DNA of 48,096 nucleotides, from NCBI GenBank assembly GCA_024695415.1, contig JAILIE010000006.1, positions 1 to 48,096 on the forward strand, read 5' to 3'. A program made the translations under genes and the position numbers. This document shows positions 1 to 48,096 of the stretch, piece by piece; position 1 is the stretch's first letter; each line of letters begins with the position of its first letter. This DNA is from Clostridiales bacterium (GTDB taxonomy: Bacteria > Bacillota > Clostridia > Christensenellales > Aristaeellaceae). The notes under the pieces were generated by a model. It saw only the letters and a program-made list of their open reading frames with translations, had not been told where the DNA came from and did no database searches.

Positions 1-767
1 TCGTTCTGATACACCTGCTGCCAGAACGGATATTTGATGATTCCCGGGGTGTTGTACCCGACGCCGATCTCCAGATACACAACCGCGCGGTCCTGATGCG
101 CGGTGACCCAGGCTTCGTATTCCACCGCGGCGTCCTGCCAGCCCGCGTCCTCCACGAATTTGTCGTCCGAGCGCAGGTTCATGGTCAGGGGCCGGCCGCA
201 GTTGGGGCACTTGGGAAGCAGGCGGGTCGGGATCGCCATGGCCGCTTCTTTCCCGTCAGGCAGCGTCAGTTCGCTGCGTTCACCGATGACATAGCCCTGC
301 GCGAACACCATCTCCCTGACCATAGCTTCGTTGTCCCAGGTCTTTTGGCAGCAGGGCTTGCTGCACTGGAACAGGCCGTAATCGCCCTGGGTGTAGAACA
401 GGCGCTTCTTGTCGAAGCCGGCCTTCTGGAAGCAATGGTCCACGTTCGTGGTCAGCACGAAGTAATCCTTGTCCTTCACCAGGCGAAGCAGGTCCGCGTA
501 GGTGCTCTCCGGCGCGTCCATATAGCGGTTGATCCAGATATACCGGCTCCAGTAGGCCCAGAACTCCTCCCGGGTTTCATAGGGCCAGAAGCCCCCGGAA
601 TACATATCCCGGAAGCCGTACTTCCGTCCGAAATCGCCGAAGTACTTTTCAAATCTTTCTCCGCTGTATACAAATCCGGCCGCGGTGGAAAGCCCCGCGC
701 CGGCGCCGATCATCACGGCATCCGCCTGCCGGATCAGCTCTTTCAATTTCAGAATCTTCTTTTCCAT
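1..767 (-). CDS. Sir2-family protein, class M (SirTM-like), partial at window edge
   Basis: Manual minus-strand translation from ATG at 767 with upstream AAAGGAGC: MEKKILKLKELIRQADAVMIGAGAGLSTAAGFVYSGERFEKYFGDFGRKYGF...TTNVDHCFQKAGF...YTQGDYGLFQCSKPCC...PKCPNCGRPL...EIGVGYNTPGIIKYPFWQQ. Open to the window edge, so missing from the ORF track. Confidence 0.88.
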   Translation of the reverse strand, partial: MEKKILKLKELIRQADAVMIGAGAGLSTAAGFVYSGERFEKYFGDFGRKYGFRDMYSGGFWPYETREEFWAYWSRYIWINRYMDAPESTYADLLRLVKDKDYFVLTTNVDHCFQKAGFDKKRLFYTQGDYGLFQCSKPCCQKTWDNEAMVREMVFAQGYVIGERSELTLPDGKEAAMAIPTRLLPKCPNCGRPLTMNLRSDDKFVEDAGWQDAAVEYEAWVTAHQDRAVVYLEIGVGYNTPGIIKYPFWQQVYQN

Positions 768-1017
768 GATAATGCTCCTTTGCCGCGTCTTATTCAGCGG
801 CAGGAACAGCATAACATAAAAACAGCCAACATGTAAGTAGGCGCACAAAAATCAGACAGCGGCCGTCTGTAACCGGGAGAGGCAGCGGCCTGGTTTCAAA
901 GACGTATATCATTCAGGATCAATCGGTTCCTTCACATCGTAACAGTACGCCGGTTCATGCGGGATCACCTCGTCTCAATTGAAATCATTTTTGCGTTAAA
1001 ATAAGCAAAATAATCTA

Positions 1018-1046
1018 TTTACTGGATTTTTTATCCGTGCTATGAT
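1018..1046 (+). promoter_or_regulatory. Candidate sigma-A promoter (TTTACT-N17-TATGAT) for the Gfo/Idh/MocA operon
   Basis: Hexamers with 17-bp spacing just upstream of the AAAGGAGG SD and ATG at 1078. Confidence 0.55.
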
Positions 1047-1077
1047 GCAGAAGGAACAACATAAAGGAGGCATCCCC

Positions 1078-2247
1078 ATGATACGCGTCGCAATCGTCGG
1101 AACGGGCGGCATCGCCCACAGCCACATGGAAGCCTATCGGAAGCTGAAGGATCGCTGCGAGGTGGTCGCGCTGGTGGATATTATCCCCGGGAAAGCCCGC
1201 CGCTTCATGGAGGAGTTCAGCTTTTCATGTGATACTTATGAAGACCATCAGGAGATCCTGCCCCGGCAGGACATCGACCTGGTGGACGTGTGTACCCCGC
1301 CCTACGTGCATGCGCAGATCAGCATCAACGCCCTGCGCAGCGGCAAGAACGTCGTGTGCGAAAAGCCCATGGCAGCGTCCCTGGAGGAATGCGACGCCAT
1401 GCTGAAGGCCCGGGACGAGAGCGGCAAACTGCTCTCCATCATCGCGCAGAACCGCTTCCGCAAGCCTATACGGGACCTGAAAGCCCTGCTGGACAGCGGC
1501 ATCGCGGGCAAAGTGCGCCATGCCGAGATCGACAGCTTCTGGTGGCGGGACCATTGCTACTATGACCTGTGGTGGCGCGGCACCTGGGAAAAGGAGGGCG
1601 GCGGCTGCACGCTCAACCACGCCGTGCATCATATCGATATGCTCGGCTGGATGATGGGCACCCCGAAGCGCGTCACCAGCGTACTGGCCAACACCGGCCA
1701 TGATAACGCGGAGGTGGAGGATCTCTCCGTTTCCGTAATGGAATACGACGGCGCGCTGGCGACGGTAACCGCTTCCGTGGTTCACCACGGGGAGGAACAG
1801 GCGCTCGTGTTCCAATGTGAGAAGGCCAAAATCTCCGCGCCGTTCAGCGTCTTTGCCTCCCGGCTGATGCCCAACGCGTTCCCGCTGAAAGTGCCGGACG
1901 AAGCCTTTACGGATAGCGTGCAGGCCTTTGTAAAAGACCTGCCGCCCATCCCGTGGGAGATGCATGACGGCCAGCTGGAGAACGTCCTTTCCGCGCTGGA
2001 GACCGGCGGCGACGTGGCCATCACCGGAGAGGACGGCCGCCGGACCATCGAGCTGATCACCGCGATCTACAAGGCCGGGTCCACCCGCATGCCGGCGGAG
2101 CTGCCCCTGCAGAAGGACGATCCGTTCTACACCGTGTCGGGAATCCGCGCGAACGTACCGCATTTTTATGAGAAAACCGTTTCCCTTTCCAACCAGGAGG
2201 GTGAGCTGACCTTCGGCAGTGATTTCAGGGAGGATCCAAAGAAATGA
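1078..2247 (+). CDS. Gfo/Idh/MocA family oxidoreductase
   Basis: N-terminal Rossmann motif IRVAIVGTGGIAHSHMEAY; CEKPMA motif; AAAGGAGG SD before ATG 1078 (ORF track start 1042 is too early). Confidence 0.93.
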   Translation: MIRVAIVGTGGIAHSHMEAYRKLKDRCEVVALVDIIPGKARRFMEEFSFSCDTYEDHQEILPRQDIDLVDVCTPPYVHAQISINALRSGKNVVCEKPMAASLEECDAMLKARDESGKLLSIIAQNRFRKPIRDLKALLDSGIAGKVRHAEIDSFWWRDHCYYDLWWRGTWEKEGGGCTLNHAVHHIDMLGWMMGTPKRVTSVLANTGHDNAEVEDLSVSVMEYDGALATVTASVVHHGEEQALVFQCEKAKISAPFSVFASRLMPNAFPLKVPDEAFTDSVQAFVKDLPPIPWEMHDGQLENVLSALETGGDVAITGEDGRRTIELITAIYKAGSTRMPAELPLQKDDPFYTVSGIRANVPHFYEKTVSLSNQEGELTFGSDFREDPKK

Positions 2248-3335
2248 ATGTTTCAGACGGAATGACCTACGCCCCGAAGGGCAAACCGCAGCCGGTAGTC
2301 AAGCCGGGGGAGTTCATCTTCTCCGCGGTCCGGCTGGACCACGGGCATATCTACGGCATGTGCAACGGCCTGACGGAAGCCGGGGCCACACTGAAATATG
2401 TGTATGACCCGGATCCCCGGAAGGTGGAAGCGTTCCTGAAGGCCTTCCCGCAGGCAAAGCCCGCCCGCAGCGAGGAGGAAGCGCTCCAGGACAGCGAAAC
2501 CCATTTGATCGCCGGTGCCGCCGTGACCAGCGAGCGCTGCGCGCTGGGATTGCGCGCGATGGACTGCGGCAAGGATTACTTTACGGACAAGGCGCCTTTC
2601 ACGACCATGGCGCAGCTCGAATCCGCCCGGGAAGCCGTCCGGCGCACCGGAAAAAAATACATGGTATATTACGCGGAGCGGCTGCACGACGAGGGCTCGA
2701 TCCTGGCTGGATATATCGCCCACTCCGGAGAGATCGGAAAGGTCATCTCCGTGACCGGCTTCGGCCCGCACCGGCTCGGCGCTCCCGGCCGTCCCGCCTG
2801 GTTCTTTGAGCGGGAAAAGTACGGCGGAATCCTCTGCGATATCGGCAGTCACCAGATTGAGCAATACCTGTATTACGCCGGCGAGGAGGACGCCGTGGTC
2901 GCGTCCAGCCGGATCGCGAACTTCGCGCACCCGGAGTATCCGGAACTGGAGGACTTCGGCGACTGCGCGCTGACCGGCGAAAGCGGCACCGCGAATTATT
3001 TCCGGGTGGACTGGTTCACGCCGGACGGGCTGCGCACCTGGGGCGACGGACGGATGTTCATCCAGGGAACAGAAGGATTCATCGAGGTCCGGAAGTATGT
3101 CAACCTGGCCGCGGCGGAAGCCGGCGGCGGCCATGTGTATCTCGTCAACGGGCAGGGCGAAAAGTACCTGAACGCGGTCGGCGTGACCGGGTTCCCGTTC
3201 TTCGGCCAGCTGATCCTGGACTGCCTGAACCGGACGGAGAATGCCATGACCCAGGCGCACGCCTTCAAGGCGGCGGAGCTTTGCCTCTCCGCCCAGGAGA
3301 AAGCGGTCCGCATCGGAAACACGACGGAAATCTGA
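2244..3335 (+). CDS. Gfo/Idh/MocA family oxidoreductase
   Basis: ORF overlaps upstream stop by 4 nt; family-like layout (FTDKAPFTTMAQLESAREAVRRTGKKYMVYYAER, GGILCDIGSHQIEQ). Confidence 0.85.
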   Translation: MNVSDGMTYAPKGKPQPVVKPGEFIFSAVRLDHGHIYGMCNGLTEAGATLKYVYDPDPRKVEAFLKAFPQAKPARSEEEALQDSETHLIAGAAVTSERCALGLRAMDCGKDYFTDKAPFTTMAQLESAREAVRRTGKKYMVYYAERLHDEGSILAGYIAHSGEIGKVISVTGFGPHRLGAPGRPAWFFEREKYGGILCDIGSHQIEQYLYYAGEEDAVVASSRIANFAHPEYPELEDFGDCALTGESGTANYFRVDWFTPDGLRTWGDGRMFIQGTEGFIEVRKYVNLAAAEAGGGHVYLVNGQGEKYLNAVGVTGFPFFGQLILDCLNRTENAMTQAHAFKAAELCLSAQEKAVRIGNTTEI

Positions 3336-3345
3336 GGAGCCTGAA

Positions 3346-4530
3346 ATGAGCGAGACGGAAATGAGAAAGATCCGGCTGGGCGTGATCGGCGTCGGAAACA
3401 TGGGCAGCGAGTACTGCCGTATGCTGGCCGCCGGAAAATGCCCGGAAATCCTGCTGGCGGCAGCCGCCGACCTGCGGGAAAGCCAGCGGCAGTGGGCGCG
3501 GGCCAACCTGCCGGAGAATACCGCGGTTTTCGCGTCCGGCAGCGAGCTGATCGCTTCCGGGCTGTGCGACGCGGTCATGGTCTGCGTGCCGCATTTCGGT
3601 CATGAGGCGCTGACCGTGGAAGCGCTGAACCATGGGCTGCATGTCCTGTGCGAAAAGCCGGCCGCGGTCACCGCGCAGTCCGCCCGGAAAATGGCGGATG
3701 CCGCCGCCGCTTCCGGAAAGACGCTTGCCTACATGTTTAACCAGCGGACAAACTGTATCTACCGCGCGATCCGGGACGCGCTGGACTCCGGGGACTTCGG
3801 GGCCGTCAAGCGGATGTCCTGGATCATCACCGACTGGTACCGGACGCAGCGCTATTACGATTCCGGTTCCTGGCGCGCCACCTGGTCCGGGGAGGGCGGC
3901 GGCGTGCTGCTGAACCAATGCCCGCACCAGCTGGACCTGCTGATCTGGCTGTGCGGCATGCCGGAATCCGTCCTCGCGGTCTGCCACGAGGGCAAGTGGC
4001 ATCATATTGAGGTCGAGGATGACGTCAGCGTCTACCTGGAGTTTCCCAACGGCGCGACGGGCACCTTCGTGGCTTCGACCGGGGACCTGCCGGGCACTAA
4101 CCGGCTGGAAATCGACTGTGAACAGGGAAAGATCGTCTGCGAGGACGGCATCATCCGCTGCTGGCATATCGACGGAAACGAGCGGGAAATCTGCTTTGCC
4201 AGCGACAACCCCTGGTACCAGGCGGATGCCACGATGTACGTGATGAAGACCGACCGGAAAAACCCGCAGCACGCCGGCGTGCTGAACGCTTTTGCCGCGC
4301 ATCTGCTGCGGGGCGAGCCGCTGGTCGCCGGCGCCGAGGACGGCGTCCGCGAGATGATGCTTTCCAACGCCATCCACCTGTCCGGATGGACCGGAGAGAA
4401 AATCTCCCTGCCGCCGGACGAGGAGCAGTTCATCTCCCTGCTGGACCGGAAGATCGCTTCCTCCGCCGTCAAGCACTGCGAGGACGTAACCTACCAGACA
4501 GATCACGGAGGAACCGGCAGTCTGTTATAA
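3346..4530 (+). CDS. Gfo/Idh/MocA family oxidoreductase
   Basis: IRLGVIGVGNMGSEYCRML, CEKPAAVTAQ, GGGVLLNQCPHQLDLLIWLCG. Confidence 0.93.
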   Translation: MSETEMRKIRLGVIGVGNMGSEYCRMLAAGKCPEILLAAAADLRESQRQWARANLPENTAVFASGSELIASGLCDAVMVCVPHFGHEALTVEALNHGLHVLCEKPAAVTAQSARKMADAAAASGKTLAYMFNQRTNCIYRAIRDALDSGDFGAVKRMSWIITDWYRTQRYYDSGSWRATWSGEGGGVLLNQCPHQLDLLIWLCGMPESVLAVCHEGKWHHIEVEDDVSVYLEFPNGATGTFVASTGDLPGTNRLEIDCEQGKIVCEDGIIRCWHIDGNEREICFASDNPWYQADATMYVMKTDRKNPQHAGVLNAFAAHLLRGEPLVAGAEDGVREMMLSNAIHLSGWTGEKISLPPDEEQFISLLDRKIASSAVKHCEDVTYQTDHGGTGSLL

Positions 4531-4535
4531 ATGTT

Positions 4536-4568
4536 GAAAGCCCCTGCGCGGTGTGCGCAGGGGCTTTC
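4536..4568 (+). terminator. Strong hairpin between convergent genes
   Basis: GAAAGCCCCTGCGC / GCGCAGGGGCTTTC perfect 14-bp stem 6 bp after stop 4530. Confidence 0.8.
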
Positions 4569-4584
4569 ATATGTCGTATGAAAC

Positions 4585-4611
4585 GGGGCCGCGGCGGGAT
4601 GCCGCGGCCCC
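4585..4611 (-). terminator. Second hairpin in the convergent intergenic region (end of SBP gene)
   Basis: GGGGCCGCGGC-N5-GCCGCGGCCCC perfect 11-bp stem. Confidence 0.6.
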
Positions 4612-4636
4612 TTCCCTGTTGATTCAGGAGACCGGA

Positions 4637-6277
4637 TTACTCTTCGAAAGCGATACCGTAGACCGTTTCGAGCTTCTCGATCCGTTCGTCAATGATGTCA
4701 TTGCCGCCGGAGGTCAGGTACTGTTCCAGATAGGTGTCGTACACGTTGTCGAAGTCTTCGACGGAAGCGGTGACAGCCTTGGTCAGCATCTCGTCACGCA
4801 GTTCGGTCAGGCTGGAGCCGACCTTGGTTTCCGCTTCGATCGTGCCGACGTTGTAGTGGGTCACAAACCGTCCGTTGTTCAGGCCGTACTCGTTCGCCTT
4901 GGCCACGATGTCCGCCGGGATTCCCGGATAGCTCAGCGCCATGGAGGGCAGGGTAGCTTCGCCCAGGTACAGGCCGTTGCAGGTCATGGTGTAGTCGATG
5001 TTGTTACCGGAGTTCTTGATCCACTCGCCGGTGGCGGGCAGGATCTTGATGGCGCCATCTTCAAGCACTTCGAAGTTGGTGCCTTCCAGGCCGGTCTGCA
5101 GATAGTAGATGGTGTCGGCGCTGGAGATGAAGTTGACGTACAGCAGGGAGGCCAGGGGTTCGTCGTTGGTGGACGGGAAGAAGATCTTCCGGTCGCTGCC
5201 GACGGCCGCGCCCAGGAACTTCACGGTCACACCGGAATCGTTCGGGAAGCAGTCGATCGGAACGAACATCGCGTCTTCGCCCACATTGCGCTGCAGGTTC
5301 AGGTTGATGCAGTCATCGCCGTTGCGGAAAGGATAGTCCCAGTTGTGCATGAAAGCGCCCACGAAGCCGGCCTTCATGTTGTCGTCTTCCACCGCGGAGT
5401 CGGTCTGTTCACCGAAGTCTTTCCAGACCAGGCCTTCGTTGTACCAGGCGTTCAGCGTGCGGATACCCTCTTTGTAGCCGGGATAGAGCAGGTGACGGTC
5501 ATCGTAGCCGTACACGAACAGGGTGGGATCATCCACTTCGTTCGGAACGAAGCTGATGTTCATCAGGTCATTCCGCCAGCCGATATCGGTGGAGGTGGTG
5601 TAGGGAATCATGCGGTCCGCGTCCGCGCCCAGCAGCAGCTCGGCGTTGTCACGGAAAGCGACCAGCGCGGCATGGAACTCTTCCAGGGTGGTGGGCTCCG
5701 CCAGTTCCAGCTTGTCCAGCCAGTCCTTGCGGATGAAGGTGGTGATACGGGAGACGTCAGCGCGGCGGCCTTCGATCATCCACACGCTGCCGGTCTCGGG
5801 ATCCTGATCATAGTACAGGTTGTCTTCGCCCAGCAGCGCGATCACGTCGCCCAGCTGATCCTTGTACGCTTCCAGATAGGGCGCCAGGTCGATGACGCCG
5901 GGGTTGCCGTTCGCGTCCAACATCTTGGCATAGGACAGGATGGTGTTGCCCGCGTAGGTGTAGCAGATGTCCGGAGCGTTTCCGGCCGCGAGCAGGTTGT
6001 TGATGTCGTCCGTCTCGGTCCAGCGGCCGACAGACACGAACTCTACTTCGACGTTGTAGCGTTCGAGCATCTGCTGCTTGATGTAGTCGGTCCACACGTT
6101 GTTCGTGGGATCGGAGCCGCCGTCGTTTTCACGGTTGAAGATTTCCACGGAGATGTGGCGGGTCTCGGTGAACTTTCCATCCACAAAGCCGTCGTCAGCA
6201 ACATCCGCGAAGGCAACCGCCGTGAACAGCGTCGCCAGCAGAGCCAGGGACAGAACCAGGGAAAGGATACGTTTCAT
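4637..6277 (-). CDS. Extracellular solute-binding protein, LplA/YtcQ-like
   Basis: Signal peptide MKRILSLVLSLALLATLFTAVAFA; SBP-like segment GNAPDICYTYAGN; followed by two permeases. Confidence 0.88.
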   Translation of the reverse strand: MKRILSLVLSLALLATLFTAVAFADVADDGFVDGKFTETRHISVEIFNRENDGGSDPTNNVWTDYIKQQMLERYNVEVEFVSVGRWTETDDINNLLAAGNAPDICYTYAGNTILSYAKMLDANGNPGVIDLAPYLEAYKDQLGDVIALLGEDNLYYDQDPETGSVWMIEGRRADVSRITTFIRKDWLDKLELAEPTTLEEFHAALVAFRDNAELLLGADADRMIPYTTSTDIGWRNDLMNISFVPNEVDDPTLFVYGYDDRHLLYPGYKEGIRTLNAWYNEGLVWKDFGEQTDSAVEDDNMKAGFVGAFMHNWDYPFRNGDDCINLNLQRNVGEDAMFVPIDCFPNDSGVTVKFLGAAVGSDRKIFFPSTNDEPLASLLYVNFISSADTIYYLQTGLEGTNFEVLEDGAIKILPATGEWIKNSGNNIDYTMTCNGLYLGEATLPSMALSYPGIPADIVAKANEYGLNNGRFVTHYNVGTIEAETKVGSSLTELRDEMLTKAVTASVEDFDNVYDTYLEQYLTSGGNDIIDERIEKLETVYGIAFEE

Positions 6278-6325
6278 GGTTTCTTCCTCCTTTATTTTTT
6301 CAGGGTGTCCACACCCTAAATCAAC

Positions 6326-7267
6326 TTAGCCTTTCACCGCGCCGATGGTCACGCCCGCGACGAAGTAGCGCTGCAGCCACGGGTAAACCAGCAGGATCGG
6401 TACGGTGGCGAACATAACCGTCGCCATCTGGATGGTCTTGGAAACGCCGGCGGATGTGTCCGCGTTCTCCAGCGCCGCCTGTTCCGCTGTCTTGGTGGCG
6501 TTCTGGATCACGTTATACAGAAGCAGCTGGATCGGGGAATACTTGTCCTTGGCCGCCTCGTCCTTCAGATACATCAGCGCGTCGGAGAACCCGTTCCAGC
6601 GGCCGACCGCATAGAAGAGGCTCAGGGTGGCGATGACCGGCAGGCTCAGCGGCAGGTAAACCTGGACCAGCACACGCAGCGGGCCCGCGCCGTCAATCTC
6701 CGCCGCCTCCCGCAGGCTGTCCGGTACCCCGTACAGGAACGATCGCATGATGATGACGTTGAACACGCTGATACAGTTCGGGAATATCAGGGCGTACGGC
6801 GTATCCAGCATCTTCAGCTCGTTCAGCAGCAGGTAGTTGGGAATCGTGCCGGCGCTGAAGTACATGGTCAGCAGGAAGAACAGGCTGATCGCCTTGCCGC
6901 CCTTCAGGTTCGGGTAAATCAGCGGATAGGCCGCGCAGATCGTCAGCGTAATGGACAGGACCGTGCAGATCACCGTCAGCACCGCTGTCCAGCCGAGGGA
7001 GCGCAGGTACTTCGGTGTGGTCAGCACCTTCGCGTAGGCCTCGATGTTCCAGCCCTTCGGCCAGAGGAATACGTCGTTGCGGATCAGGTTTTCGGCAGCG
7101 GACAGGCTGCTGGCCAGGACGTGCAGCATCGGGACAAGGCAGACCAGCATCAGGATAAAGCAGATGGCCGCGATGATCCAGTCCCCTGTCCGGGTGCTCC
7201 TGGATTTGATCATGCCGTCGTGAATCTTTTTGTGATTCAGCGTGCCCGTGTTATTCACAACACTCAT
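6326..7267 (-). CDS. Carbohydrate ABC transporter permease, LplC/YtcP-like
   Basis: EAAEIDGAGPLRVLVQVYLPLSLPVIATL permease loop; start MSVVNNTGTLN after an AGGAGGTG SD. Confidence 0.9.
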   Translation of the reverse strand: MSVVNNTGTLNHKKIHDGMIKSRSTRTGDWIIAAICFILMLVCLVPMLHVLASSLSAAENLIRNDVFLWPKGWNIEAYAKVLTTPKYLRSLGWTAVLTVICTVLSITLTICAAYPLIYPNLKGGKAISLFFLLTMYFSAGTIPNYLLLNELKMLDTPYALIFPNCISVFNVIIMRSFLYGVPDSLREAAEIDGAGPLRVLVQVYLPLSLPVIATLSLFYAVGRWNGFSDALMYLKDEAAKDKYSPIQLLLYNVIQNATKTAEQAALENADTSAGVSKTIQMATVMFATVPILLVYPWLQRYFVAGVTIGAVKG

Positions 7268-7280
7268 CTTCAGCACCTCC

Positions 7281-8900
7281 TCACCAGATTCCGCGCTCGC
7301 CGAACTTCTTGGCCAGCGTGTTGGACGCGACAAGGAAGATGACGCACACGATACTCTGGAACAGGCCGACAGCGGTACTCAGCGAATACTGATTACCCTG
7401 GAGGCCTCGCTCATACACGAAGATGGATATCGTCGTACTGACCTGGTTCACCATCTTGTTGGCCAAGGTATACGGCCGGTCGAACTCGGACCCCAGGATG
7501 CGGCCCAGGTTCATGATCAGCAGCACGATAATGGTCGAACGGATACCGGGCAGGGTCACATGCCAGATCTTCTGGAGCCGGCCCGCGCCGTCCACCTCGG
7601 CGGCCTCGTACAGTTCCGCGTTGATGCCGGTCAGGGCGGCCAGGTAGATGATGGTGTTCCAGCCGCATTCCTTCCAGATGCCCAGGACGATGTACATAAT
7701 CCGCCAGTGGTTGTTTTCACTCATGTACGGCACGGTGGTATTGAACAGCTTGTTGATGATACCGTCGTTGGTGCCGAACAGCCGCAGCGCGATATGGGAG
7801 ATAATGACCCAGCTCAGGAAGTGCGGCAGGTACAGGACCGTCTGGGTCAGGCGCTTATACTTCGGGAAGGCAAGCTCGTTCAGCAAAAGCGCCATGATGA
7901 TGGGCATCGGCATACCGATGCACAGGTCCAGCAGGTTCAGGAAAACAGTGTTGAACAGGGCCCGGCCGAACGCGTTGTCTTTGAAGGCGTTCATGAACCA
8001 TTCCAGGCCACCCTCCTCCGCCAGGGGAAGCTTCCACGGATGCATCAGGATATTGTTCTGCTTGAACGCCAGGGAAATATAGGACATCGGGTAATACCGG
8101 AAGATGGCGAAGAACGCGATGGGCACCAGCAGAAGCAGGTACAGCGTCCAGTAACGTTTGATATACGTCTTGAAGGAGTACCCCGTTCCCCGGAGAACCG
8201 CGCTGCCCCGGAGCATCCACACGAGCCAGATCAGCGCCGCGGTCCGCGGAATCATCAGCACGCTCAGTTCCGGTACCTGCATTTCCAGGAGGGCATAGGG
8301 CAGATAAAAGACCAGGATCAGGGCAATCGCCGCGGGAAGATGGCGGAAGCACCGCTCTTCCCGGGAAGCCGGGAGCCAAAGCACGATTTCCAGCACACCC
8401 ATGGCGGCCAGCAGGAGATTACGGACAGCCACCCAGAAAACGGAGGCCTCTCCGTCCATCCATCCGTTGAACCGGACGAAGCTTACGGCCACCATCAGTC
8501 CGAACAGGACCGGAATCAGGTTCTCCCGGCGGAGCCCCTTGCCTGTTTCAGTCCGGCCGTACCGCTGCTGGCGGTACAGTTCCAGGAAAAGCAGGACTCC
8601 GCCCATCGTCAGGTAACTGACCAGGCCGGCATAGCCTGTCGCGTCCGGCAGCGGGGATTTCGGGGTGACGGAAGCCACGATCCGGGGAACCAGGCGGTAG
8701 GCCTCACCGGCCAAAAGGGTAAAGACAGCGCCGGACAGGATCCTGGCACCGGTTCCCTTCTGGTTCCATACCCAGATCCCGACAATCAGCAGGAAAGCCA
8801 GGAAACCGACATATAGTAAAGGCTCAGCGGACTGCCACGCATCGGAAACCGGTGCGCTCAGCCAGCTGAAAGCGTCCGACAGGGCCCGGATAATGACCAT
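7281..8900 (-). CDS. ABC transporter permease, LplB-like, with about 240-aa N-terminal multi-TM extension
   Basis: C-terminal half has EAAEVDGAGRLQKIWHVTLPGIRSTI; N-terminal half MVIIRALSDAFSWLSAP... is hydrophobic; start 8900 has a GGAGG SD upstream. Confidence 0.88.
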   Translation of the reverse strand: MVIIRALSDAFSWLSAPVSDAWQSAEPLLYVGFLAFLLIVGIWVWNQKGTGARILSGAVFTLLAGEAYRLVPRIVASVTPKSPLPDATGYAGLVSYLTMGGVLLFLELYRQQRYGRTETGKGLRRENLIPVLFGLMVAVSFVRFNGWMDGEASVFWVAVRNLLLAAMGVLEIVLWLPASREERCFRHLPAAIALILVFYLPYALLEMQVPELSVLMIPRTAALIWLVWMLRGSAVLRGTGYSFKTYIKRYWTLYLLLLVPIAFFAIFRYYPMSYISLAFKQNNILMHPWKLPLAEEGGLEWFMNAFKDNAFGRALFNTVFLNLLDLCIGMPMPIIMALLLNELAFPKYKRLTQTVLYLPHFLSWVIISHIALRLFGTNDGIINKLFNTTVPYMSENNHWRIMYIVLGIWKECGWNTIIYLAALTGINAELYEAAEVDGAGRLQKIWHVTLPGIRSTIIVLLIMNLGRILGSEFDRPYTLANKMVNQVSTTISIFVYERGLQGNQYSLSTAVGLFQSIVCVIFLVASNTLAKKFGERGIW

Positions 8901-8976
8901 GCAAACGCGCCTCCTATTCTTTAACAACAATTCTTTGCCCGGCGGCTGTTCCGGAAAAAATCTATAATCAGGCCGG

Positions 8977-8992
8977 ATGGAAAAAGTTCCAT
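8977..8992. promoter_or_regulatory. Candidate operator palindrome upstream of the ABC operon
   Basis: ATGGAA-N4-TTCCAT, near a TATAGA-like -10 read on the minus strand. Confidence 0.3.
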
Positions 8993-9341
8993 TCGGACAA
9001 AACGGCACATACTCTGCTGTCTATGATTCTACGCACCCTCCTTTCCTGTTGCTATGCAAATCCTGCTTTAAAATCGTCAATTTCTGCATAAAAAGAAACG
9101 TACAAATTCGGCCCCGGTGAAGAGCTCTTCCGAACGTTGTTTTTCTGGACGCAAGCAATATCAAGGCTTCCGGCCTTCCTCCCGGCGTCCGGAAAGCGGA
9201 TTCCGAACATCCGGAAACGGCGGTTTTTGCTATGCAGAAATGAAATGCGCGTTTTGAGGCTGCAGGAAAACATTTTCCCGCAGCGAATTTAGAAATCGGA
9301 TTGGATTTTGGATAAAATCAACATGCAATGGGGGATGGCAT

Positions 9342-10280
9342 ATGACAAACGTGCTTCCGGAAAAGGAAAAACAACCGCGGAAGGGCGGAAAGATCCGCTT
9401 GATCGTCGGTATTGTCCTCGTCGTGCTGGTGGTGGTATTCGCGCTGACGGTTACGGTTCAGATGCGCCAGCGGATCGAAGCGGCGGACGAAGCGGCAAAG
9501 CCGCTCCTGCGGCGCGCCCTGCTGGATAACTGGGTCGCCTTCACGGGCATGCTGATCGTTTCACTGGCTGTGGTTTTCGGCATCATGCCTTTCAAAAAGA
9601 ACCTCGCCCTGAAAATCATCTGCTGTGTCATCTTCGGCATCGGTGTGCTGGTTACCGCGGAATCGCTGATCCTCAGCGGACGGATGCTCATCGGCGTTTT
9701 CCAGAAGGACGCGTCGCCGGATGCGCAGTACGTGGTGGTGCTCGGCAGCGAGCTCAACGAGGATAAATCCCCGACCGCGGATCTGACCTCCCGGGTAAAC
9801 ACCGCCTGGAAATGGTGGAACAGCCACCCGGAAACCACCCTCATCCTCTCCAACAGCGCCGAAGGCGGCGAAGCGGCCTCCAGCAGTTCCACCACTGTGA
9901 CCTCCAAAGTCTCCACGAGCCTGCCGGGCCGCACCAGCAAGAAAAAGGGCAATACGCCGTCCGCCGTCATGTCGAATATCCTCCAGAAGGACAAGGGAGT
10001 CCCGGCGGAACAGATTATTGTGGAAGACCAGTCCCGGAACGAGGAACAGAGTTTTGAAAACATCCTGGCGATGGAAAACATTGACGAAAGCACCGCCATC
10101 GTCGTGGTGACCACCAACTACGATATGGTCCGGGCAGTGGAAGCGGCGGAAAAGGCCGGGTTCACGAATATCTCCCGTCTCCCCGCCCCTGCTTCCTTCT
10201 GGGAGTTCGGCACCAACCTCCTCTGGGAGACCTGGAACGAATATGATCCCGTTCTGAAAGCCGCCGCTGAAGAAGTATAA
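9342..10280 (+). CDS. YdcF/SanA-like (DUF218) membrane protein
   Basis: Two N-terminal TMs, YVVVLGSELNED, NILAMENIDESTAIVVVTTNYDMVRAVEAAEKAGF. Confidence 0.75.
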   Translation: MTNVLPEKEKQPRKGGKIRLIVGIVLVVLVVVFALTVTVQMRQRIEAADEAAKPLLRRALLDNWVAFTGMLIVSLAVVFGIMPFKKNLALKIICCVIFGIGVLVTAESLILSGRMLIGVFQKDASPDAQYVVVLGSELNEDKSPTADLTSRVNTAWKWWNSHPETTLILSNSAEGGEAASSSSTTVTSKVSTSLPGRTSKKKGNTPSAVMSNILQKDKGVPAEQIIVEDQSRNEEQSFENILAMENIDESTAIVVVTTNYDMVRAVEAAEKAGFTNISRLPAPASFWEFGTNLLWETWNEYDPVLKAAAEEV

Positions 10281-10293
10281 TATTCCCGTACGC

Positions 10294-10326
10294 AAAAGGG
10301 CCTTCCCTTCCGGAAGGTCCTTTTTT
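10294..10326 (+). terminator. Rho-independent terminator
   Basis: AAAAGGGCCTTCC-N5-GGAAGGTCCTTTTTT. Confidence 0.8.
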
Positions 10327-10339
10327 ACGTGCTTGTTGC

Positions 10340-11587
10340 TCAGCCGTTCTGCGCGCCGGCCGGAGGGAACTTGCCGCACATACGGCACCGTTTCCCGCCG
10401 ATTCCGTTCCGGAACCGGTCCGATCCGCAGTAAACGCAGATGCTGTACGGTGCCTGCGGAGCACCGGACAGGACCGCGTCGGACGCGTAACAGGGGTTGA
10501 TATCATGCCGGGGAGGCTCCTCGCGGAACAGGGCGTCGATTTTGCCCCGGATATCGAAAAAATACTCCACCACCCGGTCGACGTCGTACCCGTTGTCGCT
10601 GAAGGGAAACTTCCTGCAGTCCGCCAGCCTGTCGGCGGTGCACAGTGCCTGGCGGCCGGTGGCCATCAGGTAAAAAGTATGCATAATCCGGGTCACCGCC
10701 TCGTCGACCTTCTCCTGGTCATATCCCTTCTCCGCCACCGGGAAGTCGGGAAAATAGTAATCCTTTGTCCATTCGCTCATCCGTTCCGAGAGCGGATCCC
10801 CGTACCGGACCCGGATCGGCAGGTAGCGGCTGCGCCACTCGATCGCGAGCGTTTCCGCGCGCGATGCCTCCAGGGTATAGCCGGCGTGGGTATAGTATTT
10901 CGCCGCGCGGAAAAACAGGTTGGAAGTCCGGGGAATGTCGCCCGCCCGGGCGGCGTCCTGTGCCCGGCTGTAGTACTGCCGGGCCTTCGCGAGCGCTTCA
11001 TGGGGATACGGATCGATCCGGATTCCCTGGCTCCGGATAAACTCAACCAGCGAACTGTTCGCCCGGTATTCCACAAATCCCTCGGGCAGCGACGGGATCA
11101 GTTCGATATCTTCCTTCCGGCAGTTCTCCGTCAGCATGTCCAGGAACATTTTCTGCCACTTGCTCTCCCGCGCGACGCAGATACACCAGGGATACCGGGA
11201 GCGGACCAGCTGGGCCGCCTCCCATTCCGCCTGGCTCTCCGCGGACGTGCCGCGGACCAGCCCGTTCTTCCTCAGGTTGCGGACCAGTTCCGAACTGCGC
11301 AGGAAGTCCTCCTTCCCGCCGCGGACCACCTGGAAGCGGTCCAGGACCTGCCGTTCAATCCCCTTGTCGTCCGGAATCCGGATATTGATGACCCGGATCT
11401 CGTCGATCGTGACACCCTTCCGGAGCTTGTCCGACAGTTCCCCGACAATCCGGCCGGTCATCTCCTGCGCCGCGCCGCGGACCACGTCCTCCAGGTCCAG
11501 CTCTTCCACGAACCGGCGGACGTCCTCCTCGCCGGTTTCACTGTACGATCCGATGAGCTCCCGGATCGGGCGATAGCCTTCTGCCAT
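10340..11587 (-). CDS. Uncharacterised protein with two DivIVA-like motifs and C-terminal zinc ribbon
   Basis: FPVAEKGYDQEKVDEAVTRI and FPFSDNGYDVDRVVEYFFDI; CVYCGSDRFRNGIGGKRCRMCG; SD GGAGGG before ATG 11587. Confidence 0.7.
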   Translation of the reverse strand: MAEGYRPIRELIGSYSETGEEDVRRFVEELDLEDVVRGAAQEMTGRIVGELSDKLRKGVTIDEIRVINIRIPDDKGIERQVLDRFQVVRGGKEDFLRSSELVRNLRKNGLVRGTSAESQAEWEAAQLVRSRYPWCICVARESKWQKMFLDMLTENCRKEDIELIPSLPEGFVEYRANSSLVEFIRSQGIRIDPYPHEALAKARQYYSRAQDAARAGDIPRTSNLFFRAAKYYTHAGYTLEASRAETLAIEWRSRYLPIRVRYGDPLSERMSEWTKDYYFPDFPVAEKGYDQEKVDEAVTRIMHTFYLMATGRQALCTADRLADCRKFPFSDNGYDVDRVVEYFFDIRGKIDALFREEPPRHDINPCYASDAVLSGAPQAPYSICVYCGSDRFRNGIGGKRCRMCGKFPPAGAQNG

Positions 11588-11691
11588 GTTTCCCTCCACC
11601 GTCATCTGTCTTCAGGCATTATACCATCCGCGCGGCCAAAAGGACAGAGAAAAGCACGGGGCGGGTGCCCCGCGTGAATTTCCCGGGCTGT

Positions 11692-12396
11692 TCAGTTGTC
11701 CGTGATTCGGATCATCCGGTACCCGATCCCGACATGGGTTTGAATCAGCGCGGCGGCGTCCGGGGAAGGCTCCAGCTTCTTCCGCAGCGTTGCCATGAAC
11801 ACGCGCAGCGACGCGACGTTGTTCTCCCAGGACGCACCCCAGATCTGCTGCGTAATGTATTTGTGCGTCAGAACCTTTCCGCAGTTCCGGGCCAGCAGGC
11901 ACAGGAGCTTGTATTCGATCGGCGTCAGGTGAAGCTCCTCCCCGGAAATATACGCGCATCCCGACGCGAAATCGATCTTCAGGCTGCCGTTGACGAAGAC
12001 CGGGTTCTCCGGATTGTCCGCCCGCATCTGGTTCAGCCGCCGCAGCGTGACCCGCAGGCGGGCCAGCAGCTCGTCCACCGAAAACGGCTTGGTCAGGTAG
12101 TCGTCCGCTCCGGCGTCCAGCGCCTCAATCTTGTCCGTGTCGTCGCTCCGGGCGCTGATCACGATGATGGGCATACTGGACCAGGAGCGGATCTTGCGGA
12201 TCACTTCCACGCCGTCCATATCCGGCAGGCCCAGGTCCAGCAGCATGATATCCGGGTTGTGCGAGGCCGCTTCCAGGATCGCGTTTCCCGCGTTCCCGGC
12301 GGCGATATAACGGTACTCATGGGTTTCCAGCGTGACCGAAATCAGGTTCCGGATCGGCGCGTCGTCCTCGACGATCAGGATCAGCGGTTTATTCAT
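11692..12396 (-). CDS. kdpE: KdpE-like response regulator (OmpR family)
   Basis: LILIVEDDAPIRNLI, DIMLLDLGLPDMDG, KPFSVDELLARLR, winged-helix C-terminus. Confidence 0.88.
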   Translation of the reverse strand: MNKPLILIVEDDAPIRNLISVTLETHEYRYIAAGNAGNAILEAASHNPDIMLLDLGLPDMDGVEVIRKIRSWSSMPIIVISARSDDTDKIEALDAGADDYLTKPFSVDELLARLRVTLRRLNQMRADNPENPVFVNGSLKIDFASGCAYISGEELHLTPIEYKLLCLLARNCGKVLTHKYITQQIWGASWENNVASLRVFMATLRKKLEPSPDAAALIQTHVGIGYRMIRITDN

Positions 12397-14356
12397 TCAG
12401 GTTCACCTCTTCCCTGGGCAGCGAAAACTCAAACACCGCGCCGTGCGGCAGATGGTCCGAAACAGTGATGGACCCGCCGTGGGCCCGGATGATCGACTGG
12501 CACAGGGCCAGTCCGATGCCCAGTCCGCGGCGGCTGTCCCCGGTCGGGTTGCCGCTCGAATAAAACAGGTCGAAAATCCTTTCCTTCTGGTCGTCCGGGA
12601 TTCCCGGCCCGTCGTCCTCAATCCGCACGACGACCTCCCCGTTCCTCTCAAGGGTATCGATCCGGATCTCGGAGCCTTCCGGGGCGTACTTGACGGCATT
12701 GTCCAGCAGGTTGATCACCACCTGCACAATCAGGCGCGCATCCGCCTTCACGAGCAGCAGCTCCCCGGCCGGCGTCCGGCGCAGCGTATGGTTCCTCATC
12801 TGCCGGCTCAGGTGATTGACCGCCTCCGTGATCATATCGTCCATCAGCTCGGTCGTCATGTTCAGGTTCAGTTTTCCGTCGGTCATCCGGCTGGCAGACA
12901 GAAGGTTCTCCACCATCCCGTTCAGCCACTGCGCGTCCTGGTAAATATCCGAATACAGCTGTTTCCGGGTTCCGGCGTCCATCGTTTCCCCGCAGGTGAT
13001 CAGGCTGTCCGCGTTGCCCATAATGGATGTCAGCGGCGTCCGCAGGTCGTGTGAGACGGCCCGGAGAAGGTTTGCGCGCAGGCGCTCGTTCTCCGCCAGG
13101 ACCATAGTCTCCTCTTTCTCGCGCGCGTTCCGGGCGTTTTCCAGCGCCAGGGAGCATTCGCCGACCACGGACGCGAGCACGCTCTGCTCGGAAGCGTCCG
13201 GCGGCGAGTCGTGGACCGCCACGCCGACCACGCCGTACGCGTGGTCCTGCACCCGCATGCAGTAATACAGGTAATCCATTTTCGGGAAGACGTCCGTCGT
13301 CGCCCCCGCGCGCTTATGGTGCGCGAAAGACCATTCCACCGCCTGCTTCTCCTCGTTCGTGCGGTACGGCACGGTATCCCCCGCCGCGGGATAGAAAACC
13401 GGATCGCCGAGCACCCCGTTCTCCGCCGGATAGATAACCAGGCTCCGGTTCAGAAGGCGCGTCAGCTGGTCCGCGAGCACGGACATGATCTCCTCCCGGG
13501 ACTTTGCCTTGGTCAGCTGCCGGTCCGTTTCCAGCACGACACTCATCCGCTGCGCCGCCTTGGCGGACTGCCCGGCGTTCTGTTTCAGGCGGATCGCCAG
13601 CGTACTGATCGTGAACGCCGCCGCCAGCATGATCAGGAAGGTCACGGGATACCCGGTTCCGTACGCGTAGATCGTAAACCGCGGCGTGGTAAACAGGATA
13701 TCGAACAGGAGCACGCTGATGACCGCCCACACCATGCTGTACGCGCGGTGCGTCGTCAGAATCGACACCGCCAGCAGGCCCAGCAGGTAGACCATGATGA
13801 TATTGGCGTCCGTGAATCCCAGGTGGGAGAACAGGAAGCCGATCACCGTGCTGACCAGCATGGAGGAAAGGAAAACGGCGCAGTCGGACAGGATGTTCTT
13901 CCTGCTTCGCTCCGCCGGCTTGCGTGCCACATATACTTTTGTTCCATAGTCCGGAATGATGAAGTAGTCCAGGTCCGGGGCGTACGCCACCAGGCGGTCG
14001 GTCAGGGATTTCTTCCGCCGGAGCAGGCCGCCCACCGTGTTGGTCTGGCCGATGACGATGCCGGATATATCCGACACCCGGGCATACTCCGCGATCTGGT
14101 ACGGAACGTCGTCCCCGGTCACCGTCTCCAGCTTCGCCCCCAGCTTCTCCGCCAGGTTCATGTTGCTGCGCAGGCGTTTCCGGTCGTCGTCGGACATCTG
14201 GGCATAGGCCGGCGTTTCAACGAACAGCGCGACCAGCGTGCCCTGGAAAGCCTCCGCGATTTTGTTAGCCGCGTGAATGACCTTTGCGTTCGAGGTTGAG
14301 GAAGAAAGGCATACGAGAATACGCGTGCTTTGTTTCCCCGTTTTCTGCAGATCCAT
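12389..14356 (-). CDS. KdpD-like sensor histidine kinase lacking the N-terminal P-loop KdpD domain
   Basis: USP-like N-terminus STRILVCLSSSTSNAKVIHAANKIAEAF, 4-TM segment, HDLRTPLTSIMGNADSL H-box, DDGPGIPDDQKERIFDLFYS; overlaps kdpE by 8 nt. Confidence 0.88.
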   Translation of the reverse strand: MDLQKTGKQSTRILVCLSSSTSNAKVIHAANKIAEAFQGTLVALFVETPAYAQMSDDDRKRLRSNMNLAEKLGAKLETVTGDDVPYQIAEYARVSDISGIVIGQTNTVGGLLRRKKSLTDRLVAYAPDLDYFIIPDYGTKVYVARKPAERSRKNILSDCAVFLSSMLVSTVIGFLFSHLGFTDANIIMVYLLGLLAVSILTTHRAYSMVWAVISVLLFDILFTTPRFTIYAYGTGYPVTFLIMLAAAFTISTLAIRLKQNAGQSAKAAQRMSVVLETDRQLTKAKSREEIMSVLADQLTRLLNRSLVIYPAENGVLGDPVFYPAAGDTVPYRTNEEKQAVEWSFAHHKRAGATTDVFPKMDYLYYCMRVQDHAYGVVGVAVHDSPPDASEQSVLASVVGECSLALENARNAREKEETMVLAENERLRANLLRAVSHDLRTPLTSIMGNADSLITCGETMDAGTRKQLYSDIYQDAQWLNGMVENLLSASRMTDGKLNLNMTTELMDDMITEAVNHLSRQMRNHTLRRTPAGELLLVKADARLIVQVVINLLDNAVKYAPEGSEIRIDTLERNGEVVVRIEDDGPGIPDDQKERIFDLFYSSGNPTGDSRRGLGIGLALCQSIIRAHGGSITVSDHLPHGAVFEFSLPREEVNLNE

Positions 14357-14489
14357 GTGTTTCCTTCTCCCGCTCTGATTGTTTCCGGCCGGACACATGG
14401 GGATCCACTGTTCTGCGGAACAGTTCCAGGAGTCCGTACCCTATTATACCAAAAACGGCGAAAATCAGAAGCTCAAGAAAATCCGTCAT
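14265..14489 (-). CDS. Candidate small single-TM protein overlapping the kdpD start
   Basis: SD-like GGAGGGGGGAGA upstream of MTDFLELLIFAVFGIIGYGLLELFRRTVDPHVSG; overlaps KdpD by about 92 nt. Confidence 0.4.
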   Translation of the reverse strand: MTDFLELLIFAVFGIIGYGLLELFRRTVDPHVSGRKQSEREKETHGSAENGETKHAYSRMPFFLNLERKGHSRG

Positions 14490-14524
14490 TTTCGTCTCCC
14501 CCCTCCGCTTTCGTCTTTATCACG

Positions 14525-15172
14525 TCAGATCCTGAAGCATTTCTGGATATCTTTCCATTTTCCAAGCACCAGGATGGTCTGGTTCGACCGCAGCAAGGTA
14601 TCGCTGGTGACCGCGGTGCTCGGGTGTCCGTTTTCACGGACCGCCAGCAGGTTCAGGTTATATTTCTTGCGGATGTCGATTCCGCCGACGGTCTTTCCGT
14701 TCCACTCTTCCGGAACCGACAGGTCGTAGATCGCGTACTCCCCGTCCAGCGCGATATAGTCCAGCACGTGGTCCGTCGTATGGCGGATCGCGGTCCAGTC
14801 CGCCAGCTGGCCTTCCGGATACACCACGTCGTCCGCGCCGTTCCGCAGAAGGAACTTCCGCTGCACCTCGCTCGCCGCGCGGGAAACCACCTTCTTCGCG
14901 CCCAGCTCTTTCAGCAGGGAGGTGGTCTCCAGCGAGCTCTGGAAGTCCTCCGCGATCGTGACGATGCATACGTCAAAGTTGTCGACGCCCAGGGTGCGAA
15001 GGAAGTTTTCACTGGTCGCGTCCCCGATCTGCGCATCCGTCACCAGGGGCAGGATCTCGTTCACCCGGGCTTCGTTCCGGTCCACGGCCAGCACCTGGTG
15101 GTGAAGCTCGTTCAGCTTTTCCGCGACCGCGCGGCCGAAGCGTCCCAGCCCGATCAGCAATACCGATTTCAT
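14525..15172 (-). CDS. trkA: TrkA/KtrA family potassium uptake regulatory protein
   Basis: MKSVLLIGLGRFGRAVAEKL RCK-N domain; AAAGGAGG SD. Confidence 0.92.
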   Translation of the reverse strand: MKSVLLIGLGRFGRAVAEKLNELHHQVLAVDRNEARVNEILPLVTDAQIGDATSENFLRTLGVDNFDVCIVTIAEDFQSSLETTSLLKELGAKKVVSRAASEVQRKFLLRNGADDVVYPEGQLADWTAIRHTTDHVLDYIALDGEYAIYDLSVPEEWNGKTVGGIDIRKKYNLNLLAVRENGHPSTAVTSDTLLRSNQTILVLGKWKDIQKCFRI

Positions 15173-15184
15173 TCCCGTCCTCCT

Positions 15185-16516
15185 TTATCCGACCGTCACC
15201 TTTTCCAGCGGCAGCGTGGAATGGGTCCCCCTCCGCACCGACTGTGCCGCGTAGATCAGCGTCAGCCCGCCGACCCGGCCCATGAACATCAGCGCGACCA
15301 GGACCAGCCGGGACAGTCCGCCGACCTGCGCCGTGATTCCCAGGCTCAGGCCGACCGTTCCGATCGCGGAAGCGGTCTCAAACAGGCAGGTGATCAGCGG
15401 CATGCCCTCCGCCTTGCTGATGATCACCCCGCCGGCAAAAAACATCAGGAAGTACATCATCAGGATCGCCGCGGCGTTCCGGACCGCATCCTCCCCGATC
15501 CTGCGCCCGAAGCAGGTAACCTGCTCCTTCCGGCGGAAGACCGCCAGCGCGCTCAGCAGCAGGACCGCGGCGGTGGTGGTTTTCATGCCGCCGGCGGTGG
15601 ATCCGGGCGATCCGCCGATCAGCATCCACAGGATCATCAGCGCGTGACCGCCGCCGCTGATTCCGTTCAGGTCCATGGTATTGAACCCGGCGGTGCGCAG
15701 GGTAACCGACTGGAACAGGGAGGTCAGGACCCTTTCCCCGGCCGGGGCCCCGCTTTTCTCGGCGAACATAAGCCACAGGAAGGGAATCAGGATCATGGCG
15801 GCGGAAGTGCTCAGGACGATCTTGCTCTGCAGGCGGTACCGCTTCAGGCGGAGCCCGTGTTCCTTCACGTCGTTCCAGACCAGGAAACCGATACCGCCGA
15901 TCGTGATCAGCAGCACCACCACAATATTCACCAGCGCGTTCCCGGCATAGGCGGTCATCGATGAAAACTCCCCGTGGACGCCCATCAGGTCAAATCCCGC
16001 GTTACAGAAGGCGGAAATGGAATGGAACACCGCGTACCAGATCCCCTTGCCCCACCCGAATTCCGGAATGAAGGCCGGCATCAGCGCGATGGCTCCGACC
16101 AGTTCAAATCCGAGCGTGGTCAGGATGATAAACCGGGTCAGCCGGACGATCCCGCCCACCTGCGGAGCGGAAATTGCTTCCTGCAGCAGGCTTCGCTGCA
16201 TCAGGCCGATCTTCCGGCCGGACACGAAGGAAAGCGACAGCGCGGCTGTCACCACGCCCATTCCGCCGATCTGGATCAGGAAAAGGATCACCGCCTGGCC
16301 GAAGGGCGACCAGTGGGTCACGGTATCCCGCACCACCAGCCCGGTCACGCATACCGCGGAGGTCGCCGTGAACAGGCAGTCGGAAAAGCCTGTTCCCGTC
16401 CCCTGCCGGGACGAAAGCGGAAGCATCAGCAGCAGCGTGCCGATCATGATCATCAGCGCGAATCCCAGGGCGATGATCTGAAAGGTAGTCAGCCGATGGT
16501 TTCCCCAGATTCTCAC
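15185..16516 (-). CDS. trkH: TrkH/KtrB family potassium transporter
   Basis: TSAVCVTGLVVRDT, SISAFCNAGFDLMG, GGSPGSTAGGMKTTT selectivity-filter-like segments. Confidence 0.93.
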   Translation of the reverse strand: MRIWGNHRLTTFQIIALGFALMIMIGTLLLMLPLSSRQGTGTGFSDCLFTATSAVCVTGLVVRDTVTHWSPFGQAVILFLIQIGGMGVVTAALSLSFVSGRKIGLMQRSLLQEAISAPQVGGIVRLTRFIILTTLGFELVGAIALMPAFIPEFGWGKGIWYAVFHSISAFCNAGFDLMGVHGEFSSMTAYAGNALVNIVVVLLITIGGIGFLVWNDVKEHGLRLKRYRLQSKIVLSTSAAMILIPFLWLMFAEKSGAPAGERVLTSLFQSVTLRTAGFNTMDLNGISGGGHALMILWMLIGGSPGSTAGGMKTTTAAVLLLSALAVFRRKEQVTCFGRRIGEDAVRNAAAILMMYFLMFFAGGVIISKAEGMPLITCLFETASAIGTVGLSLGITAQVGGLSRLVLVALMFMGRVGGLTLIYAAQSVRRGTHSTLPLEKVTVG

Positions 16517-16612
16517 GGTCGTTTCCCTCCTGCTTCCACGTTTATTCTACCGGACGGACCATAAGCTTTTCATAAGAATCCGGGAGGACGTATAAAGATC
16601 GTGTTAAGACAG

Positions 16613-16639
16613 CAAAAAACCTCCGGCAATCGCCGGAGG
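16613..16639 (-). terminator. Rho-independent terminator for esterase gene
   Basis: CCTCCGGCGATTGCCGGAGG followed by TTTTTTG on minus. Confidence 0.8.
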
Positions 16640-16659
16640 CGCTGAAACGTCCGGGAAGA

Positions 16660-17433
16660 TCATTCCCTGGCGGCTATCAGTTCGATAAAGGCCTGGATCT
16701 GGGTGTCCCAGAAGCTCCATTCGTGCGTGACGTCCGGTTCCTCGTGGCCCAGTACTTCCCACCCGTTCTTCCTCAGGGCGGAAACAAAGGCCTTGTGCTG
16801 GTCGAAAAGGAAGTCCTTCGTGCCGCAGCTGACATACAGCCAGGGTTTGCGCGGGGCGTTCGCGTTCTTTTCCATCAGGTGGAACGTGTCGTATTCCGTA
16901 CCCTTGATTTCCTCCAGGTCTCCGAAAACCCGATGCGCCGCGTTGCCGAGGCTGCCCTGGTAAAGCACTCCGGCCAGGTCCACCGCTCCGCTGAAGGACG
17001 CCGCGCCGGCGTAATGGTCCGGATAGGTCAGCGCCAGCCGCATAGCCCCGTAGCCGCCCATGCTCAGGCCGGCCACATAGGTATCCTCCGGCCGGTCGCT
17101 CAGCCGCAGGAAGCGCTGCATCGTCCGCGGCAGCTCGTCGCTCACGTAGTCCCAGTAGTTTTCACCGTAGACCTCGTTGCAGTAGAAGCTGTGGTTGACC
17201 GCCGGCATGATCACCGCCAGGTTGTGCTTCGCGGCATAGCGTTCCACGGAGGTCCGGCGCATCCAGATGGAATGGTCGTCACTGTACCCGTGCAGCAGGT
17301 ACAGCACCTTCGGCGGCCGGCCGTCCTTGGACGCCTCGATCCCGATCCCCTGGTTCGCCTCCGGCATAATGACGTTCACGGTGGAAGCGACATTCAGCGC
17401 CGCGGAGAAAAACTGAATCTGTAAAAAGGCCAT
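16660..17433 (-). CDS. Alpha/beta hydrolase, EstA/tributyrin-esterase family
   Basis: YLLHGYSDDHSIWMRRT, VAGLSMGGYGAMRLAL, start MAFLQIQFFSAAL with GGGGAG SD. Confidence 0.9.
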   Translation of the reverse strand: MAFLQIQFFSAALNVASTVNVIMPEANQGIGIEASKDGRPPKVLYLLHGYSDDHSIWMRRTSVERYAAKHNLAVIMPAVNHSFYCNEVYGENYWDYVSDELPRTMQRFLRLSDRPEDTYVAGLSMGGYGAMRLALTYPDHYAGAASFSGAVDLAGVLYQGSLGNAAHRVFGDLEEIKGTEYDTFHLMEKNANAPRKPWLYVSCGTKDFLFDQHKAFVSALRKNGWEVLGHEEPDVTHEWSFWDTQIQAFIELIAARE

Positions 17434-17594
17434 GGAAACTCCCCTTCCCGGTTCCTGTCCGTATTGGTTCATGATACATATAATATACCACATCCGGCCC
17501 CAACAGGCAAAGGAAACCGGTATTTCCGCGGATGAATTTCCGGACGAATCAAACGCCTGCTTTTCCGCCAGTCATCCCGCAAAAATCCGCGCAG

Positions 17595-17618
17595 AAAAAC
17601 CTCCGGCAAAGCCGGAGG
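17595..17618 (-). terminator. Rho-independent terminator
   Basis: CCTCCGGC-TTT-GCCGGAGG then GTTTTT on minus. Confidence 0.75.
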
Positions 17619-17639
17619 CTGCTGGGAACTGAGTTTTCA

Positions 17640-17888
17640 TTACGCGGACTTCCTGTCCACAGAGCAAAGATACCGGATCAGCTTCATCTCGTCTTCACGG
17701 GATGTCGCGAACAGTTCAGGTTCGTCATATTCGTCCTTGCGGAGCATGCTGGCGATTCCCAGACTGTGCTCTGCCGGATTCTTCAGGTCGTACTGGTCTC
17801 CTTCCGGGGTCAGCACCAGCACGGAAGTATTACAGTTCTCCAGTGTCTCCTCAAACAGCTTCAGTTCATCATTGTTTCTGATCATCAT
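17640..17888 (-). CDS. Small uncharacterised protein (82 aa), possibly HPr-fold-like
   Basis: AAAGGAG SD 9 nt before ATGATGATC; MMIRNNDELKLFEETLENCNTSVLVLTPEGDQYDLKNPAEHSLGIASML; the longer 133-aa ORF start lacks an SD. Confidence 0.5.
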   Translation of the reverse strand: MMIRNNDELKLFEETLENCNTSVLVLTPEGDQYDLKNPAEHSLGIASMLRKDEYDEPELFATSREDEMKLIRYLCSVDRKSA

Positions 17889-18077
17889 CTGTCCCATCTC
17901 CTTTGCGATCAGAATCATTCCGGAAGGATTCCGCTCCTTCCGTACATGATAATAGACCGAAAAGCAGCAGATACAATCACCGTTCAGGCGATTTACAGGA
18001 CAAATTGTACAGTATCTCCCGTACATGTCGGAAATGGCCAAAAAACAGACATCGATTCCGTGCCCGCAACTGGTTTT

Positions 18078-18689
18078 TTACAGCTCATTCAGGGAACGGA
18101 TAATCCGGTCCTCATGCCCCGTAGGCGTGACGCACGCGCCTTCCGGCAGAAGCAGAACGGAACGGACGCCCGCGTCCTCCGCGCAAAGCACGTCGATGGG
18201 GCGGTCTCCGACATACCAGGTTTCATCCGGCTTCAGGCCGTATTTCTGCATCAGATACCGGACGGCCTCGCCGGATGGTTTGGCCGGAAATCCGGCCGCG
18301 CTGGTTACAATTTCCCGGAAATAACCGAGGATTCCGAGCCTCTCCAGGATCGGTTCCGAGCTTGTTCCCCGGTGGGTGAACACATAATGCGCCGCCCCGG
18401 CATTCTGCAGCCGTTCAAGCGCTTCCCGGGCGCCGTCCATCAGGATGATCCGGTCATCCATTTCATGCGTGTATGCCCGGTATCTTTCCCGGACATTTTT
18501 GAAAGGCGTCCCGCTCCGTTCCGCCACGTCTTTCAGGTATGTAAAAAGCATATCCTGCTTCGCGATCCGCAGCGCGTAGGCTTCATCGTCATGAACACCG
18601 GCATCCGCGGCCGCCTTAATCGCGGCGGCGATAATCACGGGGTATGAATCCAGCAGTGTACCGTCCAGGTCCCAGATATAGGCTTCCAT
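18078..18689 (-). CDS. HAD-superfamily hydrolase (phosphoglycolate-phosphatase-like)
   Basis: YIWDLDGTLLDSYPV, VFTHRG, KPSGEAVRYL, WYVGDRPIDVLCAEDAG. Confidence 0.92.
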   Translation of the reverse strand: MEAYIWDLDGTLLDSYPVIIAAAIKAAADAGVHDDEAYALRIAKQDMLFTYLKDVAERSGTPFKNVRERYRAYTHEMDDRIILMDGAREALERLQNAGAAHYVFTHRGTSSEPILERLGILGYFREIVTSAAGFPAKPSGEAVRYLMQKYGLKPDETWYVGDRPIDVLCAEDAGVRSVLLLPEGACVTPTGHEDRIIRSLNEL

Positions 18690-18845
18690 CGGAACAAGCT
18701 CCTCTCCGCAAACGAAAACGGACCCTGACGGGTCGTTTCGTCTGGCGGGATGATCATATCACAGTCAGAGGACTATTGAAAGAAACGTGCGGGAATTCAT
18801 CGGACTCTTGTAAACAATCAGACGGTCCCTTATTGTCTTACCCGC

Positions 18846-19592
18846 CTAGGCGGCCTTTCTTTTGCTGATCATGCGGTACCCGCAGGAGCAGATTGCCGTA
18901 ACAGCAAGTGTAATCCCATATGTAATGATCGCAGTTCTGTAATTCCCCTCCTGGGTCAGGCTGCCGCTGATCGTGGAAGTAATGACAGAAGGGATCCGGG
19001 CGACCATCGTCAGGAGCAGGAAGGTCCCCATCTTCATCGGGGTCAGCCCCGCAAGATAGGTCAGCAGGTCTTTCGGCGTTCCCGGCACAAGGAACAGGAT
19101 AAAGGTCAGCAGGTTCAGTTTCCGGCTGTCGTTCAGGAAGGAATAGCGCATAATCTTCTCCCGCGGGAAGAACAGCTCCACCAGCTTCATCCCCCATTTG
19201 CGTACCATCAGGAAGACCAGCGCGGACGCCAGGGTCGATCCGACCAGGCAGATCACGGTTCCCGGAATCCAGCCGAAGACAAAGCCTGCCCCCAGTTCAA
19301 ACGGTTCACCCGGGATAAAAGCGACGACCACCTGCAGGATAATGATTCCCGTCATAATCAAAGAACCGGTAAACCAGTGTTCGCTCACATAGGCCCGGAA
19401 AGTTTCCGGCGATTCCCGGAACTGCTGAAGAAGCGGCCTGCCGACCCAGATCGTCACAGCGGCAAACACAGCCAGCACCAGCGCCGCCAGCGCCAGTGTA
19501 AGCGCCTTTTTCCGTCCCTGTGAATTGTTTTCGGTCTTTTTCTTTTCTGTTTCCGCCTTGTCCCTGTTCTGATTATTCACGATACGGTTCAT
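18846..19592 (-). CDS. TVP38/TMEM64 (SNARE-associated/DedA-like) membrane protein
   Basis: AFIPGEPFELGAGFVFGWIPGTVICLVGSTLAS and FLVPGTPKDLLTYLAGLTPM; SD GGGAGG before ATG 19592. Confidence 0.9.
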   Translation of the reverse strand: MNRIVNNQNRDKAETEKKKTENNSQGRKKALTLALAALVLAVFAAVTIWVGRPLLQQFRESPETFRAYVSEHWFTGSLIMTGIIILQVVVAFIPGEPFELGAGFVFGWIPGTVICLVGSTLASALVFLMVRKWGMKLVELFFPREKIMRYSFLNDSRKLNLLTFILFLVPGTPKDLLTYLAGLTPMKMGTFLLLTMVARIPSVITSTISGSLTQEGNYRTAIITYGITLAVTAICSCGYRMISKRKAA

Positions 19593-19608
19593 TTTCTTTT
19601 CCTCCCTG

Positions 19609-19758
19609 TTATTTTTCTGACGTCCAGCCACTGCCGTTTGTCTGTCCGTTTTTTTCATTTTCTTTCCCCTTCCTGGTCGCTCTGATCTTCCTGATATCCC
19701 CGATCAATTCCGGCAGCTCAAACAGAAATTCAAAAAGGAACTGTATAAAATACTCCAA
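19609..19758 (-). CDS. Candidate small ORF (49 aa, TTG start) upstream of TVP38 gene
   Basis: AAGGAGG 7 nt before TTG; LEYFIQFLFEFLFELPELIGDIRKIRATRKGKENEKNGQTNGSGWTSEK; stop 16 nt before next ATG; not in ORF track. Confidence 0.45.
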   Translation of the reverse strand: MEYFIQFLFEFLFELPELIGDIRKIRATRKGKENEKNGQTNGSGWTSEK

Positions 19759-19854
19759 CAACCTCCCTCCTTTTCTTTCCCGCATTCCCGGATCTCAGTT
19801 CCTTGTCGGTATCCTTTTGACATCCTGAGCATATCACCACCTCCGGCGCTCCAC

Positions 19855-19871
19855 GTCTACCCGCGGTAGAC
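19855..19871 (-). promoter_or_regulatory. Palindromic operator copy A (GTCTACC-CGC-GGTAGAC)
   Basis: Perfect 7-bp inverted repeat; one of three copies in the window. Confidence 0.75.
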
Positions 19872-19874
19872 AAC

Positions 19875-19897
19875 AAAAAAAGAGCCCCTCAGGGCTC
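19875..19897 (-). terminator. Rho-independent terminator of the kinase/XRE operon
   Basis: GAGCCCTGAGGGGCTC followed by TTTTTTT on minus. Confidence 0.8.
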
Positions 19898-19941
19898 CGT
19901 GTGCCGGATTGTCCAAAGACAGGGAGGGCGGATTGTGTCCG

Positions 19942-20370
19942 TTACATATCGTACGGCCAGAGCAGCTTCATGCCTTTCTCCTTCAGCAGCTGGTCCATTT
20001 CGTCCAGTGTCAGGTGGTTGATCAGGCCGAACAGAATGCAAACGTCCCGGGGAATCGAGGATGTCAGCTGAGAACGATGAGCGCTTTTCAGGAGTGCCTG
20101 CGTTTCCTCCACATCCATGCCCAGCGTGAACGCGATCCGCAGCAGCACATCCTGTTCCGGATGCGACCGGCCGTCCATCAGCTTATAGACGTTTGCCCGG
20201 CTCGTTCCCGCCCGCACGCCCAGGGTCTCGTAACTCATATCCCCGAGATGCGGCAGGATCAGCTGGGCAATGCTCTTCATGGGCTTGGAAGTTTTCAGCA
20301 GTTCCTCGAGTGAAACGCCGCGCCCCATTTCGTCGATCATCCGGATCGTGCTGCGCACCTTGTCGTCCAT
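19942..20370 (-). CDS. XRE-type HTH protein
   Basis: MSYETLGVRAGTSRANVYKLMDGRSHPEQDVLLRIAFTLGMDVEETQALLKSA; start overlaps kinase stop (TAATG). Confidence 0.82.
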   Translation of the reverse strand: MDDKVRSTIRMIDEMGRGVSLEELLKTSKPMKSIAQLILPHLGDMSYETLGVRAGTSRANVYKLMDGRSHPEQDVLLRIAFTLGMDVEETQALLKSAHRSQLTSSIPRDVCILFGLINHLTLDEMDQLLKEKGMKLLWPYDM

Positions 20371-23300
20371 TACGTTTTCCCCGTTTCTTCCTCTGTCTGT
20401 TCAAAATCAAACGTTTCCACAATCTCCCAGGGATCCGGCATGGCCGTGCCTCCGGGAATTGGTTCAAATGAAACGCTGTTTTCTTTTGCCCATTGTTCGG
20501 CGGTGGACCCTGCGTATCCGTGGACCGTCCAGGCCGGCGGGTCTTCCGCGAAATAAGCTCCCCAAAACTCCGCCTCAGGATTATACACCCAGATATCCCG
20601 GATCTGCGGACAGTTTTCCTCCAGCAAATAAACGTTTAGCCGGCTGATCCCGGATGAGCAGTAAATAGCCCTCAAGGCTGTGCAGCCCTTAAACGGTGTA
20701 CTCTCAAACGCGGTTCTCACCCCTTCCGGGAAGACTGCCAGCTGAAGACTGCTGCAATTCAGGAAGGCCTGGCTGGAGATGTCCCGAAGGTGTTCTGGAA
20801 GCACTACATACCGCAGGCTGGTACATGATTGGAAAACGTGGGACGTGATATACGTGAGATCGTCAGACAGCTGAATTTCCCGAAGCAACAGGCAGCGCTC
20901 AAACGCGCTGGACTCAATGTGTTCCGCGTTCTCCAGAGAAAGCGATGTCAGGGCGGTACAGCTTTGGAATGCCTGCATCTCTATCGATTCCGTCTTCTCC
21001 GTCGGAACCGCCTGCAGCGAGGAACAGCCGTCAAAAGCGCAGCTGCCGATCCCAACAATTTCACCTTCTATCGAAACCCGGCGAAGCGCAGTATCGTTGT
21101 AGAATGAAAAGTCTTCTATTTTTGTCTGATACCGGGACAGGATAATTTCTTCGATATATGGATTAAAACCGTAATAACATCCGGTGATCAGGATATTTTT
21201 CTCTTCGCTGTAATAAGGAACCCGGACCATTGTCTCCGGACGGTCTGACCCGTAATAGGCTGTGCCGTCATCGCTGACGGAATCCGGCGCCATCCATTGA
21301 TCGATCGATTCAAAACAGACCCCCATGCGGTTCGCGTATTCTTCCGCTGTCGTACCGTTATGCCCGGCAATCACCAGATCGGATGAGCAGCCCGTAAACG
21401 CCTGGTCGTCGATGTATTCCACCGAGTCGGGAATCAGGATGAACTCCAGGTCCGCGCAGTCTGCAAACGCTTCATAGGCGATCGTCCGCACACCGTCCGG
21501 CAGCGCGATCCAGTGAAGCCCGGAATTCTTGAATGCGTATACTTCAATGTCCGTCACTGTATCCGGCAGGACAAGATTCGGAATTGCAGAAAATGAAAAA
21601 GCGCTCACCGGAATACTCTGAAGCGTGTCAGGCAATTCAATGCCTGCCAGATTATGTGTGTTTGTAAAAGCATATTTACCGATAGATTCCACGCTGTTCG
21701 GTATCTTCAGGGAAGATATTTGACAGCCTTCGAAGGCGTTCTCACCGATCTCCCGGAGCCCGTCCGGCAATATGAGTTCCGAAAGGCCCGTGCACCAAAG
21801 CGCATGCTCCCCGATCCGTTCCAGTGTATCCGGAAAGACCAACTCCCGGAGTTGATAGCAGTTCGCAAACGCTTCAACCCCGATTTCCCGGACATAATGC
21901 CCCATACGGACCTGTTGTAAATGCAGCGGTTCTTCTTCAGCGAAAACGTCTTCTCCATAGAACAGATATGGCGTCACGATTTCAAGGTATTCCGGCAGCC
22001 AGACCTCCTCATGCATCCAGAGCTGTACACCTTCCCGGATCTCTGTCACCGGGACACCTTCCACAAAGTTTGGCAGTGTCAGCCGTTTCGCGTCCGAGTA
22101 GACAGACGTAATCTCGGCTGTTCCGTCGTGGATCTCCCAGCTCAGTTCGGAAGGGTCAGCAAGGCGGAGTTCGTGTTCTTCGGAATACTGTTCCGCTGCC
22201 GTCCCCCGGCCGCACCAGACGGTCATCTGGCTCGCTTCCGCGGGCAGCGCGCTGTTTCCGATTGCGGTCAGCGAATCCGGCAGCATCAGCGTCTGCAGGC
22301 TGCCGCACGCGCTGAAAGCCAGATTACCGATGGATTCGACGCCTTCCGCCAGGGACACCTCTTCCAGTTTGTCGCAGCCGTAGAACGCCGAATCCCCGAT
22401 TGCGCATACGTTTCCCGGAACATTCGCCCGCCGCAGCGCATCGTCCCCGCGGAAAGCGCTGTCACCGATCTCAGACACCGGGATGCCCAGCACGCTTTCC
22501 GGGATCGATACCTCCTCCTGCTTCCGCAGCTGCCGGACAATATGGATGCCGTTGCTCCGCACGGAGCCGAGCAAGCCGCTGCCAATCGGCAGGCCGGTTG
22601 TAAAGTTCAGCGTAACCAGTCCCAGCAGCAAAAGCAGTACCGCGGCGGCCGCAATCACCCGCCGCGTAAAGCGTTTCCGCCGGATGACTTCCTCCGGCAT
22701 CGGCAGATGATAGAGCGCCGCGCGGAACTCCGCCATGGACTGGGTCCGCTTCTCCGGATCGACGATCAATGCCGCGTCGATCGCGGCGGCTTCCCGGTGT
22801 CTCAGGCCGGTATGCATGCGCGTGAGCGGCTTCTGTTCGTCGTGATGCGCCCGCAGCGGCGCTTCCACGGGTTCCTGCCCGCTGAAGAGCGTATACATCA
22901 CCGCGGCCAGGCTGTACACGTCGGTCCACGGACCCTGCCGTCCGTAGTCCCGCCCATACTGTTCCACCGGCGCGTACCGCCGGGTCAGCAGCACCGTTCC
23001 CCCGCTCCGTTCGACTTCCACTGCCGATCCGAAGTCGATCAGCTTCAGGCCTCCGTCTTCTCCGACCAGGATGTTATCCGGCGTGACGTCCCGGTGAATC
23101 ACTCCCTGGCTGTGCGTCCGCACAAGCGCGTCAGCCACAGGCCGGAGCTTTTCCAGCAACGCCGCCGGCTTGATTTCGTTTTCCCGGACCCATCGGTCGA
23201 TCGGCGTTCCGTGAACGAATTCCATCACGATATACGCCGTCCCGTTTTCACTGAAAAAATCCATGACCTTGACCACGCAGGGGATTCCCTGCAGTGAAGC

Positions 23301-23669
23301 CAGCAGATTTGACTCCCGGCGGAACCGGCTCAGGCCGTCCACAAAGACCGCTTCCCGCTCCGCCAGCGGCACCAGGTCGTCCGAAATCTCCGTATCGCGG
23401 GTCGCGTCCTCCCGGGGAAAGAATTCCTTGACCGCCACGGGCATTCCAAGCGTTTCGTCCCAGGCCGCGTAGGTAATCCCGAATCCGCCCCGGCCGATCG
23501 CGTCACCCAGTTGGTACCGCCCTGCCAGGAGCGTTCCACTGTCCAGCGCCATGGGCGGCCGGCGCGTCCCCGGTTCCCGTCCGCACAGCGGACAGGCGGA
23601 AACGTCCGTGTCCGTTTCCGCCAGCTTCCGCATACACCGCGGGCAGTAGTTGTTGCCGTCAATGTCCAT
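20370..23669 (-). CDS. Transmembrane Ser/Thr protein kinase with N-terminal zinc ribbon and C-terminal BspA-type LRR domain
   Basis: CPRCMRKL..CPLCG; IGRGGFGITYAAWDE, VAVKEF, VIHRDVTPDNILV, LIDFGSA; TM VIAAAAVLLLLLGLVTLNF; repeats such as IGDSAFYGCDKLEEVSLAEGVESIGNLAFSACGSLQTLMLPDSL. Confidence 0.93.
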   Translation of the reverse strand: MDIDGNNYCPRCMRKLAETDTDVSACPLCGREPGTRRPPMALDSGTLLAGRYQLGDAIGRGGFGITYAAWDETLGMPVAVKEFFPREDATRDTEISDDLVPLAEREAVFVDGLSRFRRESNLLASLQGIPCVVKVMDFFSENGTAYIVMEFVHGTPIDRWVRENEIKPAALLEKLRPVADALVRTHSQGVIHRDVTPDNILVGEDGGLKLIDFGSAVEVERSGGTVLLTRRYAPVEQYGRDYGRQGPWTDVYSLAAVMYTLFSGQEPVEAPLRAHHDEQKPLTRMHTGLRHREAAAIDAALIVDPEKRTQSMAEFRAALYHLPMPEEVIRRKRFTRRVIAAAAVLLLLLGLVTLNFTTGLPIGSGLLGSVRSNGIHIVRQLRKQEEVSIPESVLGIPVSEIGDSAFRGDDALRRANVPGNVCAIGDSAFYGCDKLEEVSLAEGVESIGNLAFSACGSLQTLMLPDSLTAIGNSALPAEASQMTVWCGRGTAAEQYSEEHELRLADPSELSWEIHDGTAEITSVYSDAKRLTLPNFVEGVPVTEIREGVQLWMHEEVWLPEYLEIVTPYLFYGEDVFAEEEPLHLQQVRMGHYVREIGVEAFANCYQLRELVFPDTLERIGEHALWCTGLSELILPDGLREIGENAFEGCQISSLKIPNSVESIGKYAFTNTHNLAGIELPDTLQSIPVSAFSFSAIPNLVLPDTVTDIEVYAFKNSGLHWIALPDGVRTIAYEAFADCADLEFILIPDSVEYIDDQAFTGCSSDLVIAGHNGTTAEEYANRMGVCFESIDQWMAPDSVSDDGTAYYGSDRPETMVRVPYYSEEKNILITGCYYGFNPYIEEIILSRYQTKIEDFSFYNDTALRRVSIEGEIVGIGSCAFDGCSSLQAVPTEKTESIEMQAFQSCTALTSLSLENAEHIESSAFERCLLLREIQLSDDLTYITSHVFQSCTSLRYVVLPEHLRDISSQAFLNCSSLQLAVFPEGVRTAFESTPFKGCTALRAIYCSSGISRLNVYLLEENCPQIRDIWVYNPEAEFWGAYFAEDPPAWTVHGYAGSTAEQWAKENSVSFEPIPGGTAMPDPWEIVETFDFEQTEEETGKT

Positions 23670-23696
23670 TTATCTTTCCTCCGGATTGCTGTCTGT

Positions 23697-23725
23697 ATTA
23701 TAGGGCATACGCGGATGGATGACAA
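23697..23725 (-). promoter_or_regulatory. Sigma-A promoter TTGTCA-N17-TATAAT for the kinase operon
   Basis: Near-consensus hexamers with exact 17-bp spacer, just upstream of the kinase ATG. Confidence 0.75.
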
Positions 23726-23733
23726 GCCGCGGA

Positions 23734-24237
23734 TCAGTTCATTCCCTTGTAGATCTTCAGCCCGGTTGCGATGATCGTTCCGACGACCCTCACCTGCTTT
23801 TCAATATCCGGGGACACGCTGCAAAGTTCCGTTCCGTTTACGCTCAGATCGTAACGACGCACCTTCACCTGGTTCCGCTTGGTCTGGATCTCAGCCGTCA
23901 GCACGGATCCATGTTCGAGATTACTGATGGTCCAGGTCCGGTCCGGCACACCGTATTTATCCGGATCCATAGTCAGAACATGCGATTGGTTATCTGCCAT
24001 ATATGCGCCGAATGTGACAATGTCGCCCTGTTCCAAGTGCGCAACCTCGATTCCGTCGAGATAGACCGTCACCCCGTAGCAGGAAAGGGCGATGTTGTGA
24101 TGCAGACTGATGCTGAATGTCCCGTAGATGGCATGGACGTCTTCGTCCTCCGCCTTCACTTCGGCGATCGATGCGATCTGGAAGGTCACCAGGATGATGC
24201 AGAACAGGACGGCAATGATCTTCTTGAAGCTTTTCAT
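23734..24237 (-). CDS. Exported/anchored uncharacterised protein
   Basis: MKSFKKIIAVLFCIILVTFQIASIAEVKAEDEDVHAIYGTFSISLHHNIALSCYG; signal-like N-terminus. Confidence 0.65.
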   Translation of the reverse strand: MKSFKKIIAVLFCIILVTFQIASIAEVKAEDEDVHAIYGTFSISLHHNIALSCYGVTVYLDGIEVAHLEQGDIVTFGAYMADNQSHVLTMDPDKYGVPDRTWTISNLEHGSVLTAEIQTKRNQVKVRRYDLSVNGTELCSVSPDIEKQVRVVGTIIATGLKIYKGMN

Positions 24238-24307
24238 GGAGATTCTCCTTTCATCTTTCAAAATCGTTTGGTTGTTCGCCGGAGTTCCTTCCGACGATTT
24301 CAGCTTA

Positions 24308-24754
24308 TCACCGGTTTTGGGGGCCCGCGTCTACTCGCGGTAGACAACCCGTTTTTCCCGGAGGACTTTTCCCCTGCAGGAAACGACGGATCCGCTTCTC
24401 CAGAAGACAATCCCGGATCACCCCTGCGGTCGTTGTGACAACCAGGGGCCAGCAGATTACCATCAGTCCCGTCAGAAACAGGATGCCGCGGGAGAGGAGC
24501 CAGTGGCTGCAGACCGTCCGTATGCGGACGTGTCCCTGGCTGTATGGGGAAAGTATAATGGTTATCTGCCGGTCCATGCCGATCCATCGGAGAACCTGTT
24601 CGTTCCGGTCATGGGCCTGGATCACATACTCCCCGCTGACCGTCGTCAGGATCCGCGTCTCCATGTTTTCCTGTTCATCCAGCATTCCGGCCGCCGCGTG
24701 TGCCGCGGACGACAGCGTCGTCCCGTCCTTAATCGGCATCTCGCAGGTCTTCAT
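24308..24754 (-). CDS. Uncharacterised membrane protein
   Basis: AGGAGGTG SD before MKTCEMPIKDGTTLSS; hydrophobic WLLSRGILFLTGLMVICWPLVVTTTAGVI. Confidence 0.6.
   Translation of the reverse strand: MKTCEMPIKDGTTLSSAAHAAAGMLDEQENMETRILTTVSGEYVIQAHDRNEQVLRWIGMDRQITIILSPYSQGHVRIRTVCSHWLLSRGILFLTGLMVICWPLVVTTTAGVIRDCLLEKRIRRFLQGKSPPGKTGCLPRVDAGPQNR
24329..24345 (-). promoter_or_regulatory. Palindromic operator copy B (GTCTACT-CGC-GGTAGAC)
   Basis: One mismatch to perfect dyad; lies in the 3' end of gene 24308..24754 and 92 nt upstream of gene 23734..24237. Confidence 0.7.
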
Positions 24755-24828
24755 CTCTTTCACCTCCTGTCTCGGGCTGACTTGTCCCTTCTGGCAGGCC
24801 AAGCGTAGCATGAGGGAGAGGTGCCTGC

Positions 24829-24845
24829 GTCTACCGGAGGTAGAC
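24829..24845 (-). promoter_or_regulatory. Palindromic operator copy C (GTCTACC-GGA-GGTAGAC)
   Basis: Perfect 7-bp dyad 75 nt upstream of ATG 24754. Confidence 0.75.
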
Positions 24846-24926
24846 AAATCCGGCAAACAGTCTCGTCCACAGAAGCCAAAGAAAAAGCGCCATAGGCGGC
24901 GCCGGAATCATAGTGCCTGTCCAAAT

Positions 24927-24971
24927 AGCAAAACGGGCTGGAAGCGTTGTCTTTTCATCGCTTCCAGCCCG
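24927..24971 (-). terminator. Rho-independent terminator of the LRR gene
   Basis: CGGGCTGGAAGCG-N12-CGCTTCCAGCCCG then TTTTGC on minus. Confidence 0.75.
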
Positions 24972-25076
24972 CGTATCTTTTCATTCTGATTGAAAAATTG
25001 CTTTGTTTCCCTTGAACCTGTTTTATCATCAGTTTAGCCGGACCACTTTTTTATCATTCCTTGTTCCCGCGCTTTT

Positions 25077-27152
25077 TTACGGGTTTACGTACCTGGTGTG
25101 ATTGGTCTTGCAGTAGTCTTCGGCATATGAGCCGGGGATGACCGTAACCTTGACCGGGCTCTGGTAGAAGACGCCCATGCCCATGTTGGTGACACTGGCG
25201 GGGATGGTTACGTTTTTCAGCTCATCGCACAGGGAGAAGGCCTGCTGTCCGATGTCGGTTACGCCGTCCGGCACCTCGATGTATGCCAGGGAGAAACAGT
25301 AGTAGAACGCGAAATCGCCGATGGTCTTCACGTTGCCGGGAATGTTGATCCGCCACATATATCCGCAGTCGGAGAAGGCGTCGTTTCCGATGAACTGCAC
25401 TGTTTCCGGCAGTTTCATGCTCCGAAGTCCGCGGCAGCCGTGGAAAGTGTAATCCTCCACGCCCGTGATGTTTCCGAGGATGTCGATTTCAGCCAGGTAA
25501 TGACAGTCACGGAACGCGCCTTGTCCGATATGGACCACGCTTTCCGGTATGGTGACTTTTGTCAGGCCGTTCCGGTTTCTGAAGACCTCCTCACCAATAC
25601 CTGTCACGCGGATTCCGTCCAGTTCACCCGGGATCACCAGTTCGGTTTCCCATCCGTTGTACGCGCAGATTTCCGCGGTTCCGTCGCTCAGGAGCATATA
25701 CTCATAGTCCCCGCAAACAGCAGGTCCCGAAACAGCTTCCGGGAAAGCATGCGGGTCGGCGGGCTGTTTCTCTTCCTGGACATATCTGTAATTGCCTGCA
25801 ATGCAGTAGGCCTCCGCCGGTGAGCCGGCAATGACGGAAACCGTCAGGGCGCTGCCGCTGCTGAAGGCATAATCGCCGATATCCGTGAGGCTTTCCGGAA
25901 GGGCGATACTGGTAAGGGAATCGCAGTTGCCAAAGGCGTAATATCCGATGCTCTTCACGCCTTCCGATATGACAGCGTTTTGCAGGGAAGTGCAGCCGCA
26001 GAACGCCAGCTGCCCGATGCTTTCCACGCTGCCGGGCACCCTGATCTCCTTCAGGGAAGCGCATCCGTCGAACGCGTTGTCCCCGATGGCGGTAACGCTT
26101 TCCGGGATCGTAATATTCACCAGTGCGTCGCAGCACTGGAACGCGCGGTCCCCGATTTCCGTGACGCTTCCCGGAATCGTGACGGCGGTCAGGGAGGGAT
26201 TGAAAGCAAAAGCATCGTTGGCGATCCCTGTCGTGCCGTCCGGCACGGTATACTCCGTTTCAGGCCGCCCGCAGAGATAACTCAGGAGCCGCATGTCCGG
26301 TTTGCTGAAAAGGACGCCGTTCACGGATCTCAGGTGTGGATTTAAGGGGGAAACGGTGATCTCCCTGAGCGCGGTACAGTTTGAGAAAGGATTGTCTCCG
26401 AACTCCGCGACGCTGTCCGGGATAGTGATGGATGTCAAGTGGGTGCATGCCCGGAACGCTCCCTTTCCGATGGCGGTCACGCTCCCGGGAATCACTATTC
26501 CCTTCAGGGAGAAACAAAGGCTGAAGGCTTCGCTGCCGATCACCGTGGGCCCGTACGGTATCCCGATATAGGACAGGTACCGGCAGGCGTTGAATGCCAG
26601 GTCACCTATAACCGTCACGCTGCCAGGAATTGTGACGCTGTGCAGCGCGTCGCAGGTACTGAAAGCCGCCTTTCCGATTACCTGGGTCCCGTCAGGTACC
26701 GTGTACTGATCATTTTCTTTGGCAATGGGGTAAAACACCAGCCGCCTGTCCGGCTTGCTGAACAGGACGCCGTCCACAGTCTCCAGCGTCGGATGATCCG
26801 GGGAAATGACGATTTCCGCCAGGCTGCCGCATAAGTAAAAAGGATTGTCCCCGATCTCCGTGACGCTGTTCGGTATCGTAACGCTGGTCAGGTCCCGGCT
26901 CTGCCGGAAAGCCATGTCGCCGATCCGGGTTACTCTGTGCCCGTCCAGTTCCTCCGGAATCACCAGGCTTTCGATGATTCCCGAGCGGTCCACAATTTCG
27001 GCGGTCCCGTCGTTCCGGACGATGTACACGAACACACCGCTGGTAACCCGCTCCGGTTCCTCCGGAGTGCCGGAATCTTCCGCCGAACCGGCGCCGGCCG
27101 TGAATGCGCAGGCCAGCAGCAGGACGAAGAAAACGGACAGCAGCTTTTTCAT
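25077..27152 (-). CDS. Secreted BspA-type leucine-rich-repeat protein
   Basis: Signal peptide MKKLLSVFFVLLLACAFTAGAGSA; repeated VTAIGDNAFDGCASLKEIRVPGSVESIGQLAFCGCTSLQ units; start 27152, not 27227. Confidence 0.92.
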   Translation of the reverse strand: MKKLLSVFFVLLLACAFTAGAGSAEDSGTPEEPERVTSGVFVYIVRNDGTAEIVDRSGIIESLVIPEELDGHRVTRIGDMAFRQSRDLTSVTIPNSVTEIGDNPFYLCGSLAEIVISPDHPTLETVDGVLFSKPDRRLVFYPIAKENDQYTVPDGTQVIGKAAFSTCDALHSVTIPGSVTVIGDLAFNACRYLSYIGIPYGPTVIGSEAFSLCFSLKGIVIPGSVTAIGKGAFRACTHLTSITIPDSVAEFGDNPFSNCTALREITVSPLNPHLRSVNGVLFSKPDMRLLSYLCGRPETEYTVPDGTTGIANDAFAFNPSLTAVTIPGSVTEIGDRAFQCCDALVNITIPESVTAIGDNAFDGCASLKEIRVPGSVESIGQLAFCGCTSLQNAVISEGVKSIGYYAFGNCDSLTSIALPESLTDIGDYAFSSGSALTVSVIAGSPAEAYCIAGNYRYVQEEKQPADPHAFPEAVSGPAVCGDYEYMLLSDGTAEICAYNGWETELVIPGELDGIRVTGIGEEVFRNRNGLTKVTIPESVVHIGQGAFRDCHYLAEIDILGNITGVEDYTFHGCRGLRSMKLPETVQFIGNDAFSDCGYMWRINIPGNVKTIGDFAFYYCFSLAYIEVPDGVTDIGQQAFSLCDELKNVTIPASVTNMGMGVFYQSPVKVTVIPGSYAEDYCKTNHTRYVNP

Positions 27153-27182
27153 TTCTTGTTCCCCCTGTACGCGTATATCCGG

Positions 27183-27211
27183 ATTATACAGGGATATCGC
27201 CCCAGCGTCAA
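27183..27211 (-). promoter_or_regulatory. Promoter TTGACG-N17-TATAAT for the LRR gene
   Basis: Near-consensus hexamers, 17-bp spacer. Confidence 0.75.
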
Positions 27212-27218
27212 CGCAGGC

Positions 27219-27227
27219 GCGCGGCAT
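27219..27227. repeat. Target-site duplication (left copy) of IS
   Basis: GCGCGGCAT, identical to 28962..28970. Confidence 0.85.
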
Positions 27228-27256
27228 GTCCGTGTCAAGTTGTTACGGAGTTTTTG

Positions 27257-28684
27257 TCAGGAAACCATCTCAAGCAAGGGCTTCATCGCACCGACGGACT
27301 TGCGGAGCAGGTAAATACCATCAACCTTACCGAGGGCATCACATTCGTGTTCAAAAAGACTCCAATCGTGTTTGACCTTCAGCATTTCATCTGACTGCTT
27401 TTTCGCATAGTCACTGTATTTGGCATAACCCTCCTCACGGAAGTCAGCCTTTCCCTGCTCATTTACCCGGATCCTGACGTCTTCCGCACGGACTCTACCC
27501 CCGTTCTTCGTGTAAACTACCAGCATGGTCATCCTGTTCAGTCCGTCCTTACTCCAGGCAATCGGATTGCGGCTCAACCGGTCAGACAGGACATGACTGA
27601 CCTGCGGTTCAGTGCAGCTGCCGCAGGTTTCTTTGTTCATGCGGACAACAATGGCGCTCCAATGATTAGCACAATACTCAACAAACGCCCTGACTTTTTC
27701 CTGTCCCTTCTCCGTTGTCTGCCTGCTGAAGATCACTTCACAATAACGTTCAAAAGCCTCGTATCCATCCTCTTTACGCATGGAATCACGGATTGCTTTG
27801 GCATATCCGCTGGCTCCTTCCAAGCGCAGGAATGACCTCAATTCTTTTTCCAGGTGATATCCGTCCAGAACCAACCGTGAATGTGGAATCAGTTGCTGCA
27901 ATCCTTTAATCCAGGATCCGCCGTCCGCATGAATGTTGATTTGTTCTACATTGTCCAGATTATACCGTTCTGTCAGCACTGCCAGAACATTCTCCCTGAA
28001 GGCATCCGGTGTCATGCCGAAAGCTGCCACATGAATCGGATGGATGGTTTTATGCCGCTTGGGATTGCTGACGTCCATCCCTTCAGTAATCGTCACCAAC
28101 GGCACAATCGCCTGCCCCTTCGGTGTCAGATGAACATGGTCCTCATCCGCAAAGATATCCAGTGTTTTCGGTGCCTCTTCCACACGTTCCACGGGCATAA
28201 CAAGGTCATCCAGAGCCACCAGGCGATTATGTACCGTCTGCCGGGATATCTCTTGCTTAGTCGAATCAATCGCCTGCTGGTACGATTTCACAGTCGACAT
28301 CTGAAGAAGATCTGCCACCAGTTCCTTTGAGATCCGCTCGTAGGATTCCACACCGATTATATGATCCAGCAGATAGACAAATGACCCATCCGGCAATCTG
28401 AAATAGGTTCGTTGGTAGTTCAGTTCGCCCAGTTCTGTCAGCAAGGTCCTCGGGACATTCCTTTCCTTGACAGTGATTCCATCCTCTCTCCGGAGCGCCT
28501 TGGCTCCAGTGACAAGAGCTTCATCCATCCCCTCAAGGAACGCTGTCAGAACACTCAATACTGTCCTTGAAGCAACCGGCGTGAGCGCCTTTACTGTCTT
28601 TCCGATATCGCTCAATCCGGTTACCTTGACTGATTCGAAAATTTCCTCTACTGCTTTGAACGCAATCTGTTGTATAATCTCCAT
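27257..28684 (-). CDS. ISLre2 family transposase
   Basis: 475-aa ORF filling the element; family recognised from sequence (YQRTYFRLPDGSFVYLLDHIIGVE, INIHADGGSWIKGLQQLIPHSRLVLDGYHLEKEL). Confidence 0.93.
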   Translation of the reverse strand: MEIIQQIAFKAVEEIFESVKVTGLSDIGKTVKALTPVASRTVLSVLTAFLEGMDEALVTGAKALRREDGITVKERNVPRTLLTELGELNYQRTYFRLPDGSFVYLLDHIIGVESYERISKELVADLLQMSTVKSYQQAIDSTKQEISRQTVHNRLVALDDLVMPVERVEEAPKTLDIFADEDHVHLTPKGQAIVPLVTITEGMDVSNPKRHKTIHPIHVAAFGMTPDAFRENVLAVLTERYNLDNVEQINIHADGGSWIKGLQQLIPHSRLVLDGYHLEKELRSFLRLEGASGYAKAIRDSMRKEDGYEAFERYCEVIFSRQTTEKGQEKVRAFVEYCANHWSAIVVRMNKETCGSCTEPQVSHVLSDRLSRNPIAWSKDGLNRMTMLVVYTKNGGRVRAEDVRIRVNEQGKADFREEGYAKYSDYAKKQSDEMLKVKHDWSLFEHECDALGKVDGIYLLRKSVGAMKPLLEMVS

Positions 28685-28780
28685 GGAAGATTCCTCCCTT
28701 TGTGCTGATTTGGTTTGAGCGCTTTAATCTAACACAAATTGGAATCTTCCGTTTTATTTTGCCCCAAATCTGATGCGGCC

Positions 28781-28835
28781 GCCGGGGTTTCAGAGCCCTT
28801 GGTCGCTACGCTCCCGCGGGTTCTGAAACCCCGGC
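28781..28835. repeat. Long hairpin inside the IS upstream of transposase
   Basis: GCCGGGGTTTCAGA-N27-TCTGAAACCCCGGC, perfect 14-bp stem. Confidence 0.8.
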
Positions 28836-28961
28836 GTAACTACTCTGGCCTTTCTCCCCGCATCCTGGCATGCTTCCTCAATCTTGGCTCCTTAGTTCCC
28901 GATGCTTGCCCTTCCTCCTCCCCGCAACAAATCAATTCTCCCAGAAATACTTTACACTAAC

Positions 28962-28970
28962 GCGCGGCAT
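28962..28970. repeat. Target-site duplication (right copy) of IS
   Basis: GCGCGGCAT. Confidence 0.85.
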
Positions 28971-28983
28971 GAAACAAATAAAA

Positions 28984-29028
28984 AAACAGAGGCCGGAGGA
29001 ACGTGCTCATTTCAATTCCAGCCTCTGT
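28984..29028 (-). terminator. Terminator-like hairpin
   Basis: AACAGAGGCCGGA / TCCAGCCTCTGTT stem followed by TTTTTTTATTTG on minus. Confidence 0.6.
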
Positions 29029-29071
29029 TCCCGTTGTTTTTTCTGAACGATATTTCCCGAAAACTCTCAGG

Positions 29072-29197
29072 TTAATCGGTTTGTGCGACAGGCTCCGGGA
29101 TCGTGAATCCGACTGCGGCGCCATTGATCGTTACCTGCGCGAAATCATTTCCGCCAAATTGCCTTGCTGTGGAGAAGCAGGAACTTCCTGCTGTCTG
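29072..29197 (-). pseudogene. Possible decayed C-terminal gene fragment
   Basis: Open frame QTAGSSCFSTARQFGGNDFAQVTINGAAVGFTIPEPVAQTD* with no start codon, placed before the terminator. Confidence 0.25.
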
Positions 29198-29213
29198 TCA
29201 GGAAGCGACCCGG

Positions 29214-29369
29214 TTACTTTTTATTCACAACGCTGAGCACAGCGATCGCGATGCCGCCGACCATGACCGCGATCCAGCTCTTGGACCAGTCATTTGCGAG
29301 CATGCCCCATACGACCATTACGCCGACGGAAACCATCGAAATCACGGGAATCAGTTTTTTATTGTCCAT
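29214..29369 (-). CDS. Small membrane protein (51 aa)
   Basis: AGGAGG SD before MDNKKLIPVISMVSVGVMVVWGMLANDWSKSWIAVMVGGIAIAVLSVVNKK; two TM segments. Confidence 0.7.
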   Translation of the reverse strand: MDNKKLIPVISMVSVGVMVVWGMLANDWSKSWIAVMVGGIAIAVLSVVNKK

Positions 29370-29441
29370 TCCTGTTGCCTCCTGTGAAATTGATTTTGGG
29401 GATTTTAACATAAATTCAACCCGGAAGCGTATGCTTTCGGG

Positions 29442-29471
29442 CTGAACGGTCGTTTTACATGTCTGAACGGT
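29442..29471 (-). promoter_or_regulatory. LytTR-type binding site
   Basis: ACCGTTCAG-N12-ACCGTTCAG on minus, two identical direct repeats with 12-bp spacer. Confidence 0.75.
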
Positions 29472-29895
29472 CAGACGGTTTCGTTTTCAACATTCGCAGA
29501 TTGTCATTCATCTGCCGGACCTTCCGCTTGTATGCCAGATACTGAAGCAGCCAGATCAGGACGTATCCGACAATCATTATGGCAATGACAATCCAGAAGG
29601 CCGGGTCTTCGATTCTGAACCATCCCATGGAAAAGACCAGCACGCAATACAGGCCGATGATCAGCAGGAAATGAGTCGCTGTCGCGCGGGCAATGCTCCA
29701 TTTTTCAATATCATATACCACGGTGCTGCCCATCGCGACAGCGCCGTAAAGCCCGCCCAGAAGAATGTGCGGAAGGGCTGATTTAAGATCTTCAGATGCC
29801 CCGCAGATCAGCCCGAAGCCAATACTGATCAGCATGCCCAGGACAAAGCCGACCAGACCCAGCAATGTTGCTTTTTTCCACAGCATCTGTCTCAC
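29455..29895 (-). CDS. DUF3021 family membrane protein
   Basis: Four TM-like segments, coupled to LytTR gene by ATGA overlap. Confidence 0.82.
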   Translation of the reverse strand: MRQMLWKKATLLGLVGFVLGMLISIGFGLICGASEDLKSALPHILLGGLYGAVAMGSTVVYDIEKWSIARATATHFLLIIGLYCVLVFSMGWFRIEDPAFWIVIAIMIVGYVLIWLLQYLAYKRKVRQMNDNLRMLKTKPSDRSDM

Positions 29896-30281
29896 TCCCT
29901 TCCTGCTTCAATGCGGTCCAGTGCCTGCTGTATTGCGCGGACATACCTGCGCGCGGCCCAGGTTACGCTGCCGTCGTCAAAACGGATATAAACCGTACCG
30001 GCCGTGCTGAAATCAAAGCAGGCTATCTTCCGGATATTGGCGATTTCAAAGCGGCTGATCCGGATAAAACGGTCCGGATTCAGCTGCTGTTCCAGAAAAG
30101 ACAGGCTTTTATTGGATTCGTAAACTTCTTTTCCGGCGCAGATCCTGACTCTCCGGGCCTCCACATAGACCCGGGTGATATCCCGCTGGCTCAGGAGTTC
30201 CGTCACGTTGTCCCGCTGGCAGACAATCAGCGGATATTCGTCATTCAGGTTGTTTTCGATCGCATGGATAATATTATCCAC
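29892..30281 (-). CDS. LytTR-family DNA-binding regulator (likely 5' part frameshifted; see findings)
   Basis: KSLSFLEQQLNPDRFIRISRFEIANIRKI...AGTVYIRFDDGSVTWAARRYVRAIQQAL. Confidence 0.85.
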   Translation of the reverse strand: MDNIIHAIENNLNDEYPLIVCQRDNVTELLSQRDITRVYVEARRVRICAGKEVYESNKSLSFLEQQLNPDRFIRISRFEIANIRKIACFDFSTAGTVYIRFDDGSVTWAARRYVRAIQQALDRIEAGRE

Positions 30282-30416
30282 TTCCTGCGTTCTTCTGGCC
30301 GTACGGATCAGGATAACCGGCTCGGGACAGGATGGGATCGATCTGGATCTTGATCTCCGGGGTGTTCTTCATGCCACAACCTCTTATCCGGGGGATTATT
30401 CAAACTGAACAAGCAG

Positions 30417-30445
30417 ATTATAGCACTTTTTTCTTCGGATGTTTA
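30417..30445 (-). promoter_or_regulatory. Candidate promoter (TAAACA-N17-TATAAT) for LytTR-DUF3021
   Basis: Consensus -10 with weaker -35, 17-bp spacer. Confidence 0.45.
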
Positions 30446-30503
30446 TCCGAATGACGCTCCGGAAACCGGTTTTCGCGGAGGAAAGATCCGCGGTCCGCTT
30501 CGT

Positions 30504-31169
30504 TTATACTCCGAGCGGCAGTTCCGTGATGTCCAGCACGGAAACATTGCCTTCCAGGTCCGCGTACAGATACACAATCGCCCAGACCGCGGGATGATTG
30601 ATTTCCTGTGACCTGCACAGGACCGCGTGATTGGTCCCCGCCACGACCTGCGATCCGAGATACGCCACAGGCGTATAGCTGACGGTGATGATTCCGGTCT
30701 GATAGCTGTCCAGTCCCTGCCAGAGCATCGTGCTGATTTCTTCCGTGACCGCAGTGTCCTCCGCAACGGTCCAGCCGCCGGCCAGTCCCGGAATACCCGC
30801 GGTTTCATCGGAGGTTGTGCTGTCCTCTTCCGGTTCAATGGGCATATACATCGTGACGGTCATGTCGTTGTACTCGCCGGTGAACTGATGGGTTTCCTCA
30901 TCCCATTTCAGGGAGATGTCCTCGCCGTCCGCGGTGAGCACCAGGGTTTCCCCGTCAAATGTCCAGCTTCCTTTTTTGCTTTCATCCTCATCCATCACCT
31001 CAAAGGTGTTGTCTTCATAGATGAAAATGTTCTGTTCAGCGATTGCCGTGTCGCCAAATGCGTAGAAAAGCGTCCAGTCGCTGATCAGGAAGTTGTCCTG
31101 TTCCGCCTGTGAACAGGAAAGGCAGGCTGCCAGGATCAGGGCAAGAACCAAAGAGAGAAGTTTACGCAT
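30504..31169 (-). CDS. Exported protein with cystatin-like QVVAGTN motif
   Basis: Signal MRKLLSLVLALILAACLSCSQA; C-terminal GGWTVAEDTAVTEEISTMLWQGLDSY...VAYLGSQVVAGTNHAVLCRSQ. Confidence 0.75.
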   Translation of the reverse strand: MRKLLSLVLALILAACLSCSQAEQDNFLISDWTLFYAFGDTAIAEQNIFIYEDNTFEVMDEDESKKGSWTFDGETLVLTADGEDISLKWDEETHQFTGEYNDMTVTMYMPIEPEEDSTTSDETAGIPGLAGGWTVAEDTAVTEEISTMLWQGLDSYQTGIITVSYTPVAYLGSQVVAGTNHAVLCRSQEINHPAVWAIVYLYADLEGNVSVLDITELPLGV

Positions 31170-31242
31170 ATGAGGTCCCTTCCTTTCAGAGATTTTCAGC
31201 TTTGGTATAGCATAAATACACCGGGCGGGACAGTCTTTCTGA

Positions 31243-31272
31243 CTGAACGGTCATTTTGAACGTTCAAGCGGT
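31243..31272 (-). promoter_or_regulatory. LytTR-type binding site (second half degenerate)
   Basis: ACCGCTTGA-N12-ACCGTTCAG on minus, 74 nt upstream of the exported protein start. Confidence 0.6.
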
Positions 31273-31330
31273 TGCAGAAGCAAAGTTCCGCTTCGCATAT
31301 CCGCTGTAAATCCCGGCCGGTCCCGAATTA

Positions 31331-31365
31331 AAAACGCTTTACCCGTGTTTGGATAAAGCGCTTTG
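31331..31365 (-). terminator. Terminator of the nitroreductase gene
   Basis: AAAGCGCTTTATCC/GGGTAAAGCGTTTTTAA hairpin. Confidence 0.65.
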
Positions 31366-31428
31366 TTTTTCACTTCTCAACAGCAAGCCGGAAGGGGCTT
31401 AAGCAGGGACCGGTCAGTCCGTTTTGCT

Positions 31429-31947
31429 TCAGACGCGGTAGATCCAGTTCGCCTTGCGGGGAGCCGGCGCGTTCGGTTCGGATGCCGCGTAGCCCAGGAC
31501 GCAGTGGCCGATGCCTTCATAGTCGCCTTCAATACCCAGGGACTTCAGGATCGCCTTGCCTTCCTCGCTGTCAAACTCTTCCTTTGCCCGGTGAATCCAG
31601 CAGCTGGCGATTCCCAGGGAATGGGCGGCGTTCATCAGGTTGCCCATGACGAGGCTGCCGTCATACAGGTAAGTGCCCACGTTCCGGTCCGCCAGCACGA
31701 CAATGACCACCGGCGCGCCGTAGAAGGGATCGTTATGGGCGCCCATGACCGCGGCGTTCATTTCCGACAGGCGGTCCCGGACGGTTTTATCCGTTACGGC
31801 GATCATGACCGGGGACTGCCTGCCCATGCCGGTGGCGGCATAGGTTCCGGCCTCCAGGATCTGGTCCAGGATCTCCGCCGGGATGGGATCAGGCCTGAAG
31901 CTGCGGCAGCTGCGGCGTTCCTTCAGGGTTTTCATGGTTTCATTCAT
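31429..31947 (-). CDS. Nitroreductase family protein
   Basis: MKTLKERRSCRSFRPDPIPAEILDQILEAGTYAATGMGRQSP. Confidence 0.93.
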   Translation of the reverse strand: MNETMKTLKERRSCRSFRPDPIPAEILDQILEAGTYAATGMGRQSPVMIAVTDKTVRDRLSEMNAAVMGAHNDPFYGAPVVIVVLADRNVGTYLYDGSLVMGNLMNAAHSLGIASCWIHRAKEEFDSEEGKAILKSLGIEGDYEGIGHCVLGYAASEPNAPAPRKANWIYRV

Positions 31948-31971
31948 GGTATTCTTCTCCTTTATGATTGA

Positions 31972-32682
31972 TTACCAGGGATAGGGTTCACCTGTATAAG
32001 TAATGAAGACCGGACCGTCCTTGTCATGGCGTTTGGTCTCAAACAGATTGAGCAGTGTCTCCGCGTGCTCATACGGATCCAGCGGTGCTTCCCCCGGCCA
32101 GGTCCGCATCCAGCCGGGATGCAGGCAGAAGATGTTGATATCCGGTTCGTCCTTCAGCCAGTTGTGCAGCGTCATGGTCAGCATGTTCAGGGCCGTCTTC
32201 TCCGTGCCGTAATCCAGGTAATAGTCCCGGTAGCACTTGCCGATACTGCCGGCTTCGGAGGAAATGTTCACGATCAGCGCGCCTATGGCGCTCTTTTTCA
32301 GCAGCGGCAGGAAAGCTTTCACGACCCGGATCGGGCCGACCGCTCCGATATTGACCGCGGGGGCAATCAGATCCAGATCGAATTCAGGCAGCGGCTTGTT
32401 GGTATCCGCGGAGGCTGTGGTCGCGTTGTTGATGATCAGGTCCAGATGATCCGTCTGCTTTTCCGCTTCCCGGGCGGCGGCATTCACCGATTCCGTGGAG
32501 GAGATATCCATGGTCAGGATATGCAGACGATCCGGGTATTCTTTCTGCAGCCCTTCCAGCGCTTCGGACGGGCGGCGGACGGAGGCGAAGACGGTGTTTC
32601 CGTTCTCCAGGTAGCGCCTGACCAGATTAAATCCCAGGCCCATGGCCCGGCCGGTACCGGTAATCAGTACTGTCTGTGGCAT
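31972..32682 (-). CDS. SDR family oxidoreductase
   Basis: VLITGTGRAMGLGFNLVRRYLENGNTV, NNATT, YRDYYLDYGTEKTALN. Confidence 0.9.
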   Translation of the reverse strand: MPQTVLITGTGRAMGLGFNLVRRYLENGNTVFASVRRPSEALEGLQKEYPDRLHILTMDISSTESVNAAAREAEKQTDHLDLIINNATTASADTNKPLPEFDLDLIAPAVNIGAVGPIRVVKAFLPLLKKSAIGALIVNISSEAGSIGKCYRDYYLDYGTEKTALNMLTMTLHNWLKDEPDINIFCLHPGWMRTWPGEAPLDPYEHAETLLNLFETKRHDKDGPVFITYTGEPYPW

Positions 32683-32729
32683 ATGCGTTTCCACCTTCTT
32701 TCATGATGTACGATTCTTTCCGTAATGGC

Positions 32730-32760
32730 ATTCTACACTTTAGAGTTAACTCGAGGTCAA
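32730..32760 (-). promoter_or_regulatory. MerR-type promoter (TTGACC-N19-TAGAAT, GAGTTAACTC dyad in spacer)
   Basis: Overlong 19-bp spacer containing a palindrome. Confidence 0.65.
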
Positions 32761-32776
32761 GAATGCATTTTCAGTA

Positions 32777-32798
32777 GTCCGTGTCAACTTGTTACGGA
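32777..32798. repeat. Solo 22-bp copy of ISLre2 tip / imperfect palindrome
   Basis: GTCCGTGTCAACTTGTTACGGA matches 27228..27249 with one mismatch. Confidence 0.85.
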
Positions 32799-32991
32799 CC
32801 TCCGAAAAACGCGTATGGCACCGTTTCATACGATATGATACTATAGCATTGCCCCTGCGGACGGACCCGTGGTTCGCGTGCATCCGTATTGAGTCTGTAA
32901 GGCGCATGATGCGGCTGATGAAACGAAACCGGAATGATGGGTCCGCCCCCGTTGATGGAAAGTGTGCGATTGAAATTGAGGAGAAAACAAT

Positions 32992-34641
32992 ATGAACAAG
33001 AAAAAACTGTCTGCTGTAATGATCGTCCTGTGTGCTCTTTTTCTTGTCCGGATCAGCAACGGATCCGCTGAAAACAGCAACCTGATCAGCACCAACGGAT
33101 TCTTCGCTTTTCAGGACGGTTACGTGTATTTCGTTACCGATTACAGTTCGGGGCTCAGCAGTTATCGAAATGACGGCCGGGAGACAGGCAGCCCCCATTC
33201 ATCCGATATCTGGAGGGTTGCGGAAACGCCCGGTGCAGATGCGGAATTGCTGGTTTCCCTGCCCGCGCCTGTGATCGAAGGCGGGGTGATCCTGTCCGGT
33301 GGGTTTTACCTGATGCCTGCCGGAAATGCAGTCTATATGATTCGGGACCTGCCGATGCCAGATCGTCGGATTCATGATGTCATTACCCGGCTGGACCTCC
33401 GGTCCGGAGCGACGGAAAATATCGCGGATACGAATTCCTGCCTGTACCGGGACGGCGAATTGATTTACTTCTATTTCAATCCAAGAGGCTCTTTGAAAAA
33501 TGAAGAGAGAGGCTGGAAAATCCTGAATATGCAGACAGGCAGCCTCAGTTCCTGGACTCCGGAAGAAAACCGTGACGCCGCCGGAAGAAGAAAGTTTTTC
33601 ACTCCGAACAACGGGCGTTTTGACAGCTTGTTATATCGCGTAAACAATACCACGCAATATGTGCTTGATTTCAAAGACGGATATGTTTACTTTGCAGGTC
33701 AGGATACGGACAGTGGAATTGTCAGTATCCAGCGCCAACCGGTCGCAGGCGGGGAAAATGAAGTTCTCATCCCGGATACCAGCGTTTTTTCAAAACTGAC
33801 CTTGTTTTTTGTCCAGGACAGCATGGCTTTCCTGGCAGATGACAGCAGCCTGTCCTGCATGGATCTTCAGGCAAAAACAATTATCGATACTATATCGATC
33901 AACAGAGTTGTCGCAAGTAATCCTTACTGCCGTTTCAACGTCACCGACGGACAGGTTTATTACCTGAGGGAAGACGGCCTCTACAGGAAGACGCCGGGCA
34001 CGGAAAATGAAACCCTGCTGGTTTCGGGAAACATGGAAGACATGACCGGACTCGCCCTGGGGGAAAACTGTTTCTATATGCTGAAAAAGAACGGTCTGGT
34101 CAACAGCGTGTGGCGGATTCCGTTTACAGCGTCATCCCTGGATGAAGCAGAGGTGTTATACCGGGATCCGGACAAGCATTTCACGGAGCGGGAAGAAAAC
34201 GGCTGGAAATTCTATGAATATGAGAGCAGTGTCGTGATTTTCGACTATACGGGAAACGAAACGTACGCCATGGTTCCCGCGCAGATTCACGGAAAACCGG
34301 TCATTTCTGTCGGCCTGACCTCATACAATCCGGATCGACCCCTGCAGATGCTTTCAGTTCCGGAAGGCGTTCTTCGCCTGGGCGAATTATGCAGCAGCCG
34401 TCTGGTGAGGATTTCCCTGCCACGCTCCCTGATTCGCCTGCACGACTGGGGATACCCGAGAGTATTCCAGACCGCGGAAGGCAGTGTCATCCAGTATGCA
34501 GGCACACGGGCAGAATGGCAGGCGCTGGATGACGCATCCTGGAGTGAATATGGAGAATACTTGCCTGAAGATACCCTGTACCCGCTCGTACTTTGTTCAG
34601 ACGGCGAATGGAAAGATCCGGCCAGGGTGCCGGATAACTAG
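32992..34641 (+). CDS. Exported protein with repeat-rich (DUF5050/propeller-like) region and LRR-like C-terminus
   Basis: Signal MNKKKLSAVMIVLCALFLVRISNGSA; repeated DGYVYF/DGQVYYL motifs; C-terminal LRLGELCSSRLVRISLPRSLIRL...IQYAGTRAEWQALDD. Confidence 0.65.
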   Translation: MNKKKLSAVMIVLCALFLVRISNGSAENSNLISTNGFFAFQDGYVYFVTDYSSGLSSYRNDGRETGSPHSSDIWRVAETPGADAELLVSLPAPVIEGGVILSGGFYLMPAGNAVYMIRDLPMPDRRIHDVITRLDLRSGATENIADTNSCLYRDGELIYFYFNPRGSLKNEERGWKILNMQTGSLSSWTPEENRDAAGRRKFFTPNNGRFDSLLYRVNNTTQYVLDFKDGYVYFAGQDTDSGIVSIQRQPVAGGENEVLIPDTSVFSKLTLFFVQDSMAFLADDSSLSCMDLQAKTIIDTISINRVVASNPYCRFNVTDGQVYYLREDGLYRKTPGTENETLLVSGNMEDMTGLALGENCFYMLKKNGLVNSVWRIPFTASSLDEAEVLYRDPDKHFTEREENGWKFYEYESSVVIFDYTGNETYAMVPAQIHGKPVISVGLTSYNPDRPLQMLSVPEGVLRLGELCSSRLVRISLPRSLIRLHDWGYPRVFQTAEGSVIQYAGTRAEWQALDDASWSEYGEYLPEDTLYPLVLCSDGEWKDPARVPDN

Positions 34642-34779
34642 CTGATTGGACGAGAGGCATAGAACATACCCATCTTCCCTCCTTCCCGGAAGCGCGATGA
34701 GCCACCGGAACGCAAACACAGCGGCGGAAAAATCTACAACTGTTATCGATAAACCTGAAACCCGACAACCGGAACGACT

Positions 34780-34818
34780 GGCCCCGGAATGAGCTAATCC
34801 CGCTTTATTTCCGGGGCC
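34780..34818. terminator. Hairpin between exported-protein gene and tRNA
   Basis: GGCCCCGGAA-N19-TTCCGGGGCC. Confidence 0.45.
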
Positions 34819-35010
34819 CCGTTATTTCTCCCGTTTCTCAGCGGTATGGAACCGTCTGTTCTATCCCTTATCCCACAAAGAAATTCCCCTTGTATCATTT
34901 TATTCCTCATCATGAAGCCGTACAGGCTTCTTTTTTTCCATATTTTCCTGGCTAACAAGTTTTTGTCAAAAAGAAAACAGATCGAACTCATAAATCACGC
35001 GCAGAAAAAC

Positions 35011-35032
35011 GTTAGCCAAATGTTAGCCAAAT
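35011..35032. repeat. Tandem 11-bp direct repeat
   Basis: GTTAGCCAAAT x2, next to tRNA-Val. Confidence 0.7.
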
Positions 35033-35071
35033 ACGGTTTTTATCCTCTTTTTTGACCTTCGCGAAGGCATA

Positions 35072-35109
35072 AGAAAGCCCCGAAGCCCTTATGTTTCAAG
35101 GCTCCGGGG
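35072..35109 (-). terminator. Terminator of tRNA-Val
   Basis: GGCTTCGGGG / CCCCGGAGCC stem then CTTTCTT on minus. Confidence 0.7.
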
Positions 35110-35112
35110 TTG

Positions 35113-35186
35113 TGGGATTAGTAGGACTCGAACCTATGACCCCCACGATGTCAACGTGGTGCTCTAACCAACTGAGCTATAATCCC
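35113..35186 (-). tRNA. tRNA-Val (anticodon GAC)
   Basis: GGGATTATAGCTCAGTTGGTTAGAGCACCACGTTGACATCGTGGGGGTCATAGGTTCGAGTCCTACTAATCCCA folds as cloverleaf (one T-stem mismatch); CCA not encoded. Confidence 0.93.
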
Positions 35187-35277
35187 ATGCGGTCAGCGGA
35201 AAGCATTATAGCACAGTGGAAAATGGTTTGCAAGCTCTTTTTCTGCCGGAACGCCATTTCGTTTCCCTGCTTTGTTT

Positions 35278-36600
35278 TCAGGTCTGACGGTGAAGGCTTT
35301 CCCCGTTTGTCCGGATGATTTCCGCGTAATCGTATGCGGAATCTTTCAGGATGCGTTCCTGCGTGCGATAGTCCACATATATCAGGCCAAAGCGCGGATC
35401 GTATCCCTGGGCCCACTCAAAGTTGTCCATGATGGACCAGTACATATATCCGGCGACTGGGATACCTTCATTCACCGCCCGTTCCAGCTGCAGAAGGTGC
35501 CGGTGGACATAGTCGATCCGCTGCGGATCGTGCACCCTGCCGTCCAGCATGACGAAGTCCGTGTTCGACATTCCGTTCTCCGAAATGATCACCGGCAGTC
35601 CGTAGCGCTCATAATGGAAACGCGTGGACCAGTAGATGCAGTCCGGCGTGATCGGCCAGTTCAGGGAATTTCGCGGAAGGCCCGGCCACACCTTCGGATT
35701 CAGTTTCCCGTCCCGGTCGTTCAGGTTCATAGACTGGTAAATGTTATACGCGTAGAAATCCAGCGGCTGGTGGATGATTTTCATGTCTTCCGCGCTCAGC
35801 ACGCCTTCCATGCTTTCCGGGATCCTGCCCAGGACAAGGGGATCCGCCCACAGGGTATTGCTGAAGGTTCCCTGTGCCTCGAAGGTTTTCTTTCTTGCCT
35901 CCTCGATCGCTTCCGGGGTTTCCCCTTCCGGGGTGAAGCACGTTCCGGTCGGGGCGTAGCCGATCTTCAGCGGCTGCGTTGCCGTTTCCCGAAGCGCTTT
36001 CACTGCGCGCCCGTGGGAGAGCATGACAATCCGTACCGCTTCCGGCACCCGTTCCGGAACCTGCTGGAACGGCGCGTGCGCGCCATATTCGTATCCCAGG
36101 CCAAGGAAGCACTGCGGTTCGTTGATCGTAAACCAGTATTTCACCTTTCCGCCCAGTGCCCCGCCCAGCACGCGCGCGTACTCCTCAAAGTGTTCCGGCG
36201 CTTCCGGGCAGAACCATCCGCCCATGTCGTACAGCCACATGGGCAGGTTCCAGTGGAAGATGGTGCACATCGGCGTGATCCCGGTTTCGATCAGCGCGTC
36301 CACCAGATCAGAATAGAACTGCAGCCCCTTCGGGTTTACCTCGTGCGGACGCGGCATCACACGGGGCCAGCTCACCGAAAAGCGGTACGCCTTCAGCCCG
36401 ATCTTCTTCATCAGGGCGACATCTTCCCGGAAGTGGTGATAATGGTCACAGGCAGTCCGCCCGCTCTCGTGATGGGCAATATGCCCGGGATAAAGCGAAT
36501 CCCATATGCCCGCTGTCTTTCCGTCCTCGTTCCAGGCGCCTTCCACCTGGTGCGCGGCGCTCGCGGCGCCCCATAAAAAATCCTTGCTGAACGGCATCAC
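35278..36600 (-). CDS. bglA: GH1 beta-glucosidase
   Basis: FLWGAASAAHQVEGAWNEDGK, FTINEPQCF, PVIISENGMSN. Confidence 0.95.
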   Translation of the reverse strand: MMPFSKDFLWGAASAAHQVEGAWNEDGKTAGIWDSLYPGHIAHHESGRTACDHYHHFREDVALMKKIGLKAYRFSVSWPRVMPRPHEVNPKGLQFYSDLVDALIETGITPMCTIFHWNLPMWLYDMGGWFCPEAPEHFEEYARVLGGALGGKVKYWFTINEPQCFLGLGYEYGAHAPFQQVPERVPEAVRIVMLSHGRAVKALRETATQPLKIGYAPTGTCFTPEGETPEAIEEARKKTFEAQGTFSNTLWADPLVLGRIPESMEGVLSAEDMKIIHQPLDFYAYNIYQSMNLNDRDGKLNPKVWPGLPRNSLNWPITPDCIYWSTRFHYERYGLPVIISENGMSNTDFVMLDGRVHDPQRIDYVHRHLLQLERAVNEGIPVAGYMYWSIMDNFEWAQGYDPRFGLIYVDYRTQERILKDSAYDYAEIIRTNGESLHRQT

Positions 36601-36667
36601 GATATCCTCCGTTTTTTTCTTTTATCAATCCGGTTTTGTCCCGGAAGTTCATCCCTTTCCCCGGTAT

Positions 36668-36696
36668 ATTATTCATTGAAGTTCACTCTAAGTCAA
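36668..36696 (-). promoter_or_regulatory. Promoter of GH1 gene (TTGACT-N17-AATAAT, or N19-TAATAT MerR-like)
   Basis: TTGACTTAGAGTGAACTTCAATGAATAATAT. Confidence 0.6.
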
Positions 36697-36754
36697 CATT
36701 TTCCGGAAAATCCCGGAAAGCGGGCCGCGTGGCTGCCGGCTTTCCTTCCGGCAA

Positions 36755-36783
36755 TTGACGCGGGGAGGGCGGTATGCTATCAT
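36755..36783 (+). promoter_or_regulatory. Promoter TTGACG-N17-TATCAT of GH3 gene
   Basis: Hexamers with 17-bp spacer. Confidence 0.65.
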
Positions 36784-36821
36784 CAGCAAAAGAGATTCCG
36801 GGCAGCAAAGGAGAACAATCC

Positions 36822-38990
36822 ATGACGGAGAAAGATCTGAAAACCCTGCTGGCGTCAATGACCCTGGAGGAAAAAGTGGGACAGCTGGTCCAGTGCAACG
36901 CCGGCCTGTTCATTGAAACCGGCGCCGACATTACCGGGCCGGAAGGTGAAGCGCTGCCCGCGGAGGATCTCTGCCGCGCGATGGGCAGCGTGCTGACCTT
37001 TGAAAACGCCGCCCAGGCGCGCGCGCTGCAGGATATGCACCTGGAAAAGGATCCGAAAAAGATCCCCCTCCTGCTGATGCTGGACGTGATTCACGGCATG
37101 GCCACCACCTACCCGATCCCGCTTGCGATGGGATGCGGCTTTGACGACGACCTGATTGCCGAGTGCGCGGATATGGCCCGGAAGGAAGCCGCCGCGGCCG
37201 GCGTGCACGTCACCTTCAATCCGATGGTGGACACCGCGCGGGACGCCCGCTGGGGCCGTATCCTGGAAACGAATTCCGAGGAGCCGCTGGTCAACAGCCG
37301 CATGGGCGCGGCCCTTGTCCGCGCCACCCAGCGGGACAACCTGGCGGATCCCGGGAATATCGCCTGCTGTGTCAAGCACTACGCCGCCTACGGCGCCGGT
37401 GAGGCCGGCCGCGACTACAACGGTGTGGAGGTATCCGAGCGTTCCCTGCGGGAAACCTATCTCCCCGCCTATAAAGCCTGTGTGGACGCCGGAGCGCGCC
37501 TGGTCATGCCATCCTTCAACGCGCTGAACGGCATCCCCTCCGTCGCCAACAAATGGCTGATGAACCGGGTGCTGCGCGGGGAATGGGGATTCGAAGGCGT
37601 GGTCATCAGCGACTATAACGCGGTGGGCGAACTTGTTGCCCACGGCGTCGCCCGGGATATGAAGGACGCGGTCCGGCTGGCCATGGAAGCCGGCTGCGAC
37701 ATCGATATGGTCGTAAACGCCTACTACACGTACCTCCCGGACCTGGTCCGCGATGGAACGGTCCCGGAGAAGGCGCTGGATGAAGCGGTCATGCGGGTGC
37801 TCCGGCTGAAGAACGAGCTGGGCCTGTTTGAAAACCCGTACCACGGCGCGGACAGTGAGGCGGAAAAGCGCCTGAACCTCTGCCCGGAGCACCGGGAGAT
37901 CGCCCGGCACGCCGCGGAGGAGACCGCCGTATTGCTGAAAAACGAGGGCATCCTGCCCTTCCCGAAGAATCTGAAGTCCGTTGCCCTGATCGGGCCGTTC
38001 GCCGCGGAAACCCGCCTGAACGGCTTCTGGAGCCGTCCCGGGGTGGAAAAGGATACCGTCACCCTGCCGCGAGGCCTCCTGAACCTGCTGCCAGACCTGG
38101 AACTGACCGTGGCCAAAGGCTGCGGCGCGGACCTGGGCGACCGGGACGAAAGCGAAATCACCGCCGCGGCGGAAGCGGCGCGGACAGCTGACGCGGTGAT
38201 TCTCTGCCTGGGCGAGCCGGAAAACGACAGCGGCGAAGGCCGCAGCCGCGCGGACGTCACCCTGCCGGGGCCGCAGTTGGCGCTCGCGCGGGCGGTCATC
38301 ACGGCCAATCCGAATACCGCGGTGCTGCTGTTCAACGGCCGGCCGCTGGTACTGACCGAACTGGCGGAAATCGCCCCGGCTATGCTCGAGATGTGGTATC
38401 CCGGCACGGAAGCCGGCAATGCCGCCGCACGCCTCCTCTTCGGCGACGCGAACCCCTGCGGCCGCCTGTCGGCGGGACTGCCCCGCGCCACCGGCCAGTA
38501 CCCGATGCCCTATAACCGGATGAACACCGGCCGTCCGAAGCCGCAGCCCGACAGCGGCGTCTTTCCCTTCACCAGTTCCTACCTCGACGTGCCGAACCTG
38601 CCGCTCTATTCCTTCGGATACGGGCTGAGCTACACCACCTTCGCCTATGAGAAGCTGGAGCTCAGCCGTGCGGAAATCTCGAAGAAGGATGAGCTCCGGG
38701 TAACGGTGACGGTCCGGAACACCGGAAAGCGCGCCGGAAAGGAAACCGTCCAGCTCTATCTGCGGGACCTTGTGGCCTCCGTGGTCCGTCCCGTCCAGCA
38801 ACTGATCGACTACCGCAAGGTTTCCCTCGCTCCGGGAGAAGCGAAAGACGTCATATTCACGGTGACCGAGAAGCAGCTCCGCTTCTGGAACTTTGACTGC
38901 GAAGAGGTTTCCGAGCCGGGCGAATTCGAGCTGTCCGCCGGATACGCGGACCACCTGCTGCTGACGCGGCGATTTACCCTGACTGACTGA
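36822..38990 (+). CDS. bglX: GH3 beta-glucosidase
   Basis: AAAGGAG SD before MTEKDLKTLLASMTLEEKVGQLVQ; GVVISDYNAVGEL nucleophile region; C-terminal Fn3-like domain. Confidence 0.94.
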   Translation: MTEKDLKTLLASMTLEEKVGQLVQCNAGLFIETGADITGPEGEALPAEDLCRAMGSVLTFENAAQARALQDMHLEKDPKKIPLLLMLDVIHGMATTYPIPLAMGCGFDDDLIAECADMARKEAAAAGVHVTFNPMVDTARDARWGRILETNSEEPLVNSRMGAALVRATQRDNLADPGNIACCVKHYAAYGAGEAGRDYNGVEVSERSLRETYLPAYKACVDAGARLVMPSFNALNGIPSVANKWLMNRVLRGEWGFEGVVISDYNAVGELVAHGVARDMKDAVRLAMEAGCDIDMVVNAYYTYLPDLVRDGTVPEKALDEAVMRVLRLKNELGLFENPYHGADSEAEKRLNLCPEHREIARHAAEETAVLLKNEGILPFPKNLKSVALIGPFAAETRLNGFWSRPGVEKDTVTLPRGLLNLLPDLELTVAKGCGADLGDRDESEITAAAEAARTADAVILCLGEPENDSGEGRSRADVTLPGPQLALARAVITANPNTAVLLFNGRPLVLTELAEIAPAMLEMWYPGTEAGNAAARLLFGDANPCGRLSAGLPRATGQYPMPYNRMNTGRPKPQPDSGVFPFTSSYLDVPNLPLYSFGYGLSYTTFAYEKLELSRAEISKKDELRVTVTVRNTGKRAGKETVQLYLRDLVASVVRPVQQLIDYRKVSLAPGEAKDVIFTVTEKQLRFWNFDCEEVSEPGEFELSAGYADHLLLTRRFTLTD

Positions 38991-39003
38991 CTGTTCCCGG
39001 GAG

Positions 39004-41391
39004 GTGATTCATGTGGACCGGCAGGAGGCGCTTGCCGTCTACGCCGCCCTGCTCCGGAAGGAGCGGGAGGACTGGCTGTACCGGCACGCCCTGAACAAGG
39101 TGCATGTGATCACCCGGATCATGTCTCCTTCCGAAAAAGAGGAATACCTCAAAAGCCGCGCGTTCCAGACCACGCTGTACCAGATCCGGAAACGGGACCG
39201 GGTACTGCAGGGGCTGATCCGCGGAGAACTGGTGCTGTCCCCTCACCGGGCGGAGTTTGAACAGCTCTGTCCGCTGATCCGGGAGGAGGCGGAAGAAGGG
39301 CGGGAGGCCAGCCTTCCCTTCCTGCGCTCCGTGGTCCGCAGCCGGGTGACGCTGAAAAGCGCGCGGAATGCCCTGCTCCTGCTCGCGGAACGGGAGCCCC
39401 GGCGGTTTTTCAGCCGGCAGCGGGGCGCCATGCTGGAGAGGATGGAGGGAAAGGCGGAACAGGCGCTCCGGCACGGGGACCTGGCCCGGCTGATCCACCC
39501 GGAGCAAAAGACGGAGGACATGTTCGCGTTTACGATGCGCGCGCTGTTCCGGCGCGGCCTGCCGATGAACGTCATCACACTGGCGATGCATCCGCTGTCC
39601 GTCCACCAGATGGTGCAGCGGGAACTGACCCGGGAGTATCCGGACCTGGCCTCCTGCGCGCGGGTCTGCCTGCCCTCCGGGGATACGGTATCCGCGCTGG
39701 TCCGCCGGGAGGCGGAGGCGGAAAGCAATGACCTGATCCGCCGCCTGCGGCGGCGTTTCCCGGAGGAGCGGATCCGCTCCATGATCCGGGAAAACCCCAC
39801 CCTGCTCCGCCTGCAGCGTCAGCGGGACGCGGCGCTGGCCAGGGAGCGGAACATCCGCGCCGCGCTGCTGGACGCGGTTCCGGAGCATTACCGGGACCTG
39901 TATCCCCTGGCCCGGCAGATCCGCCGGCATTTCTTCCTGCATCTGGGGCCCACCAACTCCGGTAAGACCTATGAGGGCGTGGAACGGCTCCACGGAGCGC
40001 TGCACGGCATCTATCTCGGTCCGCTGCGCCTGCTGGCCGCGGAGCAGTTCGAGGCCCTGAACCTGGACGATATTCCCTGTTCCCTGGTCACCGGCGAGGA
40101 ACAGATCCTGGTCCCCGGCAGCCGGGTCCAGTCCTCCACCGTCGAGATGGCGGACCTGAAAACCCGGTATGATATCGTGGTGATCGACGAGTGCCAGATG
40201 ATCACGGACCGTGACCGGGGCGGCGCCTGGAGCGCCGCGATCCTCGGCCTGTGCGCGGACGAGATTCACGCCTGCGCGTCCCCGGACGCGGAGGCGCTGC
40301 TGACACGGATAATCACCGAATGCGGGGATGACCTGACCATCGTCCGGCATGAGCGGATGACGAAACTGGAGATGGAGCGGGACGCTTTCCAGTTCCCGAC
40401 CTCCGTCCGTCCGGGGGACGCGCTGATCGTCTTTTCCAAGGCCCGGGTGCATGCCGTCGCCGCTGAGCTGCGCGGCCGGGGCGTCCGGGTATCCCTGATC
40501 TACGGCGCGCTGCCGCCGGACGTGCGCCGGAACCAGGCGGAACGCTTCCACCGCGGGGAAACCGACGTCGTCGTTTCCACGGACGCCATCGCCATGGGCA
40601 TGAACCTGCCCATCGAACGGGTGGTGTTCCTGGAATCGGAAAAGTACGACGGGGATATCACGCGGACGCTGACCGACGCGGAAATCAAGCAGATCGCGGG
40701 CCGGGCCGGCCGTTACGGTATGTACGACACCGGCTACGTCAACGCCTTCGGTTTCCGGAGCCTGGTCGCCCAGGCGCTCGGAAAACCGCTTCCTCCGCTG
40801 ACCGAGGCCGTAATCCGTTTTCCGGAATCCCTGCTCGGCATTCCTCTGCCCCTGAGCCAGATTATCGAGCAGTGGCTGTCCATGCAGGACAAAGGCTGCT
40901 TCTCCAAAGCCTCCGCGGCGCGTATGGCCGCGCTGACCGCCATGATGGAAACCCGCAGCACCGACAAGTCGCTCCTCTATCGTTTCCTGTGCATTCCCTT
41001 TGACGAGACGGATCCGGACCTGCTGGCCCGGTGGAAGGAAATGTACCACGCGGAATGCCTGCACGAGCACCTGGACGTGCTGCCCCAGATGCCGGAAATC
41101 CGGAACCCCGAGGACTGCACCATCCTGATGCTGGACGCGCTGGAGGCGGATTACCGCCGGTGCGACCTGTACTATAACTATTCCCGGCTGTTCCTGGAAA
41201 ACCCGGACAGCGTCCTGGCGGAAATCCAGCGGCGGAAAGACCTGATTTCCCAGGGGATTGTGCACATCCTCTCCACCCAGAAACTGCAGCAGAAAACCTG
41301 CCGCTCCTGCAAGCGGCGGCTTCCCTGGAACTGGCCCTACAAGCTGTGCGACAGCTGCTGGCGCCGGTATCATTTCACAAGAATCCGGTAA
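39004..41391 (+). CDS. SUV3-like DExH RNA helicase with about 310-aa N-terminal extension and C-terminal zinc-finger-like tail
   Basis: HLGPTNSGKTYEGVERL, GIYLGPLRLLAAEQFEALN, CSLVTGEEQ, STVEMADL, VVIDECQMITDRDRGGAWSAAILGL, QIAGRAGRYG; CRSCKRRLPWNWPYKLCDSC; GTG 39013 may be the true start. Confidence 0.88.
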   Translation: MIHVDRQEALAVYAALLRKEREDWLYRHALNKVHVITRIMSPSEKEEYLKSRAFQTTLYQIRKRDRVLQGLIRGELVLSPHRAEFEQLCPLIREEAEEGREASLPFLRSVVRSRVTLKSARNALLLLAEREPRRFFSRQRGAMLERMEGKAEQALRHGDLARLIHPEQKTEDMFAFTMRALFRRGLPMNVITLAMHPLSVHQMVQRELTREYPDLASCARVCLPSGDTVSALVRREAEAESNDLIRRLRRRFPEERIRSMIRENPTLLRLQRQRDAALARERNIRAALLDAVPEHYRDLYPLARQIRRHFFLHLGPTNSGKTYEGVERLHGALHGIYLGPLRLLAAEQFEALNLDDIPCSLVTGEEQILVPGSRVQSSTVEMADLKTRYDIVVIDECQMITDRDRGGAWSAAILGLCADEIHACASPDAEALLTRIITECGDDLTIVRHERMTKLEMERDAFQFPTSVRPGDALIVFSKARVHAVAAELRGRGVRVSLIYGALPPDVRRNQAERFHRGETDVVVSTDAIAMGMNLPIERVVFLESEKYDGDITRTLTDAEIKQIAGRAGRYGMYDTGYVNAFGFRSLVAQALGKPLPPLTEAVIRFPESLLGIPLPLSQIIEQWLSMQDKGCFSKASAARMAALTAMMETRSTDKSLLYRFLCIPFDETDPDLLARWKEMYHAECLHEHLDVLPQMPEIRNPEDCTILMLDALEADYRRCDLYYNYSRLFLENPDSVLAEIQRRKDLISQGIVHILSTQKLQQKTCRSCKRRLPWNWPYKLCDSCWRRYHFTRIR

Positions 41392-41406
41392 AGGAGTTGA
41401 AAGACA

Positions 41407-42162
41407 ATGAAAATGATTTCCTGGAACGTCAACGGCCTGCGTGCGGTCATGGGCAAGGGCTTTATGGACACCTTCCGCGACCTGGACGCGGATATCTTCT
41501 GCCTGCAGGAGACCAAGCTCCAGGCCGGCCAGATCATAATGGACCTGCCGGGATACCATCAGTACTGGAACTACGCGGAAAAGAAAGGATATTCGGGCAC
41601 CGCGGTTTTCTGCCGCCGGGAACCGCTGTCCGTCCGGTACGGCATCGGGATCGACGAGTTCGACCACGAAGGCCGGGTCATCACCCTGGAATTTGAGGAT
41701 TTCTTCTTCATCACCGTCTATACCCCGAACTCCCAGGACGGGCTGGCCCGCCTTCCCTGGCGGATGGCCTGGGAGGATGCCTTCCTCGGCTACCTGAAGC
41801 AGCTGGACGCCGAAAAGCCGCTGGTTTTCTGCGGGGACCTGAACGTGGCGCACAAGGAAATCGACCTGAAGAACCCGAAGACGAACACACAAAACGCCGG
41901 ATTTACCCCGGAGGAGCGCGCCAAGATGACAGCGCTCCTGGAAAGCGGGTTCATCGACACCTTCCGCTTTTTCTGGCCGGACCGGAAGGATATCTACAGC
42001 TGGTGGAGCTACCGTTTCCATGCCCGCGAGCGGAACACCGGCTGGCGTATCGACTACTTCATCGCGTCCGACCGGCTGAAGGACCGGCTGGAGGCCGCCG
42101 AAATCCACACGGAGATCTACGGATCCGACCACTGCCCGGTGGAACTGCGGATGAAGGATTGA
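41407..42162 (+). CDS. xth: Exodeoxyribonuclease III
   Basis: [50 protein letters not shown]. Confidence 0.96.
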
Positions 42163-42275
42163 TTTCCTCCCCCGGCGCGGAAACGTTGCGCAAACCGGAA
42201 AACTGCGTTACAATATTTGGCACCGGCAATTGTGCTGAATAAATGACCTTTTTCATGTGAAGGAAGCGGAAACGT

Positions 42276-43571
42276 ATGACGGAAGAGAGAAAAGCGGCGG
42301 AGCGCCTGATCTTCAGGCTGATCGTCTGCGTCATCGTGCTCGTCGCGGGGTCCTGGCTGATTCCCCAGGTGTGGGATAAGCTGTCCCCGTTTATCATCGC
42401 CATTCCGCTGGCCGCCATGGTCCAGCCGGTCATCACTTTCCTCTATGACAAAATCAAGCTGAATAGAAGCATTTCTTCCCTGCTGTACGTCCTGCTGATC
42501 CTGGGCCTCCTCTTCGGCCTGATCTTCTGGCTGGGCGGTATGCTGGCCTCCCAGATCCCGAATGTGGTAGAACAGGCCAGCAGCCTTCTGAACCAGACCG
42601 CAGGGGCGGTCAGCACGGAAATCGAGAACCTCCTTCGGAGCGCGTCGGACGTCGTCAATCCGAAAATTGTCGAGTCCGTCCGTTCCGCGCTGAACGGTAT
42701 TCCCGGCCAGTTCGCCGACTGGGGAAAAAGCCTGGTCGGCTATGTCGGCAAGGCGTCCATCAGCCTGGCCACGGGCATGCCTTACGGCCTGATTTACACC
42801 AGCTTCCTGGCCATGGCGCTGTACTTCGTTACCAAGGACTATCCGAACATCCGCAGCTACCTGCCCGGCGGAAAGCGCCGCAAGCAGGACAGCAACACCA
42901 CCCAGCTGACGAACTCCGCCATCCGGAGCATGGTCGGCTACCTGAAGGTACAGGGCATTTTCTCCCTGATGGTGTTCGTGGTCAGCTGGATCTACCTGGC
43001 CTGCTTCCGGTTTGAGTTTTCAGGCGCCATCGCCTTCCTGGCGGGCATCATGGAAATGGTCCCGATGGTCGGCAGCGGCTTCCTTTACGTGGTGCTGGGC
43101 ATCGTCTTCCTGCTGACCGGCAGCACTCCCGCGGGTATCCAGGTGCTGATCCTGACCGGCGTGCTGCAGCTGCTGCGCCGTCTGCTGGAGCCCAAGATCA
43201 TGTCCAACAACATCGGCATTACGCCCCTGCAGAGCCTGATCGGCATGTTCGCCGGCATGCGCTTCGGCGGCATCCTCGGCCTGATCGGCGGCCCGGTGCT
43301 GATGTCCGTGCTCGTCGGCGCGTTCCACGGCCGGGTGTTCGAATCCATCCGGCAGGATTTCCGGCTGATCGTCGCCTGGTTCCGCCGCCGCTGGGCGCCG
43401 GCTGTGCCGGAAGGACCCGCCGCGCCGGAACCCCCTGCCCCGGCTTCTGATCCGGTTTCCCCGCCTCCCGTGGAGAGTCCCGAAAAAAAGGAACCCGGAA
43501 AGGGCAAACCGGCCTGGGTGAAAAGGCTCCGGGCAGACAAAGACAAAAAGTCAGGAAGTGATCCTTCATGA
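42276..43571 (+). CDS. AI-2E family transporter
   Basis: Multi-TM, MEMVPMVGSGFLYVVLGIVFLLTGS, basic Pro-rich C-tail. Confidence 0.88.
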   Translation: MTEERKAAERLIFRLIVCVIVLVAGSWLIPQVWDKLSPFIIAIPLAAMVQPVITFLYDKIKLNRSISSLLYVLLILGLLFGLIFWLGGMLASQIPNVVEQASSLLNQTAGAVSTEIENLLRSASDVVNPKIVESVRSALNGIPGQFADWGKSLVGYVGKASISLATGMPYGLIYTSFLAMALYFVTKDYPNIRSYLPGGKRRKQDSNTTQLTNSAIRSMVGYLKVQGIFSLMVFVVSWIYLACFRFEFSGAIAFLAGIMEMVPMVGSGFLYVVLGIVFLLTGSTPAGIQVLILTGVLQLLRRLLEPKIMSNNIGITPLQSLIGMFAGMRFGGILGLIGGPVLMSVLVGAFHGRVFESIRQDFRLIVAWFRRRWAPAVPEGPAAPEPPAPASDPVSPPPVESPEKKEPGKGKPAWVKRLRADKDKKSGSDPS

Positions 43572-44737
43572 GTGAAAATACCCCGCAGGCCGCCGAACAG
43601 CCGGCAGCGGTCATGGATCCGGGTTCCGCCGCAAAGGACCGGAACCGGGTCATTATCCGGACCAGCGTCATCGGCATCCTGACCAATGTGTTCCTTGCGG
43701 CTTTCAAGGCCGCGGTCGGCCTCCTTTCCCATTCCATCGCGGTCCTGCTGGACGCGGTAAACAACCTGTCAGACGCGCTTTCCTCGGTGATCACGATCAT
43801 CGGAACCCGCCTGGCCGGCCGGGCGCCGGACCGGAAGCATCCCCTTGGCCACGGGCGGATCGAATACATCAGCGCGATGATCGTAGCCGCTATCGTCCTG
43901 TATGCCGGCGTCACCTCCCTGGTAGAATCCGTCAAGAAAATCATCACGCCGGAGGCCGCGGATTATTCCACGATCTCGCTGATCATCATCTCCGTGGCGA
44001 TTCCGGTCAAGCTGATTCTCGGGCACTACGTCAAATCCATGGGCAAAAAGGTAAATTCCGACGCGTTGATCGCGTCCGGATCGGACGCCTGGTTTGACGC
44101 GATCCTTTCCGCCTCCGTCCTGGCCTCGGCGATCATCTTCCTGATCACCGGCGTATCGCTGGAAGCATGGGTGGGCGCCCTGATTTCCGCCTTCATCATC
44201 CGCGCCGGTATCGAAATGATGAAGGATACCATCAGCGAGATCCTCGGCCGCCGGGCGGATCCGGAGGTTACATCCGCGGTCCGGCGTCTCCTGACCGATG
44301 AGCCGGAAATCCTCGGCGCCTATGACCTGATCCTGCATAACTACGGCCCGAACCGGAACTACGCCTCCGTTCACGTGGAACTGGCGGATACGATGACCGT
44401 GGAGGAAGTCGACCGGCTGACCCGCCGGGTGGAGGAACGGGTCTACCGGGAAACCGGCGTAATCCTGACCGGCGTCGGCGTCTACTCGCGCAATACCAGG
44501 GATGACGAGGCGGCCCGCATCCGCAACCGTGTGCAGCAGATGGTCCTGGAGCATGACTGGGCGCTGCAGCTGCACGGCTTCCACGCGGATCCCGCGGAAA
44601 AGACCATGCGCTTTGACGTGGTAATCAGTTTTGACATTTCCCCGAAGGAGGGGCTGGAAATCCTGTACCGGGAGATCGGGGAAGCGTTCCCGGATTATAC
44701 GGTCCGGATCGTTCCGGACGCAGATATCGCGGACTGA
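43568..44737 (+). CDS. Cation diffusion facilitator family transporter
   Basis: SHSIAVLLDAVNNLSDALSSVIT, DRKHPLGHGRIEYISAM; ATGA overlap with upstream gene. Confidence 0.94.
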   Translation: MSENTPQAAEQPAAVMDPGSAAKDRNRVIIRTSVIGILTNVFLAAFKAAVGLLSHSIAVLLDAVNNLSDALSSVITIIGTRLAGRAPDRKHPLGHGRIEYISAMIVAAIVLYAGVTSLVESVKKIITPEAADYSTISLIIISVAIPVKLILGHYVKSMGKKVNSDALIASGSDAWFDAILSASVLASAIIFLITGVSLEAWVGALISAFIIRAGIEMMKDTISEILGRRADPEVTSAVRRLLTDEPEILGAYDLILHNYGPNRNYASVHVELADTMTVEEVDRLTRRVEERVYRETGVILTGVGVYSRNTRDDEAARIRNRVQQMVLEHDWALQLHGFHADPAEKTMRFDVVISFDISPKEGLEILYREIGEAFPDYTVRIVPDADIAD

Positions 44738-44760
44738 CGGATTTTCGCCCTTTTCCGGAT

Positions 44761-44797
44761 TCCCCCGTTTGCAACACGGGGGATTTTTTGGTATACT
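44761..44797 (+). promoter_or_regulatory. Terminator hairpin with overlapping promoter
   Basis: TCCCCCGT-N7-ACGGGGGATTTTTT; -35 TTGCAA in the loop, 17 bp from TATACT. Confidence 0.65.
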
Positions 44798-44916
44798 AGA
44801 TTGAAAAAGATTTGGCCTGATTCCAGGTTGTCCGCAACCTGGCCGGCCCACCGGAGGAACCGCGCATTCCTTCCTTTCCTCCGGCCGCGGGCGGATCATG
44901 AACGGAGAGGAACAGG

Positions 44917-46152
44917 ATGGCAGAAATCCTGGTGGTCGGCGGCGGTGCCGCCGGCATGATGGCAGCGCTGTTTGCCGCGCGTTCCGGCGCGGATGTAACG
45001 CTTCTGGAACATAACGAAAAACTGGGGAAAAAGGTGTATATCACCGGGAAAGGCCGCTGCAACCTGACCAATGACTGCGACGTGGACGAGTTCCTGGCCC
45101 AGGTTCCCCGGAATCCCCGTTTCCTGTACAGCGCGCTGCATTTCTTTTCCCCGCGGGATATGATGGCCCTGCTGGAAAGCGCCGGCTGCCCGGTGGAGGT
45201 CCAGCGCGGACGGCGCGTGTTTCCCCGCTCCGAAAAAGCCAGCGACGTGACCCGTGCCCTGACGTCCCTGATGCGGGATGCCGGCGTGCGGATCCGCCTG
45301 AACGCGGACGTCCGGTCCTTCCGGATGGCGGACAGCCGGATCGCCGGCGTATGCCTTTCCGACGGATCTGAAATTCCCGCGGACGCGGTCATCCTCTGTA
45401 CCGGCGGCGTCAGCTATCCCTCCACCGGTTCCACCGGGGACGGATACCGCCTCGCGGCGGAATGCGGGCATACGGTGCTTCCGCCCCTCCCGGTCCTGGT
45501 CGGGCTGGAGACGGAGGAGAACTGGCCCGCGCGCCTGCAGGGGCTCAGCCTGCGCAATGTCACGCTGACCCTCTCCCACGGAAAGAAAAAGCTGTACTCG
45601 GAACTCGGGGAGATGCTCTTCACGCATTTCGGGATCTCCGGTCCCCTGGCGCTGGAAGCCAGCTGCCACCTGCCGGATCCGTCCTCCGGAGCCTCGCTCC
45701 TGATTGACCTGAAACCCGGCCTCACGGCCGAACAGCTGGATGCCCGGCTGCTGCGGGACTTTGCCGCCGCCGGAAAAAAGCAGCTGCAAAACGAGCTGCC
45801 CGCGCTGCTTCCCGCTTCCCTGGCGGAGATCTTCCCGGCCCTGTGCGGCCTGCCGGATCACCTGCCCTGCAACCAGGTCACTGCTTCCCAGCGCCGTGCC
45901 CTTGCCGGCATGCTGAAGGCCCTGCCCCTGACGGTCCGCGCCCCGCGTCCCGTGCAGGAGGCCGTGGTCACGCGCGGCGGCGTCAGCGTAAAGGAAATCG
46001 ATCCCGGCACCCTGTGCAGCCGGATCGTCCCGAATCTGTATTTTGCCGGGGAAATCATCGACGTGGACGCCCATACCGGCGGCTACAATCTCCAGATCTC
46101 CTGGTCCACCGGCGCCCTGGCAGCCCGAAGCGCTGCCGAATCTATCCTGTAA
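44917..46152 (+). CDS. NAD(P)/FAD-dependent oxidoreductase, HI0933/YhiN/BaiN-like
   Basis: ILVVGGGAAGMMAALFAARSGADVTLLEHNEKLGKKVYITGKGRCNLTN. Confidence 0.94.
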   Translation: MAEILVVGGGAAGMMAALFAARSGADVTLLEHNEKLGKKVYITGKGRCNLTNDCDVDEFLAQVPRNPRFLYSALHFFSPRDMMALLESAGCPVEVQRGRRVFPRSEKASDVTRALTSLMRDAGVRIRLNADVRSFRMADSRIAGVCLSDGSEIPADAVILCTGGVSYPSTGSTGDGYRLAAECGHTVLPPLPVLVGLETEENWPARLQGLSLRNVTLTLSHGKKKLYSELGEMLFTHFGISGPLALEASCHLPDPSSGASLLIDLKPGLTAEQLDARLLRDFAAAGKKQLQNELPALLPASLAEIFPALCGLPDHLPCNQVTASQRRALAGMLKALPLTVRAPRPVQEAVVTRGGVSVKEIDPGTLCSRIVPNLYFAGEIIDVDAHTGGYNLQISWSTGALAARSAAESIL

Positions 46153-46168
46153 CAGACGGAGTTTGATC

Positions 46169-47170
46169 ATGACCTATATCATCCTTGACCTTGAATGGAA
46201 CCAGCCGATCTCCTACCAGAGCCGTACCTACCGCGAGGTGGGCGACAAACTCATCTTTGAAATGATCCAGATCGGTGCTGTCAGGCTGGACGCCGACCTG
46301 AACCCGGCGGACTCGATCTCCATTCCAATCGCGCCGACCCATTACCTGCGCATCCATCCGCGTATCCGCCGGATGACCGGCCTGGATTCGGAAACCCTGG
46401 CCGGCGCGCCCGCGTTCCGTGAGGCGCTGGAGCAGTTCGTCGCCTGGTGCGGGGAGGACTATACCCTGCTGACCTGGGGCTGCGACGACGTCAGCGTGCT
46501 GTACCAGAACATTTCCTTCTTCAATTGCGAAGATATCCAGCTTCCGCCCCTGTGCGATATCCAGAAGCTGTTCAGCGTGGAGCATAAGCTGAAGGACCGC
46601 TGCGGTCTGAAGGCGGCCATGGAGATGATGGACATCTCCCCGGACGAAAACATGGCCTTCCATAACGCGCTGAATGACGCGTGGTACACCGCGCTGGTGT
46701 TCCGGACCCTGCCGGACCCGGACGCGGTACTGAACTATCCCCAGCAGCCGCGCCAGCTGATCCATGCCCGCCGCGCCGCCCGGGAAAAGACGCCCGGGGA
46801 GTCCTTCCCCACCGTCCGGGAAGCGCTTGCGAGCGAAACCGCCCTTCAGCCGGCATGCCCGCGCTGCGGAAGGGTTTTGACCCTCGACGGCGAATATATC
46901 AGACAGAGCGCTGATAAGTATATTACGGTCGCGAAATGCAGGAATCACGGAAGAATCCTGATCCGTCTCCGTTTCCGGATTGATGATGACGGAAACAAGG
47001 TCATGATCCGGTCCACCGCTCCCGCCACCCGGGACAATGTGGCCTATGTCCACACCAAACAGCTGCAGGCGCAGCAGCGGCTGGAGCGTTATATCGCGGA
47101 GCACGGAACACCGCCTGATCCGGACGAAGAGCTGCTGAACGCTGAAGTGTCCAGCATGCCCTTCGATTAA
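46169..47170 (+). CDS. 3'-5' exonuclease (DnaQ/ERI-1-like DEDD)
   Basis: MTYIILDLEWNQPISYQ, IFEMIQIGAVRLD, FHNALNDAWYTALVF; start at 46169. Confidence 0.85.
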   Translation: MTYIILDLEWNQPISYQSRTYREVGDKLIFEMIQIGAVRLDADLNPADSISIPIAPTHYLRIHPRIRRMTGLDSETLAGAPAFREALEQFVAWCGEDYTLLTWGCDDVSVLYQNISFFNCEDIQLPPLCDIQKLFSVEHKLKDRCGLKAAMEMMDISPDENMAFHNALNDAWYTALVFRTLPDPDAVLNYPQQPRQLIHARRAAREKTPGESFPTVREALASETALQPACPRCGRVLTLDGEYIRQSADKYITVAKCRNHGRILIRLRFRIDDDGNKVMIRSTAPATRDNVAYVHTKQLQAQQRLERYIAEHGTPPDPDEELLNAEVSSMPFD

Positions 47171-47190
47171 TACCCGAAGGAGGAACCCGC

Positions 47191-48096
47191 ATGATCATCC
47201 GTTCCATGAACCAACAGAAAGAATTCCCTGACGGCACGACAGTGCAGGCCTGTCTGAAGGGGCTGGACGCGTTCCCGGCCGGAACGCTGGCGGCGCTGTC
47301 CGGCGGCGTGGTGCGGGAGCTGAACGAGCCTCTCCGCGCGAGCTGCGACCTGGAGCCGTTGACGCTGGAGCATGAAGAAGGCCGCCGGGTGTATGAGCGT
47401 TCCCTGCGCTTCGTCATGCTGCTCGCCCTTCGCCATCTCTATCCCTATCAGCAGGTGCGGATCGAGTATTCCGTGGGCTACGGCGTGTTTGTCCGCCTGC
47501 CCGGCATCGAACTGCACCGGCAGGACATCGTGCGGATTGAGAACGAGATGCGCCGCCTGGTGGACCTGGACCTGACTTTCATGCGGAAACAGTGGACGCG
47601 GGAGGACGCGATCCGCTACTTTGAAGAGGAAAAACAGCCCGACAAGGTCGAGCTGCTGAAGCGTCGTCCGGTTCCCTACCTGAACATGTACTGCATCGAC
47701 GGGATGTGGGAATACTTCTACGGCGCGATGACCGTCTCAACCGGCTACGTCCCGGTGTTCACGCTGTTCGAGCTGCGGGGCGGCTTCGTGCTGCAGCTGC
47801 CCGCGGGGTCCGACTTCAACCACGCCGCGCCGTATATCTACCGGCCGAAGCATCTGGAGGTGTTCCGCCAGAGCGCCGAGTGGTGCGAGATCCTGAACGT
47901 CACCAACGTGACTGACGTTACCCGGATGGTCGAGGAAAAGCGCCTGCGGAACTTTATCCGCGTCAACGAGGCGCTGCACGAGGCCGCGATCGACGCCATC
48001 GCCCGGAAGATCCACGACGAAAACAAGCACATCGCGCTGGTAGCCGGTCCCTCCTCCAGCGGCAAGACCACCTTTGCCGGACGGCTGGCGGTGCAC
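47191..48096 (+). CDS. Nucleoside (uridine-type) kinase with ThrRS/TGS-like N-terminus, partial
   Basis: GAAGGAGG SD, MIIRSMNQQKEFPDGTTVQACLKGL...IALVAGPSSSGKTTFAGRLAVH Walker A; runs off window. Confidence 0.88.
   Translation, partial: MIIRSMNQQKEFPDGTTVQACLKGLDAFPAGTLAALSGGVVRELNEPLRASCDLEPLTLEHEEGRRVYERSLRFVMLLALRHLYPYQQVRIEYSVGYGVFVRLPGIELHRQDIVRIENEMRRLVDLDLTFMRKQWTREDAIRYFEEEKQPDKVELLKRRPVPYLNMYCIDGMWEYFYGAMTVSTGYVPVFTLFELRGGFVLQLPAGSDFNHAAPYIYRPKHLEVFRQSAEWCEILNVTNVTDVTRMVEEKRLRNFIRVNEALHEAAIDAIARKIHDENKHIALVAGPSSSGKTTFAGRLAVH

Follow-up and report, generated by a model that had tools for sequence, protein, structure and literature searches.

Putative operator-promoters of a candidate CI-like activator linked to a kinase-LRR gene in an uncultured Clostridia bacterium

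The operator dyad of lambda CI is centred about -42 of the promoter it activates, while in the 17-bp dyad of ClgR, the Clp gene regulator, the half-sites are 11 bp apart. Dyads near -42 are likewise used by LuxR-type factors, many small XRE proteins are repressors, and kinases are known to signal to transcription factors, as AfsK does to AfsR. Lambda CI and the controller (C) proteins C.AhdI and C.Csp231I are XRE-type activators which contact sigma region 4 (PMC4824078), and the activating patch of CI comprises residues 35, 38, and 39 (PMC5171851). Class II activators bind near -41.5 and compensate for a poor -35 element (PMC8561392).

The locus considered here lies in a window of 48,096 nucleotides, the whole stretch of DNA analysed, from an uncultured Clostridia bacterium, and features three near-identical control sites in a cluster (Table 1). 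An initial annotation had read three minus-strand sequences, each built on the palindrome GTCTACC-N3-GGTAGAC, as an undescribed, activator-dependent promoter class, and all three are present as written. The spacing it reported, TAGACG-N17-TGnTAnGCT, is exact at three of three sites, and its distances of 75-97 nt from site to gene are close to the dyad-to-start distances that we measured (69 nt at site A, to the ATG of the 58-aa ORF, 91 nt at site B, and 74 nt at site C). The genome-wide scan it proposed found the 17-bp dyad at fixed spacing to TGnTAnGCT solely at these three sites in 2.16 Mb. No further dyad with one mismatch or fewer is present in the whole genome, the next-best copy (contig 6) carrying two. 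Random occurrence in coding DNA, free of any promoter link, had been named as the contrary outcome and was not what we observed. A terminator-like sequence immediately precedes site A.

Table 1. Features of the kinase-XRE locus, by position in the window
Feature	Position	Strand	Sequence	Remark
VTT (TVP38/DedA-type) membrane protein, site A target	18846..19658	-		Pfam VTT_dom 1.5e-18
Putative 58-aa ORF, possible site A target	19609..19785	-		weak; start codon uncertain
Site A third conserved element	19812..19821	-	GTCAAAAGGA	predicted near +1
Site A extended -10	19828..19836	-	TGATATGCT	18 nt past dyad
Site A dyad	19855..19871	-	GTCTACCGCGGGTAGAC	17 bp
XRE/HTH_31 protein, 142 aa, proposed dyad-binding regulator	19942..20370	-		Pfam HTH_31 1.9e-6
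Ser/Thr protein kinase (1099 aa) with zinc ribbon and LRR_5 repeats, proposed signal input	20370..23669	-		Pfam Pkinase 7.4e-32, LRR_5 2.7e-106
Near-consensus sigma-70 promoter of kinase-XRE operon, without dyad	23697..23725	-		TTGTCA-17-TATAAT, 11/12
Exported protein, no known family, site B target	23734..24237	-		
Site B third element	24286..24295	-	GTCGGAAGGA	
Site B extended -10	24302..24310	-	TGATAAGCT	
Small membrane protein, family kept in cassettes, site C target	24308..24763	-		alpha/beta domain and C-terminal helix
Site B dyad	24329..24345	-	GTCTACCGCGAGTAGAC	17 bp, 1 mismatch
Site C third element	24786..24795	-	GCCAGAAGGG	
Site C extended -10	24802..24810	-	TGCTACGCT	
Site C dyad	24829..24845	-	GTCTACCTCCGGTAGAC	17 bp

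A strict dyad search (0 mismatches) of 99 relatives gave no match, after which a relaxed composite of dyad and -10 exposed sites in relatives. The composite motif occurs in eight of 300 family genomes (seven beyond the discovery genome), at up to five copies per genome and with one control match. A sample of 395 other genomes from across the order has none. Most of the motif-bearing family genomes hold several copies at identical spacing. One scan match in G306 (L077 13426, plus strand) was excluded, being an already-listed site in the wrong orientation. Conservation of the composite in 11 or more family genomes supports the proposed promoter class.

The presence of sites tracks that of the XRE protein. 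Close XRE homologues (E<1e-36) were found in seven of the eight composite-motif genomes; the only others with such a homologue are G246 and G332, where the spacer of the sites is shortened by one base. The nine family genomes in the sample that have a close XRE homologue all carry sites, whereas 30 family genomes without one carry none, a co-occurrence with a Fisher p of 2e-10 (discovery genome left out) in which the E-value cut for a close XRE was chosen after the data were seen, and the sites of one genome are not independent of each other. Where the XRE has diverged to SPALW or SPAMW in its recognition region (G330, G306, G333), CTCTAY-type dyads replace GTCTAC at unchanged spacing. Counting against the link, only degenerate sites were seen in G269 and G333, and no site was found in G141. 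Several sites precede the regulatory genes themselves, as in mem-kinase-XRE (G180), kinase-XRE (G216), exported-XRE (G221), and XRE (G332, G330) arrangements. Near-confinement of this promoter type to genomes with the XRE points to a kinase-linked gene-control system, of which a limited search of the open literature returned no description.

The composite has a constant layout: relative to the predicted start, the dyad is centred at -42, followed by an extended -10 whose TG is present at 20 of 24 sites, with no -35. The poor -35 region remarked upon in the initial annotation extends to all 24 sites, where matches to this element (1.75 versus 2.27) are no better than shuffled. A site near -41.5 that overlaps a poor -35, as at class II activator-dependent promoters, is found here, with the position taken from the predicted start.

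On sequence evidence, we consider it probable, at roughly 70%, that the sites are operator-promoters of the XRE protein, a CI-like class II activator for which the kinase-LRR protein is the likely signal input. Most likely, an XRE dimer would sit on the 17-bp dyad, with its centre at -42 where a -35 element is missing, and its contact with sigma region 4 would recruit RNA polymerase to the extended -10, as lambda CI does at PRM. The Ser/Thr kinase-LRR of the same operon would set XRE activity, probably via phosphorylation or direct contact. In this genome the regulon would be local, made up of small proteins that are exported or sit in the membrane, and in relatives it would extend to an Hsp70-like protein and, as autoregulation, to the kinase and XRE.

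Geometry and the absent -35 fit activation rather than repression. An unlikely but credible reading holds that the XRE on its dyads represses, occupying -50 to -34 and blocking RNA polymerase until the kinase relieves it under stress. Many small XREs do repress, the dyad overlaps the -35 region, and a single dyad in G200 might be shared by two diverging promoters. However, a repressor site needs no single fixed distance to the -10, and the lack of any -35 better than shuffled at 24 of 24 sites stands against recognisable -35 boxes in both the same-locus kinase promoter and the htpG promoters that CIRCE controls in relatives.

That the gene and the dyad occur together and vary together suggests that the XRE is the protein which binds. 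The initial annotation had named two candidates, the XRE protein and an unlinked factor of LuxR type; we favour the former because site presence tracks the XRE, site sequence shifts with XRE divergence, no other DNA-binding family was seen to be common to the cassette loci, and in several genomes sites lie before XRE or kinase operons. That another, unlinked regulator (LuxR/NarL-type or else) binds the dyad, with the XRE gene a mere fellow traveller, seems improbable. In its favour, LuxR-type dyads near -42 are comparable, and G004 (88% complete) combines a perfect site with a homologous target although no XRE was detected in it. Genome-wide, however, sites co-occur with the XRE, the dyad changes along with its recognition region, and no other shared DNA-binding gene was seen in the cassette loci examined, the XRE being the sole DNA-binding family seen to be common to the six cassettes first compared.

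An alternative sigma factor might read these promoters through a -35 within the dyad (TAGACR), as a conserved -10 at fixed distance followed by a conserved element could suggest. This is very improbable: a 17-bp palindrome is not the form of a sigma -35 element, the two arms here are conserved to the same degree, and the -10 is an extended -10 of sigma-70 type that matches TATAAT at 3-5 of 6 positions. A chance repeat, or RNA hairpins or terminators, can be dismissed, since despite the terminator-like sequence before site A and an unremarkable count for the dyad alone (up to three mismatches, 3 found in the window versus 1.07 expected) the composite is conserved across genera at fixed spacing with near-zero controls. 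A terminator or RNA hairpin was ruled out separately, as a T run after the dyad is absent on both strands and the dyad lies upstream of the -10.

The preferred reading of the XRE as an activator can be set against the known systems. The protein carries a Cro/CI-type helix-turn-helix (HTH_31 28.5 bits, cut-off 27), its model is all-helical (pLDDT 90), and a fold search placed XRE structures on top, though at a Foldseek E of only 0.08. Lambda CI at OR2/PRM, like the present system, combines an XRE-fold HTH, a 17-bp odd dyad, and a weak or absent -35. As in CI, HTH helix 2 bears an acidic residue in 15 of 15 aligned homologues, either E/D at the position of CI residue 34 or an acid at that of residue 38, a feature which discriminates weakly, being common among XRE proteins. 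Unlike CI with its C-terminal dimerisation and self-cleavage domain, the 142-aa model has a short helical C-terminal part; the operator sequence is unrelated, operators are mostly single rather than paired, and the host locus adjoins a kinase, not a prophage. The restriction-modification C proteins are also small XREs activating through sigma region 4, and C.AhdI (1y7y) is among the best structural matches, over the HTH domain only (TMq 0.37). They use paired C boxes and have no kinase partner, whereas single dyads occur at almost all promoters here; no restriction or methylase genes were recognised among called genes of the window or cassettes. ClgR, likewise an XRE activator, of stress and proteostasis genes, appears in the fold search (3f51/3f52) but differs in operator sequence, targets, and lineage, and its operon lacks a kinase.

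Gene neighbourhood suggests that the kinase controls the XRE. They share one operon, and kinase homologues occur in the XRE cassettes, although several kb separate the XRE from the kinase in G213 and G053. As the initial annotation held, this operon has its own promoter and no site, and autoregulation is therefore not universal. The kinase (Pkinase 7.4e-32, LRR_5 2.7e-106) has a Hanks-type domain in common with PknB/Stk1 and AfsK-AfsR. In contrast to these systems, it features a zinc ribbon and LRR_5 repeats, no PASTA, and a small XRE as partner. With the PknB-PASTA, PknD, and AfsK models it stays far below their curated cut-offs, reaching 142.7 bits against the full-length PASTA-kinase model (Stk1/PknB; cut-off 450). 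Among PADLOC anti-phage models, XRE and target proteins match none; the kinase domain matches PD-T4-6 and mad6.

A limited open-literature search found no assigned output for kinase-LRR genes of this type. Our result would connect such genes with one particular DNA-binding protein, with a defined operator, and with target promoters that can be listed from sequence, making the pathway testable by reporter in a laboratory host. The kinase-linked case would join a small set of CI-like activators, and the motif can serve to search uncultured bacteria of the rumen and gut for further members of the regulon. Tentatively, gut and rumen Clostridia may possess a one-operon module, patchy between genera, in which the kinase-LRR directly switches a CI-like XRE activator of a dispersed stress regulon via a three-part promoter. 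If true, such a module would be the Hanks-kinase counterpart of a two-component system.

The targets suggest a stress or envelope role. Small envelope proteins, as initially described, form only part of the set, to which relatives add an Hsp70-like protein, the kinase, and the XRE. Homologues of the small membrane protein (19-36% identity) mostly adjoin composite sites or XRE-kinase cassettes; its moderate model gave no significant structural match. For the 167-aa exported protein, a single weak homologue came to light (in G024, at 24% identity), and no site lies near it. The 58-aa ORF overlaps the start of the TVP38/VTT gene.

Overlooked initially, a third conserved element lies 6 nt past the -10 at all three sites, and emerges from the aligned sites as GTCRAAAGGA at about +1. 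The CIRCE/HrcA operator was rejected as an identity for the dyad, which differs from it. The third element was likewise rejected as a regulon mark and is not assigned to the XRE, since relatives that lack a close XRE have it too, at their htpG and hsp20 promoters, where the dyad is absent.

The three minus-strand sites described in the initial annotation (A, B, and C; dyads followed by an extended -10 at fixed spacing) are all present in the window sequence, and the 17-nt spacing it counted from TAGACG is exact in each, equalling 18 nt from the dyad to the -10-like elements TGATATGCT, TGATAAGCT or TGCTACGCT. Taken alone, the window is weak evidence for the dyad, as about one is expected there by chance at three mismatches. 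The genome-wide scan suggested in that annotation provides strong evidence: throughout the discovery genome (2.16 Mb, 80% complete), dyads with at most one mismatch and composite matches (dyad plus -10) were confined to these three sites.

A strict dyad search of 99 relatives returned zero matches. The genus yielded a single homologue of the site-C membrane protein (G004, 31% identity), and TTGTCTACTGCCGGTAGACA-N17-TGGTAAGAT lies upstream of it. Scanning 300 family genomes with the composite GTCTAC-N5-GTAGAC-N18-TGNTANNNT (≤1 mismatch) identified 8 genomes in 6 genera, with up to 5 copies per genome, while the reversed control matched once; at zero mismatches and gaps of 17–19 nt, the composite was absent from 395 further genomes taken from across the order. 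Named hosts are uncultured Clostridia or Clostridiales metagenome assemblies; goat stomach compartments are the source of some.

Site occurrence follows that of the XRE protein (window 19942-20370), an HTH_31 protein sharing an operon with a zinc-ribbon Ser/Thr kinase-LRR protein (window 20370-23669). With genes on fetched loci called by a codon-usage caller trained on the window, homologues of both proteins lie on a site-bearing contig in 6 of the 7 other site genomes. Close XRE homologues (E<1e-36, a cut picked after the list was seen) occur in nine of the same 300 genomes. Seven carry composite sites in the 18-nt scan, and in the remaining two (G246, G332) the sites show a gap of 17 nt instead of 18. 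Thirty family genomes lacking a close XRE yielded zero sites; G004, 88% complete, is the only site genome with no detectable XRE. For the 300-genome composite scan only, Fisher p = 7e-12 (2e-10 without the discovery genome). Because the background is near zero, the association is hard to explain otherwise, despite the post hoc cut.

In XREs at 41–43% identity (G330, G306, G333), SPALW/SPAMW replaces SRAN/SRAY in the HTH recognition region, and the loci of these XREs have CTCTAY-N5-type dyads at an unchanged distance to the -10. Scoring with a weight matrix derived from 24 sites revealed further promoters upstream of XRE (G330, G332) and the membrane-protein gene (G330), with zero scores ≥13 in 505 kb of base-shuffled sequence; these count as support rather than an independent test, since the matrix contains sites from some genomes it scored. 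In some XREs (~257 aa), the HTH-plus-C-terminal unit occurs a second time, as a degenerate repeat.

An alignment of 24 sites, drawn from 11 genomes, yields TTGTCTACYnnnRGTAGACR, an extended -10 TGnTATGCT (TG in 20/24), and GTCRAAAGGA, beginning 6 nt past the -10, at about +1. Over its ten columns, this third element carries 8.0 bits, where 2000 random rotations reach at most 3.1. Because the element is also present, with no dyad, at an hsp20 promoter and at htpG promoters behind CIRCE, in relatives lacking a close XRE (L090–L094, L099), it probably serves as a leader element of this lineage's stress promoters rather than as the regulator's site; one possibility is a 5' leader or Shine-Dalgarno-like element that stabilises stress mRNAs. 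As initially annotated, the -35 is poor, matching no better than shuffled sequence (1.75 vs 2.27). In G200, one dyad is flanked on both sides by correctly spaced -10-like elements, possibly forming a divergent promoter pair that serves a kinase-like gene and XRE.

Placing the -10 hexamer at -12 to -7 puts the dyad at -50 to -34, with its centre at -42. Class II activators bind near -41.5 and compensate for a poor -35 (PMC8561392); among XRE-type regulators, lambda CI and the restriction controller proteins activate by contacting sigma region 4 (PMC4824078; PMC5171851). The XRE model is confident (pLDDT 90) and all-helical, its HTH matching C.AhdI, P22 c2, and ClgR among others at weak Foldseek E-values. 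Geometry, poor -35, precedents, and HTH model lead us to favour XRE as a class II activator (probability roughly 0.7 overall), repression by XRE being the main alternative. Activation would resemble the known CI mode; the kinase, judging from shared operons and gene neighbourhood, would control XRE activity. The proposed kinase coupling and the three-part promoter set the system apart from that mode. A limited open-access literature search found no account of this system.

Sites precede site-C membrane-protein family genes (G000, G004, G216, and twice in G180, where one copy leads a membrane protein-kinase-XRE run), kinase-XRE (G216), exported-protein genes (G000, G180, twice in G221), Hsp70-like genes (G213, G246; in G053 behind a small membrane-type protein), XRE itself (G332, G330), and an ADP-ribosylglycohydrolase (G306, L077). 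A role in stress or at the envelope is plausible. Several cassettes (XRE-kinase neighbourhoods in relatives) have genes of NAD/ADP-ribose and RNA-repair type close by, encoding an RNA ligase, an HD-AAA_33 protein, a NadD-NADAR-like fusion or a sirtuin-like protein. In the window, a second exported LRR_5 (BspA-type) protein, with no site upstream, adjoins the cassette. A transposase-like gene, called by eye, lies close to the locus and is compatible with patchy cassette spread.

Coordinates of sites, promoter elements and genes in the window and in loci from relatives
Feature	Sequence	Position	Strand	Remark
Site A dyad	window	19855-19871	minus	
Site B dyad	window	24329-24345	minus	one mismatch
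Site C dyad	window	24829-24845	minus	
GTCRAAAGGA	window	19812-19821	minus	
GTCRAAAGGA	window	24286-24295	minus	
GTCRAAAGGA	window	24786-24795	minus	
LRR_5 protein	window	25077-27152	minus	
Transposase-like gene	window	27257-28684	minus	
G200 dyad	L041	8022-8038		
ADP-ribosylglycohydrolase	L077	18053-19153		own site
NAD/ADP-ribose and RNA-repair type	L073	3040-5028		
NAD/ADP-ribose and RNA-repair type	L076	5115-8293		
NAD/ADP-ribose and RNA-repair type	L077	11066-14183		
NAD/ADP-ribose and RNA-repair type	L038	12059-13162		
XRE, ~257 aa	L037	17097-17870		
XRE, ~257 aa	L038	14171-14944		
XRE, ~257 aa	L073	9261-10034		
XRE, ~257 aa	L074	440-1213
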